DNA of 64,000 nucleotides from Oscillospiraceae bacterium (GTDB taxonomy: Bacteria; Bacillota; Clostridia; Oscillospirales; Oscillospiraceae). The stretch spans positions 62,001 through 126,000 of the forward strand of contig AP025583.1 of the NCBI GenBank assembly GCA_022846095.1, given 5' to 3'. The notes beneath the pieces are model-generated. The model saw only the letters and a program-made list of their open reading frames with translations, had not been told where the DNA came from and did not search any database. A program made the position numbers and the translations under genes. Shown in pieces: positions 1 to 64,000 of the stretch; position 1 is the stretch's first letter, and each line of letters begins with the position of its first letter.

Positions 1-183
1 ATACCGATAAATGCCGATAGATGTGAAAACCGCAGCTTGCCAACGTCAATATGCTAAAATAGCGGCTGAGATATGCGCTTGCCTGAAATCGTGTGCGCTG
101 AGCGCGGGAAATGTCAAGCTGCTTGTGCATTTGCAATGCGGCCGGACAAAAACCGGGATAATGAGGCCGGGGTGGTATTTGTC

Positions 184-381
184 ATGAAGCTGAAAAACAT
201 GGAGCCGCCGCCGAAGGCCAACGCGCAGATCGGGATCCGGGTGACGAGTGCCTTTAAAATAAGCCTTGCGCGTCAGGCGGAACGGGAGCAGAGAAGCGTC
301 TCAAACCTCGTCGTCAAGGTTTTGAAGGACTATTTGTCAAGACAGGAGGAGGCTGAGCAGGATGCTAAGCCTCCCCTATGA
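184..381 (+). CDS. small ribbon-helix-helix-like protein (putative)
   Basis: This is a 65-residue basic protein. Its central part (IGIRVTSAFKISLARQAE, then RSVSNLVVKVLKDYLS) has the strand-helix-helix pattern of Arc/CopG-type ribbon-helix-helix DNA-binding proteins. The frame stays open upstream to 73. I chose ATG 184 because similarity to the fold starts just after it, but the SD is weak and ATG 199 is possible. It is not linked to a toxin gene, and no antitoxin tail is obvious. It is followed by the first copy of a dispersed intergenic repeat. The function could be autorepression or plasmid/phage-remnant control; this is inference. Confidence 0.5.
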   Translation: MKLKNMEPPPKANAQIGIRVTSAFKISLARQAEREQRSVSNLVVKVLKDYLSRQEEAEQDAKPPL

Positions 382-400
382 GGGGTCTGAGGTGGAATAT

Positions 401-750
401 ACGAGTGCCAGGCAGACGACCGGAGCACGGCTGTACGGGTAGCTTTTCATGCACTTCTTTAATCGCAAATCGCAACCATTTTTAGTCTGGGCGGGTCATG
501 TGCCGCAGGGTCCAGGTGTCCGGGGGACACCTGGATGATTTCGGGCGAAGCCACCTTAAACCAGGCAGCCCTATTCGCCTCAAGTACCAGACCGAACCGA
601 GCCCTGAGCGCTTTCAGGTTTTGCAGGTTACCTAAACCCCACCGCCGCGGGGCCCATGGGTCCAGGGCCCGCAGGCCCTGGTTGTTTCTTCCCGGGGTTC
701 TTTGCAAGCAAAGAATCCCGCCGCCGGAGGCCGGGCCTCCTCGCAATGAC
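401..750. repeat. dispersed intergenic repeat R1, copy 1
   Basis: About 350 nt of non-coding sequence lies between two convergent genes. It shares long blocks with 17963-18318 and 29007-29341: GCGGGTCATGTGCCGC near 491, CCAGACCGAACCGAGCCCTG near 588, GTTCTTTGCAAGCAAAGAAT near 698 and CTCCTCGCAATGAC at the right end. Unlike the other copies it carries about 54 extra nt near 511-564, including a perfect CCAGGTGTCC/GGACACCTGG hairpin, and it lacks the two leading hairpins. No gene is seen in 382-779. Confidence 0.8.
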
Positions 751-779
751 TGGACGTTTCGCCTGTGCCAGAACCTCCC

Positions 780-1481
780 CTATGAGGGGAAAAAGGGACA
801 GCGCGCCCGCAGGCACTCCCGGTTGCGCGCGGAGTGGGGGCAACGTATGCGCCCGGGCAGCTCCATATGCACGCCCAGGTGCTCCGCGCAGAAGCCCGCC
901 GCGGTCCGGATCGCCAGGAAGGAGTCCCGCTTGCAGCAGCGGGGGCCGCCCACCGCGCCGATGGCCTCCAGGCAGGCGGCCGTCATGCGGTTGGACAGGC
1001 CCCAGGCCTCCCCCGCCAGAGGGGTGGAGCCTGTGGCCAGGGCGGCGAACATCCCCGCGCTGACCGCCGCCCCGCAGCAGCCCCACAGCCCGCAGATCCC
1101 GCCGGGCACGGCGCGGCTGCGCCGCTCCAGCTCGTCCAGGGCGGGCTCCAGCTCCACCGCCCCGCCGCTGTTGGCGTACGCCGCCAGCAGAGCCGACCCC
1201 ACCAGGGCGTGGTGCTCCGGGCCGTGCATGTGGATGCTGGGCAGGGCCATGATGGCCTGGGCGATCTCTATGGGGTTTTTGGAGGGGGTGCGGGCGCAGT
1301 ACAGGCGGATGGCCACCCGCCCCGCCGCGCCGTGGCAGTCGTCGCAGATATAGTGGCCGTGTTCGCAGGCCGCGTTGGAGAGAAAGCGCTTCCCGCAGTT
1401 CGAGCAGGCCATCTCCACGGCCTGCTCCCGGTAGACCAGGGGCGCGCCGCAGACCAGGCAGGCGGGGATGCTGTTTTCCAT
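780..1481 (-). CDS. DUF5714 domain-containing protein
   Basis: The 233-residue protein opens with paired CxxC motifs (CLVCG, then CSNCGKRF, then C-x5-H-YICDDC), which look like zinc-binding knuckles. These are followed by an alpha-helical, cysteine-containing body (ICGLWGCCGAA, GGPRCCKRDS). This arrangement matches the DUF5714 family of anaerobic bacteria and archaea, often found next to methyltransferases; its biochemical role is unsettled. The start at 1481 is preceded by AGGTGAT on the minus strand. An open frame continues upstream, but that part is antisense to yitT and is ignored. It is transcribed with the same polarity as yitT, 56 bp upstream, so they may form one transcript. Confidence 0.7.
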   Translation of the reverse strand: MENSIPACLVCGAPLVYREQAVEMACSNCGKRFLSNAACEHGHYICDDCHGAAGRVAIRLYCARTPSKNPIEIAQAIMALPSIHMHGPEHHALVGSALLAAYANSGGAVELEPALDELERRSRAVPGGICGLWGCCGAAVSAGMFAALATGSTPLAGEAWGLSNRMTAACLEAIGAVGGPRCCKRDSFLAIRTAAGFCAEHLGVHMELPGRIRCPHSARNRECLRARCPFFPS

Positions 1482-1537
1482 ACAATCACCTCGGGGAGAA
1501 TTGATAATTGATAATTGATAATGGACAATCAGGGGCG

Positions 1538-2401
1538 CTATGCGCGGAGGAAGCCCTTGCCGAAAATCTCGCTGGAGTTGGTGATGATCATAAAGGCGTG
1601 GGGGTCGTACTGCTTCAGGTGGCGGCGCAGCAGCACCGCCTGGGCCCGGGTGAGCACCGTCAGCACCACCTGGTGCCCCTGCTTGGTATAGGCCCCCATG
1701 CCGTCCCAGATGGTGGCGCCGCGGTTTAGCTCGTCGGTGATGAAGGCGCTGGCGATCTGGGGGTGGGAGGTGATGATGATGAAGGCCTTGCGGCGGTTGA
1801 GGGACTCGATGACGTTGTCCACCAGCACCGACTTGAGCACCAGGCCCAGCAGGGAGCACAGCCCCGCCGTGATGTCAAAGACGAAGAGGGCCGCCGCCGC
1901 GATCAGCACGTCCGAGCACAGCAGCGCCCGGCCCACGTCCAGGCCGGAGAACTTTTTCAATATCATGGCCGCGATGTCCGTGCCGCCGGTGGAGGCGTTG
2001 ATATTGAACAGGATGGCCGAGCCCAGGGCGGGCAGGATCACCGCGAAGAAGAGCTCCAGCATGAGCTGGTCGGTGAGGGGCCCCGTCATGGGGCACAGCC
2101 ACTCGAAGACCTGCACCAGCCCCGCGTACAGGACCGAGCAGTACACCGTCTTGAAGCCGAAGCCCTTGTCCAGCAGCAGGAACCCCAGGACCAGAAACAG
2201 CGTGTTGATGATGGAGTTGAAGGTGGAGGGGGTGAGCCAGCTCACGTGGATGACCTTGCCCAGCAGGATGGACAGGCCCGAAACCCCGCCCATGGAGAAG
2301 TTGTTGGGGAACTTGAAAAAGTACACCCCGACGGACACGAGGGCGGTGCCCAGGGTCATAAGCAGGAACTCGTTTACCTGGGCCTTGCGCGTTTCGGACA
2401 T
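1538..2401 (-). CDS. YitT family membrane protein
   Basis: This 287-residue protein has an N-terminal YitT membrane domain with about five hydrophobic segments. Family signatures include FPNNFSMGGVSGLSILLG near residues 31-48 and NASTGGTDIAAM near 135-146. A C-terminal soluble DUF2179 domain follows (about 205-285; AFIIITSHPQIASAFI, LTVLTRAQAVLLRRHLK). YitT/YvjA proteins are widespread Firmicute inner-membrane proteins without a firmly assigned substrate. Length and domain order are normal. The upstream region carries repeat R3 copy A. Confidence 0.9.
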   Translation of the reverse strand: MSETRKAQVNEFLLMTLGTALVSVGVYFFKFPNNFSMGGVSGLSILLGKVIHVSWLTPSTFNSIINTLFLVLGFLLLDKGFGFKTVYCSVLYAGLVQVFEWLCPMTGPLTDQLMLELFFAVILPALGSAILFNINASTGGTDIAAMILKKFSGLDVGRALLCSDVLIAAAALFVFDITAGLCSLLGLVLKSVLVDNVIESLNRRKAFIIITSHPQIASAFITDELNRGATIWDGMGAYTKQGHQVVLTVLTRAQAVLLRRHLKQYDPHAFMIITNSSEIFGKGFLRA

Positions 2402-2432
2402 GGAAAAATCAGCTCCGTTTGATGAATTAAGG

Positions 2433-2588
2433 AGAAGCGCGGAGAAGCCGGGAGCAGGCGGATAAGACGCCGCGCAGACGAAAAAACAGGTTGAGCCGTC
2501 TCACGGAAGGCTCAACGGCATTTTTCGCGGAGCGGGGGCTTATCTGCCGTCGCGGAGGCTTCGCAGCGTGACAAAGAAGCGCGTAGGG
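2433..2588. repeat. nested-palindrome repeat R3, copy A
   Basis: A long imperfect palindrome has three nested stems: GCGGATAAG 2458-2466 with CTTATCTGC 2539-2547, CGAAAAA 2479-2485 with TTTTTCG 2521-2527, and GTTGAGCC 2490-2497 with GGCTCAAC 2509-2516. The outer borders (AGAAGCGCGG left, CGCAGCGTGAC and CGTAGG right) match 5183-5339. The inner hairpin is flanked by T-runs on both strands, so it probably also ends the upstream minus-strand SLH-GH18 transcript. Confidence 0.75.
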
Positions 2589-2606
2589 TAGGCGCGCAGG
2601 GGGACG

Positions 2607-2636
2607 GGCCGATGTGGGCATCGGCCCCTACGGGAA
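2607..2636. repeat. dispersed hairpin GGGCCGAT/ATCGGCCC
   Basis: A short palindrome (GGGCCGAT, six-base loop, ATCGGCCC, then CTACG) also occurs inside R1 copies near 18005 and 29049. It is followed by a GC-rich tail ending CTCGCAATGAC near 2677-2687, also shared with R1. It looks like a mobile palindromic module. The rest of 2637-2709 holds nothing else recognisable. Confidence 0.6.
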
Positions 2637-2709
2637 CGGTGGACGTGGGGACGGATTGCCGCGGGCCTGCGGCCCTCGCAATGACGGGCTTCATAGGGGG
2701 GGCTTTGTA

Positions 2710-4359
2710 CTACCGCAGCCCCAGGACGGCGGACCAGACGTCGTAATTGCCGTAGGTGGGGATATTGCCGATGCGCCAGAGGGACACGCCGTTGATGCCG
2801 AACATGCGGGCCAGGAGGAGCTTGTCCGTGACGCTGCGCTCGTCCTCGTACCACACCTTGTAGCGCGTGCCGTCCTCGGTGGTGTAAATGGCGTAGGGGT
2901 TGCGGTAGGTCTCGTCGTAGGTCACCACCGTGCCGTCCTGGGCCAGGCGCTGGGCCAGGGTCTCCTGGGCGGGGTGGTTCACCGTGCCGTCCAGCAGGTA
3001 GCCGTTCTCGTCGATGTGCAGCGCGGCGGTGCCGAAGGAAATGGCCAGGGCGATTTTGGACCTGTCCTGCACCCCCGCGGCCGGGTCGGTGATGGCGCGC
3101 AGGGCCTTGTACACGTCGGGGAAGGGGGTGACGGGGGAGTTGGTGTTGGCGGTGCCCACGTTGGAGGACGCGTCCGTCCACTGGTAGTCGTGGACCATGT
3201 AAATCACCTTGTCGCAGCTCTCACCCAGGGCCTTGAAGTCGTAGCCCAGGTACCAGGGGCCGGGCTGGACGCAGACGTAGAGGGTCTTGTCGGCCGGCAG
3301 GGCGGCGCGCAGGTCGGCCATGAAGGCGGCGTAATCCGCCTTGAGGCCCTCCCGCAGGCCCTCGAAGTCGATGGTCAGGCCCGCGTAGTCCGCCGAGGCG
3401 GCCGCCAGGGCCTCCACGGCGGCGGCGGAGCGGCCCGCGTCGGAGACCACCGCGGCCACGGTGGAGGTCTCGGAGCCGTCGGGCAGGGCGACCTTGTCCC
3501 CCGCCGAGGCAAAGACGTTCAGGTTATAGGGCAGGCTGTGCTGGGCGAAGAAATCGGTGGCCGGGGTGGGGTCGGAGGGCTTGATCCAGTCGTTGCCCCC
3601 CTCGGCGGTGGAGTTGAGCCAGGGGCCGCGCTGGGCGTCGTAGGCCAGGGAGGCCCAGCCCACCGACACGCCGTCCATGGCCGCCGTCAGGCTGATCTGG
3701 CTGTAGGAGGAGAAGGCGTAGAAGCCGTGGAGCCAGTCCACCTTGGCGCTCAGCCGCTCATAGCAGCGCACCAGCATGGCGGCGGCCTCCTCCCGGTAGG
3801 CCGAGAAGGAGGGGCGGAACTGGAGCGCGTCCCCCGCCTGCACCCCCGTGATGATGCCCAGGTCGTAGGCCATGGCGATGTAGCCCGCGTTGTCCTTCAC
3901 GTCCCCGAAGGGGAGGGCAAGTTCGGCCAGGGAGCGGGCCAGGCCGTCGTACCCCAGCGCGCGCACCAGCATCACCGCGATCTCCTCGCGGCTGATGTCG
4001 TCGTCGGGCCGGAAGGCGCCGGAGGCCTCCATCACGTCGTGGGCGCGGGCGGTCTCCACCGCCGCGTAGCACCACTTGTCCGCCGGGCAGTCGATGTAGG
4101 AGGGCTGGGCGGGGCTTACGCTCTCCCAGGCGAACATGCGGCCCAGGATGGTGACGAACTCGCCGCGGGTGATGAACTTGCCCACGCCGAAGGTGCCGTC
4201 CGGGTAGCCCTGCATCAGGCCGTAGGACGCGGCCTTGTCGATGGTCTGGGCCGCCCAGGAGCCGTCCGTGTCCGAAAAGGCCCGGGCCGCCGGGCTCAGG
4301 GGCGTGGCGCAGAAGAGCAGCAAAACGGCCAGCAGGGCCGGGACGAAGCGACGTTTCAT
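2710..4359 (-). CDS. secreted SLH-domain / GH18-like glycosidase
   Basis: This 549-residue exported protein starts with MKRR and a hydrophobic signal peptide ending near ARA (26-28). Three S-layer-homology repeats follow at about 28-205 (GYPDGTFGVGKFITRGEFV; FRPDDDISREEIAVMLVRAL; FRPSFSAYREEAAAMLV). The C-terminal part, about 215-549, resembles family 18 glycoside hydrolases of the YaaH/SleL kind. It contains the catalytic strand LTIDFEGLR with the proton-donor Glu and late aromatic motifs (VWYEDERSVTDKL, GVSLWRIGN). It probably binds and cuts cell-envelope glycan; spore-cortex or S-layer anchoring is inference. Start 4359 follows AAGGAGG by 6 nt; an in-frame extension to 4398 has no SD. Confidence 0.85.
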   Translation of the reverse strand: MKRRFVPALLAVLLLFCATPLSPAARAFSDTDGSWAAQTIDKAASYGLMQGYPDGTFGVGKFITRGEFVTILGRMFAWESVSPAQPSYIDCPADKWCYAAVETARAHDVMEASGAFRPDDDISREEIAVMLVRALGYDGLARSLAELALPFGDVKDNAGYIAMAYDLGIITGVQAGDALQFRPSFSAYREEAAAMLVRCYERLSAKVDWLHGFYAFSSYSQISLTAAMDGVSVGWASLAYDAQRGPWLNSTAEGGNDWIKPSDPTPATDFFAQHSLPYNLNVFASAGDKVALPDGSETSTVAAVVSDAGRSAAAVEALAAASADYAGLTIDFEGLREGLKADYAAFMADLRAALPADKTLYVCVQPGPWYLGYDFKALGESCDKVIYMVHDYQWTDASSNVGTANTNSPVTPFPDVYKALRAITDPAAGVQDRSKIALAISFGTAALHIDENGYLLDGTVNHPAQETLAQRLAQDGTVVTYDETYRNPYAIYTTEDGTRYKVWYEDERSVTDKLLLARMFGINGVSLWRIGNIPTYGNYDVWSAVLGLR

Positions 4360-4406
4360 GGTTTGCCTCCTTATGTCGTGGAGCGGGTGGGTTGGCATAC
4401 GCGGCC

Positions 4407-4435
4407 ATTATACCAAAATCCGCGCGAAAGTACAA
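4407..4435 (-). promoter_or_regulatory. sigma-A-like promoter of the SLH-GH18 gene
   Basis: On the minus strand TTGTAC and TATAAT are separated by exactly 17 bp, about 50 bp upstream of ATG 4359. Confidence 0.75.
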
Positions 4436-4519
4436 CGGCGGGGAGTCGGTACGACAAAATTTCCAAAAACCCGCCGCTGGGGCTGGGATTTTTTGATGCA
4501 ATATGTTACAATACTTTTG

Positions 4520-4548
4520 TTGCAAAAAGTCCGCCCGTTCGGTAGAAT
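4520..4548 (+). promoter_or_regulatory. promoter of xpt
   Basis: TTGCAA-N17-TAGAAT lies about 58 bp upstream of the xpt ATG. I looked for a purine-riboswitch core in the leader and found none, unlike many Firmicute xpt genes. Confidence 0.6.
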
Positions 4549-4606
4549 GAAAGTAAGTTTTTCTTTTGGGCTTGTTAAAAAATGAACGTATAAAGGGGCC
4601 GGATTT

Positions 4607-5179
4607 ATGGAGCTGTTAGAGGAGCGCATCCGCAGGGACGGGAAAATCAAAAACGGCGACGTGCTGAAGGTGGACAGCTTTCTCAACCACCAGATGGACG
4701 TCGGCCTCTTCCAGGAGATCGGCAAGGAGTTTTTACGGCTGTTCGGCGACTGCGGGGTTACCAAGATTTTGACCATCGAGGCATCGGGGATCGGGATCGC
4801 GTGCGTGACCGCGCAGTTTTTTGACGTTCCGGTCATCTTCGCCAAGAAGAACAAGACCCGCAACATCGCCGGGGACGTGTACACCTCCAAGGTGGAGTCC
4901 TTCACCCACGGCAAGGTGTACGACATCATCGTGGCCAAGGAGTTCCTCCACGCCGACGACCGGGTGCTGCTGATCGACGACTTCCTCGCCAACGGCTCCG
5001 CCCTCCAGGGCCTCATTAATCTCGTCAATGACGCCGGGGCCACCCTGGTGGGCGCCGGGATCTGCGTGGAGAAGGCCTTCCAGCCCGGCGGGGACCTGAT
5101 CCGCTCCATGGGCGTGCGGGTGGAGAGCTTGGCGCGGATTAAGTACATGAACGAGAACGGGACGTTGGAATTTTGTTAA
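4607..5179 (+). CDS. xpt: xanthine phosphoribosyltransferase
   Basis: This 190-residue type I phosphoribosyltransferase salvages xanthine with PRPP to XMP in the cytosol. The opening MELLEERIRRDGKIKNGDVLKVDSFLNHQ is characteristic of Xpt. The PRPP loop VLLIDDFLANGSAL lies near residues 121-135, and the central IEASGIGIACVTA segment is present. Full length for the family. It stands alone with its own promoter. Its product role fits the nucleoside importer downstream and the xanthine dehydrogenase-type cluster 15 kb away, but no shared operator was seen. Confidence 0.93.
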   Translation: MELLEERIRRDGKIKNGDVLKVDSFLNHQMDVGLFQEIGKEFLRLFGDCGVTKILTIEASGIGIACVTAQFFDVPVIFAKKNKTRNIAGDVYTSKVESFTHGKVYDIIVAKEFLHADDRVLLIDDFLANGSALQGLINLVNDAGATLVGAGICVEKAFQPGGDLIRSMGVRVESLARIKYMNENGTLEFC

Positions 5180-5182
5180 AAC

Positions 5183-5339
5183 AGAAGCGCGGAGGCGTGC
5201 GGAGCAGCGGGCTAAGACCCGAAGCGGCGCGAAAACGCAGAACAGGCGACCCACGCAAGCCTGTGGCGCGTTTTTGCAAAGTCGGAGGGGCTTAGAACCG
5301 CGTCGCGCAGCCGCCGCAGCGTGACAGGAAGCCCGTAGG
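5183..5339. repeat. nested-palindrome repeat R3, copy B
   Basis: This copy has the same layout as copy A but different stem sequences: CTAAG 5212-5216 with CTTAG 5291-5295, GCGAAAACGC 5229-5238 with GCGTTTTTGC 5268-5277, and ACAGGC 5242-5247 with GCCTGT 5259-5264. The inner hairpin plus T-run may terminate xpt. The borders AGAAGCGCGG and CGCAGCGTGACA are shared with copy A. Confidence 0.75.
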
Positions 5340-5444
5340 CGCGACCCCACCGCCGCTGAGGCGGGGACGAAGGTTAAAACCGGCCGGAGAACCGCGGCCG
5401 TTTTTATAGTCACTCTTGCATACGACATTAAAGGAGGAAACTAC

Positions 5445-6674
5445 ATGAAAAAGAGACTGCTCGCGCTGACCCTGGCCCTGGCGATGGTCTTCGCCCTCGC
5501 CGCCTGCTCCGGCGGCGGGAACACCAGCACCCACGCGCCCGGCACCCAGGCCCCCGCGCCCGAGGGCCAGACCCCCGCCACCCAGCCCGCCGCCCCCGAG
5601 GGCAGCGGCATCGCCCTGGCCGACCTGAAGATCGGCTTCATCCACATCGGCGACGAGAGCGACAAGGGCTACACCTACAACATGGTCATGGGCACCAAGG
5701 AGATGCAGGCCAACCTGGGCATCGCCGACGACCAGCTGGTAGTGAAGTACAACACCGCCGAGAGCGACGAGTGCGCCGACGCTATCAACGCCTGCCTGGA
5801 CTCCGGCTGCCAGCTCATTATCGCCACCAGCTTCGGCTTCCAGGACTACGTCACCGAGGCCGCCAAGGACAACCCCGACGTGCAGTTCGTCCAGCTCACC
5901 GGCAACCAGGCCGCCTCCTCGGGCCTTGCCAACCTGCACAACGCCTTTGCCAGCATCTACGAGGGCCGCTACCTGGCCGGCGTGGTGGCCGGCATGAAGG
6001 CCAAGGAGATCGCCAACCCCAAGCTGGGCTACGTGGGCGCGTACCCCTACGCCGAGGTCATCAGCGGCTACACCGCCTTCTTTGAGGGCGCCAAAAGCGT
6101 GTACCCTGAGGTCACCATGGACGTGATCTACACCAACAGCTGGAACAGCCCCGACCTGGAGGGCAAGGCGGCCCAGGCCCTGATCGACCGGGGCTGCGGC
6201 GTGGTCAGCCAGCACTCCGACTCCACCGCCCCCTCCACCACCGCCGAGGCCAACAAGTGCTTCTCCGTGGGCTACAACGCCGACATGATCCAGGCCGCCC
6301 CCGGCGCCGCCCTGGTGTCCTCCCGCATCGATTGGGGCCCCTACTTCACCGAGGCCGTGCAGGCCATGATCGACGGCACCGCCATCCCCGTGGACTCCTG
6401 CAAGGGCTACGCCGACGGCGCGGTGGTGCTGACCGAGCTCAACGACGCCATCCTGGCCCCCGGCACCAAGGAGGTCCTGGAGAGCGCCGAGGCCAAGATT
6501 GCCGACGGCTCCATCGCGGTCTTCTGCGGCCCCATGCACGGCGTGGACCCCTTCACCGGCGACGAGCTCAACCTGGCTGGGGGCGAGAGCTTCCACGAGA
6601 GCGACGTGGCGGGCGGCAAGACCAGCGCCCCCTACTTCGGCTACGTCATCGACGGCGTGACCATCGTCGAGTAA
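5445..6674 (+). CDS. BMP family substrate-binding lipoprotein (nucleoside ABC importer)
   Basis: This 409-residue lipoprotein has a signal peptide with lipobox LAAC (Cys21), followed by a Thr/Pro/Ala-rich linker to about residue 50. The BMP/Med periplasmic-binding fold follows, with family hallmarks KIGFIHIGDESDKGYTYN and VGYNADMIQAAPGA. Such proteins deliver purine nucleosides or related ligands to YufOPQ-type transporters. It is the first gene of a four-gene import operon (binding protein, ATPase, two permeases). SD AAAGGAGG precedes the ATG. A strong hairpin after the stop would let it be made in excess over the transporter. Confidence 0.9.
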   Translation: MKKRLLALTLALAMVFALAACSGGGNTSTHAPGTQAPAPEGQTPATQPAAPEGSGIALADLKIGFIHIGDESDKGYTYNMVMGTKEMQANLGIADDQLVVKYNTAESDECADAINACLDSGCQLIIATSFGFQDYVTEAAKDNPDVQFVQLTGNQAASSGLANLHNAFASIYEGRYLAGVVAGMKAKEIANPKLGYVGAYPYAEVISGYTAFFEGAKSVYPEVTMDVIYTNSWNSPDLEGKAAQALIDRGCGVVSQHSDSTAPSTTAEANKCFSVGYNADMIQAAPGAALVSSRIDWGPYFTEAVQAMIDGTAIPVDSCKGYADGAVVLTELNDAILAPGTKEVLESAEAKIADGSIAVFCGPMHGVDPFTGDELNLAGGESFHESDVAGGKTSAPYFGYVIDGVTIVE

Positions 6675-6698
6675 TCCCCCGGCAAGACGAATACCCCT

Positions 6699-6732
6699 GG
6701 GCGGGGCTGCGGTTCCGCAGCCCCGCCCTTTT
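6699..6732 (+). terminator. intra-operon hairpin after the BMP gene
   Basis: GGGCGGGGCTGCGG 6699-6712 pairs perfectly with CCGCAGCCCCGCCC 6715-6728, followed by TTTT. Placed between the binding-protein and ATPase genes, it is likely a leaky terminator or mRNA-stabilising stem. Confidence 0.75.
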
Positions 6733-6815
6733 CCCTGTACGCCGCGTGCGGCGGACGGGGAAAAGGGCGGGAGAGGCCCCTCGGTGGGCTTTCATACTGA
6801 AAGAGGTGATCCGGC

Positions 6816-8387
6816 TTGGAAAATACCTGCGCCATCCAGCTGAAGGAGCTGACCAAGACCTTCGGCGAGGTCGTGGCCAACGACAAGGTGTCCCTGGAGC
6901 TGCAGCGGGGGGAGATCCTCTCCCTGCTGGGGGAGAACGGCAGCGGCAAGACCACCCTGATGAACATGCTCTCCGGCATCTACTTCCCGGACAGCGGCGA
7001 GATCCGCGTCAACGGGAAGAGCGTCACCATCCGCTCCCCCAAGGACGCCTTCGACCTGGGCATCGGCATGATCCACCAGCACTTCATGCTGGTGGACGTG
7101 CTCACCGCGGCGGAGAACATCATCCTGGGCCTGGAGGGCCAGGGCAGGCTGGACCGCCGCCAGGTGGCGAAGGACATCCGCGCCATCAGCGGGAAGTACG
7201 GCTTCGACATTGACCCCAACCAGAAGATCTACGACATGTCGGTGTCCCAGAAGCAGACGGTGGAGATTGTCAAGGTGCTCTACCGGGGGGCCGACATCCT
7301 GATCCTGGACGAACCCACCGCCGTGCTCACCCCCCAGGAGACCGACAACCTCTTTGAGGTGCTGCGCAACATGAAGGCGGACGGCAAGGCCGTGGTCATC
7401 ATCACCCACAAGCTCAATGAGGTGATGGCCATCTCCGACAAGGTGGCCGTGCTGCGCAAGGGGAAGTACATCGGCACCATCGACACCGCCGGGACCAGCC
7501 CCCAGCAGCTCACCGAGATGATGGTGGGCCGGGCGGTGAGCCTGGACATCGACCGCCCCCTGGTGGAGAAGCGCAATCCCCGGCTGGAGGTGCAAAACCT
7601 CACCTGCGTCAGCGGCGAGGGCGTGGTGACCCTGGACAACGTGTCCTTCACCGCCCTGGGCGGCGAGATCCTGGGCATCGCCGGGGTGGCGGGCAGCGGC
7701 CAGAAGGAGCTGCTGGAGGCCATCGCGGGGCTGCAAAAGGTCCGGGAGGGGCACATTATTTACTACCCGCCCCACCCCGACGAGCCGGTGGCCGGGCAGC
7801 ATGTGAGCGTCAACCGCTCCGGCGAGGAGCTGGTGGGCAAGAACCCCATGCAGATCGCCAGGATCGGCGTGTCCCTGGCCTTCGTGCCCGAGGACCGGCT
7901 GGGCATGGGCCTGGTGGCGGGCATGGACATGGTGGACAACATGATGCTCAAGACCTACAAGAGCGGCAGGGGGCCGGCCGCCGACCGCAAGCCCCCCAGG
8001 GCGCTGGCGGAGCAGCTCATCGGGGAGCTGGAGATCGTCACCCCCGGCGTGTCCACGCCGGTGCGGCGGCTGTCCGGCGGCAACGTGCAGAAGGTGCTGG
8101 TGGGCCGGGAGATCGCCTCCAGCCCCACGGTGCTCATGACGGCCTACCCGGTGCGCGGGCTGGACATCAACTCCTCCTACACCATCTACCGCCTGCTCAA
8201 CGAGCAGAAGCAAAAGGGCGTGGCGGTGGTGCTGGTGGGCGAGGATCTGGACGTGCTGCTGGAGCTTTGCGACCGCATCGCGGTGCTGTGCGGCGGTAAG
8301 CTGTCCGGCATCGTGGACGGCAGGACCGCCACCAAAGAGGAAGTGGGCCTGCTGATGACCCAGAGCGGAAAGGGGGGTAAGGCGTGA
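6816..8387 (+). CDS. nucleoside-type ABC transporter ATP-binding protein
   Basis: This 523-residue protein has two fused ATPase domains, as in YufO and sugar-type ATPases. Domain 1 has Walker A GENGSGKTT (39-47), signature SVSQKQTVEI and Walker B ILILDEPTAVLTPQE. Domain 2 (from about 262) has the usual degenerate Walker A (GVAGSGQKE), signature LSGGNVQKV and a degenerate Walker B region (TVLMTAYPVRGLD). So only one competent site is expected, as in the family. The start is TTG 6816 with SD AGAGGTGAT. Its stop overlaps the GTG of the next gene by 4 bp, which indicates translational coupling. Confidence 0.92.
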   Translation: MENTCAIQLKELTKTFGEVVANDKVSLELQRGEILSLLGENGSGKTTLMNMLSGIYFPDSGEIRVNGKSVTIRSPKDAFDLGIGMIHQHFMLVDVLTAAENIILGLEGQGRLDRRQVAKDIRAISGKYGFDIDPNQKIYDMSVSQKQTVEIVKVLYRGADILILDEPTAVLTPQETDNLFEVLRNMKADGKAVVIITHKLNEVMAISDKVAVLRKGKYIGTIDTAGTSPQQLTEMMVGRAVSLDIDRPLVEKRNPRLEVQNLTCVSGEGVVTLDNVSFTALGGEILGIAGVAGSGQKELLEAIAGLQKVREGHIIYYPPHPDEPVAGQHVSVNRSGEELVGKNPMQIARIGVSLAFVPEDRLGMGLVAGMDMVDNMMLKTYKSGRGPAADRKPPRALAEQLIGELEIVTPGVSTPVRRLSGGNVQKVLVGREIASSPTVLMTAYPVRGLDINSSYTIYRLLNEQKQKGVAVVLVGEDLDVLLELCDRIAVLCGGKLSGIVDGRTATKEEVGLLMTQSGKGGKA

Positions 8388-9505
8388 GCAAAACCAAAAC
8401 CGCGGCGGCCGGACGTGAGCCGCTGGTCCGGCTGGTAAAACGGGACGACATTCCCCGGGGAAAGGCCTGGGCCATCCGGGCCCTGGCCGTGCTGCTGGCC
8501 CTGCTGACCGGCGCGCTTATCGTGCTGGCCCTGGGGCACAACCCCATCCTGGTGTACAAGGACATGGTGCTGGGCTCCCTGGGCAAGGCGCGGGGCATAC
8601 GGGAGACCGCCAAAAAGGCCATCCCCCTGCTGGGCGCCGCCCTGGCCATCGCCCCCGCCTTTAAGATGAAGTTCTGGAACATCGGCGCAGAGGGCCAGAT
8701 CCTGGCCGGGGGCCTGGGGGCCACCTACTTCGCCCTCTTCTGGGCCGACAAGCTGCCCCGCCCGGCGCTGCTGCTGCTGATGTGCGCGGCGGGCATCGTC
8801 TGCGGCGGGCTGTGGGGCCTGCTGCCCGCCGTGTTCAAGGCCAAGTGGGGCACCAACGAGACCCTGTTCACCCTGATGCTCAACTACATCGTGCTGGGCT
8901 TCGTCAAATACCTCCAGGCCGGGCCCTGGGGGCCCGACATCAACCCCGCCACCTCCTACCCGAAGATCCCCATGTTCACCGACGCGGCCCGCCTGCCCTC
9001 GGTCTTCGGGGTGCACATCGGCTGGATCTTCATCCTGCTGCTCACCGGGGCCATGTTCTGGTACCTGAAGTACTCCAAGCAGGGGTACGAGATCGCCGTG
9101 GTGGGGGAGAGCGTGCGCACCGCCCAGTACGCGGGCATGAGCGTGCCCAAGATCATCATGCGCACCATGTTCCTCTCGGGCGCCGTGTCCGGCTTCGTGG
9201 GCTTCCTCCAGGTCTCCGGCGCCAGCTACACCCTCACCGAGAACACCGCCGGGGGCATCGGCTTCACCGCCATCACCGTGGCGTGGCTGGCAAAATTGAA
9301 CCCCTTCGCCATGATCGTCATCGCCATCGTGCTGGCCGTGCTGGAGAAGGGCTCGGACACCATCCAGACCCTGTACCAGATCCCGGCCTCCGCGGCCGAG
9401 ATGCTCACCGGCATCATCCTCTTCTTCATGCTGGGGTGCGAATTCTTTATCAACTACAGGCTCATTTTCCGGGGAAAGGGGGCGCGCGGGCATGGACGTA
9501 ACTAA
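8384..9505 (+). CDS. nucleoside ABC transporter permease (YufP-like)
   Basis: This 373-residue BPD_transp_2 family permease has about ten hydrophobic segments. The family motif KFWNIGAEGQILAGGLGA lies near residues 90-107, and GTNETLFTLMLNYI follows near 154-167. It is the larger of the two YufP/YufQ-type inner-membrane subunits. The start is GTG 8384, overlapping the ATPase stop. Its end overlaps the next permease gene by 14 bp. Confidence 0.92.
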   Translation: MSKTKTAAAGREPLVRLVKRDDIPRGKAWAIRALAVLLALLTGALIVLALGHNPILVYKDMVLGSLGKARGIRETAKKAIPLLGAALAIAPAFKMKFWNIGAEGQILAGGLGATYFALFWADKLPRPALLLLMCAAGIVCGGLWGLLPAVFKAKWGTNETLFTLMLNYIVLGFVKYLQAGPWGPDINPATSYPKIPMFTDAARLPSVFGVHIGWIFILLLTGAMFWYLKYSKQGYEIAVVGESVRTAQYAGMSVPKIIMRTMFLSGAVSGFVGFLQVSGASYTLTENTAGGIGFTAITVAWLAKLNPFAMIVIAIVLAVLEKGSDTIQTLYQIPASAAEMLTGIILFFMLGCEFFINYRLIFRGKGARGHGRN

Positions 9506-10472
9506 TTTCCTGGTGGCCGCGGTGGCCGCGGGCACGCCGCTGCTCTTCGGCACGCTGGGCGAGATCGTCACCGAGAAGTCGGGCAACCTGAACCTGGGCG
9601 TGGAGGGCATGATGTTCATGGGCGGCGTGGCCGGCCTGGCCGGGGCCTACTACTACGAGCAGGCCGCGGGCGCCGCCGCCTCCGGCGGGATCGCCGCGCT
9701 GGTGGCCGTGCTGTGCGCGCTGCTGGCCGGCGGCCTGGGCGGGCTGGTGTTCAGCGTGCTCACCGTCTCCCTGCGGGTCAACCAGAACGTCACCGGCCTG
9801 GCCCTGACCATCTTCGGCACCGGCTTCGGCAACTTCTTCGGCGAGATTATGAACTCCTCCGCCGGCGGCCACGCCTCCGTGAGCGACGCCACCAAGGCCA
9901 TCTTCGCCGGGAACTCCACCATGGCCGGGGCGGGAAAGATCTTCCTGTCCTACAACTTCATGGTCTACCTGGGTATCGCGCTGGCCATCGTGCTGGCCTG
10001 GTTCCTGGGCCGCAGCCGCCGGGGCCTGCACCTGCGCGCCGTGGGCGAGAGCCCCGCCACCGCCGACGCCGCGGGCATCAACGTCACCCGCTACAAGTAC
10101 CTGGCCACCTGCCTGGGCGGCGGGATCTGCGGCCTGGGCGGCATGTACATCGTCATGGCCCAGTTCGGCGGCGTGTGGAACCACAACTGCATCTCCGGCA
10201 AGGGGTGGATCGCCGTGGCCCTGGTCATCTTCGCCACCTGGAGCCCCGCCAGGGCCCTTATCGGCTCCCTGGTCTTCGGCGCGCTGAGCGTGCTGCGGCT
10301 CTACGTCTCCACCGGCGCGGCCATGGGCACGGGCACCCGCCTGATCCCCATCTTCGACATCGTGCCCTATATCGCCACCGTGCTGGTGCTGATCTTCGTC
10401 AGCATCCGTCAACGGCGCGAAAACCAGCCGCCAGCGAGCCTTGGCTTGGCGTACTTTAGGGAAGAGCGGTAG
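9492..10472 (+). CDS. nucleoside ABC transporter permease (YufQ-like)
   Basis: This 326-residue second permease of the importer has about eight to nine hydrophobic segments. Family motifs include GTPLLFGTLGEIVTEKSGNL at the N-terminus and NLGVEGMMFMGG near 35-46. Ten residues from the C-terminus the protein becomes polar (RQRRENQPP). It is the last gene of the BMP operon; no clear terminator was seen before the next gene 60 bp downstream. Confidence 0.92.
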   Translation: MDVTNFLVAAVAAGTPLLFGTLGEIVTEKSGNLNLGVEGMMFMGGVAGLAGAYYYEQAAGAAASGGIAALVAVLCALLAGGLGGLVFSVLTVSLRVNQNVTGLALTIFGTGFGNFFGEIMNSSAGGHASVSDATKAIFAGNSTMAGAGKIFLSYNFMVYLGIALAIVLAWFLGRSRRGLHLRAVGESPATADAAGINVTRYKYLATCLGGGICGLGGMYIVMAQFGGVWNHNCISGKGWIAVALVIFATWSPARALIGSLVFGALSVLRLYVSTGAAMGTGTRLIPIFDIVPYIATVLVLIFVSIRQRRENQPPASLGLAYFREER

Positions 10473-10532
10473 TTTTTCGGTGGGCGGAGGAGCTTACGCC
10501 CGCTGCCGGAAGGAGAGGGAGGGACGCGGTCT

Positions 10533-11369
10533 ATGAGCATGGAAGAAAAGCTCCTGCGGCACCGGAGGGAGATGATCCGCCTGGAGATGGGCGGCCCGAA
10601 CGGCGGCGGCCCCGGCGCCACCCGCTTCGGCGGCGCGCCGGACGTGCCCGCCGGCTTTGTGTGGCCCACCTTCGAGACCGCCACATATGGCGACGACGAG
10701 GTGAAGGCGCGTCCCCTGGCATTTCTGGCCCAGTTCAACTGCGCCCAGCTGGCCCCCTTGGACCGGGAGGGCCTGCTGCCAAAGACGGGCCTGCTCTCCT
10801 TTTTTTACGAGCTGGACTCCCAGCGCTGGGGCTTTGACCCGGCGGACGCGGGCTGTGCGCGGGTCTGCTGGTTCGAGGATCTGTCCGGGCTGAGACGGGC
10901 GGAGTTCCCCGCCGGGCTGGAGGAGGACTTCCGCCTCCCGGCGATGGGTATTCGCTTGTCCGGCGAAATCTCCCTGCCTGTGTGGGAGGATTTTTCGCGG
11001 CTGTACCCCGGGGAGACGGACTGGGACAGCCTGGAGGAGGCCCGCGCTGCCCTGGGGGCGGATTTGGCGGACAACTGCTCCAAGCTGCTGGGGTGGCCGG
11101 ACATCATCCAAAACAACATGACGCGGGAGTGCGAACTGGTCAGCCGTGGATACTACCTGGGCGGTACCTGGGAGCAGATCCCGAAAAAGGACCTGGAGGA
11201 GGCCGCGGCCGCCACGGACTGGAGGCTGCTGTTCCAGCTGGACACGGTGGCCCAGGATAACTTTGAGCTGATGTTCGGCGACTGCGGCAGGCTCTATTTC
11301 TACATCCGCGAAGGGGACCTGAAGGCCCGGCGCTTCGACCGGGTGTGGGTCATTTTACAGTGCGGATAG
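10533..11369 (+). CDS. DUF1963 / YwqG family protein
   Basis: This 278-residue cytosolic protein has the YwqG (DUF1963) pattern: TRFGGAPDVPAGFVWP near residues 30-45, LAFLAQFNCAQLAPLD near 62-77, LSFFYELDSQRWGF, LLGWPDIIQNNM near 184-195 and a C-terminal RLLFQLDT...GDCGRLYFYI. The biochemical role of the family is unknown. GAAGGAGAGGGAGGG lies upstream of ATG 10533. A strong terminator follows the gene, separating it from the BlaI operon. Confidence 0.85.
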   Translation: MSMEEKLLRHRREMIRLEMGGPNGGGPGATRFGGAPDVPAGFVWPTFETATYGDDEVKARPLAFLAQFNCAQLAPLDREGLLPKTGLLSFFYELDSQRWGFDPADAGCARVCWFEDLSGLRRAEFPAGLEEDFRLPAMGIRLSGEISLPVWEDFSRLYPGETDWDSLEEARAALGADLADNCSKLLGWPDIIQNNMTRECELVSRGYYLGGTWEQIPKKDLEEAAAATDWRLLFQLDTVAQDNFELMFGDCGRLYFYIREGDLKARRFDRVWVILQCG

Positions 11370-11385
11370 TTTGAACCCATATGCG

Positions 11386-11420
11386 AAAGGGGCGCCGGAC
11401 GGATGTCCGGCGCCCCTTTT
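11386..11420 (+). terminator. rho-independent terminator
   Basis: AAAGGGGCGCCGGAC 11386-11400, loop GGAT, GTCCGGCGCCCCTTT 11405-11419 and one more T. This is a 15-bp perfect stem directly before the BlaI promoter. Confidence 0.9.
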
Positions 11421-11432
11421 ATAAGTTGATGG

Positions 11433-11471
11433 TTGACAAACGTCTACCTGTGTGATAGCATCATGGTAGAC
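11433..11471 (+). promoter_or_regulatory. blaI-type promoter with embedded operator dyad
   Basis: TTGACA 11433-11438 and TAGCAT 11456-11461 are 17 bp apart. A perfect inverted repeat, GTCTACC 11442-11448 and GGTAGAC 11465-11471, overlaps the spacer and the -10 region. This is the position expected for an autoregulating BlaI/MecI-type repressor. Confidence 0.7.
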
Positions 11472-11497
11472 AGATGACTACCAAGGAGGCGCGACCT

Positions 11498-11887
11498 ATG
11501 GATCGGCACATTGGACTCTCACACGCGGAGTGGCGGGTGATGGAGGCGCTTTGGCAAAGCGCCCCCCGCACCATCGCCCAGCTCACGGCGGCGCTGGAGG
11601 AGGAGACCGGCTGGGGCAGGCACACCGTGATCTCCTTCCTCAACCGCATGGAGAAGAAGGGGGCGGTGACCTACCGGGAGGAGGGCCGCGCCAGGGCCTA
11701 CAGCCCCGCCTACCCCAGGGAGGAGGCCACGCTGGAGGAGACGGAGCGCTTTTTGGGCCGGGTGTTCGGCGGGCGGGTGGGGCTGCTGGTGAGCTCCATG
11801 GTGGACAGCCGGGCCCTGTCCGAGGCGGAGATCGACGAGCTGCTGGAGATCCTCCAAAAGGCGAAGGGGGGCGGCGGGGATGCGTGA
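11498..11887 (+). CDS. BlaI/MecI-family transcriptional repressor
   Basis: This 129-residue winged-helix regulator has the family N-terminus (LSHAEWRVMEALWQ), recognition region HTVISFLNRMEKKGAVTY near residues 41-58 and a C-terminal dimerisation/cleavage segment rich in Glu and Leu. BlaI-type repressors bind dyads in their own promoter and are inactivated by a membrane M56 peptidase partner. Here the partner overlaps by 8 bp. I chose ATG 11498 because AAGGAGG sits 9 nt upstream; an in-frame ATG at 11474 lies inside the operator region. The context resembles blaI-blaR1 but has no beta-lactamase or PBP gene. Confidence 0.9.
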   Translation: MDRHIGLSHAEWRVMEALWQSAPRTIAQLTAALEEETGWGRHTVISFLNRMEKKGAVTYREEGRARAYSPAYPREEATLEETERFLGRVFGGRVGLLVSSMVDSRALSEAEIDELLEILQKAKGGGGDA

Positions 11888-13712
11888 GATCGCCTTTTCC
11901 TCCAGCGTGCTGATTCTGGCGGTGCTGTGCGTCCGGGCCCTGGCCGGGGGGCGCGTCCCCATGCGCCTGCGCTACGCCCTGTGGCTGCCGGTGCTGGTGC
12001 GGCTGCTGCTGCCCTTCAGCCTGCCGGGAAGCCCCCTGAGCGTGCTCAACGCCGTGGAGCCCCCGGCGGCGGAGGTGCGGATCTCCCTGCCCGGGGCGGG
12101 GTGGACGCCGGAGGATCTGCCCGCGGGGCAGGGGACGGCGGAGCCGGGCGGCGCGGCCCTGGCGGCGGGGGAGGCGGAGCCGGCGGCTTCCACAGAACGC
12201 GCCGTGCCGCTGTGGACGGCGCTGGGCTGGGTGTGGCTGGCGGGGAGCTGCCTGACCGGGGCGGGCCTGCTGTGGGCCAACCTGCGGCTGCTCCGCCGCC
12301 TGAGAGGGGCGGAGCCCGTGCACGGGCACCAGGACTGCCCCGTGCCCGTGCTGCTGGCCGAGGGGCTGCCCTCCCCCTGTCTGGCCGGGGTGTTCCGTCC
12401 AAGGATCTATTTAACCCAAAAATCGACGGAAAGCGAAACTACTTTACGGCATGTGCTGACCCATGAGCTCTGCCACCTGCGCCACGGGGACTGCTGGTGG
12501 GCGCTGCTGCGGCTGCTCTGCCTGGCGCTGTGGTGGTGGAATCCGCTGGTGTGGCTGGCGGCCGCACTGTCCCGCCGGGACGGGGAGCTGGCCTGCGACG
12601 AGGCGGCGGTGGCTGCGCTGGGGGAGGGGGAGCGCATCCCCTACGGCGAGACCCTGCTGGCCCTGGTGGGCCGCCGGAACGGGCCTGGGACGCTGCTGGG
12701 CGCCACCACCGCCATGGCGGCGGGGAAGGGGGCCATGCGGGAGCGGATCGCCCGGCTGGCGGGGCGGAAAAAGGCGTGGCTGCCCCTGTGCGCGGCGGCG
12801 GTGCTCCTGGTGGGGCTGGCCGCGGTGTGCACCTTTACCGGGCCGGGGGCGGAGCCCCCCTTCCCTGCGGTACAGGAGCCGCGGTCGGGTCCCACGCCCC
12901 CGCCCGCGCCCACGCCCCAGGTGTTACATATCACCCAGCGCAGCATCTCCTTCCTGGTGCTGGGCCAGGTGGAGGAGGAAATGGATCCGGACATGCTGAT
13001 GGCGGTCTGCTTCCGCTACGACGAGGAGGGGACGCAGCTCAACGCAATCAGCATCCCCAGGGACACCAGGGTGGACGTGCCCTGGGACATCCAGCGCATC
13101 AACACCGTCTACGGCGCCGCCGGCGGGGGCGAGGCGGGGGCCGAGGCCCTGCGCCAGGCCGTCTCCGGGCTGCTGGGCACCGAGCTGGAGTACACCGTTG
13201 TGCTGGATCAGGCGGCGGTGGGGGAGCTGGTGGACGCCATGGGCGGCGTGGAGTTCGACGTGACCGTCCAGATGGACTACGACGATCCCGACCAGGATCT
13301 GCACATCCACCTGGAGCGGGGGCCCCAAATCCTGGGCGGGGCGGAGGCCATGGCGCTGCTGCGCTTCCGCAAGAACAACGACGGCACCGGCTACACCTAC
13401 GGGGACGCGGGGCGCACGGAGACGCAGCGGGAATTTCTGCGCGAGGCGGCGGAACAGGCCATGAGAATGAAGGATTTTGACAGGCTCCAGGATGTTGCCC
13501 ATATTTTAAAGGCGCACGTGCAGACCGACCTGGACTTCGGAGTTCTGGAACTGGCGATGATAGAGGGCATCTCCAAGGGGATCGCGTACAACCTGTTCCC
13601 CATGCCCGGGGACTACGGCGCCTCCGGCTGGAGCGAGACCTACTCCAACTACCAGTCCTACGTGGAGGCGGACCGGGAGGCCCTGGACGAGCTGGTAAAG
13701 ACCTATTTCTGA
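11880..13712 (+). CDS. BlaR1-like M56 metallopeptidase fused to an LCP (LytR-CpsA-Psr) domain
   Basis: This 610-residue membrane protein has an M56 module at about 1-300. It has hydrophobic segments near 5-22, 29-48, 108-130 and 203-230, zinc motif HELCH (195-199) and the downstream GELACDEAAV element. A fifth membrane segment (about 295-316) leads to a Pro-rich linker (PTPPPAPTPQ) and an extracytoplasmic LCP domain at about 357-545. The LCP landmarks are intact: SIPRDTRVDV (Arg394, Asp395), RINTVYGAAGG, MGGVEFDV, LLRFRKNNDG (about 494-503) and GRTETQREFL. BlaR1 normally carries a penicillin-binding sensor at this place. I infer that an LCP domain, which normally transfers glycopolymers to peptidoglycan from polyprenyl carriers, here senses a lipid-linked envelope intermediate and triggers cleavage of the upstream repressor. 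It could also be a bifunctional enzyme. Confidence 0.85.
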   Translation: MREIAFSSSVLILAVLCVRALAGGRVPMRLRYALWLPVLVRLLLPFSLPGSPLSVLNAVEPPAAEVRISLPGAGWTPEDLPAGQGTAEPGGAALAAGEAEPAASTERAVPLWTALGWVWLAGSCLTGAGLLWANLRLLRRLRGAEPVHGHQDCPVPVLLAEGLPSPCLAGVFRPRIYLTQKSTESETTLRHVLTHELCHLRHGDCWWALLRLLCLALWWWNPLVWLAAALSRRDGELACDEAAVAALGEGERIPYGETLLALVGRRNGPGTLLGATTAMAAGKGAMRERIARLAGRKKAWLPLCAAAVLLVGLAAVCTFTGPGAEPPFPAVQEPRSGPTPPPAPTPQVLHITQRSISFLVLGQVEEEMDPDMLMAVCFRYDEEGTQLNAISIPRDTRVDVPWDIQRINTVYGAAGGGEAGAEALRQAVSGLLGTELEYTVVLDQAAVGELVDAMGGVEFDVTVQMDYDDPDQDLHIHLERGPQILGGAEAMALLRFRKNNDGTGYTYGDAGRTETQREFLREAAEQAMRMKDFDRLQDVAHILKAHVQTDLDFGVLELAMIEGISKGIAYNLFPMPGDYGASGWSETYSNYQSYVEADREALDELVKTYF

Positions 13713-13718
13713 TAAAAA

Positions 13719-13759
13719 ACGTGTATGGGGGCGGGCCTTTGGCCCGCCCCCATACACGT
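13719..13759. terminator. long hairpin after the M56-LCP gene
   Basis: A 19-bp perfect stem (13719-13737 with 13741-13759, loop TTT) begins 6 nt after the stop codon. There is no T-run on the plus strand, so it may be a processing or stability element rather than a classical terminator. Confidence 0.65.
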
Positions 13760-13772
13760 CCGCATACGGCAA

Positions 13773-13882
13773 GGGCCGGACGCCTGCTCCTGACGTCCGG
13801 CCCCAACCGAAGGAAAGAGGATACAATGAAATGAAAAGAAACTGTCTCTTGCAAGTATTATAATAACCGGGAGATGTTAACA
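13773..13882. repeat. hairpin-plus-box element, unit 1
   Basis: Hairpin GGGCCGGACG 13773-13782 with CGTCCGGCCC 13794-13803 is followed after about 19 nt by a conserved block containing CTGTCTCTTGCAAGTATTAT and then CCGGGAGATGTTAA. The same arrangement recurs at 13981-14090 with a different hairpin sequence. The block is in different reading frames in the two copies, so it is not coding. No gene is seen in 13713-14114. Confidence 0.65.
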
Positions 13883-13980
13883 AAGAAATCGGCGTTTGTT
13901 ACAGGAGTTTTAAATCTTTGCTTTTTTATGTAAAGTTCAAGTAACGTTTCCCGAAAGGGCGGAAAAACGGGAAAAATGCC

Positions 13981-14090
13981 AGGACGGGCAGCGGTTTTGA
14001 GGCCGCTGCCCGTCCTGGAGATTGGAGGATAGAATGAAAAGAAGTCCTGTCTCTTGCAAGTATTATGTTACCGGGGGAATGTTAAAAAAG
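13981..14090. repeat. hairpin-plus-box element, unit 2
   Basis: Hairpin AGGACGGGCAGCGG 13981-13994 with CCGCTGCCCGTCCT 14003-14016 is followed by GGAGGATAGAATGAAAAGAA and the shared CTGTCTCTTGCAAGTATTAT block, then CCGGGGGAATGTTAA. Read on the minus strand the hairpin is followed by ATTTTT, so it may also terminate tadA. Confidence 0.65.
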
Positions 14091-14114
14091 GTAGGGCCAA
14101 TTGTTAAATATGCT

Positions 14115-14588
14115 TTAAATCACCTTAGGTTTTCCACCTTTTTTCCGCAAAGTGTGGAAAAATTCCCGCAGAAGCGTCCCGCACTCCTCCTCCAGCACCC
14201 CGCCGGTAATCTGGGGCCGGTGGTTGAAGGGCTCCTCGAAGAGGTTGAGCACCGAGCCGCAGCAACCCGCCTTGGCGTCCCGCGCGCCGTAGTAGACCTG
14301 GGCAACCCGGGCGTTGATGATGCCGCCGGAGCACATGGGGCAGGGCTCCAGCGTCACGTACAGCCGGGCCTTGTGCAGCCGCCAGCCCCCCAGGGTGCGG
14401 CAGGCCTCACCGATGGCCTCCAGCTCCGCGTGGGCCAGGGCGTTTTTGCCCGTCTCCCGGCGGTTGCGGCCCCGGCCCACCACCCGGCCGTCCTCCCACA
14501 CCACCACACAGCCCACGGGCACCTCGCCCTCGGCCATGGCCTCCCGCGCCAGCGCCAGGGCCTGGCGCATATAGTCCTCGTGCGTCAT
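14115..14588 (-). CDS. tadA: tRNA(adenine-34) deaminase
   Basis: This 157-residue zinc-dependent cytidine-deaminase-fold enzyme converts wobble adenosine to inosine in tRNA-Arg(ACG). The catalytic HAE motif (NALAHAELEAI) is near residues 50-60, and the zinc-binding PCPMCSGG is near 81-90. Full length. I chose ATG 14588 because GAGGTGGAG lies 5-13 nt upstream and the family starts here; the open frame extends to 14648 without support. Its 3' end faces the duplicated hairpin element. Confidence 0.95.
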   Translation of the reverse strand: MTHEDYMRQALALAREAMAEGEVPVGCVVVWEDGRVVGRGRNRRETGKNALAHAELEAIGEACRTLGGWRLHKARLYVTLEPCPMCSGGIINARVAQVYYGARDAKAGCCGSVLNLFEEPFNHRPQITGGVLEEECGTLLREFFHTLRKKGGKPKVI

Positions 14589-14673
14589 TTCGCTCCACCT
14601 CACCGTATCTTGTCCCTTTAGCATAACCGCAAGCGGACTTTTTTGCAAGGGAGTGGAATAAGCTGTACGGGTG

Positions 14674-14682
14674 TGCTATAAT
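14674..14682 (+). promoter_or_regulatory. extended -10 promoter of mntP
   Basis: TGCTATAAT (extended -10) lies about 44 bp upstream of the mntP TTG start. The -35 is weak. I see no convincing yybP-ykoY manganese riboswitch in the short leader. Confidence 0.5.
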
Positions 14683-14725
14683 TCAGTTTGTCCACCTGAA
14701 AAAGTTTTGATTGGGGAGAGCCATT

Positions 14726-15292
14726 TTGATCGAGACATTCCTCATCGCCGTCAGCCTGGCCATGGACGCCTTCGCCGTGTCGGTGTCCAGCGGGATTTCG
14801 GTGCCCGGCTTCGGCTGGAAGCACGCGGTGAAGATGGGCGCCTACTTCGGCTTCTTCCAGCTGGCCATGCCCCTGCTGGGCTGGCTGCTGGGCAGCGGCG
14901 TGAGCTCGTACATCGAGGCCGTGGACCACTGGATCGCCTTCGGCCTGCTGGCCTTCATAGGCGCTCGTATGGTTTGGGAGGCCCTGAAAAAGGGCTGCGG
15001 CGAGGCGGAGCAGGCCGCGGCCGATCTGTCCGCCAAGCGCCTGACCGTGCTGGCGGTGGCCACCAGCATCGACGCGCTGGCCGTGGGCGTGTCCATGGCC
15101 TTTATCGACGTGAACATCCTCTTCGCCGCCGTGGTCATCGGTCTGGTGGCCTTTGTGCTCTCCGTGCTGGGCGGGCTGATGGGCAGGCGGCTGGGCTGCC
15201 TCTTCCAGCGGCGGGCCGAGGTGGCCGGGGGGCTGGTGCTCATCGGCATCGGCGTAAAAATCCTGTTGGAGCATCTGCACGTGATTGGATAA
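14726..15292 (+). CDS. mntP: manganese efflux pump MntP
   Basis: This 188-residue integral membrane protein has six hydrophobic segments in two homologous halves. Each half carries the membrane acidic motif: SLAMDAFAVSVSSG near residues 9-22 and ATSIDALAVGVSMAF near 112-126. MntP exports Mn2+ from the cytoplasm. The start TTG 14726 (MIETFLIAVS) follows GGGGAG by about 8 nt. The next genes concern molybdenum/selenium enzyme maturation, so co-transcription beyond 15292 is uncertain. Confidence 0.93.
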   Translation: MIETFLIAVSLAMDAFAVSVSSGISVPGFGWKHAVKMGAYFGFFQLAMPLLGWLLGSGVSSYIEAVDHWIAFGLLAFIGARMVWEALKKGCGEAEQAAADLSAKRLTVLAVATSIDALAVGVSMAFIDVNILFAAVVIGLVAFVLSVLGGLMGRRLGCLFQRRAEVAGGLVLIGIGVKILLEHLHVIG

Positions 15293-15343
15293 GACCCCCG
15301 CCCGGCTGTGCGGGCGGGACGGATTTGGAAGCGGGGGATTGCA

Positions 15344-16066
15344 ATGGGCCTGTGGCAGGCGCTGGAGCTGGATATGGATGCGCACCGCTGTGTGAGCTTT
15401 GTGGGCGGGGGCGGCAAGACCACCCTGATGTACGCCCTGGCCCACGAGGCCAGGGCGCGGGGCAAGACCGTGGTGGTGACCACCACCACCCACATCCTGC
15501 CCCACCCGGGGCTCTTCCTCACCGACGGAGCGGAGGAGGGCGGCCTGCCCCCTCTGCTGGAGCGGTACGGGGTGCTGACCCTGGGCGCCCTCAACGAGGA
15601 CCAGCGGGTGCGCGGCGTGGGCAGCCTGGCGCGGGCCAAGGCCGCCGCCGGGGTACTGCTGGTGGAGGGGGACGGGGCCAAGCTCCACCCCCTGAAGGCC
15701 CCCGCGGATCACGAGCCCGTGATTCCGCCCGAGAGCGACGCGGTGGTGGCGGTGGCCGGGCTGGACAGCCTCTTCCGCCCCATCGCAGAGGCCTGCCACC
15801 GGCCCGAGCGGGTGTGCGCCCTGCTGGGCAAGGGCCCCGGCGACCGGGTGGGGCCCGTGGACGTGGTAAAGCTCCTGTCCGACCCCGCGGGGGGACGGAA
15901 GGGCGTGGGGGAGGGCGTGGCCTTCCGCTGCGTGCTCAACAAGGCGGACACCCCCGGCACCGAGACCGCCGGGCGGGAAATTATGGACTGGCTCCGGGCG
16001 CTGGGCATCCCGGCGGCGGTGACCTGCTTCGACGAAGAGGAGAGGGACGGGAAATGCTGGTTTTAA
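15344..16066 (+). CDS. yqeC: selenium cofactor biosynthesis protein YqeC
   Basis: This 240-residue P-loop protein has SFVGGGGKTTLMYALA near residues 18-33, VVVTTTTHI near 44-52, and the YqeC hallmarks VLLVEGDGAKLHPLKAP and HEPVIPPESDAVV. YqeC is tied by genomic context to selenium-dependent molybdenum hydroxylases and is thought to act in making the labile selenium cofactor. ATG 15344 fits the family start. The 3' end overlaps yqeB by 13 bp, so translation is coupled. Confidence 0.9.
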   Translation: MGLWQALELDMDAHRCVSFVGGGGKTTLMYALAHEARARGKTVVVTTTTHILPHPGLFLTDGAEEGGLPPLLERYGVLTLGALNEDQRVRGVGSLARAKAAAGVLLVEGDGAKLHPLKAPADHEPVIPPESDAVVAVAGLDSLFRPIAEACHRPERVCALLGKGPGDRVGPVDVVKLLSDPAGGRKGVGEGVAFRCVLNKADTPGTETAGREIMDWLRALGIPAAVTCFDEEERDGKCWF

Positions 16067-16857
16067 TCAAGGGCGCCGGAGATCTGGCCACCGGCGTGGC
16101 CCACCGGCTGCACCGGGCGGGCTTTGCGCTGGTGATGACCGAGATCCCCCGGCCCACCGCCGTGCGGCGCACGGTGGCCTTCTCCCAGTGCGTCTACGAC
16201 GGCGCGGCCACGGTGGAGGGGATCACCGCCCGGCGGGCGGCGGACCGGGCCGAAGCCGGGGCGATTCTGGCGGCGGGGGAGATCCCCGTGCTGGTGGACC
16301 CGGCGGCGGACATACGCGGGGCGCTGGCCTTTGACGCGGAGGTGGACGCCATCCTGGCCAAGCGCAACACGGGGACAGGCCTGGCCGACGCGCCCATCGT
16401 GCTGGGGCTGGGGCCGGGCTTCACCGCGGGCGTGGACTGCCACGGCGTGGTGGAGACCATGCGGGGCCACGACCTGGGCCGCCTGCTGCTGGAGGGCTGC
16501 GCCATCCCCAACACCGGGGTGCCCGGCGACGTGGGGGGGTACAGCGCCCAGCGGATCATCCGCGCCCCCGCCGACGGGATTTTCCACCCTGTGGCCCGTA
16601 TCGGGGACACGGTGGCGCAGGGGGATCTGGTGGCCGAGGTGGACGGCGCGCCGGTGTACGCCCTGATGCCCGGCACGGTGCGGGGGATGCTGCCCGAGGG
16701 GCTGGAGGTCACCCGGGGCATGAAGTCCGGGGACATCGACCCCCGGTGCCAGTACCGCCACTGCTTCACCATCTCGGACAAGGCCCGGGCCATCGGCGGC
16801 GGCGTGCTGGAGGGCCTGCTATATTTTTCAAGGAGGAATGGTCAGTGCACAGGCTGA
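16054..16857 (+). CDS. yqeB: selenium-dependent molybdenum hydroxylase system protein YqeB
   Basis: This 267-residue protein begins MLVLIKGAGDLATGVAHRLHRAGF, a Rossmann-like nucleotide-binding start typical of YqeB (EF2563 family). TEIPRPTAVRRTVAFSQCVY, GLGPGFTAG and a C-terminal biotinyl-like GDTVAQGDLVAEVDG segment follow. YqeB is a marker of selenium-dependent molybdenum hydroxylases. It sits inside an overlapping yqeC-yqeB-xdhC run and very likely serves the hydroxylase encoded at 19981-23654. SD GAGGGACGG lies inside yqeC. Confidence 0.92.
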   Translation: MLVLIKGAGDLATGVAHRLHRAGFALVMTEIPRPTAVRRTVAFSQCVYDGAATVEGITARRAADRAEAGAILAAGEIPVLVDPAADIRGALAFDAEVDAILAKRNTGTGLADAPIVLGLGPGFTAGVDCHGVVETMRGHDLGRLLLEGCAIPNTGVPGDVGGYSAQRIIRAPADGIFHPVARIGDTVAQGDLVAEVDGAPVYALMPGTVRGMLPEGLEVTRGMKSGDIDPRCQYRHCFTISDKARAIGGGVLEGLLYFSRRNGQCTG

Positions 16858-17597
16858 TTTTATGCGGCGGGGGCCACGTGTCCCTGGAGGTGGCCTTCAT
16901 GGCCCAGCGGCTGGAGTTTGAGATCGTGGTCATCGACGACCGGGCGGAGTTCGCAAACCCCGCCCGCTTCCCCATGGCCGCGCGGATCCTGGCCGAGCCC
17001 TTCCTCCAGGCGCTGGACAAGCTGGGCAGCCGCCCCACGGACTACTTCGTCATTCTCACCCGGGGCCACGCCTTCGACAAGGACTGCCTGGCCCACGTGC
17101 TGCGGGGGGAGTACGCCTACGCGGGCATGATCGGCAGCCGGATCAAGGTGGCCGCCGTGATGAAGGCGCTGCGGGAGGAGGGCTTTGCCCAGGGGGTGCT
17201 CTCCGGCGTACACACCCCCATCGGCCTGAGCATCGGGGCCCAGACCCCGGCGGAGATCGCCGTGTCCATCCTGGCGGAGATCGTGCAGGAGCGGGCCAGG
17301 AAGGGCCCCGGCGCGGTGCCGCCCCCCGAGGAGCCGGGGGTGCTGTGCACCATCGTCAAAAAAAGCGGCTCCGCCCCCAGGGCCGAGGGCACCTGGATGC
17401 TGGTGCGGCCCGACGGCACCTGCGCCGGGACCATCGGCGGCGGCGCGGTGGAGTTCCAGGCCAAAAAGGACGCTCTGGTGCTTTGGGCGGATGGCGGGCG
17501 CGAGATGCGGAAAACCTATGATCTGTCCCACGCCGCCGCCGAGCTGGGTATGGTCTGCGGCGGAAAAATAGAAGTGAGCTTTGTGATCCGGACGTAG
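16845..17597 (+). CDS. XdhC/CoxI-family molybdenum hydroxylase maturation protein
   Basis: This 250-residue protein has an N-terminal Rossmann domain (LILCGGGHVSLEVAFMAQRL, then VVIDDRAEFAN, GMIGSRIK, GLSIGAQTPAEIAVSILAEI). A C-terminal XdhC_CoxI domain follows (CTIVKKSGSAPRAEGTWMLV, AGTIGGGAVEFQA, GMVCGGKIEVSF). Canonical XdhC has the CoxI domain first and the Rossmann domain last, so the order here is reversed. XdhC proteins deliver sulfurated molybdopterin to xanthine dehydrogenases. GTG 16845 follows AAGGAGG and overlaps yqeB by 13 bp. Confidence 0.88.
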   Translation: MHRLILCGGGHVSLEVAFMAQRLEFEIVVIDDRAEFANPARFPMAARILAEPFLQALDKLGSRPTDYFVILTRGHAFDKDCLAHVLRGEYAYAGMIGSRIKVAAVMKALREEGFAQGVLSGVHTPIGLSIGAQTPAEIAVSILAEIVQERARKGPGAVPPPEEPGVLCTIVKKSGSAPRAEGTWMLVRPDGTCAGTIGGGAVEFQAKKDALVLWADGGREMRKTYDLSHAAAELGMVCGGKIEVSFVIRT

Positions 17598-17609
17598 AAA
17601 GGAGCCGAC

Positions 17610-17885
17610 ATGAAAGAGATTCTGATGTTTAAGCTGAAGGGCTGCCCCCACTGCAAGCTGGCGCTGGCGCTCCAGGAGGAGCTGCTGGCGGAGCACCCCG
17701 AGTGGCGGGAGATCCCCCTGCGCATCGTGGACGAGCGGGAGGAGAAGGCCTTTGCCGACGGGTACGACTACTTTTACGTGCCCTGCTACTACGTGGACGG
17801 GGTCAAGGTCCACGAGGGCCACGCGGAGAAAGAGGACGTGGAGAAGGTGTTCCGCGTCGCCGCGGGTGAGGCCGTCGGGGTATAA
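17610..17885 (+). CDS. thioredoxin/glutaredoxin-like small protein
   Basis: This 91-residue thioredoxin-fold protein has redox motif GCPHCK (residues 11-16) and the cis-Pro region YFYVPCYYVDG near 57-67. It starts 13 bp after xdhC with a good SD, so it belongs to the yqeC-yqeB-xdhC operon. A role in keeping a thiol or selenol cofactor reduced is plausible from context but not shown by the sequence. Confidence 0.85.
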   Translation: MKEILMFKLKGCPHCKLALALQEELLAEHPEWREIPLRIVDEREEKAFADGYDYFYVPCYYVDGVKVHEGHAEKEDVEKVFRVAAGEAVGV

Positions 17886-17895
17886 GACGGAGAAA

Positions 17896-17932
17896 CGGAG
17901 GGCCCGGCTTGAAGCCGGGCCCTCCGCTATTT
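17896..17932 (+). terminator. rho-independent terminator
   Basis: CGGAGGGCCCGGCTT 17896-17910 and AAGCCGGGCCCTCCG 17912-17926 form a strong hairpin followed by CTATTTT. It ends the yqeC-trx operon. Confidence 0.85.
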
Positions 17933-17962
17933 TCGTACTTGGGGGATAGGGCGGCCGATGTT

Positions 17963-18318
17963 GGACGGGCGATTCGTGAATCGCCCCTACGGGCCTGGAG
18001 CGGTGGGCCGATATGGGCATCGGCCCCTACGAATGCCAAGCGCCGTACGGGGCATGGCAGTACGTGCGGCTTTTCAGGCACCTGTTGAACCGCAACTACT
18101 ATCAAATATGGGCGGGTCATGTGCCGCGTGGGCGGCAGCCCTACTCGCCTCAAGTGCCAGACCGAACCGAGCCCTGAGCGCATGCAGGTTTTGCAGGTTA
18201 CCTGAACCGCACCGCCGCCGGGCCCCGGGGTTTGGGGCCGAGGCCCCAATTGTTTCTTCCCGGGGTTCTTTGCAAGCAAAGAATCCCGCCGCCGGAGGCC
18301 GGGCCTCCTCGCAATGAC
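17963..18318. repeat. dispersed intergenic repeat R1, copy 2
   Basis: This copy begins with two hairpins, GGGCGATTC-GT-GAATCGCCC (17967-17986) and GGGCCGAT/ATCGGCCC near 18003-18024. It continues with the R1 body: GCGGGTCATGTGCCGC near 18113, CCAGACCGAACCGAGCCCTG near 18158, and GTTCTTTGCAAGCAAAGAAT near 18265. It lies between the 3' ends of convergent genes. No gene is seen in 17886-18369. Confidence 0.8.
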
Positions 18319-18369
18319 AGAGTGCGCCTTATCCGCCTGAGCGGATGGACCGGCCCCTGACAGGGGAGG

Positions 18370-18840
18370 CTATGCGGCCCCCGCCTCGCGCAGCACCAGC
18401 GCCTGGATGTGGGGGTTGTGCTCCGGGCAGACCGGGAACTGGAAGGCGCTGTAGCGGCAGCGCTGCAGCCGCTGGCCCCCCAGCAGGAAGTCGTACCCCA
18501 TGGCGCACTTGGGGTTGCAGGCCTCCGGGTCCAACAGGCGCTTGCAGGGGGGCGCGTCCTGGATGGCGCGGACCATGTCGCCGGGCAGGGCGTCCAGCAG
18601 CTCCATGTACTGCTGGATATGGTTGGCGTAGATGCGCGCGATAAGACCCTTTTTGCGGAACACATAGTTGAGGACGGTTTTTTTATTGCGGACGTAGGAG
18701 GCCACGAAGCCGCTTTTGGCCTGCTTGATCTCCAGCTTGCAGCCCGCCTGCGTCAGCGCGCCGTGCAGCGCCCGCACAAATTCCCTGTCCCCGCCGTCCA
18801 CGGAAGCGAGGAATGCTTCAAAATCCGGTTTCTGATCCAT
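18370..18840 (-). CDS. conserved-looking hypothetical protein with Cys-rich C-terminus
   Basis: This 156-residue soluble protein is not recognised. The N-terminal half is mixed charged (DFEAFLASVDGGDREFVRAL). The middle (GFVASYVRNKKTVLNYVFRK, LIARIYANHIQQYMELLDAL) looks alpha/beta. The last 60 residues hold five cysteines (PPCKRLLDPEACNPKCAMGY, QRCRYSAF, FPVCPEHN), which suggests a metal site. ATG 18840 has GGAGGG 8 nt upstream. It stands alone, divergent from the LytTR gene. Codon use resembles its neighbours, so it is probably a real lineage gene. Confidence 0.7.
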   Translation of the reverse strand: MDQKPDFEAFLASVDGGDREFVRALHGALTQAGCKLEIKQAKSGFVASYVRNKKTVLNYVFRKKGLIARIYANHIQQYMELLDALPGDMVRAIQDAPPCKRLLDPEACNPKCAMGYDFLLGGQRLQRCRYSAFQFPVCPEHNPHIQALVLREAGAA

Positions 18841-19018
18841 ATACAAGGCCCTCCGCTCAATTGCTTTTATGACAGGATAGCACAGGGCCCCGGAAAAGGA
18901 TTGTAAAAACCGGACAAGCCGTGCGCCGGGTATACGCAATTTCCCGCCACTTATGGGAAAGCGGTCGACGGGGTGCGGCGGGTGTGGTATCCTTGAGCCA
19001 TTAAAGGGGGAGGGACGG

Positions 19019-19459
19019 ATGGAGGTAGAAATCAGACTGGAACCGGGCAGGGCGGAGCCCAAGGTCGTGATACTCACCGGGGAACTGAGCGGCGCCGTGT
19101 CCGACTTGGCCCGCCGCCTGGGCACAGGGGAGGCGCGCTTCCTGCCCGGCTGGCGGGCGGGGGAGGTGCTGCTGCTGGATCCGGGTGACATACGGCGCAT
19201 CTGGGCGGAGGGCCAGGGCGTGCTGGCCCGGACGGAGGGGGACACGCTCACGCTGCGGCTGCGGCTCTACGAGCTGGAGGAGCGGCTGGCGGGCACGGCC
19301 TTCCTGCGCATCTCCCACGGGGAGATTGTCAACTTCGACCATGTAAAAAGCCTGGATCTCAGCATGGCGGGGGTGCTCAGCCTGCGGCTGGACAACGGCG
19401 ACGCGGCCTTTGTCTCCCGGCGGTACATGGGCAGAATCAAGGCCTTTTTAGGCATATAG
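19019..19459 (+). CDS. LytTR DNA-binding domain regulator
   Basis: This 146-residue protein has a C-terminal LytTR domain at about 50-146: DIRRIWAEGQGVLARTEGDT, LYELEERLAGTAFLRISHGE, IVNFDHVKSLDL and FVSRRYMGRIKAFLG. It lacks a receiver domain. Free-standing LytTR proteins paired with a DUF3021 membrane protein form small autoregulatory units in Firmicutes in which the membrane partner restrains the regulator. The pair is present here (16-bp gap). ATG 19019 follows GGGGGAGGG; upstream residues in the open frame are not supported. Confidence 0.9.
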   Translation: MEVEIRLEPGRAEPKVVILTGELSGAVSDLARRLGTGEARFLPGWRAGEVLLLDPGDIRRIWAEGQGVLARTEGDTLTLRLRLYELEERLAGTAFLRISHGEIVNFDHVKSLDLSMAGVLSLRLDNGDAAFVSRRYMGRIKAFLGI

Positions 19460-19475
19460 AGAGGGGCTTTTCACT

Positions 19476-19931
19476 ATGACAGGGAAAAAAGCGCTGCGCC
19501 GGGGACTGGTGGGCATCCCCGTCGGCGTGTTCATCGGCTATTCCATTACCGTAATTACCTCCCTGATTTGGGGGCAGGGCCGGTACTCGCCCGTGGTGCC
19601 CGCCTTTCAGGAGGCCGTGGGGGCCCAGTCCGCGGCCGTGGCCCTCCAGTGGCTGCTGTGCTGCGTGATGGGCTTCGTCTTTGCCGCCGCCTCCTGTATC
19701 TGGGAGGTGGAGCGCTGGAGCCTCACCCGCCAGACCGTGCTGCATTTTCTGGCGGTCAGCCTCACGATGCTGCCCATTGTGCTGGCCTGTCGCTGGGCGG
19801 CGTTTATCCCAGGCGGCATTTTGGGGTATTTCGGCGTGTTTATCGCCATTTACGCCGCCATCTGGCTGATTACCACCCTCTCCGTGCGCAGGCAGGTGCG
19901 GGCGGCCAACCGGAAGCTCCGGGGGTGGTGA
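19476..19931 (+). CDS. DUF3021 membrane protein (partner of LytTR regulator)
   Basis: This 151-residue protein has four hydrophobic segments (about 12-32, 54-75, 90-108 and 112-134) and a basic C-terminus. The opening GLVGIPVGVFIGYSITVITS and the WSLTRQTVLHFLAVSLTMLP segment are typical of DUF3021. It is the likely membrane antagonist of the adjacent LytTR protein. A terminator hairpin follows directly. Confidence 0.88.
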   Translation: MTGKKALRRGLVGIPVGVFIGYSITVITSLIWGQGRYSPVVPAFQEAVGAQSAAVALQWLLCCVMGFVFAAASCIWEVERWSLTRQTVLHFLAVSLTMLPIVLACRWAAFIPGGILGYFGVFIAIYAAIWLITTLSVRRQVRAANRKLRGW

Positions 19932-19946
19932 GGAGCGGTTGATGAA

Positions 19947-19978
19947 AAGGGCCCCGGTTCGTGAGAACCGGGGCCCTT
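19947..19978. terminator. bidirectional terminator
   Basis: AAGGGCCCCGGTTC 19947-19960, loop GTGA, GAACCGGGGCCCTT 19965-19978. It sits between the convergent DUF3021 and xanthine dehydrogenase genes. Confidence 0.85.
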
Positions 19979-19980
19979 GC

Positions 19981-20472
19981 TTACGCGTCCCTGCCGACGA
20001 ATTTATTGCACTCGTTCACGGCGCGCTCCACCGCGTTCAGGATGTTCTGGTACCCTGTGCAGCGGCACAGGTGGCCGGAGATCAGCTTGCGCAGCTCGTC
20101 CCGGGTGTAGGTCTTGCCCGAGCCCACGATCTCCACCGCGCTCATGATGATGCCGGGGGTGCAGAAGCCGCACTGGACGGCGGCCTCCTCCACGAAGGCC
20201 CTTTGGATGGGGGAGAGGGTGCCGTCCGGCTCCTGGAGGCCCTCCACGGTGAGAATGGACTTGCCGTCCGCCCACACGCTGAGGTAGATGCAGGAGTCGA
20301 TGGCCTCGCCGTCCACCAGGACGGTGCAGGCCCCGCACTCGCCCACCTCACAGCCCTTCTTCACGCTGGTCAGGCCCAGGCGCGTGCGCAGGGTGTCCGC
20401 CAGGGACTCCCTGGGGTCCACGGCCACCTCCACGGGGCGGCTGTTTACGGTCATATGCAGAATTTCCATCAT
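19981..20472 (-). CDS. xanthine dehydrogenase-type [2Fe-2S] subunit
   Basis: This 163-residue small subunit has a plant-type [2Fe-2S] domain (KKGCEVGECGACTVLVDG, Cys near 41-49, then CIYLS) and a C-terminal [2Fe-2S] helical domain (QCGFCTPGIIMSA and HLCRCTGYQNI). It carries electrons from the Mo centre to the FAD subunit. It is the third gene of the minus-strand xdh operon. ATG 20472 overlaps the FAD-subunit stop in an ATGA arrangement. Confidence 0.95.
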   Translation of the reverse strand: MMEILHMTVNSRPVEVAVDPRESLADTLRTRLGLTSVKKGCEVGECGACTVLVDGEAIDSCIYLSVWADGKSILTVEGLQEPDGTLSPIQRAFVEEAAVQCGFCTPGIIMSAVEIVGSGKTYTRDELRKLISGHLCRCTGYQNILNAVERAVNECNKFVGRDA

Positions 20473-21347
20473 ACCTGGGCCCCTCCCTTCCGCGCGGCCT
20501 CGGCCAGGGCGCGGCCCGAGAGCTCCTTCACCAGCCGGACGCGGAACTCCCTGGAGGCCCGCCAGCTGGTGCGGGGGTTCACGTCGGCCAGGGCGGCGGG
20601 GCCGATCTCCGCCACCGCCCGGGCGACGCTCAGGCCCCTCACCGCCGCCTCGGCGGCGGGGGCGCGCATGGGCACCGGGCCCGCCACGCCGAAGGCCAGG
20701 CGCACGTCCTCGCAGACCGCCTTGTCCGCCGAGAGCTTCACCAGGCAGCTCACCCCCAGGGTGGCGATGTCCATGGCCGAGCGCATGGCATATTTGATGT
20801 AGTGCCCCGTCCAGCCCTCATAGCTGGCCTTGGGGATGCGGATCTTGGTCAGAATCTCGCCGTGCTCCAGCGCCACCCGGCCCACGCCCTTGTACCACTG
20901 GCCGATGGGGACCTCCCGCTCGCCGGCGGGGCCCTTCACGCGGAGCAGGGCGCCCAGGGCGGTGAGGGTGGAGGCGGTGTCCGCCGAGGTGATGCCGTTG
21001 CAGACGTTACCGCCCACGGTGCCCGCCGCCCTGAGCTGGGGCCCGCCCGCCATGTCGGCGGCCTCCCCCAGCACGGGGACGGTGGAGCGGATGATGTCGT
21101 TAAAGGTCAGGCCCCGGAAGGTGGTGAGGGGGCCGATCTCCACCGTGCCGTCCTCCGCCAGGCAGACCCCTTGCAGCTCGGGCAAATCGTGGATGGAGAC
21201 CAGGCGGCAGCCCGCCAGCTTTCCCTCCCGGATTTTGATCAGCACGTCTGTGCCCCCGGCGATGAGCACGGCCCCGGGGTCCCGCGCCAGGGCGGAGATG
21301 GTGTCGTCCACCGACTGGGCGCGGTAGATGGCTTCAATATCGTACAT
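20469..21347 (-). CDS. xanthine dehydrogenase-type FAD-binding subunit
   Basis: This 292-residue CoxM/XdhB-type flavoprotein has FAD-binding motifs LIAGGTDVLIKIREGKL (about 28-44) and AAGTVGGNVCNGITSADT (about 107-124). A C-terminal CO-dehydrogenase flavoprotein domain follows (AFGVAGPVPMRAPAAEAAVR). It passes electrons from the iron-sulfur subunit to NAD or a ferredoxin-like acceptor. It abuts the catalytic subunit gene with no gap. Confidence 0.95.
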   Translation of the reverse strand: MYDIEAIYRAQSVDDTISALARDPGAVLIAGGTDVLIKIREGKLAGCRLVSIHDLPELQGVCLAEDGTVEIGPLTTFRGLTFNDIIRSTVPVLGEAADMAGGPQLRAAGTVGGNVCNGITSADTASTLTALGALLRVKGPAGEREVPIGQWYKGVGRVALEHGEILTKIRIPKASYEGWTGHYIKYAMRSAMDIATLGVSCLVKLSADKAVCEDVRLAFGVAGPVPMRAPAAEAAVRGLSVARAVAEIGPAALADVNPRTSWRASREFRVRLVKELSGRALAEAARKGGAQV

Positions 21348-23654
21348 CTAAATGAGCCCTCCTTCCGTGAACGCCTCCACCAGTTTCTGGGGAGACAGGG
21401 GCAGGCTGTTGACCGCCACGCCGGTGGCCTGGAGCAGCGCGTTGCGCACGGCGGGGGCCACCGGGATGGCCGGGGGCTCCCCCAGGGCCTTGTTGCCGAA
21501 GGGGCCGGAGGGGTCCTCCGTCTCCACGAACAGGGCGTGCAGCTCCGGGTGGTCCATGGAGGTGGGCAGCTTGTAGTCCAGCAGGTTGCCGTTGAGCAGG
21601 CGGCCCGTCTTGGGGTCAAACTTCATCTCCTCGCTCAGGGCGTACCCCAGGCCCATGCTCATGCCGCCGTGGACCTGGGCCTCGGCCAGGGCGGGGTTGA
21701 TGAGCCGCCCGGAGTCGTGGACGTTCACCAGATTGAGCACCTTGATCCTGCCCAGGGGGAGGTCCACCTCGATCTCCGCGAAGCAGCAGCCGAAGGCGAA
21801 GGTGTTGTTCTTGCACTGGCTGGTGGCCTCGGCGGTGATGTGCACCGAGTGGGTGAGGGAGTAGAAGGCCTCCATGGCCAGATCCTCCAGCTTCAAAACG
21901 GCCGCGCCGTCGGCGGTGCAGACCACGTCCTTACCCCGTATGTCCAGGTTGCCCGCGTCCAGCTTGGTCAATTCCGCGGCGTAGTCCAGGATCTTTTCCC
22001 GGAGCTGCCCGCCGCATTTCTTGATGGCCTTGCCGGTGACGTAGGTCTGGCGGGAGGCGTAGGCCCCCGTGTCGAAGGGGGCGGTGTCGGTGTCCTGGAA
22101 GGAGACGATATGTACGTCCTCCGTGGCGATGCCCAGGGACTGGGCCGCCATCTGGGAGAAGACCGTGTCGCCCCCCTGGCCGATCTCGGTGGCGCCCAGC
22201 TGGAGCTGCACCGTGCCGTCCTGGTTGAGCACCATGCGGGCGGAGGCGGTCTCCAGGCTGATGGGGTACACGCCGGTCTTGTAGGAGAACACCGCCATAC
22301 CCACGCCCCTGCGGACGGGGCCGGTCTGGTTTTGGTACTTCTCCCGCAGTTCGTCCCAGTGGATAAACGCCCGGCCCTTCTCCATACACTCCCGCAGGCC
22401 GCTGGTGTGGCAGGTGATGCCGTTGGTGGGGTCCACGAATCCCTCCCGCATGATGTTCTTCAGGCGGAATTCGTAGGGGTCCCAGCCCATTTCCCGGGCG
22501 ATGTCGTCCATAAAGCACTCGGAGGCGAAGCAGCTCTGGGGGATGCCGTAGCCCCGCATGGCGCCGGGCGCGGCCAGGTTGGTGTACACCGTGTACGCCT
22601 CGCTGCGGTGGGCCAGCGCGTCCGGGTAGCACTGGCGGAAGCCGGTGACCGTGTTGGCCACGATGGAGTGGCCGTGGGAGGCGTAGCCCCCCTGGTTGGA
22701 GTAGGCCACACACGCCCGGGCCATGAGGCGGCCCTCGCCGTTCACCGCCGCTTTGACGTGCATGTCGATGGGGTGGCGGGAGCGGGTGTTCTGGAAGGTC
22801 TCCTCCCTGGAAACGTCCAGCTTCACCGCCCGGCCCCCCACCTGGACGCAGAGCCAGGCGTTCAGGGGCTCGTACAGCACCTCCTGCTTGTTGCCGAAGC
22901 CGCCGCCGATATAGGGCTTAATCACCCGGATCTTGCCCCAGCCGATGCCCAGGGCCTGGCCGACGACCCGGCGGACGATGTGGGGGATCTGGGTGGAGGA
23001 GACCACCGTGATCCGCCCGCCCTCCATCCAGGCGCAGGAGATGGGGTTCTCGATGTGGCAGTGCTGGACCTGCTGAGTCTCGTAGTGCCCGGCGAACCGG
23101 CGGTACTGGGGGTCGGAGAGCACCTCGTCGGCGTCCTTCACGTCCGCGCCGGGGGTAATTACGTGAAAGACCGTGTGCTTGAGCACGTTGTCCGGGTGCT
23201 CGGCGTGGAGCACGGGGGCCCCGGGGGCCATGGCCTGGGCGGGCGTGAGCACCACGGGCAGCTCCTCGTACTCCACCTCGATGAGCTTCAGCGCCCGCTG
23301 GGCGGTGATCTCGTCCTCCGCCACCACGGCGGCCACGTCGTCCCCGTAGGTGCGCACCCGGTCGGTGAGCAGCCTGCGGTCGGACACGTCCTGGTGGGCC
23401 TCCTCCACGCTCCAGGGGTGGCCGGGGGTGGGGTATTGGATGCCGGGCGCGTCAAAGCAGGTGAGTACCTTCACCACGCCGGGCAGGGCGGCGGCCTTCG
23501 ACACGTCGATGGCGCGCACCCAGCCGTTGGCGATGGTGGCGTGCAGGATTTTCGCGGCCAGCATGGGCCGGTCGCAGAGGTCGTCGGTGTATTTTGCGCG
23601 GCCCGTCACCTTATCGGCGGCGTCCACGCGGATCATGGGTCTTCCGACTTCCAT
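21348..23654 (-). CDS. xanthine dehydrogenase-type molybdenum-binding subunit
   Basis: This 768-residue catalytic subunit begins with the a/b hammerhead domain (KVTGRAKYTDDL, ILHATIANGWVRAID), followed by two molybdopterin-binding regions (YIGGGFGNKQEVLYEP, NLAAPGAMRGYGIPQ, LGATEIGQGGDTVF). The late conserved Glu region FGNKALGEPPAIPVAPAV matches the catalytic Glu of xanthine dehydrogenases. With yqeB, yqeC and the XdhC protein 4 kb away, it is likely a selenium-dependent hydroxylase acting on xanthine, hypoxanthine or a related purine; the exact substrate cannot be read from the sequence. The operon order is Mo, FAD, Fe-S subunit. SD GGAGGTG precedes ATG 23654. Confidence 0.93.
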   Translation of the reverse strand: MEVGRPMIRVDAADKVTGRAKYTDDLCDRPMLAAKILHATIANGWVRAIDVSKAAALPGVVKVLTCFDAPGIQYPTPGHPWSVEEAHQDVSDRRLLTDRVRTYGDDVAAVVAEDEITAQRALKLIEVEYEELPVVLTPAQAMAPGAPVLHAEHPDNVLKHTVFHVITPGADVKDADEVLSDPQYRRFAGHYETQQVQHCHIENPISCAWMEGGRITVVSSTQIPHIVRRVVGQALGIGWGKIRVIKPYIGGGFGNKQEVLYEPLNAWLCVQVGGRAVKLDVSREETFQNTRSRHPIDMHVKAAVNGEGRLMARACVAYSNQGGYASHGHSIVANTVTGFRQCYPDALAHRSEAYTVYTNLAAPGAMRGYGIPQSCFASECFMDDIAREMGWDPYEFRLKNIMREGFVDPTNGITCHTSGLRECMEKGRAFIHWDELREKYQNQTGPVRRGVGMAVFSYKTGVYPISLETASARMVLNQDGTVQLQLGATEIGQGGDTVFSQMAAQSLGIATEDVHIVSFQDTDTAPFDTGAYASRQTYVTGKAIKKCGGQLREKILDYAAELTKLDAGNLDIRGKDVVCTADGAAVLKLEDLAMEAFYSLTHSVHITAEATSQCKNNTFAFGCCFAEIEVDLPLGRIKVLNLVNVHDSGRLINPALAEAQVHGGMSMGLGYALSEEMKFDPKTGRLLNGNLLDYKLPTSMDHPELHALFVETEDPSGPFGNKALGEPPAIPVAPAVRNALLQATGVAVNSLPLSPQKLVEAFTEGGLI

Positions 23655-23722
23655 GGTTGCACCTCCTTAGCTGTGCAGTTGTAGTGATTGTGCGTTTTCC
23701 CCGTCTTCTTGCAGTCAGTATA

Positions 23723-23781
23723 CAGCAGTTTCACGGAAAAAGAAAGGGGTGCGGCGGCATTTCAGCAGTTTACTGAAAAAA
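23723..23781. promoter_or_regulatory. direct-repeat candidate operator between xdh and PLP operons
   Basis: CAGCAGTTTCACGGAAAAA (23723-23741) and CAGCAGTTTACTGAAAAAA (23763-23781) are near-identical and 40 bp apart, about four helical turns. The second forms TTCAG-N7-CTGAA (23761-23777). They lie in the divergent region, so they could coordinate both operons. Confidence 0.5.
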
Positions 23782-23813
23782 ATTTTGAAGCGCTAAAATC
23801 ATTTCTATTACGC

Positions 23814-23841
23814 TTGATTTATTTCAAGGGTGTGTTATCAT
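23814..23841 (+). promoter_or_regulatory. promoter of the PLP-enzyme operon
   Basis: TTGATT 23814-23819 and TATCAT 23836-23841 are separated by 16 bp. The -10 overlaps an in-frame ATG at 23840, which supports the GTG start at 23900 instead. Confidence 0.6.
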
Positions 23842-23899
23842 GAAACCAAAGGGTTTCCATAGTGGGCCGGAGCGCAACTTATATAAGGAGGGCTATGAC

Positions 23900-25375
23900 G
23901 TGATCGATCTGACGAAAAACAGCGAAAACCTCGCCCGGAATATCCAAAAGGCGCGGGAGAGCGGCGTGATTATCCCCACCTTCCAGCAGATGAAGCACCC
24001 CGAAACCGTGCCGGACAAGGTGCAGGCCCGGCTGAAGGCCGTGGGCCTGTGGGACGTGAACCCCCTGAACCTGTTCCGCATCACCTGGAAAAACGAGCCC
24101 GTGGAGGCCGGCGGGCTGTACCGGGACACGCCCAACGTCATTGAACTGCCCCCCGCCCTCACCGGCGTGCCCTGCCGCATTTTCTGCCTGGTGGGCAAGT
24201 GGTTCCCCACCGGGTGCCACAAGGTGGGGGCCTCCTACGGGTGCCTGGTGCCCCGGCTGGTCACCGGGCAGTTCGACGCCACCCGCCACAAGGCCGTGTG
24301 GCCCTCCACCGGCAACTACTGCCGGGGCGGCGCGTTCAACTCCAAGCTGCTGGCCGTGGACTCCGTGGCCATCCTGCCCGAGGGCATGAGCCGGGAGCGC
24401 TTCGACTGGCTCAAATCCATCGCGGGCCAGGTCATCGCCACCCCCGGGTGCGAGAGCAACGTGAAGGAGATCTTCGACAAGGCCAACGAGCTCAAGCGGC
24501 AGCCCGACATGATGGTCTTCAACCAGTTCGAGGAGATGGGCAACCACCTGTGGCACTACCAGGTCACCGGCGAGGCCGTCCAAAGCGCCTTCGAGGCCCT
24601 GGCCCGCCCCGGCGACCGGCTGGCGGGGGCCTGCTTCACCTCGGGCAGCGCGGGCACCATCGGCTGCGGCGACTACCTCAAGGAGGTCTACCCCGCCATG
24701 AAGCTGGCGGTGGGGGAGGCCCTCCAGTGCCCCACCCTGCTGGACAACGGCTTCGGCGGCCACCGCATCGAGGGCATCGGCGACAAGCACGTGCCCTGGA
24801 TTCACAACGTAAAGAACACCGACATGGTCATCGCCATCGACGATGAGGACTCCCAGCGCCTGCTGCGCCTCTTCAACGACCCGGACGGGCGGCGCTACCT
24901 GGTCGAGGAGGCCGGGGTGGACCCGGCGGTGGTGGAGCAGCTGGATCTGCTGGGCATCTCCGGCATCGCCAACGTGCTGTGCTGCATCAAGATGGCCAAG
25001 TACTACGAGTTCACGGAGCACGACGTGCTGGCCACCGTGCTCACCGACTCCGCCGTCATGTACGGCTCCCGCATCGAGGAGCTGGCCCAGGAGCACGGGC
25101 CCTACTCGGCGCGGGCCGCGGCGGTGGACCACAGCCTGCACATGCTGGGCGTGCGCACCGACTCCATGCTGGAGCTGACCTACCCCGAGCGCAAGCGGGT
25201 GCACAACCTGAAGTACTACACCTGGGTGGAGCAGCAGGGCCGCACGGCGGAGGAGCTTAACGCCCTGTGGTACGATCAGGAGGGCACCTGGAAGGCCGTC
25301 CACCGCCAGGCGGAGGCGCTGGACGCGCTGATCGACGCCTTCAACGAGGAGACCGGGGTGCTCAAGAGCCTGTAG
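23900..25375 (+). CDS. fold-type II PLP-dependent enzyme (cysteine synthase/ammonia-lyase-like)
   Basis: This 491-residue tryptophan-synthase-beta superfamily protein has a candidate Schiff-base Lys in GCHKVGASYGCL, a phosphate-binding Gly/Ser region ACFTSGSAGTIGCGDYLKE, and substrate-loop-like STGNYCRGGAFNSK. It does not match canonical CysK or TrpB. It resembles the PLP proteins annotated as 'PLP-dependent protein subunit beta' near hydantoinases and molybdenum hydroxylases in clostridia. A 2,3-diaminopropionate ammonia-lyase-like step in purine/ureide breakdown is a plausible role but unproven. The GTG start at 23900 has AAGGAGG 8 nt upstream. It is the first gene of a five-gene operon. 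Confidence 0.75.
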   Translation: MIDLTKNSENLARNIQKARESGVIIPTFQQMKHPETVPDKVQARLKAVGLWDVNPLNLFRITWKNEPVEAGGLYRDTPNVIELPPALTGVPCRIFCLVGKWFPTGCHKVGASYGCLVPRLVTGQFDATRHKAVWPSTGNYCRGGAFNSKLLAVDSVAILPEGMSRERFDWLKSIAGQVIATPGCESNVKEIFDKANELKRQPDMMVFNQFEEMGNHLWHYQVTGEAVQSAFEALARPGDRLAGACFTSGSAGTIGCGDYLKEVYPAMKLAVGEALQCPTLLDNGFGGHRIEGIGDKHVPWIHNVKNTDMVIAIDDEDSQRLLRLFNDPDGRRYLVEEAGVDPAVVEQLDLLGISGIANVLCCIKMAKYYEFTEHDVLATVLTDSAVMYGSRIEELAQEHGPYSARAAAVDHSLHMLGVRTDSMLELTYPERKRVHNLKYYTWVEQQGRTAEELNALWYDQEGTWKAVHRQAEALDALIDAFNEETGVLKSL

Positions 25376-25399
25376 GGGGCCTTGGAAGGAGGAGCTTGC

Positions 25400-26641
25400 T
25401 TGAAAAACGTCACCTGCGCCAAGTGCGTGCGCTGCGGGGCGGAGTACGAGGCCGCGCCCGGCATTACAACCTGTAAATGCGGCGGGATATTAGACATACA
25501 GTATAACTACGAGTACATCCGCTCGGTCTTTTCCCCCGCCGCCCTGGCCGACTGCCGGGACAACTCCATGTGGCGCTACCGGCCCTTCCTGCCGGTGGAG
25601 CCGGACTCCCCCGCGCCCCCCCTGCGGGTGGGCTGGTCCCCCCTCTACCGGGCGGACAACCTGGCGGGGGAGCTGGGCCTGCGGCGGCTGTATATTAAGG
25701 ACGACGGCCTCAACCCCACCGCCTCCCTCAAGGACCGGGCCTCCGCCCTGGCGGTGGTCAAGGCCCTGGAGGCCGGGGCGGACACCATCGCCTGCTCCTC
25801 CACCGGCAACGCCGCCTCCTCCCTGGCGGGGAACGCGGCGGCGGCGGGCCTGCGCACCTACATCTTCGTGCCCGAGCGGGCCCCCAAGGGCAAGGTGGCC
25901 CAGCTCATGGTCTTTGGCGCCCGCGTCATCTCCGTCCAGGGCAGCTACGAGGACACCTTCGAGCTGTCCAGGGCCGCCATCGACCGCTGGGGCTGGTATA
26001 ACCGCAACGCCGCCATCAACCCCTACCTGTCCGAGGGGAAGAAGACGGTGGCCCTGGAGATTATGGAGCAGCTCCACTGGCAGGTGCCCGACTACGTGGC
26101 CCTCTCCGTGGGGGACGGGTGCACCATCGCCGGGGTGTGGAAGGGCCTGAAGGACCTCTGCGCCGCCGGGTTCATCGACAGGCTGCCCAAGCTCATCTCC
26201 ACCCAGGCCGCGGGCTGCCGCCCCATCAACCGGGCGGTGGAGGAGGGCGCGCCCTGGCGGCCCATGGAGGAGGACACCCTGGCCGACTCCATCGCCGTGG
26301 GGGTGCCCCGCAACCCGGACAAGGCCATCGCCGCCATCCGGGAGTCCCACGGGGTGGCCGTCAACGTGACCGACGCCGAGATCCTCGCCGCCATGCGCCT
26401 GCTGGGCCGCACCCAGGGCGTGTTCGGGGAGCCCGCCGGGGTGACGGGCACCGCCGGGGTGAAAAAGGCCCTGGAGCTGGGGCTCATCGACCCGGACGCC
26501 ACCGTGGTGTCCATCGTCACCGGCAACGGCCTCAAGGATACCGCCAACGGCATCAGGGCCGCCGGGGAGCCCATGCGCGTGCCCCCCGAGATGGACGCGC
26601 TGCTCGCCGCCTTTGCGCAAAACGGCGTGATGCCTGAATAG
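25400..26641 (+). CDS. threonine synthase-like PLP enzyme
   Basis: This 413-residue fold-type II PLP enzyme has an N-terminal zinc ribbon (CAKCVRCGAEY, CKCGG), the PLP-lysine motif NPTASLKDRASALAV near residues 108-122, SSTGNAASSLAGNAAAAG and the phosphate loop SVGDGCTIAGVWKGL. These are ThrC-type features. Its place between another PLP enzyme and a hydantoinase argues for a catabolic role on an amino acid released from a ureide rather than threonine synthesis; this is inference. TTG 25400 follows AAGGAGGAG by about 5 nt. Confidence 0.8.
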   Translation: MKNVTCAKCVRCGAEYEAAPGITTCKCGGILDIQYNYEYIRSVFSPAALADCRDNSMWRYRPFLPVEPDSPAPPLRVGWSPLYRADNLAGELGLRRLYIKDDGLNPTASLKDRASALAVVKALEAGADTIACSSTGNAASSLAGNAAAAGLRTYIFVPERAPKGKVAQLMVFGARVISVQGSYEDTFELSRAAIDRWGWYNRNAAINPYLSEGKKTVALEIMEQLHWQVPDYVALSVGDGCTIAGVWKGLKDLCAAGFIDRLPKLISTQAAGCRPINRAVEEGAPWRPMEEDTLADSIAVGVPRNPDKAIAAIRESHGVAVNVTDAEILAAMRLLGRTQGVFGEPAGVTGTAGVKKALELGLIDPDATVVSIVTGNGLKDTANGIRAAGEPMRVPPEMDALLAAFAQNGVMPE

Positions 26642-26659
26642 GAAGGACTTGTTACACAT

Positions 26660-27007
26660 ATGAGTTACGAAAAACCCGCGAGAACCGCAAACTGGATCCA
26701 GCGCCTGGCCACCTTCGCCTCCCTGGCGCTCATTATCGTCTTTTTCTTCCTCCGGCCGGAGAAGTCCACCGCCCGGCTGGTGCTCTTCCTGCTGTGGTTC
26801 GCCTACGCCGCCTACGCGACGGTGAAGCTGCTCTCCGAGCTGGTGAGCGGCAGCCACATGCGCCAGGAGAAGTTCGAAACCATGCTCGCGCGCTGGGAGG
26901 AGGAGCAGGGGGGCCGGAAGCAGGCCATGACCCCCTTCGTGGCGGTGACCGCCGTGTCGGTGATCGCCAAGCTTGCCGTGCCCGTCCTGCTGTGGCTGAT
27001 CCCGTAG
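26660..27007 (+). CDS. small membrane protein of unknown function
   Basis: This 115-residue protein has three hydrophobic segments (about 15-32, 39-60 and 92-114) separated by a charged loop (KFETMLARWEEEQGGRKQ). No family is recognised. It lies 18 bp after the ThrC-like gene and 19 bp before the hydantoinase gene, so it is clearly an operon member. It could be a small transporter accessory or membrane tether. Confidence 0.75.
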   Translation: MSYEKPARTANWIQRLATFASLALIIVFFFLRPEKSTARLVLFLLWFAYAAYATVKLLSELVSGSHMRQEKFETMLARWEEEQGGRKQAMTPFVAVTAVSVIAKLAVPVLLWLIP

Positions 27008-27026
27008 GGCAGAGGAGGTTTCCATT

Positions 27027-28409
27027 ATGCGCACGCTCATTCAAAACGGCACCCTGGTGCTGCCTGACGGCCTGAAAAGGGCCGATCTGCGGGTTGACGG
27101 GGACAAAATCGTGGAGATCGGCCCCGGCCTGCCCGTGGGGGACAGCCGGGTGCTGGACGCGGCCGGGAAGCTGGTCTTCCCCGGCTTTATCGACACCCAC
27201 ACCCACTTCGAGATGAACAAGGGCCTGCCCAACGAGACGGCGGACAACTGGGCCACCGGCACCCGGGCCGCCCTGGCCGGGGGCACCACCACCATCCTGG
27301 ACTTCGCAGAGCCCCTGCGGGGGGCCTCCCTGGCCTCGGCCCTGGAGACCTGGCACGGCCGGGCCGACGGCGCGGCCTCCTGCCACTACGGCTTCCACAT
27401 GACCATCAAGGACTGGGATCTCCGCATCCGGGACGAGCTGCGGGACATGACCGCCGAGGGCGTGACCTCCTACAAGGTCTATCTGGCCTATGACAACCTG
27501 CGGGTCAGCGACGCGGTGGCCTACGAGGTGCTGCGCTGCGTGGGGCGCGAAGGCGGCGTGGTGGGCTGCCACTGTGAAAACGGCGACCTGGTGGACCGGG
27601 GCATCGCCGCCATGAAGGCGGCGGGCCGCTACTCGCCGGAGGCCCACCCGGCCTCCCGCCCCCCGGTGGTGGAGGCCGAGGCCATAAACCGCTGGCTGGC
27701 CATCGCGGAGCAGGCCGGGGTGCCGGTGAACATCGTGCACCTGTCCACCCTGCGGGGGCTGGAGGCCATCCGCGCCGCCCGGGCCCGGGGCCAGGCCTGC
27801 TACGTGGAGACCTGCCCCCAGTACCTGCTGCTGGACGACGGGCGCTACGCCCTGCCCGGCTTCGAGGGGGCCAAGTTCGTGCTATCGCCCCCCCTGCGCA
27901 AGCCGGAGGACAACGAGGCCCTGTGGCAGGCCCTGGAGGGCGGCGAGATCGACACCATGGGCACCGACCACTGCTCCTTTAACTTCCGGGGGGTCAAGAC
28001 CCTGGGGCTTGAGGACTTCTCCAAAATACCCAACGGCATCCCCGGCGTGGAGCACCGGCCCAACCTGATGTACACCGCGGGCGTACGCGCCGGGCGGATC
28101 TCCGAGGTCGATATGGCCCGGGTGCTCTCCGAGCAGCCAGCCAGGCTCTTCGGCATGTATCCGCAAAAAGGGGTGCTGGCCGTTGGGAGCGACGGGGATA
28201 TTGTGATTTTTGACCCGGATTATACGGGCAGTATCCGGGCGGAGGCCCAGTACCAGAACGTGGACTACACGCCCTACGAGGGCTTCGCCCTCTCCGGCCG
28301 GGCGGACACCGTGCTGCTGTGCGGCGAGGTGTGCGTCCAGGGCGGAGCGGTGGTGGCGGAGCGCCGGGGGCGGTACGTCAAGCGCGGGCCCGCCGGGTTC
28401 TGGAGGTGA
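27027..28409 (+). CDS. dihydropyrimidinase / hydantoinase
   Basis: This 460-residue amidohydrolase opens cyclic ureides. It has the metal motif DTHTHFEMNKG near residues 58-68, the carboxylated-Lys strand GVTSYKVYLAY near 146-156, CHCENGD near 183-189, VHLSTLRGLEAI, and the final metal Asp in MGTDHCSFNF near 311-320. It is of the HyuA/YgeZ type found with selenium hydroxylases. It probably cleaves a hydantoin- or dihydropyrimidine-like intermediate in purine catabolism. It ends by overlapping mocA in a GTGA junction. Confidence 0.9.
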   Translation: MRTLIQNGTLVLPDGLKRADLRVDGDKIVEIGPGLPVGDSRVLDAAGKLVFPGFIDTHTHFEMNKGLPNETADNWATGTRAALAGGTTTILDFAEPLRGASLASALETWHGRADGAASCHYGFHMTIKDWDLRIRDELRDMTAEGVTSYKVYLAYDNLRVSDAVAYEVLRCVGREGGVVGCHCENGDLVDRGIAAMKAAGRYSPEAHPASRPPVVEAEAINRWLAIAEQAGVPVNIVHLSTLRGLEAIRAARARGQACYVETCPQYLLLDDGRYALPGFEGAKFVLSPPLRKPEDNEALWQALEGGEIDTMGTDHCSFNFRGVKTLGLEDFSKIPNGIPGVEHRPNLMYTAGVRAGRISEVDMARVLSEQPARLFGMYPQKGVLAVGSDGDIVIFDPDYTGSIRAEAQYQNVDYTPYEGFALSGRADTVLLCGEVCVQGGAVVAERRGRYVKRGPAGFWR

Positions 28410-28975
28410 AGCCCGCCTGCGTGGGGGCGGTGCTGATGGCCTCGGGCGCAGGCCGCCGCTTCGGGGGCAACAAGCTGCTGACCGGGGTGGAGGGGACGCC
28501 CCTCATCGACCGGGCCATGGCGGCGCTGCCGCCGGGGCTCTTTGCCCGGGCCGTGCTGGTGAGCCGGTACGGGGAGATCCTGGCGCGGGGGGCGCGGGCG
28601 GGCTACCTGGCGCTGCCCAATCCGGGCGCGGAGGAGGGGATCTCCGCCAGCGTGCGGCTGGGGGTGGGCGCCCTGTCGGATTTGGACGGCATCCTCTTCG
28701 CCGTGTGCGACCAGCCCTGGCTGGCGCGGGCGAGCGTGGAAAAGCTGATCGCGGCCTTCCGGGCGGAGCCGGGGCGTATCGCCGCCCTGGGCTGGCAGGG
28801 CAGGAGGGGCAACCCGGTGGTCTTCCCCAGGCGCCTGTTCGGGGAGCTCTCCGCCCTGGCCGGGGACATAGGCGGCGGCGCGGTGGTAAAGCGCCACCCG
28901 GACCTGCTGACCCTGGTGGAGGCCGGGTCCGCCCGGGAGCTGGCCGACGTGGACGCCCCGGAGGATCTGACGTAA
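28406..28975 (+). CDS. mocA: MocA-like molybdenum cofactor nucleotidyltransferase
   Basis: This 189-residue nucleotidyltransferase has the signature AVLMASGAGRRFGGNKLL near residues 7-24 and AVCDQPWLA near 104-112. MocA attaches CMP to molybdopterin to form MCD for xanthine-dehydrogenase-type enzymes. It is the last gene of the PLP/hydantoinase operon, linking that operon to the divergent xdh genes. GTG 28406 overlaps the hydantoinase stop; a longer open frame starting at 28319 would overlap it by 90 bp. Confidence 0.87.
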   Translation: MKPACVGAVLMASGAGRRFGGNKLLTGVEGTPLIDRAMAALPPGLFARAVLVSRYGEILARGARAGYLALPNPGAEEGISASVRLGVGALSDLDGILFAVCDQPWLARASVEKLIAAFRAEPGRIAALGWQGRRGNPVVFPRRLFGELSALAGDIGGGAVVKRHPDLLTLVEAGSARELADVDAPEDLT

Positions 28976-29006
28976 AAGACAAACTCCCAGGGCGCCTGTA
29001 CAAATG

Positions 29007-29341
29007 GTGGACGGGCGATTCGTGAATCGCCCCTACGGGCCTGGAGCGGCGGGCCGATGAGGGCATCGGCCCCTACGAGTGCCAAGCGTTATATGGGGCA
29101 GGGCAGTACGGGCGGCTGTTAAGGCAGTACTTAAATTGCAACTACTTTTGGTTTGGGCGGGTCATATGCCGCAGGGGCGGGAGCCCTAGTCGCCTCAAGT
29201 GCCAGACCGAACCGAGCCCTGAGCGCTTACAGGGTTTGCAGGTTGCCTGAACCGCACCGCCGCGGAGCCCTGGTTGTTTCTTCCGCGGTTCTTTGCAACC
29301 AAAGAATCGCGCCGCCGGAGGCCGTGCCTCCCCGCTATGAC
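29007..29341. repeat. dispersed intergenic repeat R1, copy 3
   Basis: This copy carries both leading hairpins (GGGCGATTC/GAATCGCCC near 29014; GGGCCGAT/ATCGGCCC near 29051) and the R1 body, with more drift at the right end (CCGCTATGAC). It lies between convergent mocA and the CoA-transferase operon. Nothing coding is seen in 28976-29427. Confidence 0.8.
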
Positions 29342-29379
29342 AAACCGCCTTTTCCGCCGAAGCCGAGACAGCGAACGAA

Positions 29380-29412
29380 AGCGCCCCGGGCTTTTCATAA
29401 GCCCGGGGCGCT
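29380..29412 (-). terminator. terminator of the ctfAB transcript
   Basis: AGCGCCCCGGGCTT 29380-29393 pairs with AAGCCCGGGGCGCT 29399-29412. On the minus strand the stem is followed by TTTCG, 16 nt past the ctfB stop. Confidence 0.8.
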
Positions 29413-29427
29413 CTGCAAGTTCGGTAA

Positions 29428-30084
29428 TCAGGACATGTGCTTGAGGTCGGCCGCGACGGTGAAGTCGGCCTCGGTGGCGGCCTTGACGTCGTCCACGGTG
29501 AACTCGGGGTTGATCTCGGTCATCACGAGGCCGTCGGGGGTCACGTCCAGCACGCACATCTCGGTGATGATCTTGGTGATGCAGTGCACGGCGGTGTAGG
29601 GCAGGCGGCACTTCTTGAGGATCTTGGGCGCGCCCTTGGCGGTGTGCTCCATGGCCACGATGACGTTCTTCGCGCCCACCAGCAGGTCCATGGCGCCGCC
29701 CATGCCGGGCACCTTCTTGCCGGGGATGATCCAGTTGGACAGGGAGCCCTCCTGGTCCACCTCCAGGCCGCCCAGGATGGTGGCGTCCACGTGGCCGCCG
29801 CGGATCAGGCCGAAGGAGGTGGCGGAGTCGATGAAGGCGCCGCCCAGGGCCACCGCGGCGGGGGAGCCGCCGGCGTCGGTGACGTACAGGGGGTCCCGGT
29901 TGCTGTCGTTCAGGGTGCCGGTGCCGATGATGCCGTTCTCGGACTGGAGGGTCACGTGAACGCCCTCGGGCAGGTAGTTGGGAACCAGGGTGGGCAGGCC
30001 GATGCCCAGGTTGACCACGTCGCCGTCCTTCAGCTCTTTGGCGACGCGCTTGGCGATATAGCCCTTGATTTCAGACTTTTCCAT
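29428..30084 (-). CDS. CoA-transferase subunit B (3-oxoacid/acetoacetate type)
   Basis: This 218-residue class I CoA-transferase beta subunit has NLGIGLPTLVPNYLPEGV near residues 25-42 and the catalytic-Glu motif LQSENGIIGTG near 46-56. It transfers CoA between acetoacetate or butyrate and acetyl-CoA. It overlaps subunit A by one base (TAATG) and has GGAGGG upstream. With thlA this suggests acetoacetyl-CoA/acetoacetate interconversion within butyrate metabolism. Confidence 0.92.
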   Translation of the reverse strand: MEKSEIKGYIAKRVAKELKDGDVVNLGIGLPTLVPNYLPEGVHVTLQSENGIIGTGTLNDSNRDPLYVTDAGGSPAAVALGGAFIDSATSFGLIRGGHVDATILGGLEVDQEGSLSNWIIPGKKVPGMGGAMDLLVGAKNVIVAMEHTAKGAPKILKKCRLPYTAVHCITKIITEMCVLDVTPDGLVMTEINPEFTVDDVKAATEADFTVAADLKHMS

Positions 30085-30773
30085 TACGCTTTCCCTCCAT
30101 CCACGACATAGTCCACGAACACGCCGTAGGTGTGCACGTTCTCGGGGGCGATCTCGCCGGTCTCGACCACGTGGTCGGCCTCGGCGATCACCACGTTGGC
30201 GGCGGTGGCCATCACAAGGTTAAAGTTGCGGGTGGTGCCCTTGTACCAGACGTTGCCGGCCTTGTCCACGTTGTAGCCGTTGATGATGGCGAAGTCGGCC
30301 TTCACAGGCTTCATGTGCAGGTAGGTCTTGCCGTCCACCTCCACCTTGCCGCAGACAAAGTCCTTGTTGTCCTCCACGATGGTGCCCACGCCGGTCGGGG
30401 TAAGTACGCCGCCCAGGCCCGCGCCGCCGGCGCGGATCATCTCGGCCAGGGAGCCCTGGGGGATCAGGTCCACCTTCAGGGTGCCCTCGTTCATCTGCTG
30501 GGCCACCTCGGGGTTCAGGCCCACGTGGGTGGCGATGAGGTGCTTCACCTGCTTGTTGTGCACCAGCTTGGCCACGCCGTAGTACTCCTCGCCCAGGGGG
30601 CCCCCGGGCATGGAGGCGTCGTTGCCGATCATGGTGAAGCCGCCCTTGCCGCTCTTGGACAGGGCGTCGATGATCTTGTGGGCGTTGCCGCAGCCCATGA
30701 AGCCGCCGAACATGATGGTGGCACCGTCCGGGATGAGATCAACGGCTTCCTGTACGGAAATGAATTTTGCCAC
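30084..30773 (-). CDS. CoA-transferase subunit A
   Basis: This 229-residue alpha subunit has GATIMFGGFMGCGNAHKIID near residues 17-36, HVGLNPEVAQQMN near 84-96 and a PQGSLAEMIRAGGAGLGG loop near 107-124. It pairs with the B subunit gene immediately downstream. SD AGGAGGG. An inverted repeat and a hairpin lie between it and thlA. Confidence 0.92.
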   Translation of the reverse strand: MAKFISVQEAVDLIPDGATIMFGGFMGCGNAHKIIDALSKSGKGGFTMIGNDASMPGGPLGEEYYGVAKLVHNKQVKHLIATHVGLNPEVAQQMNEGTLKVDLIPQGSLAEMIRAGGAGLGGVLTPTGVGTIVEDNKDFVCGKVEVDGKTYLHMKPVKADFAIINGYNVDKAGNVWYKGTTRNFNLVMATAANVVIAEADHVVETGEIAPENVHTYGVFVDYVVDGGKA

Positions 30774-30804
30774 TATTGATACCCTCCTAGTAGTTTGATT
30801 TTCA

Positions 30805-30826
30805 CGCGATGTAATATTTAATCGCG
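30805..30826. promoter_or_regulatory. dyad upstream of ctfA
   Basis: CGCGAT-N10-ATCGCG with an AT-rich core lies about 30 bp upstream of the ctfA start, in the position of a promoter-proximal operator for the CoA-transferase genes. Confidence 0.45.
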
Positions 30827-30844
30827 ATTTTTATTGTGCGTCAG

Positions 30845-30872
30845 AAAAAAGGGCGGAACTCCGTCCTTTTTT
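30845..30872. terminator. hairpin between thlA and ctfA
   Basis: AAAAAAGGGCGG 30845-30856 pairs (one G-T) with CCGTCCTTTTTT 30861-30872. It has U-tracts in both directions, so it terminates or attenuates thlA before ctfAB. Confidence 0.8.
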
Positions 30873-30894
30873 CTGCGCAGAATGTGAAATTATT

Positions 30895-32151
30895 TTAGCA
30901 CTTCTCAAAGATGGTTGCAACACCCATTCCGCCGCCGATGCACAGGGTGGCCAGGCCGCGCTTGGCGTCCCGCTTCTGCATCTCGTGGAGCAGGGTGACG
31001 ATGATGCGCGCGCCGGAGGCGCCCACGGGGTGGCCCAGGGAGATGGCGCCGCCGTTGACGTTGACCTTGTCCATGTCGAAGTTCAGCTCGCGGGCCACGG
31101 CGATGGACTGGGCGGCGAAGGCCTCGTTGGCCTCGACAAGGTCCATGTCCTCGATCTTCAGCCCGGCCTTTGCCATGGCGTTGCGGGAGGCGGGCACGGG
31201 GCCCACGCCCATAATCTTGGGATCCACGCCGCCCTGGCCCCAGCTCACCAGCTTGGCCATGGGCTTGAGGCCGTACTTCTCCACCGCCTCGCCGGAGGCC
31301 AGCAGGATGGCGGCCGCGCCGTCGTTGATGCCGGAGGCGTTGGCGGCGGTGACGCGCTGCTCGTGCTTGTGGGCGTCGGCCTCGTGGACCTTCGTCACCT
31401 CAAAGGTGTGGCTGATCTCGTTCTCCACGCCCTCGGGGCCCACGGGGAAGGCGCCGCGCAGCTTGGAGATGCCCTCGGCGGTCACGCCCGGGCGGGGGAA
31501 CTCGTCCACCTTGAACTCCACCAGCTGCTTCTTCTGCTTGACCATGACGGGCACGATCTCGTCGTCGAAGCGGCCGGACTTCTGGGCGGCCTCGGCCTTC
31601 TGCTGGGAGGAGGCGGCGAACTCGTCCAGCTCCTGGCGGGTGATGCCCCACACGTCGCAGATGTTCTCGGCGGTGGTGCCCATGTGGTAGTTGTTGTAGG
31701 CGTCCCACAGGCCGTCCTTGATCATGGTGTCCACCATCTTGGTGTCGCCCATGCGGGCGCCGTACCGGGCGGCGGGCATGGCGTAGGGGGCGGCGGACAT
31801 GTTCTCGGTGCCGCCGGCCATGACCATGTCGGCGTCGCCGCAGAGGATGGCGCGGGCGCCCTCGATGACGCTCTTCATGCCGGAGCCGCACACCATGCCG
31901 ACGGTGTAGGCGGGCACTTCCACGGGGACGCCGGCCTTGATGGACACCTGGCGGGCGGGGTTCTGACCCAGGCCGGCGGTGAGGATGCAGCCGAACATGA
32001 CCTCGTCCAGCTGCTCCGGTTTGACATTGCCGCGCTTCAGCGCCTCCTTGATGACGGCGGCGCCCAGCTCCACGGCGGGGACGTCCTTCAGGGAACCGCC
32101 GAAGGAGCCGATTGCGGTGCGGCAGCAGCTCACTACGTACACGTCTTTCAT
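30895..32151 (-). CDS. thlA: acetyl-CoA C-acetyltransferase (thiolase)
   Basis: This 418-residue thiolase condenses two acetyl-CoA to acetoacetyl-CoA. It has the nucleophile Cys motif [11 protein letters not shown] near residues 86-96, the [11 protein letters not shown] His motif near 374-384 and the second Cys in [10 protein letters not shown]. It is about 25 residues longer than usual thiolases because of extra sequence near 220-250 ([16 protein letters not shown]). ATG 32151 follows GGAGGT; the open frame extends to 32340 but has no SD. It is the first gene of the ctf region. Confidence 0.95.
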
Positions 32152-32212
32152 GCTATTGAGACCTCCAAAGTAAAATATTTGATCCCTCGCTGGAAAATAC
32201 CCTTCGGGGCCC

Positions 32213-32241
32213 ATTATAAACTCATTGGTCGGAAAAATCAA
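32213..32241 (-). promoter_or_regulatory. promoter of thlA
   Basis: The minus strand reads TTGATT-N17-TATAAT, about 62 bp upstream of the thlA ATG. It is one of the best consensus promoters in the window. Confidence 0.8.
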
Positions 32242-32352
32242 CAGGGCTGGGAGGCCATTTCCCCGGGCTTTTGATGGTATTTTGGTGGAAAACCCGCGCC
32301 TGATTGTGGAAAAGGGCCAATTGCGCCCATTTGGATGCATCTGACAGCCAAC

Positions 32353-32380
32353 AGCCCCGGACGCGGGCGCGTCCGGGGCT
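32353..32380. terminator. hairpin downstream of the ABC permease
   Basis: AGCCCCGGACGC 32353-32364, loop GGGC, GCGTCCGGGGCT 32369-32380. It has little T-tract on the minus strand but sits right after the permease stop. Confidence 0.65.
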
Positions 32381-32393
32381 GCTTTGGGGCGGA

Positions 32394-34322
32394 TCAGCCG
32401 GCCAGGGGAGTGCCCGCCTGGTTCACCAGGCGCCCGCCCGCACCGGGCAGGCCCAGGTCCGCCAGGGCGGAGAGGGTGGCGGTGGCGGTGGCCTGGGGGG
32501 TGATGGTGATGGTATAGGTGTAGCTGTCCCGGTCGCCCTGGGCCGGGACGAAGAAGGTGAGGGTCAGGTCGGTCCGGGAGCAGTTGAGCAGGCGCTCCTC
32601 GTTCTGGAGCAGGTAGCGGTGGTAGCGCCCGGCGGCGATGTCGTCCCGGACGGCCTGCACCAGGGCGTCCCCCTCGGTCTGGTCCAGGGAGACGGAAACC
32701 GAGCGGGTATTGCCCAGCGAGGTGTTGTCCACCACCTCCAGGGCGGCGCTGACCAGCCGGTGGTCCGGCTGCCAGTTGGAGAAGTAGAGCCGCTCCACCA
32801 CCGCCGGGTCGTTGATCAGATCGGAGAGCAGAGCCGCGGGGGAGGCGGGGTCGGAGAGGGCCTGCTCGGTGACGGGGATAAAGCCGTAGTCGCGGCGGAC
32901 CAGGGTGCCGCCGTTCATGGTGTAGGTCAGGCGCAGGCTGGTGCTGGTGGCCGTCTCCACCTCGGCGGTGGCGGCGGTGTCCACCGGGAGGGCGCGGACC
33001 TCGGAGGCGTAGCCGTAGTCCCGGCGCTCGATGGCGTCCTTATTCGCCACGATGGCGGCGTGGAGGGCGGTGAAGCGCGCAATCCCGTCCGGATCGGTGA
33101 TCACCAGCTCGGAGTTGCCGTCGTCGTAGGGGGCGGAGCGCACCCAGTCGAGGTAAACCTCCTTGACGCCGCTGGGGCTGGGCACCCGGCGCTCAAAGCC
33201 GAAGAGGTCGAACTCCAGCCCGCAGGCCAGGATCAGCAGGGCCAGGGAGAAGAAGGCCCAGCCCCTCCAGCTCGTTTTGAACACCCGGAAGGACTTTTTC
33301 AGCAGCATTTCGGCCACAAAGTAGCCCACCGCGCCGCAGATCACCATAAAGACGAAGAGCAGCCAGATGCCGTTGCTGCTCCAGCCGAAGATCACATAGA
33401 GGAACATGCCCAGGGCCAGGGCGGCGCAGAAGGCCACGCCGTACTTGAAGATGGGGCGCACCCAGCCCACGCAGACCACGTCCCCGGCGCCCTCCAGGTG
33501 GCGGCGGCGGTAGACCAGCAGGGCCAGGACGGCCAGGCCCAGGCCCACCAGGGCGTAGAGGAAAACTGTGCCCAGGCCGTGGAGGACCCAGACGCCGGCG
33601 ATCTGCTCCACCTCGACGGCGGTGAAGAGCTTGCCCACGGGGGTGAGCCATAAGGCGAACTCAAACAGGCTGTCGGTGGAGACGTAGCCGAACAGGTACT
33701 CCTGCATCAGGGCGTTGACCAGCCACACCACCGCCACCACCAGGCCGTTTAGGATGCCGTAAAACACCGGCAGGGCCAGGATGTGGCCGGTGAACATGGC
33801 GCAGAACACGGCGAAGGAGTAGAAGAAGAGGCAGAACAGGCTCTGCACCACCAGCCAGGTGAACAGGGCGGAGAAGCACACCCTGCCCAGCCCGGCCTGG
33901 GCGGCCAGTGTCAGGAAGAAAATGAGCACGTTGGGCCCCACCAGGAACGCAAGGCCCGACAGGTAGTTGGTCAGAAACAGACCCTCCCGCCGGATGGGCA
34001 GGGTGTGCATCAGGGCGGCCGAGCGGGCCTGGTACAGGTAGGAGAACACCGCCATGGCGGCGATCAGCCCGAAGAGCAGGGCGGTAATGAGCCCCATGCC
34101 CGGCAGGGCGGTCAGGGGCGCGGACTGGGTCAGGTAGGCCAGGGTGGACGCGGAGTGTTCGTAGCGCAGCTCCATCAGCAGCGGGGCCACCATGGTGAGG
34201 AACCAAACCACCGCGTACAGCGCCCAGATGGGCCAGAAGCGTTTTAGGTTTTTGCGCAGCAGGCAGGCGTTGAACCAGGGGTCGGGCCTGCGCTGCTTAG
34301 AGGACGATGTCTCGGACTGCAT
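32394..34322 (-). CDS. ABC-2 type transporter permease with C-terminal extracellular domain
   Basis: This 642-residue protein has a membrane part at about 25-385 with roughly ten hydrophobic segments ([40 protein letters not shown] typical of YtrC/YtrD-like permeases). A soluble segment of about 260 residues outside the last membrane helix follows (from [14 protein letters not shown]), resembling DUF6449-type tails; that name is tentative. The SD-supported start is ATG 34322 (GGAGGTG), overlapping the ATPase gene by 26 bp. It forms a GntR-regulated ABC system with the two genes upstream. Confidence 0.82.
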
Positions 34323-35199
34323 AGTCTTCACCTCCCAGCTCGTAAATAAAGATCTCCTCCAGGGTCAGGGGCAGCGCGTCCAGCAGGATGGGGGCGTACA
34401 CCGCCAGGCGGTTGGTGACCTCGGCGGCGTTGCCGCGCACGATCAGGGTGTGGATGCGGCCCACCTGGGAGGTGTGCAGCACGTCCATGTCGTCCGGCAG
34501 CTTGGGCAGCTCCTTTTCCTGAAAGACCACCTGCATTTTTACCACGTTGTCCTGCAAATCGGCCAGCGCCCGCTCCACCAGCACCTTGCCGTGGGAGAGG
34601 ATGCCCACGTGGTCGCACACGTCCTCCAGCTCCCGCAGGTTGTGGGAGGAGACCAGCACCGTGGTGCCGTACTCCGCCACGTCCCCCATCAGCAGGCTCC
34701 ACACCTGGCGGCGCATCACCGGGTCCAGACCGTCCACCGGCTCGTCCAGCACCAGCAGATCGGGCCGGCAGCACAGCGAGAGCCAAAAGGCGCTCTGCTT
34801 CTGCATCCCCTTGGACAGGCGGCGGATGGGGTGGCGCTCGTCCACCGTGGTGAACACGTCCTTCAGCGCGCGGTAGCGCGCCTCGTCGAACCGGGGGTAG
34901 AAGCCCTTGTAAAAGGCCGCCATATCCCGGGTGGAGGCCGAGAGGAAATAGTAGATGTCGTCCGGAATGGAGGCCAGGCGGGCTTTGGCCGCCGCGTTCT
35001 CGTACACCGGCTCGCCGCCCACCAGCACCTCGCCGCTGTCCTGGCGGAACACCCCCGTGATGTGGCGCAGGATGGTGGATTTGCCCGCGCCGTTGGGGCC
35101 CACCAGGCCGTAAATCGCGCCGTCGGGCACCGTCATGGTCAGATCGTCCAGGGCCCGGAAGCCGTCGAAGGTCTTGACCACGTGCTTTACTTCAATCAT
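34297..35199 (-). CDS. ABC transporter ATP-binding protein (YtrB-like)
   Basis: This 300-residue ATPase has Walker A GPNGAGKST near residues 34-42, signature RLSKGMQKQSAFWLSLCC and Walker B LLVLDEPVDGLDPVMR, with H-loop VSSHNLRELEDV. It belongs to the YtrB subgroup regulated by YtrA. It overlaps the GntR regulator gene by 4 bp and the permease gene by 26 bp. Confidence 0.92.
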   Translation of the reverse strand: MIEVKHVVKTFDGFRALDDLTMTVPDGAIYGLVGPNGAGKSTILRHITGVFRQDSGEVLVGGEPVYENAAAKARLASIPDDIYYFLSASTRDMAAFYKGFYPRFDEARYRALKDVFTTVDERHPIRRLSKGMQKQSAFWLSLCCRPDLLVLDEPVDGLDPVMRRQVWSLLMGDVAEYGTTVLVSSHNLRELEDVCDHVGILSHGKVLVERALADLQDNVVKMQVVFQEKELPKLPDDMDVLHTSQVGRIHTLIVRGNAAEVTNRLAVYAPILLDALPLTLEEIFIYELGGEDYAVRDIVL

Positions 35200-35582
35200 G
35201 TCCTGTCCTCCTCTCCCACCAGGCCGATTCCGGCCCGGCGCAGGCGTCCGGCCAGCTCGTCGGCCGTCAGGCCCAGGAACAAAAGCTCGGCCGCCGTCTG
35301 GTCGAACTGGCCCAGCAGGGCCTGGCGGCGCTCCAGGTTGATGCCGGTCTGGGGCGCGGCAAAGGAGCCCTTGCCCGCCACCGTGTAGAGATAGCCCTCA
35401 GACTCCAGGGATTCGTAGGCCCGCTGGATGGTGTTGGGGTTGATGGCCAGGGCCGAGGCCAGCGCGCGCACGGAGGGCAGCTTGTCGCCCGACTGGAGGG
35501 CCCCCGTCACCACCAGGTGGCGCAGTCCGTCCTTCACCTGTTCGTAGATGGGACGCGCGTCGCGGTAGTTGAGACTGATCAT
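35196..35582 (-). CDS. GntR-family regulator, YtrA subfamily
   Basis: This 128-residue regulator has the winged-helix core PIYEQVKDGLRHLVVTGALQ, GDKLPSVRALASALAINPNT and IQRAYESLESEGYLYTVAGKG, with only a short C-terminal tail. That size defines the YtrA subfamily controlling ABC operons. ATG 35582 follows AAAGGGG; the longer open frame crosses the promoter. It is predicted to repress its own operon through the palindrome at 35631-35648. Confidence 0.92.
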   Translation of the reverse strand: MISLNYRDARPIYEQVKDGLRHLVVTGALQSGDKLPSVRALASALAINPNTIQRAYESLESEGYLYTVAGKGSFAAPQTGINLERRQALLGQFDQTAAELLFLGLTADELAGRLRRAGIGLVGEEDRT

Positions 35583-35630
35583 TTCCGGTCCCCTTTCACC
35601 CCTGGCGGTCAAGCCGGGGTAGACTGTATG

Positions 35631-35678
35631 AAGTGAACTAGTACAGTTAGTATAGCCGGGACGCGCCTTACGATACAA
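35631..35678 (-). promoter_or_regulatory. promoter and palindromic operator of the ytrA-like operon
   Basis: The minus strand has TTGTAT-N18-TATACT (-10 at 35649-35654). Just downstream lies an imperfect palindrome centred on CTAG (AAGTGAA-CTAG-TACAGTT, 35631-35648), a good site for autorepression. Confidence 0.6.
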
Positions 35679-35731
35679 GTATCCAAAACTTAAGTTTTTG
35701 TTATGATTTTTTGTTTTCCTCCAAAAACCCG

Positions 35732-35760
35732 ATGACAAACCGATCCCGGCGCATTATAAT
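35732..35760 (+). promoter_or_regulatory. promoter of the HD-domain gene
   Basis: ATGACA-N17-TATAAT, about 44 bp upstream of the HD gene start. Confidence 0.7.
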
Positions 35761-35803
35761 AGGGGCATAAATACTGAATGAAACCAAGGTGAGACGTATT
35801 TCT

Positions 35804-36292
35804 ATGGAACTTTTTGACGAGAAAAACTGGAAATGCTTTTTAAACTGCGTCAGCGACCTGCTGGTGAGCGACGAGGTGCGCTCCATGCAGGCCATCCCCC
35901 ACCACCCCGGCGTGAACTGCTACGAGCACTCCGTCTTCGTGGCCTACGTGGCCTTCCGCCTGGCCCGGCGCTGGGGCGTGGACTACGTGGCCGCCGCCCG
36001 GGGCGGGCTGCTCCACGACCTGTACCTCTACGACTCCCACGACCACAGCAAGTACGAGGGCAACCAGTGCTTCGCCCACCCCAAGGCCGCCGCCAAAAAC
36101 GCCGCCGAGCTGTGCGGCGGGCTGACCGACAAGGAGGAGAACATCATCATCTCCCACATGTGGCCCCTGGCGAAAAAAATGCCCCGCTACCGGGAGAGCT
36201 ACGTGGTCAACCTGGCCGACAAGCTCTGCGCCACCGCCGAGGTCACCCGGCTGTGGAACCGGGCGCGGCGCAGGCTGCTGGCCATGGCGTAG
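35804..36292 (+). CDS. HD-domain phosphohydrolase-like protein
   Basis: This 162-residue protein has His/Asp metal motifs: HHPGVNCYEHSVFVAYVAFR near residues 33-52, LLHDLYLYDSHDH near 69-81 and a later HMWPLAKKMPRYRESYVVN-LADK. This is an HD fold of the small HDIG/YpgQ-like kind acting on a phosphoester or nucleotide. The natural substrate is not evident. AAGGTGAG lies 9-16 nt before ATG 35804. It is monocistronic, closed by a strong terminator. Confidence 0.87.
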   Translation: MELFDEKNWKCFLNCVSDLLVSDEVRSMQAIPHHPGVNCYEHSVFVAYVAFRLARRWGVDYVAAARGGLLHDLYLYDSHDHSKYEGNQCFAHPKAAAKNAAELCGGLTDKEENIIISHMWPLAKKMPRYRESYVVNLADKLCATAEVTRLWNRARRRLLAMA

Positions 36293-36316
36293 GGCCGCGC
36301 CCCAGAGAAAAATTTG

Positions 36317-36354
36317 AAAACCGCCTGCGGCGAAGATTCGCCGCAGGCGGTTTT
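36317..36354 (+). terminator. rho-independent terminator
   Basis: AAAACCGCCTGCGGCGAA 36317-36334 and TTCGCCGCAGGCGGTTTT 36337-36354 give an 18-bp stem ending in TTTT. It works in both directions. Confidence 0.9.
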
Positions 36355-36392
36355 ATGCTATAATGGGAAAAAAAGACGAAGGGGGCGCCGCC

Positions 36393-36938
36393 ATGCTTGC
36401 GTTTTATCTCTCCCTCATCGAGGGGGACGAGGCGAAAGCGCGCTTTGAACAGTTTTACCAGCGGTTCGCGCCCCGGCTCTTCGCCGTGGCACGGCGGATC
36501 CTGCCCTCCCGGGAACTGGCGGAGGACGCGGTTCACACCGCTATGGTGAAGATGATAGACAGGCACGCGGAACAATTTTTAGAAATTTCTCAAAGATCTT
36601 GGGACGAAACGATGGCCTGGGCGGTTACTATAGTAAAGCACACCGCGCTGAACATGCTGGAGAAGGAAAAGCGCACCCTGCCGCTGGCCGAGGGGTGGGA
36701 CGCACCCGCCCAGGCCGAGGGAACCGTGGAGTACCACCGCCTGGTTGAGCTGATCCACACCCTGCCGGAGACGTACCGGGAGGTGCTGGAGCTGCGGTTG
36801 GTGGCGGAATGGGACAACGGAACCATCGCACGCAGGCTGGGCATCACCCCGTCAGCGGTGGCCACCCGCGTGTCGCGGGGGCTGAGGCTCCTGCGGGAAA
36901 AGGTGAGAGAGGAGGGGTACGAGCATGACGGACAATGA
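36393..36938 (+). CDS. ECF-type sigma-70 family RNA polymerase sigma factor
   Basis: This 181-residue sigma factor has region 2 (FEQFYQRFAPRLFAVARRIL, AEDAVHTAMVKMIDR) and region 4 (LPETYREVLELRLVAEWDNG, IARRLGITPSAVATRVSRGL). The start ATG 36393 follows GAAGGGGG; an earlier in-frame ATG at 36363 overlaps a TATAAT at 36359-36364. It overlaps the DUF4367 gene by 14 bp, the usual sigma/anti-sigma arrangement. Target promoters are unknown; the three secreted-protein genes downstream are candidates. Confidence 0.92.
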   Translation: MLAFYLSLIEGDEAKARFEQFYQRFAPRLFAVARRILPSRELAEDAVHTAMVKMIDRHAEQFLEISQRSWDETMAWAVTIVKHTALNMLEKEKRTLPLAEGWDAPAQAEGTVEYHRLVELIHTLPETYREVLELRLVAEWDNGTIARRLGITPSAVATRVSRGLRLLREKVREEGYEHDGQ

Positions 36939-37638
36939 GTTTGAGGAGCTGGTTCGCCGCGCCCTGAAAGAAAACCTCCGCGCCGAGTTCCCGGACGTGT
37001 TCGACCCGGATATGGAGTTCCCGCGCCCGGATTTCTCCCCGCGCTACCTGCGCAGGGAACGCAAGCTGCTCTCGGACCCGGTGGGCTACGCCCGCAGACA
37101 GGCCCGGCCCGTATGGCAAAAGGCGCTCCAGACGGCGGCCTGCCTTGTGCTGTGCTGTACCGTGCTCTTCGCCGCTGTGATGGCGGGCAGCCCCTCCGCC
37201 AGGGCGTGGGTGATGGAGCGGACGGTGCGCTGGACGGAGCAATTTACCGAGTTTACGTTTATCAGCCGCGACCCCAAGGGCGTGACCGAGGACTGGCGGC
37301 CCGCCTATATCCCGGAGGGGTTTGTGGAGACGCAGGCCAAGTGGGATGGAGATATGGAGCATCTTCAGGTGACATATGAAACCGATTACGGGTATTATTT
37401 TATTCTGTCTTCCATGCCGGCCCGACAGAGCGGTTCCTTCAACGTGGACAACGAACACTCCGATTACAGCGAGGTTGAGGTGAACGGACATACAGCATCT
37501 CTCTTTACCAGCAATACCGAAGGCGCACCCACCTATCTGCTCTGGACAAGTGCAGATCAGAGCACGGCCTTCTTGATGGCATCCAATTTGGATGTGGACG
37601 AAATACTCAGAATTGCGGAGGACACGCCTAAAAAATAA
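36925..37638 (+). CDS. DUF4367 domain anti-sigma-like membrane protein
   Basis: This 237-residue type II membrane protein has a cytoplasmic N-terminus (1-68, MTDNEFEELVRRALKENL), one membrane segment near 70-90 (AACLVLCCTVLFAAVMAG) and an extracytoplasmic DUF4367-type domain (RPAYIPEGFVETQ, DYGYYFILSSMP, VNGHTASLFTSN). It is the likely membrane-bound sensor holding the adjacent ECF sigma factor. From about 37340 the DNA becomes visibly richer in A+T than the flanks. Confidence 0.85.
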   Translation: MTDNEFEELVRRALKENLRAEFPDVFDPDMEFPRPDFSPRYLRRERKLLSDPVGYARRQARPVWQKALQTAACLVLCCTVLFAAVMAGSPSARAWVMERTVRWTEQFTEFTFISRDPKGVTEDWRPAYIPEGFVETQAKWDGDMEHLQVTYETDYGYYFILSSMPARQSGSFNVDNEHSDYSEVEVNGHTASLFTSNTEGAPTYLLWTSADQSTAFLMASNLDVDEILRIAEDTPKK

Positions 37639-37746
37639 TTATAAAAAGTTTAGAATATTGTGTGACAGATTTAATCCCTGAGCGGTTTATAGAGTGAAGG
37701 CAGACAGAAGAGCTGTCAAATCTAAAGCCGAAGGGGAATGCTACAA

Positions 37747-38109
37747 ATGAAAACACGTGTTTTATCTCTCGCCCTGGCCCTGGCGCTGATTTTCTCTGTC
37801 GGTGCCGTCGCTGTAACGCCCCGTTATACCAACCCGATTGATGTCTGGCCGGATATTGTTGCTTCCAGTTCTGGGGTTAAGTGTTCTGTGGATATTACTC
37901 CCATCCCCGGCACGAGGCTTACCGTATCCGGCACCGTAACGCTCTACCGGGCCGGCGGGTATCTAACCTCCTGGCCGGTGAGCGGGCTGGAATTTAAGGA
38001 GACGTACACCCCCGTCAGCAGGGGCACCTACCGCATGGACTACGACATCACCGTCAAGGGTACCGCCGGGACAGATCATCTGACCGGCACCAAGTCCGAC
38101 ACCTACTAA
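37747..38109 (+). CDS. small secreted protein
   Basis: This 120-residue protein has a signal peptide (MKTRVLSLALALALIFSVGA, cleavage near AVA) and a beta-rich body (VKCSVDITPIPGTRLTVSGT, YRMDYDITVKGTAGTDH) that looks like an Ig-like sandwich. No catalytic motif. ATG 37747 has AAGGGG 10 nt upstream. It lies 108 bp after the DUF4367 gene and may be co-transcribed with or controlled by the sigma factor; this is inference. Confidence 0.7.
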   Translation: MKTRVLSLALALALIFSVGAVAVTPRYTNPIDVWPDIVASSSGVKCSVDITPIPGTRLTVSGTVTLYRAGGYLTSWPVSGLEFKETYTPVSRGTYRMDYDITVKGTAGTDHLTGTKSDTY

Positions 38110-38206
38110 TCCATCGCGCATGAATGTGCATGGATTGGAGGTGAGTCCCATGCACAGTTAAAACCCAAAGGAAGAACCACACCCAGACATATGATTGGAG
38201 GCAGTC

Positions 38207-39382
38207 ATGAAAGCAAAATATACGGCACGCATCTTTTCCGCGGCCCTGGCGGCCGTGATGTTGCTCAGCGTCAGCGCCCTGGGGGCCGACATCCCCAACC
38301 CCGCCGCAGCGAACAGCACGCAGCACCGCTCCGGCACGACCACCCGCAGCGCGGGCGGGCAGACCTATGACATCTATTCGATTATGTACATCGACGGCAA
38401 AACAGCCTTCTCCTCGGTTTGGATCGAGACGCAGGGCCATGTCAAGGTGCCTTCCGGGTATATGGGTACCGCACCCAGCCTGTATGAGGACGGCGGCAAC
38501 GTGCTGGCCAGCAGCCCGATGGACTATAACCCGGTCAGCAATTACTATACGTTCCAGAATACGGGGAGCGTGAGGTTCTCCGGCTATATTTACGGCGGCG
38601 GGTTGGCAAAGCTGTACAACGGCAGCGGATATACGACCGTCGTCGCGCCGGACACCCCCCTTGCGCAGAACCGCTCTGCCAGTACGAAGCTGGCCTCGAC
38701 CTTGGACAGCAACGGACAGTATCCTGTCAATGCCCAGGGGCAGAGCTACGGCTCGGGCCTGCTTGCCAATATGGTGGGCCACGCCCCCGACCTGATTGCG
38801 GCCACTGGTGAGAACGGGGTAGAGGGATATATCCTGCGGAGGGACATCGACCCCGATGTTACCACGCTGCGGGAGGCGCTGCTGCACACGGCCCAGGCCA
38901 ATGACAATCTGATTATCCCCCTCTATGACGCATCGGGCAGCGCAATCGGCACGTTTAAGCTCTCCCCTCTGCCGCAGGAGGACATCGACGCCGCTTGGGC
39001 CGCTGTTGCGGCAATGGATCAGGCTGAGCGGGAAACAACCCTGTCTGCCGAATGGCTGGTGAATGGAGATTATCCCGTCAATTCTCAGGGCCAGACCTAC
39101 GGGCCGATGGCGCTGGCTAATGTGGTGGGCTATCAGCCTGACCTGATCTCCGCCGTCGGCGAGAATGGCGTGGAGGGCTATATCCTGCGGGAGGATGTGA
39201 TCGGCCCCGAGGTCAACACCCCCGAGGAGGCATTGGAATCCATGCTCACGGCCAACGACCGGCTGATTATCCCCCTGTTCGACGTGGAGGGCAACGAGAT
39301 CGGCACGTTCCATATCACGCCCATTTCCGAAGAGCACGTAGCCGCCGCCAGGGAATCCCTGGCACAGATGCGCGGCGAGTGA
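38207..39382 (+). CDS. secreted protein with two NGQ(T/S)YG repeats
   Basis: This 391-residue protein has a signal peptide (cleavage near ALGA, residue 27). A unique N-terminal domain spans about 30-150 (YDIYSIMYIDGKTAFSSVWI, a secreted stress-response-like beta domain). Two repeats of about 100 residues follow, each with YPVN-x-QGQ-x-YG, PDLI, ENGVEGYILR, DNLIIPLYD or DRLIIPLFD, and IGTF endings. The function is unknown; the repeat may bind wall or carbohydrate. SD TTGGAGG at 38196-38202 precedes ATG 38207. The last repeat is almost identical at DNA level to that of the next gene. Confidence 0.8.
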   Translation: MKAKYTARIFSAALAAVMLLSVSALGADIPNPAAANSTQHRSGTTTRSAGGQTYDIYSIMYIDGKTAFSSVWIETQGHVKVPSGYMGTAPSLYEDGGNVLASSPMDYNPVSNYYTFQNTGSVRFSGYIYGGGLAKLYNGSGYTTVVAPDTPLAQNRSASTKLASTLDSNGQYPVNAQGQSYGSGLLANMVGHAPDLIAATGENGVEGYILRRDIDPDVTTLREALLHTAQANDNLIIPLYDASGSAIGTFKLSPLPQEDIDAAWAAVAAMDQAERETTLSAEWLVNGDYPVNSQGQTYGPMALANVVGYQPDLISAVGENGVEGYILREDVIGPEVNTPEEALESMLTANDRLIIPLFDVEGNEIGTFHITPISEEHVAAARESLAQMRGE

Positions 39383-39425
39383 CGGGTGCGTGAGAACGGT
39401 TATAAATGGATAAGGCCGCCGGGAG
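39203..39425 (+). repeat. near-identical 3' block, copy 1 (partner 40215-40437)
   Basis: From GGCCCCGAGGTC through the stop codon and into the 3' UTR, about 220 bp match the downstream paralogue at a constant offset of 1012 bp. I noticed only isolated substitutions, near 39398 and in the terminator stem. This indicates recent duplication or gene conversion. Confidence 0.85.
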
Positions 39426-39444
39426 CGCTGCTCCCGGCGGCCTT
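39412..39444 (+). terminator. rho-independent terminator
   Basis: AAGGCCGCCGGGAGC 39412-39426, loop GCT, GCTCCCGGCGGCCTT 39430-39444. It belongs to the duplicated 3' block shared with 40215-40456. Confidence 0.85.
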
Positions 39445-39569
39445 ATAACGGGCGGTGCTGTCGAAAAATAGAGAAATTTCGGATTTTGTTGTCATGGAGC
39501 GGGAGCCTGAAACGTTATTCTTATGAACAGCACTCCCCTGGTACGTTATATAAAAGATTGGAGGCAAGC

Positions 39570-40394
39570 ATGAAGCTGAAAAAAGCAGCCCGTATTCTCT
39601 CCGCCGTATTGGTGGCGGCCGCGCTCCTGGCCTGCGGGGCGCTGGCGTCCGGCCAAGTCATATACGATACGGACGAGCCTGTCTCTCCCTGGCTGGAGGC
39701 GCTGGCCGAGGAGCATCTGGTGGACGGGCAGTACCCCGTCAATTCAAGGGGCCAGACCTACGGCCCCCAGTCCCTGGTCCGCGTGACGGGCCGGCTGCCC
39801 GATCTGATCTCCGCCATCGGCGAGGACGGCGTGGAGGGCTACATCCTGCGCACGGACACTGACCCCGAAATCACCACGCGGGAAGGGGCGCTGCTGCACA
39901 CCGCCATTGCCAACCAAAACCTGACGATCCCCCTGTACGACGAGGAGTGCAACGTAATCGGCACCTTTGAGCTCTCCCCCGTGCCGCAGGAGGCTGTGGA
40001 CAACGCTGTGGCCGCCCTGAACGAGATGGGCGAGGACGCTTATCAGACGGCGCTTGCCGACCTGTACCTGGTGGACGGGCAGTATCCCGTCAATTCCAAG
40101 GGCCAGACCTACGGCCCACAGGGATTGATTAAAACGATGGGCTATGCGCCCGACCTGATCTCCGCCGTCGGCGAGAATAGCGTGGAGGGCTACATCCTGC
40201 GGGAGGACGTGGAGGGCCCCGAGGTCAACACCCCCGAGGAGGCATTGGAATCCATGCTCACGGCCAACGACCGGCTGATTATCCCCCTGTTCGACGTGGA
40301 GGGCAACGAGATCGGCACGTTCCATATCACGCCCATTTCCGAAGAGCACGTAGCCGCCGCCAGGGAATCCCTGGCACAGATGCGCGGCGAGTGA
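39570..40394 (+). CDS. secreted two-repeat paralogue (NGQTYG repeat protein)
   Basis: This 274-residue exported protein has a signal peptide MKLKKAARILSAVLVAAALL; ACGALAS could also be read as a lipobox-like LLAC with Cys22. It consists almost only of two copies of the repeat found in the previous gene: LVDGQYPVNSRGQTYGPQSL and LVDGQYPVNSKGQTYGPQGL, each ending in an IGTF segment. The C-terminal 60 residues are identical to those of the upstream paralogue. SD TTGGAGG precedes ATG 39570; earlier in-frame starts lack one. Confidence 0.8.
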   Translation: MKLKKAARILSAVLVAAALLACGALASGQVIYDTDEPVSPWLEALAEEHLVDGQYPVNSRGQTYGPQSLVRVTGRLPDLISAIGEDGVEGYILRTDTDPEITTREGALLHTAIANQNLTIPLYDEECNVIGTFELSPVPQEAVDNAVAALNEMGEDAYQTALADLYLVDGQYPVNSKGQTYGPQGLIKTMGYAPDLISAVGENSVEGYILREDVEGPEVNTPEEALESMLTANDRLIIPLFDVEGNEIGTFHITPISEEHVAAARESLAQMRGE

Positions 40395-40437
40395 CGGGTG
40401 CGTGAGAAGGGTTATAAATGGATAAGGCCGCCGAGAG
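40215..40437 (+). repeat. near-identical 3' block, copy 2
   Basis: Partner of 39203-39425. Sequence outside the block, for example the preceding 400 bp of coding sequence, is clearly diverged, so the homogenised tract is local. Confidence 0.85.
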
Positions 40438-40456
40438 CAGCGCTCCCGGCGGCCTT
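40424..40456 (+). terminator. rho-independent terminator
   Basis: AAGGCCGCCGAGAGC 40424-40438 and GCTCCCGGCGGCCTT 40442-40456, a copy of the hairpin at 39412 with one mismatch in the stem. The rest of 40457-40696 holds a TATAAT (40639-40644) and no gene. Confidence 0.8.
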
Positions 40457-40696
40457 ACTGCGTCCCGCGATGACGCGGAAGATGAAAAAATACGCTTTCA
40501 AGAAAATAAATCCTGATTTCTGCAATAAAACCGTGGGCCCAATCGTTTTATAATGGACATATTTTAAGATGGGAACACGTGCAAAAACGCCGACCGTTTG
40601 CGTGCAAAATTTTATCGGTCTACAACTGTCTAAAATAGTATAATTGAAGCTCTGTGTTGTATTGTGGGATCATCTGGAAAGGAGAGGATGATCACC

Positions 40697-41101
40697 ATGA
40701 AACACATTAAAGCAGAGAATGAAAAGAAGGCCGATGAGCTGGTAAAATTCATCGATCCCAACATCAAGTTCATAGGCCGCCGCCCGTTCGTCGTGGCTGT
40801 GTGGAAGACCGCCGACCTGTTTGAAACCAAACATCCGGACGACATCAATTTCACCAAGGACGTCTATCCCGCCGTCGCGGCCGAGCTCCACAAAAGCCTG
40901 GGTACAGCGGAACGCGCCATCTACCGCGGCGCGGACCACTGCTGGAAGAAGGGGAGCAGCGAGTGTCTGCACAGGATCATCGGCAAACAGCCCGTTAAGC
41001 CGAAGCCCTCTGAAATACTGCTCTACTGCGCGTACTACATGATTTACGGGATCCCGTACCGGGATGCATCTAAGGAGCCGTCCCTGCCGTTGCCGTTCTG
41101 A
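40697..41101 (+). CDS. free-standing Spo0A C-terminal-like DNA-binding protein
   Basis: This 134-residue protein has no receiver domain. Residues about 40-125 resemble the Spo0A effector domain: INFTKDVYPAVAAELHKSLG, TAERAIYRGADHCWKKGSSE, HRIIGKQPVKPKPSEILLYC. Compare the Spo0A pattern of TKxLYPxIA, the S/T-xxxVERAIRxA recognition helix and KPTNSEF. It could bind 0A-box-like sites independently of phosphorylation or antagonise Spo0A. ATG 40697 is 10 nt after GGAGAGG. The upstream -10 is TATAAT 40639-40644 with a poor -35. Confidence 0.75.
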   Translation: MKHIKAENEKKADELVKFIDPNIKFIGRRPFVVAVWKTADLFETKHPDDINFTKDVYPAVAAELHKSLGTAERAIYRGADHCWKKGSSECLHRIIGKQPVKPKPSEILLYCAYYMIYGIPYRDASKEPSLPLPF

Positions 41102-41275
41102 GCAGCGGCAGATTTCATTTTGACGGGGCGGCGGAAAACTGTCTCCGCGCGGCGGACGAAATCCGTGATAATGTTCAGAAAGCGGGGGCGAAACCGGGCG
41201 GAATTGTGCGAATCCATGATACCGCTGCCATTCCTCACTTTTTTTGAAATTTAAAGTGCATTTTGTATGGCCGTT

Positions 41276-41284
41276 TGATATAAT
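41276..41284 (+). promoter_or_regulatory. extended -10 of the glmU-like/prs operon
   Basis: TGATATAAT lies 42 bp upstream of the GlmU-like ATG. The -35 is weak. There is nothing else in 41102-41275. Confidence 0.5.
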
Positions 41285-41325
41285 CAAAGTGAAATTAACG
41301 CTGACATAAGGAGTGTGACGCGCGG

Positions 41326-42519
41326 ATGGAGCCTGTGGGCGCTATCGTGTTTCTTCCCCGGGAGGGGTCCGGCGCTTCCCCCATGCTGGAGGACCTGCTC
41401 TTCGCACCGGCGGCGGTCTGGCTGGCCGAGGCGTTGAAGGCGGCGGGGGTGGAGCGTTTCTTTGTGGTCTGCCAGGACGGGGACCGCGCGCGGGCCGAGG
41501 CCTGCTTCCCCCAGGGCAGCCAGTTCGTCACCGACGGCACCGCCGACGCCATGGAGCGCCTGCTCGCCTTCCTGGACGAGCGGGAGGGCAAGGCCGCCGT
41601 CTTTACCCGGCCCGTGCTGCTCTCCGCCGCCGCGGCGCGGCAGCTGGTGACCGGCTCCGCCCTGCCCGCGGGGCGGGCCGAGACCGGGGCCTGCCGCGTC
41701 TCCGCCGCCGCCCTGGCCGGGGCCCTGCGGGCGGGCAGGGGCTTTGAGGAGGCGCTGACCGCCGAGGCCGACAAGCAGTGCGGCGACTGCGTGTGGTTCC
41801 AGGGCGCGGCCATCCTGCGCCGGGACAGCGACCACCGCATGGAGGCCGAGGCCAGGGCCAAGGACATCAGCGTGCGCCGCCTGATGGACGCGGGCGTGCG
41901 CATCATGGACCCCAACACCGTGTACGTGGACCCCACCGTGCGGGTGGGCGCGGGCACGGTGCTGCTGCCGGGCACCATCCTGCGGGGGGCCACCGCCATC
42001 GGCCAAAACTGCGAGATCGGCCCCAACAGCATGATCCGGGACTGCATTGTGGGCGACGGCGTGACGGTGAACGCCTCCCAGCTCAATGAGAGCACCGTGG
42101 ACGCGGGCGCCAGGATCGGGCCCTTCGCCTATATCCGGCCCCACTGCCACGTGGGCCGGGACGTGAAGGTGGGCGACTTTGTGGAGCTGAAGAACTCCAC
42201 CATCGGGGACGGGACGAAGATCTCCCACCTCACCTACGTGGGGGACGCCGACGTGGGGGGGCACGTGAACTTCGGCTGCGGCACCGTCACGGTGAACTAC
42301 GACGGCGCGTCCAAGTTCCGCACCGCCATCGGCGACCACGCCTTCATCGGCTGCAACACCAACCTGGTGGCCCCGGTGACCGTGGGCGAGGGGGCCTACA
42401 CCGCCGCGGGCAGCACCATCACCGACGACGTGCCCGCCGACAGCCTGGCCATCGCCAGGGCCCAGCAGGTGGTCAAAAAGCAGTGGGCCGCCAAGCGCCG
42501 CGCCCGCAGAAGCAAGTAG
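41326..42519 (+). CDS. GlmU-like acetyltransferase with degenerate pyrophosphorylase domain
   Basis: This 397-residue protein has residues about 190-397 forming an intact left-handed beta-helix acetyltransferase of GlmU type: IMDPNTVYVDPTVRVGAG, IGPFAYIRPHCHVGRDVKVG, ISHLTYVGDADVGGHVNFG with the catalytic His, and VTVNYDGASKFRTAIGDHAF. The N-terminal 185 residues should be the uridyltransferase domain but lack the GxGTRMxS loop (here FLPREGSGASPMLEDLL) and other nucleotide-binding motifs. I infer GlcN-1-P acetyltransferase activity only. Like Bacillus gcaD it precedes prs. Confidence 0.8.
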   Translation: MEPVGAIVFLPREGSGASPMLEDLLFAPAAVWLAEALKAAGVERFFVVCQDGDRARAEACFPQGSQFVTDGTADAMERLLAFLDEREGKAAVFTRPVLLSAAAARQLVTGSALPAGRAETGACRVSAAALAGALRAGRGFEEALTAEADKQCGDCVWFQGAAILRRDSDHRMEAEARAKDISVRRLMDAGVRIMDPNTVYVDPTVRVGAGTVLLPGTILRGATAIGQNCEIGPNSMIRDCIVGDGVTVNASQLNESTVDAGARIGPFAYIRPHCHVGRDVKVGDFVELKNSTIGDGTKISHLTYVGDADVGGHVNFGCGTVTVNYDGASKFRTAIGDHAFIGCNTNLVAPVTVGEGAYTAAGSTITDDVPADSLAIARAQQVVKKQWAAKRRARRSK

Positions 42520-42582
42520 CGCCCCCCGCACGGCGGGTTTATATCTGATAGAACGTATCATGATTTTGTGAGGGATGTAGAA

Positions 42583-43539
<957 letters not shown>

Positions 43540-43553
43540 CACCACATACAAGG

Positions 43554-43588
43554 ACAGGGGCGGGGCGTCGGCCCCGCCCCTGTTTTGT
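43554..43588. terminator. bidirectional terminator
   Basis: ACAGGGGCGGGGC 43554-43566, loop GTCG, GCCCCGCCCCTGT 43571-43583, TTTTGT. It lies between the convergent prs and hydrolase genes. Confidence 0.9.
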
Positions 43589-44512
43589 CTAGTCCGGCGC
43601 GCACAGGAGGGTGTTGAATTTGTCCGCCTCGCTCCACTGGGGGAAGTGGCAGGAGCGCTCGAACCAGTGCAGCCGCTTGGGGGACGTGAGGCTCTCGTAA
43701 TACGCCGCCAGCAGCTCGGAGGGGACGTGGCGGTCGTGGCGGCCCTCCAGAAAGACCACCGGAGCGCCGAAGGAGGTGACGGGCGTGAAATCCACGCCCA
43801 TCAGCTCGGGCCACAGCCGCCGGATGGACTGCAGGGCGCCCTTCTCCCGGTTCAGCAGATCCCGCAGACTGTACCCGGGGGAAAAGAGGAAGGCCTTGAC
43901 CAGCTTGTTGTAGCTGGAACAGCCGTAGAGCGAAGCGCCGTATTTGACCACCCGCCTGGTCACAAACAGCAGATCGTCCAGCCAGTCCTCCCCCGTGTAG
44001 GCGGGGTCGATGCGCTCCAGGCGCTCCAGCGCCCTGTGATCGCCCCGGCGGCGGCACTCGGCCAGGACGTAGCCGTACTGCCGCCGGGCGCCCTCCCGCA
44101 TGTTCACCACCTGGCCGCAGCCAACGTAGGTGTGGATCAGTTCCGGGTGCTGCCGGAGATATTGCAGGCCCAGGACGCTGCCCCAGGAGTGGCCCAGCAG
44201 ATAGAGTTTTTCCTGGTGGAAACGCCGGAGCAGATGGGTTACAATACAGTGCAGGTCGTCCACAAAGGTCTGGATGGTCAGCGGCTCTCCGGGGGAGAAG
44301 GGGTAGTAGGACTTCCCCGCCCCCCGCTGCTCCCACACCGCAACGGTGTAGCGCCCCTCCAGGGCGCGGTTGTAGCGGCGGACCAGGGGGAGCGCCGCGT
44401 CCCCAGGCCCTCCGTGGAGGTAGAGCAGCAGCGGCAGACCCTCCCTCTGCGCGCGCAGGGAGAGGAACTGGGGGCGGCCGTTGACATCCAGGTATCCGGA
44501 TTGGTCGAGCAT
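43589..44512 (-). CDS. alpha/beta hydrolase, proline iminopeptidase-like
   Basis: This 307-residue S33-type hydrolase has the oxyanion motif LYLHGGPGDAALP near residues 31-43, YTVAVWEQRGAGKSY, nucleophile elbow LLGHSWGSVLG near 105-115, acid EGRHDRHVP and His in SCHFPQWSE near the C-terminus. It probably cleaves N-terminal Pro or similar amides, but specificity is not readable. ATG 44512 has GAAGGGAG upstream. It is antiparallel within the prs-pth backbone. Confidence 0.88.
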   Translation of the reverse strand: MLDQSGYLDVNGRPQFLSLRAQREGLPLLLYLHGGPGDAALPLVRRYNRALEGRYTVAVWEQRGAGKSYYPFSPGEPLTIQTFVDDLHCIVTHLLRRFHQEKLYLLGHSWGSVLGLQYLRQHPELIHTYVGCGQVVNMREGARRQYGYVLAECRRRGDHRALERLERIDPAYTGEDWLDDLLFVTRRVVKYGASLYGCSSYNKLVKAFLFSPGYSLRDLLNREKGALQSIRRLWPELMGVDFTPVTSFGAPVVFLEGRHDRHVPSELLAAYYESLTSPKRLHWFERSCHFPQWSEADKFNTLLCAPD

Positions 44513-44550
44513 GGCGCTCACTCCCTTCTAGTGGATTACAGGGCCTCTTT

Positions 44551-44579
44551 ATCATAGCATGGGAACGAAATTCTTTCAA
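44551..44579 (-). promoter_or_regulatory. promoter of the hydrolase gene
   Basis: The minus strand reads TTGAAA-N17-TATGAT, about 40 bp upstream of ATG 44512. Confidence 0.65.
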
Positions 44580-44592
44580 CGAGGTGGACCGT

Positions 44593-45186
44593 TTGTTTGG
44601 CATGAATAGGGAAAAGGGCGGGGTTCAGTGGCTGGTGGTGGGCCTGGGCAACGTGGGCGAAGAGTACGAGGGCACCCGCCACAACGTGGGCTTCCGGGTG
44701 GCGGACGAGCTGGCCGAGCGCGGGCATGTGCCCATCCAGAAGCTCAAGTACCGCGCCCTCACCAACACCTGCGAGGTGGCCGGGGTGAAGGTGCTGCTGA
44801 TGAAGCCGGTGACCTATATGAACCTGTCCGGCGAGGCCGTGCGGCAGGCCGCCGACTTCTACAAGATCCCCCCGGAGCGGGTGCTGGTGATCTCCGACGA
44901 CGTGGCCCTGCCCGTGGGCAAGTTGCGCGTGCGTAAAAACGGCTCCGCCGGGGGGCACAACGGCCTGAAAAACATCATTTTGCACCTGGGCTGCGACTGT
45001 TTCCCCCGGGTCAAGCTGGGGGTGGGGGAGAAGCCCCACCCGGACTACGACATGGCCGACTGGGTGCTGGGCAAATTCTCCGGAGAGGATAAAAAGGCCG
45101 TGGACGCCGCCGTCAAGCGGGCCGCCGACGCGGTGGAGTGCATCCTCGAAAAAGGCTTGGAAAAAGCCATGAACAAATTCAATTAG
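44593..45186 (+). CDS. pth: peptidyl-tRNA hydrolase
   Basis: This 197-residue enzyme recycles peptidyl-tRNA. It has LVVGLGNVGEEYEGTRHNVG with the catalytic His, MKPVTYMNLSGEAVRQAADF, VISDDVALPVGKLRVRKNGS, and AGGHNGLKNIILHLG. The start is uncertain: TTG 44593 is 5 nt after GAGGTGG, while ATG 44602 is 14 nt away. Full length. Pth normally sits between prs and mfd in Firmicutes; here a foreign-looking module follows it. Confidence 0.95.
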   Translation: MFGMNREKGGVQWLVVGLGNVGEEYEGTRHNVGFRVADELAERGHVPIQKLKYRALTNTCEVAGVKVLLMKPVTYMNLSGEAVRQAADFYKIPPERVLVISDDVALPVGKLRVRKNGSAGGHNGLKNIILHLGCDCFPRVKLGVGEKPHPDYDMADWVLGKFSGEDKKAVDAAVKRAADAVECILEKGLEKAMNKFN

Positions 45187-45195
45187 GAGCGTGCC

Positions 45196-45948
45196 ATGAG
45201 AGACTGGATCACGACCCACGCGCGGGCGGCCTACTGGATCTGGGTGGCGCTGAGCCTGCCCGTCGTGGCGCTGCTGCGGGCGGGGGGCTTTACGTTTCCG
45301 GCAATCTACGCGGTGTGCCTGTGCTGGATCGCGGGAGGCTGGTTCCTTATCAACTTCGGCGTCTCCAGACGCCTGCGCGCCGCCGTTCGGACACTGGAAC
45401 AGGACTGCGACCCGGAGCCCCTGCTGGAGCTGTGCCGGACGGTGACGGCACAGAACCCCAAAAGCGTCATCTACCGCTTGGATGGGGGCCTGGCCCTCCT
45501 CCTCCTGGGCAGGCGGGAGGAGGCCGCGGCGGAGCTGGCCGGGCTGGAGGACAACCGGCGCATTTGGAAGAATTCCTCCATGGCGCTGAGCTACTGCTCC
45601 TGCCGGCTCGACCTGGCGGAGGATTTGGAGGAGGCCGCCGCCTGGCTGGACCGCATGGAGGCGCACGCGGACAAAAAGCCCGCCACCGCCCGGATGCTGG
45701 AGGGGCAGCGCGCCTGCCTGGCCCTGCGCCGGGGGGAGACGCAGGGGCTGGAGCCCATCTTCCTGGCCGCGCTGGAGCGGGCCGCCACCGCCCGGATGCA
45801 GGTGGCGTGGCGCTGGGAGCTGGCCGCCCTCTGCCGCATGGAGGGCCGGGAGGCCGAGGCGCGGGAGCACCTGGAGTACGTGGCGGCGCACGGGAACAAG
45901 CTGTACATGAAGGCCGGGGCGGAAAGGCTGCTGGCGCAGCTCGGATAG
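45196..45948 (+). CDS. membrane-anchored TPR-like protein
   Basis: This 250-residue protein has two N-terminal hydrophobic segments (about 10-27 and 31-53). A helical repeat body follows with TPR-like periodicity: LLELCRTVTAQNPKSVIYRL, LALLLLGRREEAAAELAGLE, CRMEGREAEAREHLEYVAAH. The function is unknown; such proteins often scaffold envelope complexes. It starts 9 bp after pth and is followed by vanW, so it is part of the inserted module. Confidence 0.75.
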   Translation: MRDWITTHARAAYWIWVALSLPVVALLRAGGFTFPAIYAVCLCWIAGGWFLINFGVSRRLRAAVRTLEQDCDPEPLLELCRTVTAQNPKSVIYRLDGGLALLLLGRREEAAAELAGLEDNRRIWKNSSMALSYCSCRLDLAEDLEEAAAWLDRMEAHADKKPATARMLEGQRACLALRRGETQGLEPIFLAALERAATARMQVAWRWELAALCRMEGREAEAREHLEYVAAHGNKLYMKAGAERLLAQLG

Positions 45949-45976
45949 GGACGAAACGGGCAGGGGGGTGGACAAA

Positions 45977-46807
45977 ATGGCGCGGCGGAAGCTCTTTTGC
46001 AGGCGGAACAGGCTGTGCTACCGCATCTCCCTGCGCAAGGAGTACCTGCTCCGGGATCTGAAAACCCTCTTTTCCCGGGAAACCTACGCCCGCGCCCGCC
46101 GGGCCGAGCCGCTGCCCGCCCTGGTGAAGGGCCACCGCTCCGCCATGCTGCGCCGCCTGCACGGGGTGGACATGGGCCTTCAACAAAACAAGGTGCGCAA
46201 TCTGGCCCTGGCGGGGGAAACCATCAACGGCGTGGTGATTGCCCCGGGGGAGAGCTTCTCCTTCTGGGGGCTGGTGGGGCCGCCCACGGCCCGGCGGGGC
46301 TACCTGCCCGGGCTGGCCATCGCCGGGGCCAAGCTCACCTCCGCCCCCGGCGGCGGGCTGTGCCAGCTGGCCAACCTGATCCACTGGCTGGTGCTCAACA
46401 GCCCCCTCACCGTCACCGAGCTGCACCACCACTCCGACGCCCTCTTCCCCGACGAGCGGCGGCGGGTGCCCTTCGGCACGGGCACGTCGGTCTTTTACAA
46501 GCATATTGACTACCAGTTCAAAAACACCACCGATCAGGCGGTGCAGCTGCTGATCTGGCAGGAGGGGGAGGACCTGTGCGGCGAGCTGCGCGCACAGCGC
46601 CCCTTCCCCCTGCGGTACAGGATCGTGGAGGAGGGCAGCCGCTACGTGGAGGAGGCGGACGGCTGGTACCGGGTCAGCCGGGTGTGGCGGGAGGCCGTGG
46701 ACCGGGCCACCGGGGAACGGCTGGGGCGGGAGCTGGTGCTGGACAACCACTCCAGGGTGCTCTTCGACCCGGCGCTCATCCCGGCGGACGAGATAGGGGC
46801 GGTGTAG
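45977..46807 (+). CDS. VanW family protein
   Basis: This 276-residue protein has the VanW domain at about 55-245: HGVDMGLQQNKVRNLALAGE, GVVIAPGESFSFWGLVGPPT, GAKLTSAPGGGLCQLANLIH, LHHHSDALFPDERRRVPFGT. VanW accompanies some vancomycin-resistance operons, but its biochemistry is unknown. There is no signal peptide, and the N-terminus is strongly basic (MARRKLFCRRNRLCYR). No vanH/A/X genes are nearby. It is followed without gap by the adenylation-domain gene, which suggests a shared envelope role. ATG 45977 is preceded by AGGGGGG. Confidence 0.88.
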   Translation: MARRKLFCRRNRLCYRISLRKEYLLRDLKTLFSRETYARARRAEPLPALVKGHRSAMLRRLHGVDMGLQQNKVRNLALAGETINGVVIAPGESFSFWGLVGPPTARRGYLPGLAIAGAKLTSAPGGGLCQLANLIHWLVLNSPLTVTELHHHSDALFPDERRRVPFGTGTSVFYKHIDYQFKNTTDQAVQLLIWQEGEDLCGELRAQRPFPLRYRIVEEGSRYVEEADGWYRVSRVWREAVDRATGERLGRELVLDNHSRVLFDPALIPADEIGAV

Positions 46808-48082
46808 ATGCTGCTGGAACAGATCCGGGAGAATGGCGCCCGGCTGGGGGACAGGCCCGCCCTGTGCGCGGGCGGGCAGGCCCTGGCCTGGGGGGATTTG
46901 TGGCCGGAGGTGGAAAAACGGGCCCGTACCCTGGCGGAGGGGACGGGCCCGGTCTTCGTGGAGGCGGCGCGGCGGGTGGACACGCCGGTGGAGTTCCTGG
47001 CCTGCCTGCGCTGCGAGCGGCCCTACGTGCCCCTGGACCCGGAGGCGCCCGCGGCCCGGCGGGCGGAGATCCGGCGCATGGCGGAGGGGCTTACCCTCCC
47101 GGCCGGGACGGCCTACGTGATGTTCACCTCGGGCAGCACCGGGGTGCCCAAGCCCGTGCCCATCACGGTGGGCAACCTGGAAAATTTCCTGGGCTGGGCC
47201 GCCGCGCTGCCCGGCGCTTCGGCGGCGGGGGGCGTGTGCGTGGGGGCCGCGCCCTACTCCTTCGACCTGTCGGTGGCCGACCTGTACCTCTCCCTGCTGT
47301 GGGGGGGCACCCACGTGGGGCTGACGGGGGAGGAGAAGGGGGACTTTTCCGCCCTCTTCCGGCGGCTGGAGGCCAGCGGCGGCACCTTTTTGGCCGCGAC
47401 CCCCTCCTTCCTGCGGCTGTGCCTGCTGGACAGGGGGTTTCACCGGGGGCTGCTGCCCCGGCTGGAGACGGTCTTCTCCTGCGGGGAGGAGCTGCCCCCC
47501 GGGACGGCGGCGCGGCTGCTGGAGCGCTTCCCCGGCCTCACCCTGCTCAACGCCTACGGCCCCACCGAGGCCGCCTGCGCCGTGTGCGCGGCCCAGATCA
47601 CCCCGGAGCTGTGCGGGCGGGCGCGCCTGCCCGTGGGGCGGCGGGTTGCGGGGGCGGTGGACATTTCGGTGGAACATGGGGAAATCCTACTGCGGGGCGG
47701 GAGTATCTCCCCGGCCTGGGGCCCGGTGTACGCCACCGGGGACCGGGGGTACTGGGAGGACGGGGAGCTCTACTGCGCCGGGCGGCTGGACGACCAGATC
47801 AAGTACAAGGGCTACCGCATCGAGCCGGGGGAGATCGAACGGGCCCTGGAGGCCCTGCCCGGCGTGGAGCGGGCGGCGGTGCTGCCCCGGCGGGACCGGG
47901 CGGGCCGGGTGCTGGGCCTGCGGGCCTTCTACGAGGGGACGGCGGAGCCGGCGCAGCTTTCCGCGGCGCTGGCCGGGCGCCTGCCGGGGTACATGGTGCC
48001 CGGCCAGTGGCGGCGCCTGCCGCGCCTGCCCCTGAACCCCAACGGGAAAATTGACCGGAACGGACTGGAGGGAGCGAATTGA
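46808..48082 (+). CDS. DltA-like amino-acid adenylation protein
   Basis: This 424-residue AMP-forming enzyme has core motifs A3 VMFTSGSTGVPKPV near 105-118, A5 LNAYGPTEAAC near 247-257, A7 YATGDRGYW, A8 GRLDDQIKYKGYRIEPGEIE and A10 NPNGKIDR. It is shorter than DltA (about 500), with a reduced N-terminal subdomain. It should activate an amino acid or small acid and load it on the adjacent carrier protein. DltB and DltD are not present nearby, so D-alanylation is not established. It starts directly after the vanW stop. Confidence 0.85.
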   Translation: MLLEQIRENGARLGDRPALCAGGQALAWGDLWPEVEKRARTLAEGTGPVFVEAARRVDTPVEFLACLRCERPYVPLDPEAPAARRAEIRRMAEGLTLPAGTAYVMFTSGSTGVPKPVPITVGNLENFLGWAAALPGASAAGGVCVGAAPYSFDLSVADLYLSLLWGGTHVGLTGEEKGDFSALFRRLEASGGTFLAATPSFLRLCLLDRGFHRGLLPRLETVFSCGEELPPGTAARLLERFPGLTLLNAYGPTEAACAVCAAQITPELCGRARLPVGRRVAGAVDISVEHGEILLRGGSISPAWGPVYATGDRGYWEDGELYCAGRLDDQIKYKGYRIEPGEIERALEALPGVERAAVLPRRDRAGRVLGLRAFYEGTAEPAQLSAALAGRLPGYMVPGQWRRLPRLPLNPNGKIDRNGLEGAN

Positions 48083-48369
48083 TACCCGAGGCGCGCATAC
48101 AAGAGATCATCGCCGGGGCCTGCGGCACCCGGGAGGCCCTGGAGCCGGGGCTCGACCTGGTGGAGCGGGGGTGGATGGACTCGCTGGCCCTGATTACCCT
48201 GCTGGAGGAGCTGGAGGATCTGGGAGTGGAGATCCAGCCCACCCGGGTGCCGGGGGACGCTTTCCGCACCGTGGAGGGCATTGTGGCCCTCTGCCGGGCG
48301 GCGGAGGGGGATGCGGGGCCGTCCCTTTCTCAGGCGTGCCCGACAAAGTCTGATTTGGAGCACACATAG
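48079..48369 (+). CDS. DltC-like acyl/peptidyl carrier protein
   Basis: This 96-residue protein has the phosphopantetheine site WMDSLALITLLEELEDLG (Ser near residue 35) and flanking acidic helices typical of DltC-type carriers. About 15 C-terminal residues (SLSQACPTKSDLEHT) look non-native and may reflect read-through near a junction. TTG 48079 overlaps the adenylation gene (TTGA), with GGAGGGAG upstream. It is the partner of the preceding enzyme. Confidence 0.85.
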   Translation: MIPEARIQEIIAGACGTREALEPGLDLVERGWMDSLALITLLEELEDLGVEIQPTRVPGDAFRTVEGIVALCRAAEGDAGPSLSQACPTKSDLEHT

Positions 48370-48873
48370 ATGGATTACACAGATTTGATAGATCCGGAGC
48401 TGAAACGCATCGCAAGGAGGATCCCCTATCATAAGTTCATGATAAGGACGGCAAATATCTATCAAATGCTCGCTTTAAAGCTGACGAGGATTCCAAGGGG
48501 AATCAAGTGCAAACAGCTGATAGTGCGGGAAAACAGCGGGTTGCCGCTAAGCGTCGCACTGTACGAGCCTGCCGCAGCGGCGGATAAGCTTCCGTGCCTG
48601 CTCTACATGCATGGCGGCGCGTTCAGTTACAAGGCGTCCTCCTACCATAAAAAGCTCGCCTGCACCTATGCATTGGAAGCAAACTGCAGGGTGGTCTTCC
48701 CGGATTATCATTTGCTGCCTGGGCATCCATATCCGGCGGCATACCGGGAAGTAATGTCCGTATATCGGTGGCTGTCGGAGCATGCGGAAAGCCTGCGTAT
48801 TGACAAAGCATTGATCGGAGTGGCCAGACAAGAATCGCGCAATATAACATTGGGAAAAGGCTTTTATTTTTGA
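48370..48873 (+). pseudogene. truncated alpha/beta hydrolase (HSL/esterase-type) fragment
   Basis: This 167-residue product matches the N-terminal half of an alpha/beta-hydrolase_3 esterase. The oxyanion motif LLYMHGGAFSYKASSYHKKL is present near 78-97, and VVFPDYHLLPGHPYPAAYRE follows near 110-129. At RIDKALIGVA, where GDSAGG should follow, the sequence diverges into ARQESRNITLGKGFYF and stops. So the nucleophile, Asp and His are absent. The DNA is more A+T rich than the flanks. The ATG follows the carrier-protein stop without a gap. It is probably the remnant of a fourth module enzyme, broken by deletion. Confidence 0.75.
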
Positions 48874-48957
48874 AAAGATGCTTCAACAGTGGAGACAAGC
48901 CCCGGGCCTGAGCCCCCAAAGGGGGCGGCTCCCCCACAGGCGGCGGCCCCCTTGCGC

Positions 48958-48986
48958 TTGACGGCGGCGGGGGAGGGCGCTATAAT
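48958..48986 (+). promoter_or_regulatory. promoter of mfd
   Basis: TTGACG-N17-TATAAT, about 81 bp upstream of the mfd ATG. The segment 48874-49067 is otherwise non-coding. Confidence 0.75.
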
Positions 48987-49067
48987 AAATATTCCAACCG
49001 CTTCCATCCGCCCGGGCGGCTTTCTGCGCCCGTAGCTTCCAATATTTTCTAAATGGAGGGGAAGACC

Positions 49068-52000
49068 ATGCGCCTTACGGACCTTTTGTCGTCCGTCCCC
49101 GAATTCAACAGCCTCCTGGCCGCCATCGACAGCGGGGCCTGCCCGCTGGCCTTTTCCGGCCTGTCCGCCGTCCACCGGGCCCACTTCGCCGCCGGGGTGC
49201 GCGCCGCCGCCGGGCGCAGCGTGGTGGTGATCTGCGCAGACGAGGCCGAGGCCGAGCGCATGGCCCGGGACCTGGCCGCCTGCTGCGGCGAGCGGGTCTA
49301 CAGCCTCAGCGCCCGGGAGTTCACCTTCCACAACGCCGCCGTGGTCTCCCGCCAGTGGGAGCACCGGCGGCTGTCCGTGCTGCGCGCCCTGGCGGCGGGG
49401 GAGGCGGGGGTGCTGGTGTGCACGGTGGAGTCCCTGCTCCAGCGCACCATGCCGAAAACCCTGCTGACCCAGGCCGCCCAGTGCATCCGCCTGGGGGAGG
49501 AGTACAACCTCAATGAGCTGGCCGAGACCCTCACCGCCGCCGGGTACGCCCGCTGCGAGCAGGTGGAGGGCGTGGGCCAGTTCGCCCTGCGGGGCGGCAT
49601 CCTGGACTTCTTCTCCCCGGCCCAGGCCGGGCCCGTGCGGGTGGAGTTCTTCGGCGACGAGGTGGACTCCATGGGCCTGTTCGACGTGAACACCCAGCGG
49701 CGCACCGAGAACCTGAAGGAGGCGGAGATCCTGCCCGCCGCCGAGGTGCTGCCCCAGTTCGCCCCCGGCGGGTACGGCGGGCTGCTGGAGGCCATGGACG
49801 GACTTATCTCCCGCACCCGCAAGCGCCGGGGGGACAACGCCGACCTGCTCGCCCACCTGGAGGAGGACCGGGAGCGGCTGGCGGCGCAGACCTCCTTCCC
49901 GGCCCTGGACCGCTACCTGGCCCTGGTCTACCCCCACATGGCCACGGCGGCCGACTACCTGCCCGAAGACGCGGTGGTCTTTTTCAGCGAGAGCCCCCGG
50001 GTGGCCGAGCGGGCGGGGCACTACACCTGGGCCCTGAACGAGGACGGACAGGCCCTGATGGAAAACGGCACCCTCGCCGGGGAGCTGGCGGTCTTCGCCC
50101 GCACCTTCGAGGAGCTGTGCGCGGTGCTGGACGAGTACCCGGTGTGCTACCTGGACTCCTTCGCCTCCGCCCAGTACCCCAGGCGGCCGCGCACCTTATT
50201 AAATATCCTGGCCAAGCAGCTGCCCTCCTACGGGGCCAGCCTGGAGACGGCGGTCTCCGACCTGGCCCACTACGTGGGGGACGGCTTCGCCACCATCGTG
50301 CTGGTGTCCAGCGAGCAGCGGGCCCTGAACCTCCAGGCCCTGCTGCGGGAGCAGAACCTCAAGACCGCCGTGGACTTCCAGCTCCACGACCTGCCCCAGC
50401 ATGGCAAGGCGGTCATCGCAGTGGGGGGCCTGTCCGCCGGCATGGAGTACCCCAGGGGGCAGTGGGCCGTGCTCACCGAGGGCCAGGCCCTGCCCGGCAA
50501 GAAGGGGAAGCGGACGAAGGCGGTGACCAACCGGGAGAAGCTGGGCTCCTACGCCGACCTGTCCCCCGGCGACCTGGTGGTCCACGAGCACCACGGCATC
50601 GGCCGCTTCGTGGAGATGACCAAGATGACGGTGGACGGCGTCGAGAAGGACTACGTGAAGCTGGCCTACGCCGGGGCCGACGTGCTCTACGTGCCCGCCA
50701 CCCAGCTGGATCTGGTGAACAAGTACATCGGCGGCGGCGAGGACGCGCAGGAGACGAAAAAGCTCTCCAAGCTGGGGGGCGCCGACTGGGAGAAGGCCAA
50801 GACCCGCGCCAAGCGCGCGGTGGCCGACCTGGCCAAGGGGCTGATCCAGCTCTACGCCCAGCGCCAGCGCCAGCCCGGCTTCGCCTTCTCCCCGGACTCC
50901 CCATGGATGAAGGAGTTCGAGGACGAGTTCGAGTACGCCGAGACCGACGACCAGCTCAGGTGCATCGCGGAGATCAAGGCCGACATGGAGACCGCCCGGC
51001 CCATGGACCGCCTGCTCTGCGGCGACGTGGGCTACGGCAAGACCGAGGTGGCCTTCCGGGCCATCATGAAATGCGTGCTGGACGGCAAGCAGGCCGCTAT
51101 CCTGGTGCCCACCACCGTGCTGGCCCGGCAGCACTTCCTCACCGCCAAGCAGCGCTTCGCCAAATACCCGGTGGAGATCGACGTGGTCTCCCGCTTCCGC
51201 ACCCCCGCCCAGATGAAGGAGACCCTGCGCCGCCTCCACGACGGGGGCATCGACCTGCTCATCGGCACCCACCGCCTGTTCCAGAAGGACGTGCAGTTCA
51301 AGGATCTGGGCCTGCTGGTGGTGGACGAGGAGCAGCGCTTCGGCGTGGCCCACAAGGAGAAGCTCAAGGAGCTGTCCAAGCAGGTGGACGTGCTCACCCT
51401 CTCCGCCACCCCCATCCCCCGGACCCTGAACATGGCCCTGTCCGGCATCCGGGACATGTCCACCCTGGAGGAGCCGCCCATGGACCGCCAGCCCGTGCAG
51501 ACCTACGTGCTGGAGCACGACTGGGGGGTGCTCTGCGACGCGCTGCGCCGGGAGCTGGAGCGGGGCGGACAGGCCTACTACCTCCACAACCGGGTGGAGA
51601 CCATCACCCGCACCGCCGCGCGCATCAAGGAGATGCTGGGGGAGGACGTGGAGGTGGCTGTGGCCCACGGCAAGATGACCCAGGAGGAGCTCAACGACGT
51701 GATGACCCGCATGAGCGAGGGGGAGGTGGACGTGCTGGTGTGCACCACCATCATCGAGACGGGCATCGACATCTCCAACGTCAACACCCTGATCATCGAG
51801 GACGCGGACAAGATGGGCCTGGCCCAGCTCCACCAGATCCGCGGGCGGGTGGGCCGCTCCAACCGCCGGGCCTACGCGTACCTGACCTACCGCCGGGGCA
51901 AGGTGCTCACCGAGGTGGCCGCCAAACGGCTGGGGGCCATCCGGGAGTTCGCCGAGTTCGGCTCCGGCTTCAAGATCGCCATGCGGGATCTGGAGATCCG

Positions 52001-52583
52001 GGGGGCGGGCAACGTGCTGGGCCCCGAGCAGAGCGGCTTTATGCTCAGCGTGGGCTACGACATGTACCTCAAGCTGCTGGAGGAGGCCGTGCTGGAGGAG
52101 CGGGGCGAGAAGCCCCAAAAGCTCCCCGAGTGCGCCGCCGACCTGAGTGTGGCCGCCTCCATCCCCGACCGCTACGTGCCCTCCCCGGAGCAGCGCATGG
52201 ACCTGTACCGCCGCATCGCCGCCATCCGCAGCGAGGAGGAGGCCGACGACCTCACCGACGAGCTCATCGACCGCTACGGCGACCCGCCCAGGACGGTCAA
52301 CAACCTCATCGCCGTGGCCCTGCTGCGCGCCGACGCCGCCCGCAACGGGATCTCCGAAATCAGCCAGAAGGGGGGCAGCCTCAACTGCTATCTGGACGGC
52401 TTCGACCTGCAGCGGGTGTCCGCCCTGTGCGGGATGCCGAAATACCGGGGGCGGCTGCTGTTCTCCGCCGGGGAGCGGCCCTACCTGGCCCTGCGGCTGA
52501 AAAAAGGCGAGGACGCGCTCAAGTTCGGGCGCAAGCTGGTGGAGGACTACGCCGCCACCGGACCGGGGGAGGAGGACATGTGA
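49068..52583 (+). CDS. mfd: transcription-repair coupling factor
   Basis: This 1171-residue ATP-dependent translocase removes stalled RNA polymerase and recruits UvrA. It has a UvrB-like N-terminal module (about 1-350: GRSVVVICADEAEAERMARD, RGGILDFFSP), an RNA-polymerase-interacting domain near 500-570 (DLVVHEHHGIGRFVEMTKM) and RecG-like helicase motifs near 620-930 (LLCGDVGYGKTEVAFRAI, VVDEEQRFGVAHKEKLKE, SATPIPRTL, RGRVGRSNRRAYAYL). A TRCF C-terminal domain follows (VPSPEQRMDLYRRIA). ATG 49068 lies 6 nt after GGAGGGG. Normal length. Confidence 0.97.
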   Translation: MRLTDLLSSVPEFNSLLAAIDSGACPLAFSGLSAVHRAHFAAGVRAAAGRSVVVICADEAEAERMARDLAACCGERVYSLSAREFTFHNAAVVSRQWEHRRLSVLRALAAGEAGVLVCTVESLLQRTMPKTLLTQAAQCIRLGEEYNLNELAETLTAAGYARCEQVEGVGQFALRGGILDFFSPAQAGPVRVEFFGDEVDSMGLFDVNTQRRTENLKEAEILPAAEVLPQFAPGGYGGLLEAMDGLISRTRKRRGDNADLLAHLEEDRERLAAQTSFPALDRYLALVYPHMATAADYLPEDAVVFFSESPRVAERAGHYTWALNEDGQALMENGTLAGELAVFARTFEELCAVLDEYPVCYLDSFASAQYPRRPRTLLNILAKQLPSYGASLETAVSDLAHYVGDGFATIVLVSSEQRALNLQALLREQNLKTAVDFQLHDLPQHGKAVIAVGGLSAGMEYPRGQWAVLTEGQALPGKKGKRTKAVTNREKLGSYADLSPGDLVVHEHHGIGRFVEMTKMTVDGVEKDYVKLAYAGADVLYVPATQLDLVNKYIGGGEDAQETKKLSKLGGADWEKAKTRAKRAVADLAKGLIQLYAQRQRQPGFAFSPDSPWMKEFEDEFEYAETDDQLRCIAEIKADMETARPMDRLLCGDVGYGKTEVAFRAIMKCVLDGKQAAILVPTTVLARQHFLTAKQRFAKYPVEIDVVSRFRTPAQMKETLRRLHDGGIDLLIGTHRLFQKDVQFKDLGLLVVDEEQRFGVAHKEKLKELSKQVDVLTLSATPIPRTLNMALSGIRDMSTLEEPPMDRQPVQTYVLEHDWGVLCDALRRELERGGQAYYLHNRVETITRTAARIKEMLGEDVEVAVAHGKMTQEELNDVMTRMSEGEVDVLVCTTIIETGIDISNVNTLIIEDADKMGLAQLHQIRGRVGRSNRRAYAYLTYRRGKVLTEVAAKRLGAIREFAEFGSGFKIAMRDLEIRGAGNVLGPEQSGFMLSVGYDMYLKLLEEAVLEERGEKPQKLPECAADLSVAASIPDRYVPSPEQRMDLYRRIAAIRSEEEADDLTDELIDRYGDPPRTVNNLIAVALLRADAARNGISEISQKGGSLNCYLDGFDLQRVSALCGMPKYRGRLLFSAGERPYLALRLKKGEDALKFGRKLVEDYAATGPGEEDM

Positions 52584-52611
52584 ATATTCGGTAAATCCGG
52601 GTTCGTTCTCA

Positions 52612-52640
52612 TTGTCTTTCCGAAAAAATAGTGGTATAGT
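52612..52640 (+). promoter_or_regulatory. promoter of the PrsA-like gene
   Basis: TTGTCT-N17-TATAGT, 35 bp upstream of the ATG. Confidence 0.65.
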
Positions 52641-52674
52641 GGAAAAAGCCTTGATTTAGGAGGATCGGATAAAA

Positions 52675-53880
52675 ATGAATTTGAAAAAGCTCGTAGGCGT
52701 GTCTCTTGCAGCCGCGCTGGTGGCGGGGAGCCTCGCCGGCTGCGGCGGGGACAAGAATCCCACGCCCGCCGCGGACGACATCGCTTACCGCACGGCCGGG
52801 ATCGCCAAGGACACCGCCGTGGTCACCGTGGACGGCCAGCCCATCACCGCGGAGGAGTACCTCTTCTGGCTGGCCAACAGCATCTCCACCCAGATGCAGT
52901 ACGGCGGACTGGCCGACGACGAGGCCTGGGCGGGCGAGATCGACGGTATGCCCGCCGGGGACTACCTGAAAAACGACGCCCTTGAGACGGCCAAGCTCTA
53001 CCGCGTGGTGCAGACCAAGGCCGCCGAGATGGGCGTGGAGCCCAGCGAGGCCGACATGGCCGAGATTGACACGCAGATGCAGCAGGTGAGCGATTCCCTG
53101 GCCAGCCAGGGCCTGACCATCCAGCAGTGGCTGGACACCCGCTGCATCACCGAGGACGCCTTCCGCAAGCTCAACACCGTCTACTATCTCAACAGCGGCC
53201 TCATTGAGAAGCTCACCGCCGAGGGCACCGAGCTGACCCCCACCGACGAGAGCATGAAGGCCATGCTGGACGCCAGCAGCATCTACAACGTCAAGCACAT
53301 CCTCCTGTCCACCATGAACGACGACAAGACCGCCATGTCCGACGAGGAGAAGGCCGCGGTCAAGACCGAGGCGGAGACCCTGCTGGCCCAGATCCGCGCC
53401 GCCGACGACCCCGCCGCCGAGTTTGACAGGGTGATGAACGAGCGCAGCGACGACGGCCGGGACGCCGACGGCAACCTGTACGCCCCCGACGGCTACCTCT
53501 CCTACTCCGGCCAGATGGTGCCCGAGTTCGAGACCGCCGCCCTGGCCCTCCAGGTGGGCGAGATCTCCGATCTGGTGGAGACCGAGTACGGCTACCACAT
53601 CATCGAGCGCCTGTCCGCCGACACCGACGAGACCCGCGCCATCTTCCCCGACTACCAGATGAACGTGGTCATCGACCAGTGGGTGGCCGACGCCAAGGTG
53701 GAGACCACCGCCGAGTACGACAGCCTGGACGTGAAGGCCTTCTACGACAAGCTCCAGGAGGTGCTGGAGGAGCGCAAGGCCGAGGCCGAAGCCGCCCTGG
53801 CCGCCTCCGCCACCCCCGCGCCCGAGAGCCAGGCCCCCGAGAGCGCCGCGCCCTCTCCCTCCGCGTCCCCCGCGGCCTAA
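52675..53880 (+). CDS. PrsA/SurA-type peptidylprolyl isomerase lipoprotein
   Basis: This 401-residue lipoprotein has a signal peptide with lipobox LAGC (Cys23), a SurA_N-like helical domain (about 45-190) and a parvulin domain near 200-320 (YNVKHILLSTMND, GGNL-type DADGNLYAPDGYLSYSGQMV, FETAALALQVGEISDLVETE, GYHIIERL). The low-complexity Ala/Pro/Ser/Glu tail (about 375-401) is unusual. It folds exported proteins at the outer membrane face. Placement after mfd is common in related clostridia. Confidence 0.9.
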   Translation: MNLKKLVGVSLAAALVAGSLAGCGGDKNPTPAADDIAYRTAGIAKDTAVVTVDGQPITAEEYLFWLANSISTQMQYGGLADDEAWAGEIDGMPAGDYLKNDALETAKLYRVVQTKAAEMGVEPSEADMAEIDTQMQQVSDSLASQGLTIQQWLDTRCITEDAFRKLNTVYYLNSGLIEKLTAEGTELTPTDESMKAMLDASSIYNVKHILLSTMNDDKTAMSDEEKAAVKTEAETLLAQIRAADDPAAEFDRVMNERSDDGRDADGNLYAPDGYLSYSGQMVPEFETAALALQVGEISDLVETEYGYHIIERLSADTDETRAIFPDYQMNVVIDQWVADAKVETTAEYDSLDVKAFYDKLQEVLEERKAEAEAALAASATPAPESQAPESAAPSPSASPAA

Positions 53881-53892
53881 TCCGCAACTGAA

Positions 53893-53927
53893 AAGAAGGC
53901 TCCGCTGTGGCGGAGCCTTCTTTTTTT
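53893..53927 (+). terminator. rho-independent terminator
   Basis: AAGAAGGCTCCGC 53893-53905, loop TGTG, GCGGAGCCTTCTT 53910-53922, then five more T. Confidence 0.92.
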
Positions 53928-53954
53928 GCCAAATTGCCCCGCTTTGCTGCAAAT

Positions 53955-54034
53955 ATCAACAATAGACGATAAGAGCATCAACTATAGATGATTCACAAAT
54001 ACTATAGTTGTGGCAAGCTATACCTATAGTTGAT
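53955..54034. promoter_or_regulatory. array of four AACTATAG-type sites upstream of the XRE regulator
   Basis: ATCAACAATAGACGAT 53955-53970, ATCAACTATAGATGAT 53977-53992, ACTATAGTTGT 54001-54011 and CTATAGTTGAT 54024-54034 are spaced about 22-24 bp apart. The last two are inverted relative to the first two. They form a symmetric operator array directly before the GTG start. Confidence 0.65.
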
Positions 54035-54052
54035 TTTTGCGAGGTGTGGCCC

Positions 54053-54409
54053 GTGAGTAAAAGGAACGAGCAATTCTGTATACGCATGGGGGAGCGTATC
54101 CACACCCTGCGCACGGAGCGCGGCCTCACCGCCGAGCAGCTGGCCGAGTGCGTGGAGGTCTCCACCCAGTACATATTCGACGTGGAGCGGGGCAAAAAGT
54201 GCATGGGCTCCGACGTGCTCAGCCGCATGTCGGGGGCGCTGGAGGTGTCCTGCGACTACCTGACCAGCGGCCGCGCCTTTCTGGATCCCGGCAGCGACGC
54301 GGTGGCCCGGCAGCTCTCCGCCCTGGCCCCCGTGGACCGGGATCTGCTGGTCCGCGTGCTCGGGCAGGCCTATAGGGTCGTGAAGGACCTGGGCAGGGAG
54401 GACGACTGA
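54053..54409 (+). CDS. XRE-family transcriptional regulator
   Basis: This 118-residue protein has a Cro/C1-type helix-turn-helix near residues 11-65: MGERIHTLRTERGLTAEQLA, ECVEVSTQYIFDVERGKKCM, SDVLSRMSGALEVSCDYLTSG. A short helical tail follows. GTG 54053 is 5 nt after GAGGTG; the open frame further upstream runs through the operator array. Its stop overlaps the response-regulator ATG (TGATG), so the two are translationally coupled. It probably autoregulates through the AACTATAG array. Confidence 0.88.
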   Translation: MSKRNEQFCIRMGERIHTLRTERGLTAEQLAECVEVSTQYIFDVERGKKCMGSDVLSRMSGALEVSCDYLTSGRAFLDPGSDAVARQLSALAPVDRDLLVRVLGQAYRVVKDLGREDD

Positions 54410-55104
54410 TGTTCCGGGTACTTCTGGTGGAGGACGACCCCGCGGCCCTGGCCCTGCTGGAGGCCTATTTCCGCGGCGTGGAGGACATGGCCGTCTGCGG
54501 CTGCGCCCGCAACGGCCGGGAGGCCCTGGCCGAAATCCGCACCCAGGCGCCCGACCTGGTGGTGCTGGACATGGTCATGCCCCAGCTCAGCGGGCTGGGG
54601 GTGCTCAAGGCGCTTCAGACCGCGCCGCCCCCCGTGCGCCCCAAGATTCTGGTCCTCTCGCGGGTGAGCGACGAGGGGGTCATCGCCCGCTCCTTCCTCC
54701 TGGGGGCGGACTACTACCTGCTCAAGCCCATAAACTTCGCCGAGCTGCCCGAGGTCATCGGTGCCCTCTTCCTGCCCGAAGGCGTGGACCGGGGCCCGGC
54801 CTGCGCCCTGCTGGACCGGATGGGGGCCCGGCGGGAGGACGCGGGCTACCTGCCCGCCGCTTTGGCGGCCCAGGCCCTGGCCAAGGCCGGGCGGATGTAT
54901 TTGAAGGAGGCCTACTTTGTGCCCGTGCAGGCGCTGGGCACCAGCTACGCCTGCGTGGAGAAGAACATCCGCGCCCTGGTGCGCAGGCTGCACCAGACGG
55001 GCGCACCCCTATACCGCACCATGATGGGCGACCCCGGGCGCGCCCCCACCAACGGGGCCTTCCTGGGCCGGATGGCCGAGGCCCTGCGCCGGGGGCGGGG
55101 GTAG
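54409..55104 (+). CDS. Spo0A-like response regulator
   Basis: This 231-residue protein has a receiver domain at about 1-120 (VLLVEDDPAALALLEAYFRG with acidic Asp pair, phospho-acceptor Asp in LVVLDMVMPQLSG, LSRVSDEG and Lys in YYLLKPINF). The C-terminal effector domain resembles Spo0A: MYLKEAYFVPVQALGTSYAC, VEKNIRALVRRLHQTGAPLY, GRAPTNGAFLGRMAEALRRG (compare KPTNSEFIAM). It is shorter and more divergent than a housekeeping Spo0A. It is paired with an XRE repressor rather than spo0A neighbours (spoIVB), so I call it a paralogue. No kinase gene is adjacent. Confidence 0.82.
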   Translation: MFRVLLVEDDPAALALLEAYFRGVEDMAVCGCARNGREALAEIRTQAPDLVVLDMVMPQLSGLGVLKALQTAPPPVRPKILVLSRVSDEGVIARSFLLGADYYLLKPINFAELPEVIGALFLPEGVDRGPACALLDRMGARREDAGYLPAALAAQALAKAGRMYLKEAYFVPVQALGTSYACVEKNIRALVRRLHQTGAPLYRTMMGDPGRAPTNGAFLGRMAEALRRGRG

Positions 55105-55159
55105 CGGCCCCCGCATGAAACCAATTGCGCCCCTCTTTTTTCCATACGTCAAGTTTCCC

Positions 55160-55189
55160 TTGAAATCGGACAGGCAGGGCTTGTATACT
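55160..55189 (+). promoter_or_regulatory. promoter of the Ca2+-ATPase gene
   Basis: TTGAAA-N18-TATACT, about 48 bp upstream of the chosen start. Confidence 0.65.
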
Positions 55190-55236
55190 GGGCTTGTCTT
55201 AAAAGGAAAATTATGGATAACAAAGGAGAGACGGCA

Positions 55237-57903
55237 ATGGGCGCGTGGCACAGCATGGGGGCCGGCCAGGTCCTTGAGGCGCTGGAGAGCGACAGAAAGC
55301 GGGGCCTGACCCCCGCGCAGGCCGGGGAACGGCTGGAGCGGTACGGCAGAAACGAGCTGGAGGGCCACCGCAAGCAGAGCCTGCTGCTGCGGGTGCTGGG
55401 GCAGCTGAAGGACCCCATGATCCTGGTGCTGCTGGCGGCGGCGGCTTTGTCCCTCTTTGCCAGCGGGGGGGAGGACTGGCTGGACGCCGCCATTATCCTG
55501 CTTATCGTGGTGGTGAACGCGTGCATCTCCATCTCCCAGGAGAACAACGCCGAGCGGGCGCTGGAGGCCCTGCGCAAGATGTCCGCCCCCCTGGCGCGGG
55601 TGGTGCGGGGCGGGGAGCTGGTGCGGCTGGAGACCGCCCTGCTGGTGCCCGGCGACCTGATTGAGCTGGAGGCCGGGGATCTGGTGCCCGCCGACGCCCG
55701 CATTCTGGAAGCCGCCGGGCTCAAGGCCGACGAGAGCGCCATGACCGGGGAGTCGGTGCCCGTGAACAAGGCCGTGCTGGACAGCCTGCCCGAGGAGACC
55801 CCCGTGGCCGACCGGCGGAACATGGTGCTCTCCGCCACGGTGATCACGGGCGGCCGGGCCACCGCCGTGGTCACCGGTACCGGCATGGACACCGAGGTGG
55901 GCCGCATCGCCGGGCTGCTGCTGGGCCAGGAGGACACGGAGACCCCCCTCCAGAAGAAGATGGCCGAGATCTCCAAGGCGCTGTCCTTCATCTGCCTGTG
56001 CGTGTGCGGGGTGATGTTCGGCGTGGGCCTGCTGCAGGGCAAGGAGATTCTGGGCATGTTCATGACCGCCGTCTCCCTGGCCGTGGCGGCAATCCCCGAG
56101 GGCCTGCCCGCCATCGTCACCATCGTGCTGGCCCTGGGCGTGTCCCGCATGGTCAAGCGCAGCGCCATCGTGAAAAAGCTGCCCGCCGTGGAGACCCTGG
56201 GCTGCGCCGGAGTGATCTGCTCGGACAAGACGGGCACACTCACCCAGAACAAGATGACCGTGGTGGACGTGTGGACCCTGCGCCAGGACCAGCGCAGGCT
56301 GGCGCTGACCATCGGGTGCCTGTGCAACGACGGCAGGCTTACATACCGGGGGAAGGAGCCGGTCTGCACCGGCGACCCCACCGAGACCGCCCTGGTGGCC
56401 GCCGCCGCCAAGGAGGGGGTGGACAAAAACGTGCTGGAGGCCGAGGCCCCCCGCCGGGGGGAGATCCCCTTCGACTCGGAGCGCAAGCTCATGTCCACCG
56501 TCCACCCCAGGCCGGAGGGTGGCTTCCGGGTGTACGTGAAGGGGGCCCCCGACGTGCTCTTGCGCCGCTGCCGGATGGATTCCGGCCAGCTCTCCCGGGC
56601 GCGGCGGACCAACGAGGCCATGGCCGCCCGGGCCCTGCGGGTGCTGGGGGTGGCCTACCGGGATTTGGAGTTCCTGCCAAAAGACCTCGACAGCGGGAGC
56701 CTGGAGCAGCGGCTCACCTTTGTGGGCCTGATGGGCATGATCGACCCGCCCCGGCCCGAGGTCAAGCAGGCGGTGGCCCAGTGCTACGCCGCGGGCATCC
56801 GCCCGGTGATGATCACCGGCGACCACAAGCTCACCGCCGTGGCCATCGCCAAGGAGCTGGAAATTTTCCGGGACGGGGATCTGGCCATCACCGGGGAGGA
56901 TTTGGACTTCATGCCCCAGGAGCTGCTGGAGGAGGACGTGGAGAAGTTCTCCGTGTACGCCCGGGTCTCCCCCGAGCACAAGATGCGCATCGTCAAGGCG
57001 TGGCAGAAGCGGGGCAAGGTGGTGGCCATGACCGGGGACGGGGTCAACGACGCCCCCGCCCTCAAGGTGGCCGACATTGGCTGCGCCATGGGGGTATCGG
57101 GCACCGACGTGGCCAAGGGGGCCGCCGACATGATCCTCACCGACGACAACTTCGCCACCATCGTCTCCGCCGTGGAGCAGGGCCGGGGGATTTACGCCAA
57201 CATCAAGAAGGCCATCCACTACCTGCTCTCCTGCAACATCGGGGAGATCATCACCATCTTCCTGGCCACCCTGCTGGACTTCCACCAGATGCCCCTGGTG
57301 CCCGTGCAGCTGCTGTGGCTCAACCTGGTCACCGACTCCCTGCCCGCCCTGGCCCTGGGGGTGGAGCCCGTGGAGGACGGGGTCATGGCCCAGCGCCCCA
57401 GGGACGCCCACAAGAGCCTCTTCGCCGGGGGCTTCGCCTTCCGCCTGGCCTGGCAGGGGGTGATGGTGGGGGTGCTCACCCTGGCGGCCTACTTTTTGGG
57501 GGAGTACGTGCTCTCCGACCCCGGCGAGGCCAACGCCGCCGCCAACACCATGGCCTTCGCCACCCTGACCATGTGCCAGCTCTTCCACGCCTTTGATGTG
57601 CGCAGCGAGCGGGCCTCCCTCTTCCACATCGGGATCTTCTCCAACCCCGCCATGAACCGGGCGTTCCTCATCGGCATGGGGATGCAGCTGGCCGTGCTGT
57701 GCGTGCCGCCCCTCCAGACCATCTTCTCCACCGTGCCCATGAGCCCCCTGGAGTGGGGCACCGTGCTGGCGCTGGCCGTGACCCCCGTGGTGGTGTGCGA
57801 GGCGGTCAAGGCCCTGCGCCGGGGCAGGGAGAAGCGCAGCGCCCGGCAGGCCGAAAGCGGCGAGCGGATCCCGGCGTATTCCGGGGGCGTGAAGAGCCGG
57901 TAA
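55237..57903 (+). CDS. P-type calcium-translocating ATPase (type IIA/B)
   Basis: This 888-residue pump exports Ca2+. It has an N-terminal cation-ATPase domain, actuator TGES motif (SAMTGESVPVNK), membrane Ca-site helix VAAIPEGLPAIVTIVLALG, phosphorylation loop CSDKTGTLTQNKMTV, KGAPDVLL nucleotide site and hinge MTGDGVNDAPAL. Ten membrane segments are present, and helix 6 carries LLWLNLVTDSLPALALG. ATG 55237 has AAAGGAGAG; an alternative ATG at 55213 adds eight residues. Monocistronic, ended by the hairpin at 57950. Confidence 0.95.
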   Translation: MGAWHSMGAGQVLEALESDRKRGLTPAQAGERLERYGRNELEGHRKQSLLLRVLGQLKDPMILVLLAAAALSLFASGGEDWLDAAIILLIVVVNACISISQENNAERALEALRKMSAPLARVVRGGELVRLETALLVPGDLIELEAGDLVPADARILEAAGLKADESAMTGESVPVNKAVLDSLPEETPVADRRNMVLSATVITGGRATAVVTGTGMDTEVGRIAGLLLGQEDTETPLQKKMAEISKALSFICLCVCGVMFGVGLLQGKEILGMFMTAVSLAVAAIPEGLPAIVTIVLALGVSRMVKRSAIVKKLPAVETLGCAGVICSDKTGTLTQNKMTVVDVWTLRQDQRRLALTIGCLCNDGRLTYRGKEPVCTGDPTETALVAAAAKEGVDKNVLEAEAPRRGEIPFDSERKLMSTVHPRPEGGFRVYVKGAPDVLLRRCRMDSGQLSRARRTNEAMAARALRVLGVAYRDLEFLPKDLDSGSLEQRLTFVGLMGMIDPPRPEVKQAVAQCYAAGIRPVMITGDHKLTAVAIAKELEIFRDGDLAITGEDLDFMPQELLEEDVEKFSVYARVSPEHKMRIVKAWQKRGKVVAMTGDGVNDAPALKVADIGCAMGVSGTDVAKGAADMILTDDNFATIVSAVEQGRGIYANIKKAIHYLLSCNIGEIITIFLATLLDFHQMPLVPVQLLWLNLVTDSLPALALGVEPVEDGVMAQRPRDAHKSLFAGGFAFRLAWQGVMVGVLTLAAYFLGEYVLSDPGEANAAANTMAFATLTMCQLFHAFDVRSERASLFHIGIFSNPAMNRAFLIGMGMQLAVLCVPPLQTIFSTVPMSPLEWGTVLALAVTPVVVCEAVKALRRGREKRSARQAESGERIPAYSGGVKSR

Positions 57904-57949
57904 GGGCCGGATTGCCCCGGCCCTGCGGCCCCCACAAGGACAGGACGAA

Positions 57950-57985
57950 GAAGCCCCGCGGCATGCGCCGCGGGGCTTCCTTTTC
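57950..57985. terminator. bidirectional terminator
   Basis: GAAGCCCCGCGGC 57950-57962, loop ATGC, GCCGCGGGGCTTC 57967-57979, then CTTTTCTTATTT. It lies between the convergent Ca-ATPase and hydrogenase genes. Confidence 0.9.
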
Positions 57986-59737
57986 TTATTTATTCAGATA
58001 GGAGAAGTCGTGCTTCTTCGGGCGCTTGTGGTAGTGGGTGTGCAGCAGCTCGTGGCTCTTGTGGCTCAGCGGCGCGCCGAAGAACTCCTGGTAGATGGTC
58101 TGAATGTCCGGGTTCTCGTGGCTCTTGCGCAGGGGCAGGCTCCGGTCCAGCTCGTACAGGGCCTTGATGCGCGCGTCCCGCTTGGCGTTGTCCGTGCCGA
58201 TGGGCTGTCCGCCGCCGCCGATACAGCCGCCGGGGCAGGCCATAATCTCGATGAAGATGTAGTCGGCCTCGCCCGCCTCCACCCGGCGGATGATCTCCTC
58301 CGCGTTGCGCAGGCCGTTGGCGACGGCCACCTTGAGGGGGGTGCCGTCCAGGTCGATGGTGGCCTCGCGGATGGCGTTGATGTCGTTGCGCACCGCCTCG
58401 AACTCCAGGCGGGGCAGGGTCTTGCCGGTGTACACCTCGTAGGCGGTGCGCAGGGCGGCCTCCATGACGCCGCCGGTGGCGCCGAAGATGGCGCCCGCGC
58501 CCGAGCCCACGCCCAGGGGGGAGTCGAAGTCGCTCTCGGGCAGATGCTTGAGGTCCATGCCCTCGTAGCGGATCAGCTTGGCCAGCTCACGGGTGGTGAG
58601 GACGATGTCCACGTCCCGGTAGCCGTCCCGGCCCAGCTCGGGGCGGGTGGCCTCGTACTTCTTGGCGGTGCAGGGCATGACGGACACGGAGACCACGTCG
58701 TGGGGGTCCCAGCCCATGCGCTGGGCGTAGTAGGTCTTGACCACCGCGCCGAACATGCCCTGGGGGCTCTTGGCGGTGGAGAGGTTGTCGCACAGCTCGG
58801 GGTGGTGCTTCTCCATGTAGTTGACCCAGCCGGGGGAGCAGGAGGTGATCATGGGCAGCTTCCCGCCGTTCTTGATGCGGTCCAGAAGCTCGCTGCCCTC
58901 CTCCATGATGGTCAGGTCGGCGGTGAAGTTTGTGTCGAACACCTTGTCGAAGCCCAGCATCTTCAGGGCGGTGACCATCTTGCCGGTGACCAGCGCGCCC
59001 GGCTCCATGCCGAAGTCGTCGCCCAGGCCCACGCGCACGGAGGGGGCCACCTGGACCACCACGTGCTTTTTGGGGTCCTGGATGGCGTGGCGCACCTTGG
59101 AGGTGTAGTCCACCTCCACCAGCGCGCCCACAGGGCAGGCCAGGGTGCACTGGCCGCACAGCACGCAGTCGGTCTGGTCCATGGGCAGGTCGAAGGCGGT
59201 GGTCACCTTGAAGCCCGCGGAGCGGCCCGAGTAGGTCAGGGCCGAGATGCCCTGCACCTCGTCGCAGGCCTTGACGCAGCGGCCGCACTTGATGCACTTG
59301 GACGGGTCGCGGACGATGGAGGGATTGTCCAGGCGGAAGGGCTCGTCGCTGGAGATGTCGGGCAGGTCGGGCTTGAGGCGGTTGAAGCGGCGGCAGAGGT
59401 CCTGCAGCTCGCAGTTGCCGTTGCGGGCGCAGGAGAGGCACTCCTGCTTGTGGTCGGATAGGATCAGGTCCAGCACGCCCACCTGGGCGTCGTAGACCTT
59501 CTTGGTGTCGGTGCGGATCTCCATGCCGTCGCTGACCAGGGTGGAGCAGGCGGCCTGGAGCTTGCGCTGGCCGGCCACCTCCACCATGCAGATGCGGCAG
59601 TGGGCCTTCACGCTCTGGTCCGGGTGGTAGCACAGGTGGGGGATGTCGATGCCCAGCATACGGGCCGCGTCGATGATCCGGGTGCCCTCCTCCACTTCCA
59701 GAGGAAGATTGTTGATTTTAATATGTACCATGCTCAT
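57986..59737 (-). CDS. hydA: [FeFe] hydrogenase catalytic subunit
   Basis: This 583-residue enzyme has an N-terminal [2Fe-2S] domain (HLCYHPD, CRICMVEV, ACSTLV), a His-Cys3 cluster (HKQECLSCARNGNCELQ), two ferredoxin [4Fe-4S] motifs (CIKCGRCVKACDE, CVLCGQCTLACPVGAL) and the H-cluster domain. The H-cluster motifs are TSCSPGWVNYMEKHHPEL, MPCTAKKYEATRPE and MACPGGCIGGGGQP. A small-subunit-like tail follows (LHTHYHKRP). ATG 59737 overlaps the hydB stop (ATGA). With hydB and hydC it forms a trimeric, NAD-linked and probably electron-bifurcating hydrogenase. Confidence 0.95.
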   Translation of the reverse strand: MSMVHIKINNLPLEVEEGTRIIDAARMLGIDIPHLCYHPDQSVKAHCRICMVEVAGQRKLQAACSTLVSDGMEIRTDTKKVYDAQVGVLDLILSDHKQECLSCARNGNCELQDLCRRFNRLKPDLPDISSDEPFRLDNPSIVRDPSKCIKCGRCVKACDEVQGISALTYSGRSAGFKVTTAFDLPMDQTDCVLCGQCTLACPVGALVEVDYTSKVRHAIQDPKKHVVVQVAPSVRVGLGDDFGMEPGALVTGKMVTALKMLGFDKVFDTNFTADLTIMEEGSELLDRIKNGGKLPMITSCSPGWVNYMEKHHPELCDNLSTAKSPQGMFGAVVKTYYAQRMGWDPHDVVSVSVMPCTAKKYEATRPELGRDGYRDVDIVLTTRELAKLIRYEGMDLKHLPESDFDSPLGVGSGAGAIFGATGGVMEAALRTAYEVYTGKTLPRLEFEAVRNDINAIREATIDLDGTPLKVAVANGLRNAEEIIRRVEAGEADYIFIEIMACPGGCIGGGGQPIGTDNAKRDARIKALYELDRSLPLRKSHENPDIQTIYQEFFGAPLSHKSHELLHTHYHKRPKKHDFSYLNK

Positions 59738-60996
59738 CGGACGGCTACCTCCTCTTTCACAGCGAATACCTCGGGGAAGCGCTTCATGGCGGACTGGAGG
59801 GCGGACTGCGCCGTCTCGCCCAGGCCGCACAGGGAGGCCCCGGACATGATGCCCGCGAACTTCTGGAGGTTGACCACGTCGTGCTCCGTGTGCTCGCCGG
59901 CGGCGATTTTATCCAGAATCAGGGAGATGTGGCGGTTGCCCTCCCGGCAGGGGGTGCACTGGCCGCAGCTCTCGTGGGAGAAGAACGCCTGGGTCATGCG
60001 CAGAAAGCCGATGACGCTGGTGCGCTCGTCCACCACCAGCACCGCGCCCGAGCCGATGGGGGTCAGGTCGGCCTTCTTCATGCCGTTGTAGGTGTAGGGG
60101 GTGTCCAGCTGGGCGGGGGAGGCCAGGCGCCCGGAGGCACCGCCCAGCTGCACCAGCCGCAGGGCGTGGCCGTCGGGGATGCCGCCGGCCAGGTCGTAGA
60201 TGATCTCCCGCAGGGTGATGCCGAAGGGGACCTCAAACACGCCGGGGTTCTTCACGTTGCCGCACACCGAGATCATCTTGGTGCCCGGGCAGTCCTCGGT
60301 GCCCTGGCTCTTGTAGAAGCCCGCGTCGTCCATCAGCACGCCGGGCACCAGGGAGAGGGACTCCACGTTGTTCACGCAGGTGGGCAGGTGGAACACGCCG
60401 CACTGCTTGATGAAGGGGGGCTTCTTCCGCGGACGGCCCGCGTGGCCCTCGATGGACTCGGAGAGGGCGGAGCCCTCGCCGCAGACATAGGCCCCCGCGC
60501 CGGTGCACAGGTGGATGCGGTAGTTCAGCCCGCTGCCCAGGATGTCCTCACCCAGGTAGCCCGCCTCCTCGCACTGGCGGATGGCGGAGGAGATCAGGGG
60601 ACGCAGGTGGGAGTACTCCTCCCGCAGGTAGATGTAGCCGTTGTCCGCCTGCACCGACCAGCCGGCGATGATCATGCCCTCCAGGAGCTGGAAGGGGTCC
60701 TTACTGAGCAGGGTGCGGTCCTTGAAGGTGCCGGGCTCGCCCTCGTCGGCGTTGCAGACCACGCACTTGTGCTCGGCCTGCACGTCCCGGGCCTGGGTCC
60801 ACTTGCGGCCCATGTCGTAGGCCGCGCCGCCACGGCCCTGGATGCCGTTGGCGGAGAGCACCTTGGCGATGTCGTACCCGTCCATGTCCAGGGCGCGCCG
60901 CAGGGCCTGGAAGCCGCCGATGGACTCGTAGGAGGCCAGGGAGGCGGGGTCGTACTTGCCGAAATTGCGGGTGATGAAGGTAACCGTCTTAGCCAT
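59734..60996 (-). CDS. hydB: NuoF-like flavoprotein subunit of the hydrogenase
   Basis: This 420-residue subunit has NADH/FMN motifs GIQGRGGAAYDMGRKW near residues 51-66, CNADEGEPGTFKDRTLL near 81-97 and ICTGAGAYVCGEGSAL-type LCTGAGAYVCGEGSALSES. A [4Fe-4S] site follows (SCGQCTPCREGN and CGLGETA). It is the short form: the N-terminal thioredoxin-like [2Fe-2S] extension and the C-terminal bis-[4Fe-4S] domain of many HydB proteins are absent. It is the second gene of hydC-hydB-hydA. Confidence 0.93.
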   Translation of the reverse strand: MAKTVTFITRNFGKYDPASLASYESIGGFQALRRALDMDGYDIAKVLSANGIQGRGGAAYDMGRKWTQARDVQAEHKCVVCNADEGEPGTFKDRTLLSKDPFQLLEGMIIAGWSVQADNGYIYLREEYSHLRPLISSAIRQCEEAGYLGEDILGSGLNYRIHLCTGAGAYVCGEGSALSESIEGHAGRPRKKPPFIKQCGVFHLPTCVNNVESLSLVPGVLMDDAGFYKSQGTEDCPGTKMISVCGNVKNPGVFEVPFGITLREIIYDLAGGIPDGHALRLVQLGGASGRLASPAQLDTPYTYNGMKKADLTPIGSGAVLVVDERTSVIGFLRMTQAFFSHESCGQCTPCREGNRHISLILDKIAAGEHTEHDVVNLQKFAGIMSGASLCGLGETAQSALQSAMKRFPEVFAVKEEVAVR

Positions 60997-61008
60997 GTCC
61001 GCCCCTCC

Positions 61009-61509
61009 TTAATCCAGCTGGCGGAGCATATCGATGATACGCTCCTCGCTGTTCAGATTTCCGTATACCACGCCGTTGCAGCGCACCGCGGGGGACACGT
61101 CGCACGCGCCGAAGCAGGGGACCTTCTCGATGGAGAAGCGCCCGTCATAGGTCACCTCGCCCACCTCCAGATTCAGCAGGCGGCACAGGGTGGCGCACAG
61201 GGCGTCGCTGTCGTTCACGCGGCAGGGGGCGCTGTCGCACACCTGGAGGGTGAACTTGGCCCGGGGCTTGTCGTGCAGGGCCGCGTAGAACGAGATCACG
61301 TCGTAGACCTGGGTGGGCTTCACGCCCAGCCGCTCGGCCACGTAGTAGGCCGCGGCCTCGGGGATGTAGTGCCGCTCCACCGCGGCCTCCACGTCCAGCA
61401 GGATGCTGACGAGCTGGGCGGGGTCGCTGCCGTGGCGCGCGATGATCGCGTCGATGGCCTGGGCCCGCTCCGGCGGCAAATCCGCCGTCTTCTGCGAAAA
61501 GGGCTTCAT
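61009..61509 (-). CDS. hydC: NuoE-like [2Fe-2S] subunit of the hydrogenase
   Basis: This 166-residue thioredoxin-fold ferredoxin has YYVAERLGVKPTQVYDVISF near residues 55-74 and four Cys ligands in VCDSAPCRVN and VPCFGACDVSPAV. It is the first gene of the minus-strand hydCBA operon, 12 bp from hydB. SD AGGAGG lies upstream of ATG 61509. Promoter and operator candidates are at 61583-61649. Confidence 0.93.
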   Translation of the reverse strand: MKPFSQKTADLPPERAQAIDAIIARHGSDPAQLVSILLDVEAAVERHYIPEAAAYYVAERLGVKPTQVYDVISFYAALHDKPRAKFTLQVCDSAPCRVNDSDALCATLCRLLNLEVGEVTYDGRFSIEKVPCFGACDVSPAVRCNGVVYGNLNSEERIIDMLRQLD

Positions 61510-61582
61510 GCAAAGGTCCTCCTTTAAGGCTGATATAGATGACGCCCCGCTCCGGGACGCAGGATGGACTAATTATGTAATC

Positions 61583-61649
61583 TCGATTATAATAATCGAA
61601 TTATTACTGAAAGTAATAAATGGCCGGGGATACTTACTGAAAAGTAAGT
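61583..61649 (-). promoter_or_regulatory. three palindromes in the hydrogenase promoter
   Basis: TCGATTATAATAATCGA (61583-61599) contains the minus-strand TATAAT. TTATTACT-GAA-AGTAATAA (61601-61619) covers the -35 region. ACTTACT-GAAA-AGTAAGT (61632-61649) lies about 30 bp further upstream. The last two share a TTACT/AGTAA core, three helical turns apart. The rest of 61650-61916 shows no gene; no sure sigma-G promoter for gerXA was found. Confidence 0.65.
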
Positions 61650-61916
61650 TGATACAAACTCTCTAAACTCATCGGTATAAAGAGTGATATGAAGCAATTA
61701 TAGCAGATGATTTTTAAATTGCAAGGGGGTTGCAAAAAAAATTCAGCGGGACTGAAAAAATCGGTTTTTGCCGAAGAAAAGTGCCTCAAATGAGACATAA
61801 AATCGGCGGTTGCCCGGGCGCGGGCGCCCGTATATCCCACCGTAAAAGGGGGGATACTGGATGGGAATGGATTTTGAGGCCTCCCACGCGGGGGCCGAAG
61901 AGGAAGGAGCGCGCCT

Positions 61917-63434
61917 ATGGGCTTTTTCGGCAGAAAGCGGGATTACGTGCCGCCCCACCCCCGGCAGGAGCCCCGCATCGACCTGCCCCTCACGCTGGAG
62001 AGCCTGGAGCAGGTGTTCAGGGACTGCGTGGACTTCTCCCACAGGCAGGTGGAGCTGGCCGGGGACGGGGCGCGGTGCGTGACGCTGTGCTACGTCAGCG
62101 GCATGGTCAAGATGGAGCGGGTGAGCGACTATGTGCTGCGCCCCATGGCCCAGGACGCCGCCCTGGCAGAGGGGGATATGCAGTCGGTGATGGCGCGCAT
62201 GGAGAAGGGCGCCCTCTACAACCTGGACGCGGAGCGGCGGGAAACGATGGACGCGGCGGTGTCCGACCTCATCGGCGGCAACTGCCTGCTGCTATTCCCC
62301 GGGGAAAAGCAGGCCCTCTCCTTTAATGTGGGCACCGAGGAGAAGCGCTCCATCAGCTCCCCGGAGAACGAGACGGTGCTCAAGGGGTCCCGGGACTCCT
62401 TCGTGGAGAGCATCCGAACCAACACCAGCCTGACCCGCCGCCACCTGAAGGCGCCGGAGCTGAAGATCAAGGAGCAGATCGTGGGCAGGCAGTCCCTGAC
62501 CACGGTGGATATATTATATGTAGAGGACATCGCGGACCCGGCGCTGGTGCGGTCGGTGGAGCGGCGGCTGGAGCACATCGACATCGACGCCGTGCTGGCC
62601 ACCGGCAACGTGGAGGAGTATATCGTGGACCGCACGGGGACGGCCTTCCCCCTGATCCAGTACACCGAGCGGCCCGACAAGTTCTGCGCCGGGCTGGTGG
62701 AGGGGCAGGTGGGCATCCTCATCGACGGCCTGCCCCTGGGCTACCTGGCCCCCGGCACCCTGGGGGGCTTCCTCCGGGCCAGCCAGGACAAGTCCAACAA
62801 CTGGATACTGGCCTCGGTGCTCACGGTGGTGCGCTACACCTGTATGCTGATCACCCTGCTGCTGCCCGCCTTCTACGTGGCTATGGTCAACTTCCACCAG
62901 GAGATGATCCCCACGCGGCTGGCCCTGTCCATCATCGCGGCGAAAAAGGACGTGCCCTTCGGCACCGTGTTCGAGGTGCTCATCATGCTCCTGGCCTTCG
63001 AGATCCTCCAGGAGGCCGGGCTGCGGCTGCCCCAGTCCATCGGCCAGACCGTCTCCATCATCGGCGGCCTGGTGGTGGGCCAGGCCGCGGTGGAGGCCAA
63101 GATCGTCTCCCCGGCGGTGCTCATTGTGGTGGCGGTGGCGGGCATCGCGGGCTACACCATGCCCAGCCAGGAGCTGGGGGGCGCGCTGCGCATCTGGCGC
63201 TTCCTCCTGGCCGTGCTGGCCAGCGCCATCGGGCTGTTCGGCATGGTGCTGGGCTCGGCGGCGCTCATTTACCACCTGGCGGGCATCGAGAGCTTCGGCG
63301 TGTCCTACCTGTCCCCCTTCGCCTCCAACCGCGGCGAGCAGGTGGAGGGCCACGCCGTGCTCCGCCAGCCGCTGCCCAGCGTCAAGCTGCGGCCCTCGAT
63401 CCTGAATACGCGCAACCGGAGGAACCAGGGATGA
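61917..63434 (+). CDS. spore germination protein, GerA family A subunit
   Basis: This 505-residue membrane protein has an N-terminal soluble GerA domain (about 1-270: VSDLIGGNCLLLFPGEKQAL, VLKGSRDSFVESIRTNTSL, RRHLKAPELKIKEQIVGRQS). It has four to six membrane segments after 285 (PAFYVAMVNFHQEMIPTRLA, GLRLPQSIGQTVSIIGGLVV). It forms the germinant receptor channel subunit in the spore inner membrane. ATG 61917 follows GGAAGGAG. Its end overlaps the gerXC start by 4 bp; a B subunit gene is not between them. Confidence 0.95.
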   Translation: MGFFGRKRDYVPPHPRQEPRIDLPLTLESLEQVFRDCVDFSHRQVELAGDGARCVTLCYVSGMVKMERVSDYVLRPMAQDAALAEGDMQSVMARMEKGALYNLDAERRETMDAAVSDLIGGNCLLLFPGEKQALSFNVGTEEKRSISSPENETVLKGSRDSFVESIRTNTSLTRRHLKAPELKIKEQIVGRQSLTTVDILYVEDIADPALVRSVERRLEHIDIDAVLATGNVEEYIVDRTGTAFPLIQYTERPDKFCAGLVEGQVGILIDGLPLGYLAPGTLGGFLRASQDKSNNWILASVLTVVRYTCMLITLLLPAFYVAMVNFHQEMIPTRLALSIIAAKKDVPFGTVFEVLIMLLAFEILQEAGLRLPQSIGQTVSIIGGLVVGQAAVEAKIVSPAVLIVVAVAGIAGYTMPSQELGGALRIWRFLLAVLASAIGLFGMVLGSAALIYHLAGIESFGVSYLSPFASNRGEQVEGHAVLRQPLPSVKLRPSILNTRNRRNQG

Positions 63435-64000
63435 AAAAGTGGATCACGGCGCTGCTGCTGGGGCTGCTCCTGCTCCCGCTGGGCGGGTGCCGGGGGCTGG
63501 ACCTGCTGCCCTACGCCCGGGAGATCGAGGGCGCGGCCCTGATGCAGATCCTGGGCCTGGACGCGTGGGAGGACGGCGTGGCGGTGAGCGCGTCCACCGG
63601 CGTGCAGAACGGGGAGAGCAAGGCCACCGTGCTCGCCCGGCAGGGGCGCAGCATCAGCAGCGCCCTGCTGGACATGCAGGCCGACGGCGCCTCCTATATC
63701 TTCTACGGCCACGTGGGCCAGCTCCTGCTGGGCGAGACCCTCGCGCGGCGGGACGTGCGCCCCGCGCTGGACTACGTGCTGCGCGACATTGAAATGCGGC
63801 TGGACACGAATATCTACCTGATGCGGGGGAATACGGCCCGGGAGGCCCTCTCCGCGGGGGCGGAGGGGGGGCGCTCGGCCGCCGGGCGCCTGGAGGCCAT
63901 GGAGGACGACGCGGGGCTTATCTCCCACGCCACACCCCGCACTGTGAAACAGGCGCTGGAGGATCTCTCCGCCACCGGCAGCACCTTCGCCCCGGCGCTG
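63431..64000 (+). CDS. spore germination lipoprotein, Ger(x)C family (partial, runs off window)
   Basis: The first 190 codons are present. The lipoprotein signal MKKWITALLLGLLLLPLGGC has Cys20. GerC N-terminal features follow (REIEGAALMQILGLDAWEDG, ILFYGHVGQLLLGE-type YIFYGHVGQLLLGETLARRD). It is the outer, lipid-anchored subunit of a GerABC germinant receptor. ATG 63431 overlaps gerXA (ATGA). The C-terminus lies beyond 64000. Confidence 0.9.
   Translation, partial: MKKWITALLLGLLLLPLGGCRGLDLLPYAREIEGAALMQILGLDAWEDGVAVSASTGVQNGESKATVLARQGRSISSALLDMQADGASYIFYGHVGQLLLGETLARRDVRPALDYVLRDIEMRLDTNIYLMRGNTAREALSAGAEGGRSAAGRLEAMEDDAGLISHATPRTVKQALEDLSATGSTFAPAL

Follow-up and report, generated by a model that had tools for sequence, protein, structure and literature searches.

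In the window, by which we mean the whole 64,000-nucleotide stretch of Oscillospiraceae DNA analysed here, we found a two-gene operon in which a BlaI-family repressor is followed by a single protein that joins a BlaR1-type M56 membrane metalloprotease to an LCP domain. BlaR1 and MecR1 are familiar drug sensors whose ectodomain binds penicillin, and the LCP domains of known enzymes hold undecaprenyl-pyrophosphate-linked polymers. Though built like BlaI/BlaR1, the pair is not a beta-lactam sensor of the BlaR1 family because the penicillin-binding domain is absent. The first-pass annotation of this DNA had proposed a BlaR1-like circuit with the LCP domain in the place of the sensor, and this proposal is well supported: it agrees with the repressor, the candidate operators over the promoter, the residues of the protease, the predicted topology and the candidate cleavage sites. 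A switch of the BlaI–BlaR1 type is in itself likely; given that switch, the chance that it senses a lipid-linked precursor seems somewhat better than even. Taken as a whole, we lean towards a self-regulating proteolytic switch of the BlaR1 type with an LCP-derived receptor, the ligand of which would most likely be a polyprenyl-pyrophosphate-linked wall precursor.

No description of an M56–LCP fusion was found in the open-licence papers searched, including by queries for the exact combination, and the terms M56, BlaR and peptidase are absent from Hubscher 2008 (PMC2632651, in excerpt). New here are two 18-bp promoter dyads that recur upstream of BlaI in a second species. Should the protein signal, it would read lipid-linked wall precursors directly, and the BlaR1 chassis would prove to be a modular platform for sensing in this bacterial family.

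Gene layout and domain architecture

The open reading frames and the sequence itself bear out the arrangement first described for this locus, a single ATG-started frame of 610 residues that overlaps a BlaI-type repressor (TGA stop at 11885-11887) by 8 bp (Table 1). Pfam places Peptidase_M56 (PF05569; 3e-42, 145.3 bits against a cut-off of 31) on residues 4-291 and LytR_cpsA_psr (PF03816; 4.8e-24, 85.7 bits against 24.6) on residues 377-527, and the NCBIfam LCP model TIGR00350 scores 80.7 bits against its cut-off of 62.3. The domain search that had been proposed earlier thus detected both modules on one protein, far above the Pfam cut-offs and each with a fold match, and the LCP profile was not missing from the C-terminal half. 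An assembly or annotation artefact that joined two genes is extremely improbable, as the genome is a single contig of 4.31 Mb and the fusion is repeated in five further species; the same two facts practically exclude a hidden frameshift or mis-join, which had been raised as a concern.

Table 1. Features of the BlaI/M56–LCP operon and its borders, in window positions
Feature	Positions	Strand	Basis and remarks
Hairpin, perfect stem of at least 12 bp, T-rich tail	11389..11422	+	Sequence reading and dyad listing; likely terminator of the DUF1963 gene, 5' of the operon
Promoter	11433..11461	+	-35 TTGACA 11433-11438, 17-bp spacer, -10 TAGCAT 11456-11461, TG ahead of -10
Candidate operator 1, imperfect dyad GGTTGACAAACGTCTACC	11431..11448	+	-35 box inside
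Candidate operator 2, dyad GGTAGACAGATGACTACC	11465..11482	+	Directly after -10
BlaI-family repressor, 129 aa	11498..11887	+	PF03965, MecI/BlaI alignments, family alignment
M56–LCP fusion protein, 610 aa	11880..13712	+	ORF list, Pfam, models, fold matches
M56 (BlaR1-type) membrane metalloprotease module, residues 4-291	11889..12752	+	PF05569, conserved columns, alignment
Pro-rich linker, residues 320-352, C-terminal to last membrane helix (301-319)	12837..12935	+	Model pLDDT low at 330-336 and 342-352
LCP domain, residues 353-610, predicted extracytoplasmic	12936..13709	+	PF03816, fold match to 6uex, alignment
Strong hairpin, 5 bases 3' of stop codon	13718..13760	.	Scored T-run on minus strand; terminator of convergent deaminase gene, perhaps shared

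The upstream hairpin was not among the listings of the terminator scan. The immediate neighbours that were examined include no beta-lactamase or PBP gene. Upstream of the operon, the window and G073, a second species with the fusion, have similar ABC transporter genes, a likeness read from the sequences.

The genome holds 12 M56 places, one with an internal stop, and 13 Penicillinase_R places, 11 of them strong, with about 11 BlaI–M56 pairs in all. Its LCP places number three, two of which are ordinary LCP proteins with the first Mg-binding Asp. Ten other M56 proteins were scanned, leaving out the place with the internal stop: one carries DUF5780, one an M23 peptidase and the rest no other family above cut-off, and none of the ten has an LCP or penicillin-binding domain.

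Protease and repressor

We found the HELCH zinc motif at residues 195-199 and GELACDE at 235-241 of the M56 module, both as first annotated. The catalytic and helper residues of BlaR1 are His201, Glu202, His205, Asp210, Glu242, Asp246, Tyr261 and Arg294 (BlaR1 cryo-EM study PMC9834060, in excerpt), some of these numbers, such as Glu202 and His205 of the zinc motif, being filled in from the HEXXH pattern. Their counterparts in the window protein are H195, E196, H199, D204, E236, D240, Y255 and R289, a pairing that is our own reading, with a constant offset for seven and a one-residue indel needed for Arg294. In an alignment of 38 rows, 37 of them with M56, each of the eight is either invariant or conserved to 90% or more, and the HEXXH...E zinc site and the helpers D, D, Y and R of a BlaR1-type M56 protease are thus all present. 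NCBIfam blaR1_generic scores 81.8 against a cut-off of 400 and covers residues 160-298 only, and the penicillin-binding sensor domain is absent, with no transpeptidase family match at E <= 0.1 in the Pfam search of the window protein. In sequence searches, a profile of three fusions matches BlaR1 at 3.9e-07 and TagV at 1.3e-24, and the M56 part of the window protein alone matches BlaR1 at just 0.34.

The full-length model (38 rows, pLDDT 80.4, pTM 0.56) matches 39 PDB chains at E <= 0.001, 33 of them LCP and 6 BlaR1. By our reading of its helix list, it contains four membrane helices plus hydrophobic helices within the M56 domain, not the five membrane segments claimed at first. The model and the BlaR1 fold match (best E 5.6e-06) suggest four membrane helices, with the protease presumably inside and the C-terminal domain presumably outside.

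The repressor matches Penicillinase_R (PF03965) at 3.6e-29, with 101.9 bits against a cut-off of 22.6, and matches the MecI structure at 2.4e-11. BlaI of S. aureus is cleaved at Asn101|Phe102 (PMC9834060, in excerpt), and the aligned position in the window BlaI is Ser100|Met101, where the bulky hydrophobic P1' residue is kept. Alignment gives S|M at this site in G073 and T|L in two further species with the fusion (G295 and G1516); in the ten other BlaI proteins of the genome the site reads A, S or T, then L or F. BlaR1 cleaves itself at Ser283|Phe284 (same excerpt), and the corresponding region of the window protein is TTAM, with Met279 as the candidate P1'. Met279 and Thr277 are both 90% conserved in the 38-row alignment, and of the 14 M56 proteins aligned elsewhere, 13 have F, M or L in the Met279 column and one has a gap. 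Another, ungapped alignment puts BlaR1 284 on Ala280, leaving the P1' uncertain by one residue. The conserved candidate cleavage sites agree with a working protease/repressor pair as far as alignment can indicate.

Promoter and candidate operators

Two 18-bp dyads were found at the promoter, one over the -35 box and one just past the -10 box. The pattern GGTWGACANNYGWCTACC, built from both, matches the 4.3-Mb genome exactly at these two sites only, a uniqueness that is partly built in by deriving the pattern from the window itself. Beyond the operon, no place in the genome matches with 0 or 1 mismatch, and three do so with 2 mismatches: one lies in a gene, one in an apparent terminator hairpin and one before a seemingly unrelated gene, and from these settings we read all three as chance matches and rejected them as further operators. 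The direct output of the switch may thus be only more of itself, since the exact pattern occurs at its own promoter alone. The repressor might instead also govern wall-polymer or resistance genes elsewhere via weaker operators, much as BlaI and MecI control blaZ and mecA besides their own genes (PMC9834060, in excerpt); with no other place at 0-1 mismatches and three unconvincing ones at 2 mismatches, in a reading of the sites with up to 2 mismatches, we consider such a wider regulon rather unlikely.

Weak matches to the pattern carry no meaning, as two controls show: the reversed pattern has 124 and 116 matches in the genome, more than the 17 and 22 of the pattern itself, and when the window was shuffled 100 times, 5 of the shuffles reached the four matches that it shows at up to 3 mismatches. 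Taken alone, even the best dyad of the window, operator 2, is modest, its score being reached by 33 of 500 promoter shuffles. The strongest support for the operators, judged from sequence conservation, is that both dyads recur ahead of the BlaI gene in G073, where the fusion is 45% identical to that of the window. At this locus (L110) the counterpart of operator 1 lies at 5534-5551 with 1 mismatch and that of operator 2 at 5578-5595 with 2 mismatches; each place is matched on both strands, giving four matches, a number that none of 200 shuffles of the locus reached. The gap between the dyads is 16 bp in the window and 26 bp in G073. The locus of G1516 (L111) has one place only, at 3 mismatches, which 58 of 200 shuffles equalled, and its operator therefore differs or is absent.

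TTGACA precedes all 11 BlaI genes of the genome. A best dyad that is clear against shuffles (no more than 40 of 500 scoring as well) lies close to it in just 6 of the 11 promoters, the half-sites differ, and the window pattern does not recur within 3 mismatches at the other BlaI–M56 loci. A broader reading would have an LCP enzyme turned receptor, its metal Asp lost and its arginines kept, report the polyprenyl-pyrophosphate load to BlaI as one of about 11 possibly insulated BlaI–M56 pairs with different C-terminal sensors. We consider this reading somewhat less likely than not, the more so as clear dyads are limited to those 6 promoters.

The LCP domain and its active site

The structure prediction that had been proposed for the C-terminal half returned an LCP fold. 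The model of this half (4 alignment rows, mean pLDDT 73.5, pTM 0.71) matches LCP structures, among them S. aureus LcpA (6uex) with Z 21.8 and an rmsd of 3.0 over 233 residues; LCP entries fill the first 26 rows of fold matches, and the next row falls to Z 4.2. In the full-length model, the extracellular loop mostly has pLDDT below 50, and no docking of this loop into the pocket of the LCP domain can be read.

LCP enzymes use two Mg-binding Asp residues (D234 and D246 of Cps2A) and four arginines (the review PMC7831098 and the structural study PMC11337229, both in excerpt). We detected the SIPRDT, R495/R497 and GRTETQ motifs in the window domain, which keeps D371, R394, R495, R497, D509, R512 and Q516, and thereby the four arginines of the pyrophosphate site (R394, R495, R497 and R512) and the second Mg-binding Asp (D371). 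The first Mg-binding Asp is Val364. The claim of intact catalytic motifs in the first-pass annotation therefore holds for the arginines and fails at this one position. The loop around the first Asp aligns poorly, and one alignment moves D371 by one place relative to three others; three short partial LCP matches had been dropped before one LCP alignment. The glutamates at 365-367, right after Val364, might replace the missing Asp.

All eight active-site columns checked are invariant in the 19 stand-alone LCP proteins of the bacterial family (19/19), and seven of the eight are invariant in the six fusions, where only the first Asp varies: it is V in the window, S in G073, E in G1516 and D in G295, G1515 and G1520, so that these last three retain every LCP residue checked. 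Loss of the Asp is not general to fusions, as three of six keep it and one has Glu; by alignment it is confined to the two short fusions, those of the window and G073. TagV has Glu at one Asp position (PMC11337229, in excerpt), and Glu as in G1516 may therefore work.

These residues bear on whether the LCP domain works as a glycopolymer-to-peptidoglycan transferase, with the BlaI/M56 half doing no more than setting its amount or releasing it by autocleavage. The exact operator occurs at the operon's own promoter only, which would make the LCP domain the sole known output, and the kept arginines and second Asp, like the complete set of checked residues in G295, G1515 and G1520, would suit an enzyme. 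Such a transferase must, however, contend with Val364, as the D234A change in Wzg/Cps2A lowered activity significantly (Kawai 2011, cited in PMC11337229, in excerpt); moreover, the genome already encodes two ordinary LCP proteins with the first Asp, and stand-alone enzymes near the fusions in the tree have shorter LCP branches. In other mutants, lipid binding persisted in R267A, and TagT R118A, R219A and R227A abolished transfer (PMC7831098 and PMC11337229, in excerpt). We regard an inducible transferase as rather unlikely overall; proteolytic gating of a transferase appears less likely for the window member because the first Asp is missing, and may hold for G295, G1515 and G1520. Sensing of a lipid-linked wall precursor, our preferred reading, is plausible in view of the kept pyrophosphate-binding arginines, the loss of the first Asp here and the long branches.

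Distribution and origin of the fusion

We detected M56–LCP fusions in six species of three genera: that of the window, G073, G295, G1515, G1516 and G1520. The survey of co-occurrence with BlaI that had been suggested for this architecture gave a uniform answer, with BlaI inside the gene cluster of all six fusions and directly upstream in five; the order in G1520 is BlaI, a second M56 protein, then M56–LCP. The fusion is rare. When the three best candidates per genome were taken at E-value limits of 1e-55 to 1e-85, making the counts lower bounds, it occurred in at least 3 of 400 genomes of the family sample, and was detected in the window's own genome only among 394 sampled from the order, 391 from the class and 398 from the phylum. 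With all candidates scored, 4 of 25 genomes in the genus of G295 have it; the window's own genus and that of G073 are each represented by one species. In a scan of an 84,980-species collection, fusions made up 2 of the best 80 loci. Among viral sequences, no locus has the full protein, and one IMG/VR contig has a stand-alone LCP. The open frames of the fusions measure 639-646, 824 and 1237-1276 aa.

A tree built from 27 LCP rows places the fusions with ten stand-alone rows (nine distinct) of one subfamily (support 99/93). Their LCP branches are long, at 2.05, 1.96 and 1.15, with a stem of 1.36 for the long type, compared with 0.12-0.7 for the nine stand-alone proteins. On single versus multiple origins of the fusion, both trees give two label changes; 47% of 200 bootstrap trees unite the fusions when four are included, against 8% when there are six.

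Fast evolution of the fused LCP would also be expected of a mere anchor or relic, on a switch that senses membrane state, ectodomain proteolysis or a partner protein, and the varied C-termini of the genome's M56 proteins suggest a module that tolerates varied ends. Against this, the LCP profile and the four arginines are kept in all six fusions across three genera, and we judge such a passive role to be quite unlikely.

Proposed mechanism

Returning to the switch with an LCP-derived receptor, we propose that BlaI dimers sitting on the two dyads over the promoter would repress the two-gene operon, as the sites suggest. The M56–LCP protein is predicted to cross the membrane four times, with the zinc protease in the cytoplasm and the LCP-derived domain outside. 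The lost Mg-binding Asp suggests that this outer domain acts in the window protein as a receptor and not as a transferase; its ligand would most likely be a wall polymer precursor linked to undecaprenyl pyrophosphate, or else the bare pyrophosphate lipid. The signal may then travel via the extracellular loop and the helices, as in BlaR1, and the protease, by analogy, would cut BlaI at Ser100|Met101 and so derepress the operon.

Comparison with known systems

In construction, the window pair is like BlaI/BlaR1 and MecI/MecR1 of staphylococci and Bacillus licheniformis, with which it shares the Pfam family of the repressor and the M56 catalytic residues. It resembles them further in its four predicted membrane helices, a C-terminal domain predicted to lie outside, a bulky hydrophobic side chain at each of the two presumed cleavage sites and dyads over the promoter. 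It differs from them in that the C-terminal domain is LCP and not penicillin-binding, the exact operator pattern is found at its own promoter only and no beta-lactamase or PBP gene lies among the immediate neighbours examined. The BlaR1 homologue of M. tuberculosis, also a BlaR1-like M56 protein, lacks the usual sensor as well (PMC9834060, in excerpt); there the sensor domain is missing, whereas here another domain fills its place.

On the LCP side, the window domain shares with the transferases TagT/U/V, S. aureus LcpA and Cps2A the fold, the pyrophosphate-binding arginines and the second Mg-binding Asp. It differs from them in lying behind an M56 protease, in belonging to a repressor operon and in the change of the first Asp to Val. 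An LCP fold with an altered active site is also seen in EUBSIR_01389 of E. siraeum (4obm), which the window domain matches at Z 20.2 and for which we know of no M56 link. In 4obm the four arginines are replaced (PMC11337229, in excerpt), whereas the window LCP keeps them. The other M56 proteins of the same genome (M56–M23, M56–DUF5780 and those with unassigned C-termini) are like the fusion in having a BlaI gene upstream with TTGACA before it, and differ from it in their C-terminal parts.

BlaI–M56 pairs within the genome and at related loci

About eleven BlaI–M56 pairs (loci L043-L051) were detected in the single genome that contains the window (G000), with TTGACA upstream of every BlaI gene among them. 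The C-terminal parts of their M56 proteins vary, including DUF5780, an M23 peptidase, and others without an assigned family; the pairs may work as proteolytic sensors separate from one another. One M56 gene of this genome, adjoined by a BlaI gene, is interrupted by an internal TAA and is probably decaying. A single BlaI gene precedes tandem M56 proteins at L044, and the gene order at L223, from a further species with the M56–LCP fusion (G1520), gives one repressor two putative transducers.

ABC transporter genes lie ahead of the BlaI operon both in the window and at L110, the locus of a second fusion-bearing species, and the gap between the candidate operators differs between the two by 10 bp, approximately one helical turn. 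An IMG/VR viral contig carries a stand-alone LCP gene, which may be either host flank or a carried gene. Besides LCP, the M23 domain fused to the M56 protease at L045 is a further cell-wall-related domain occupying the sensor place.

Coordinates of the features discussed
Sequence	Position	Feature
Window	6816-10472	One ATPase, two BPD_transp_2 permeases (ABC transporter)
Window	11431-11482	Candidate operators, 16-bp gap
L110	1659-5300	ABC transporter genes
L110	5534-5595	Candidate operators, 26-bp gap
L044 (G000)	1175-6724	BlaI, two M56
L045 (G000)	1166-4417	BlaI, M56–M23
G000:C1	1483077-1483901	M56, internal TAA
L223 (G1520)	2346-8184	BlaI, M56 (1146-aa frame), M56–LCP (824-aa frame)
L202 (viral contig)	238-975	LCP
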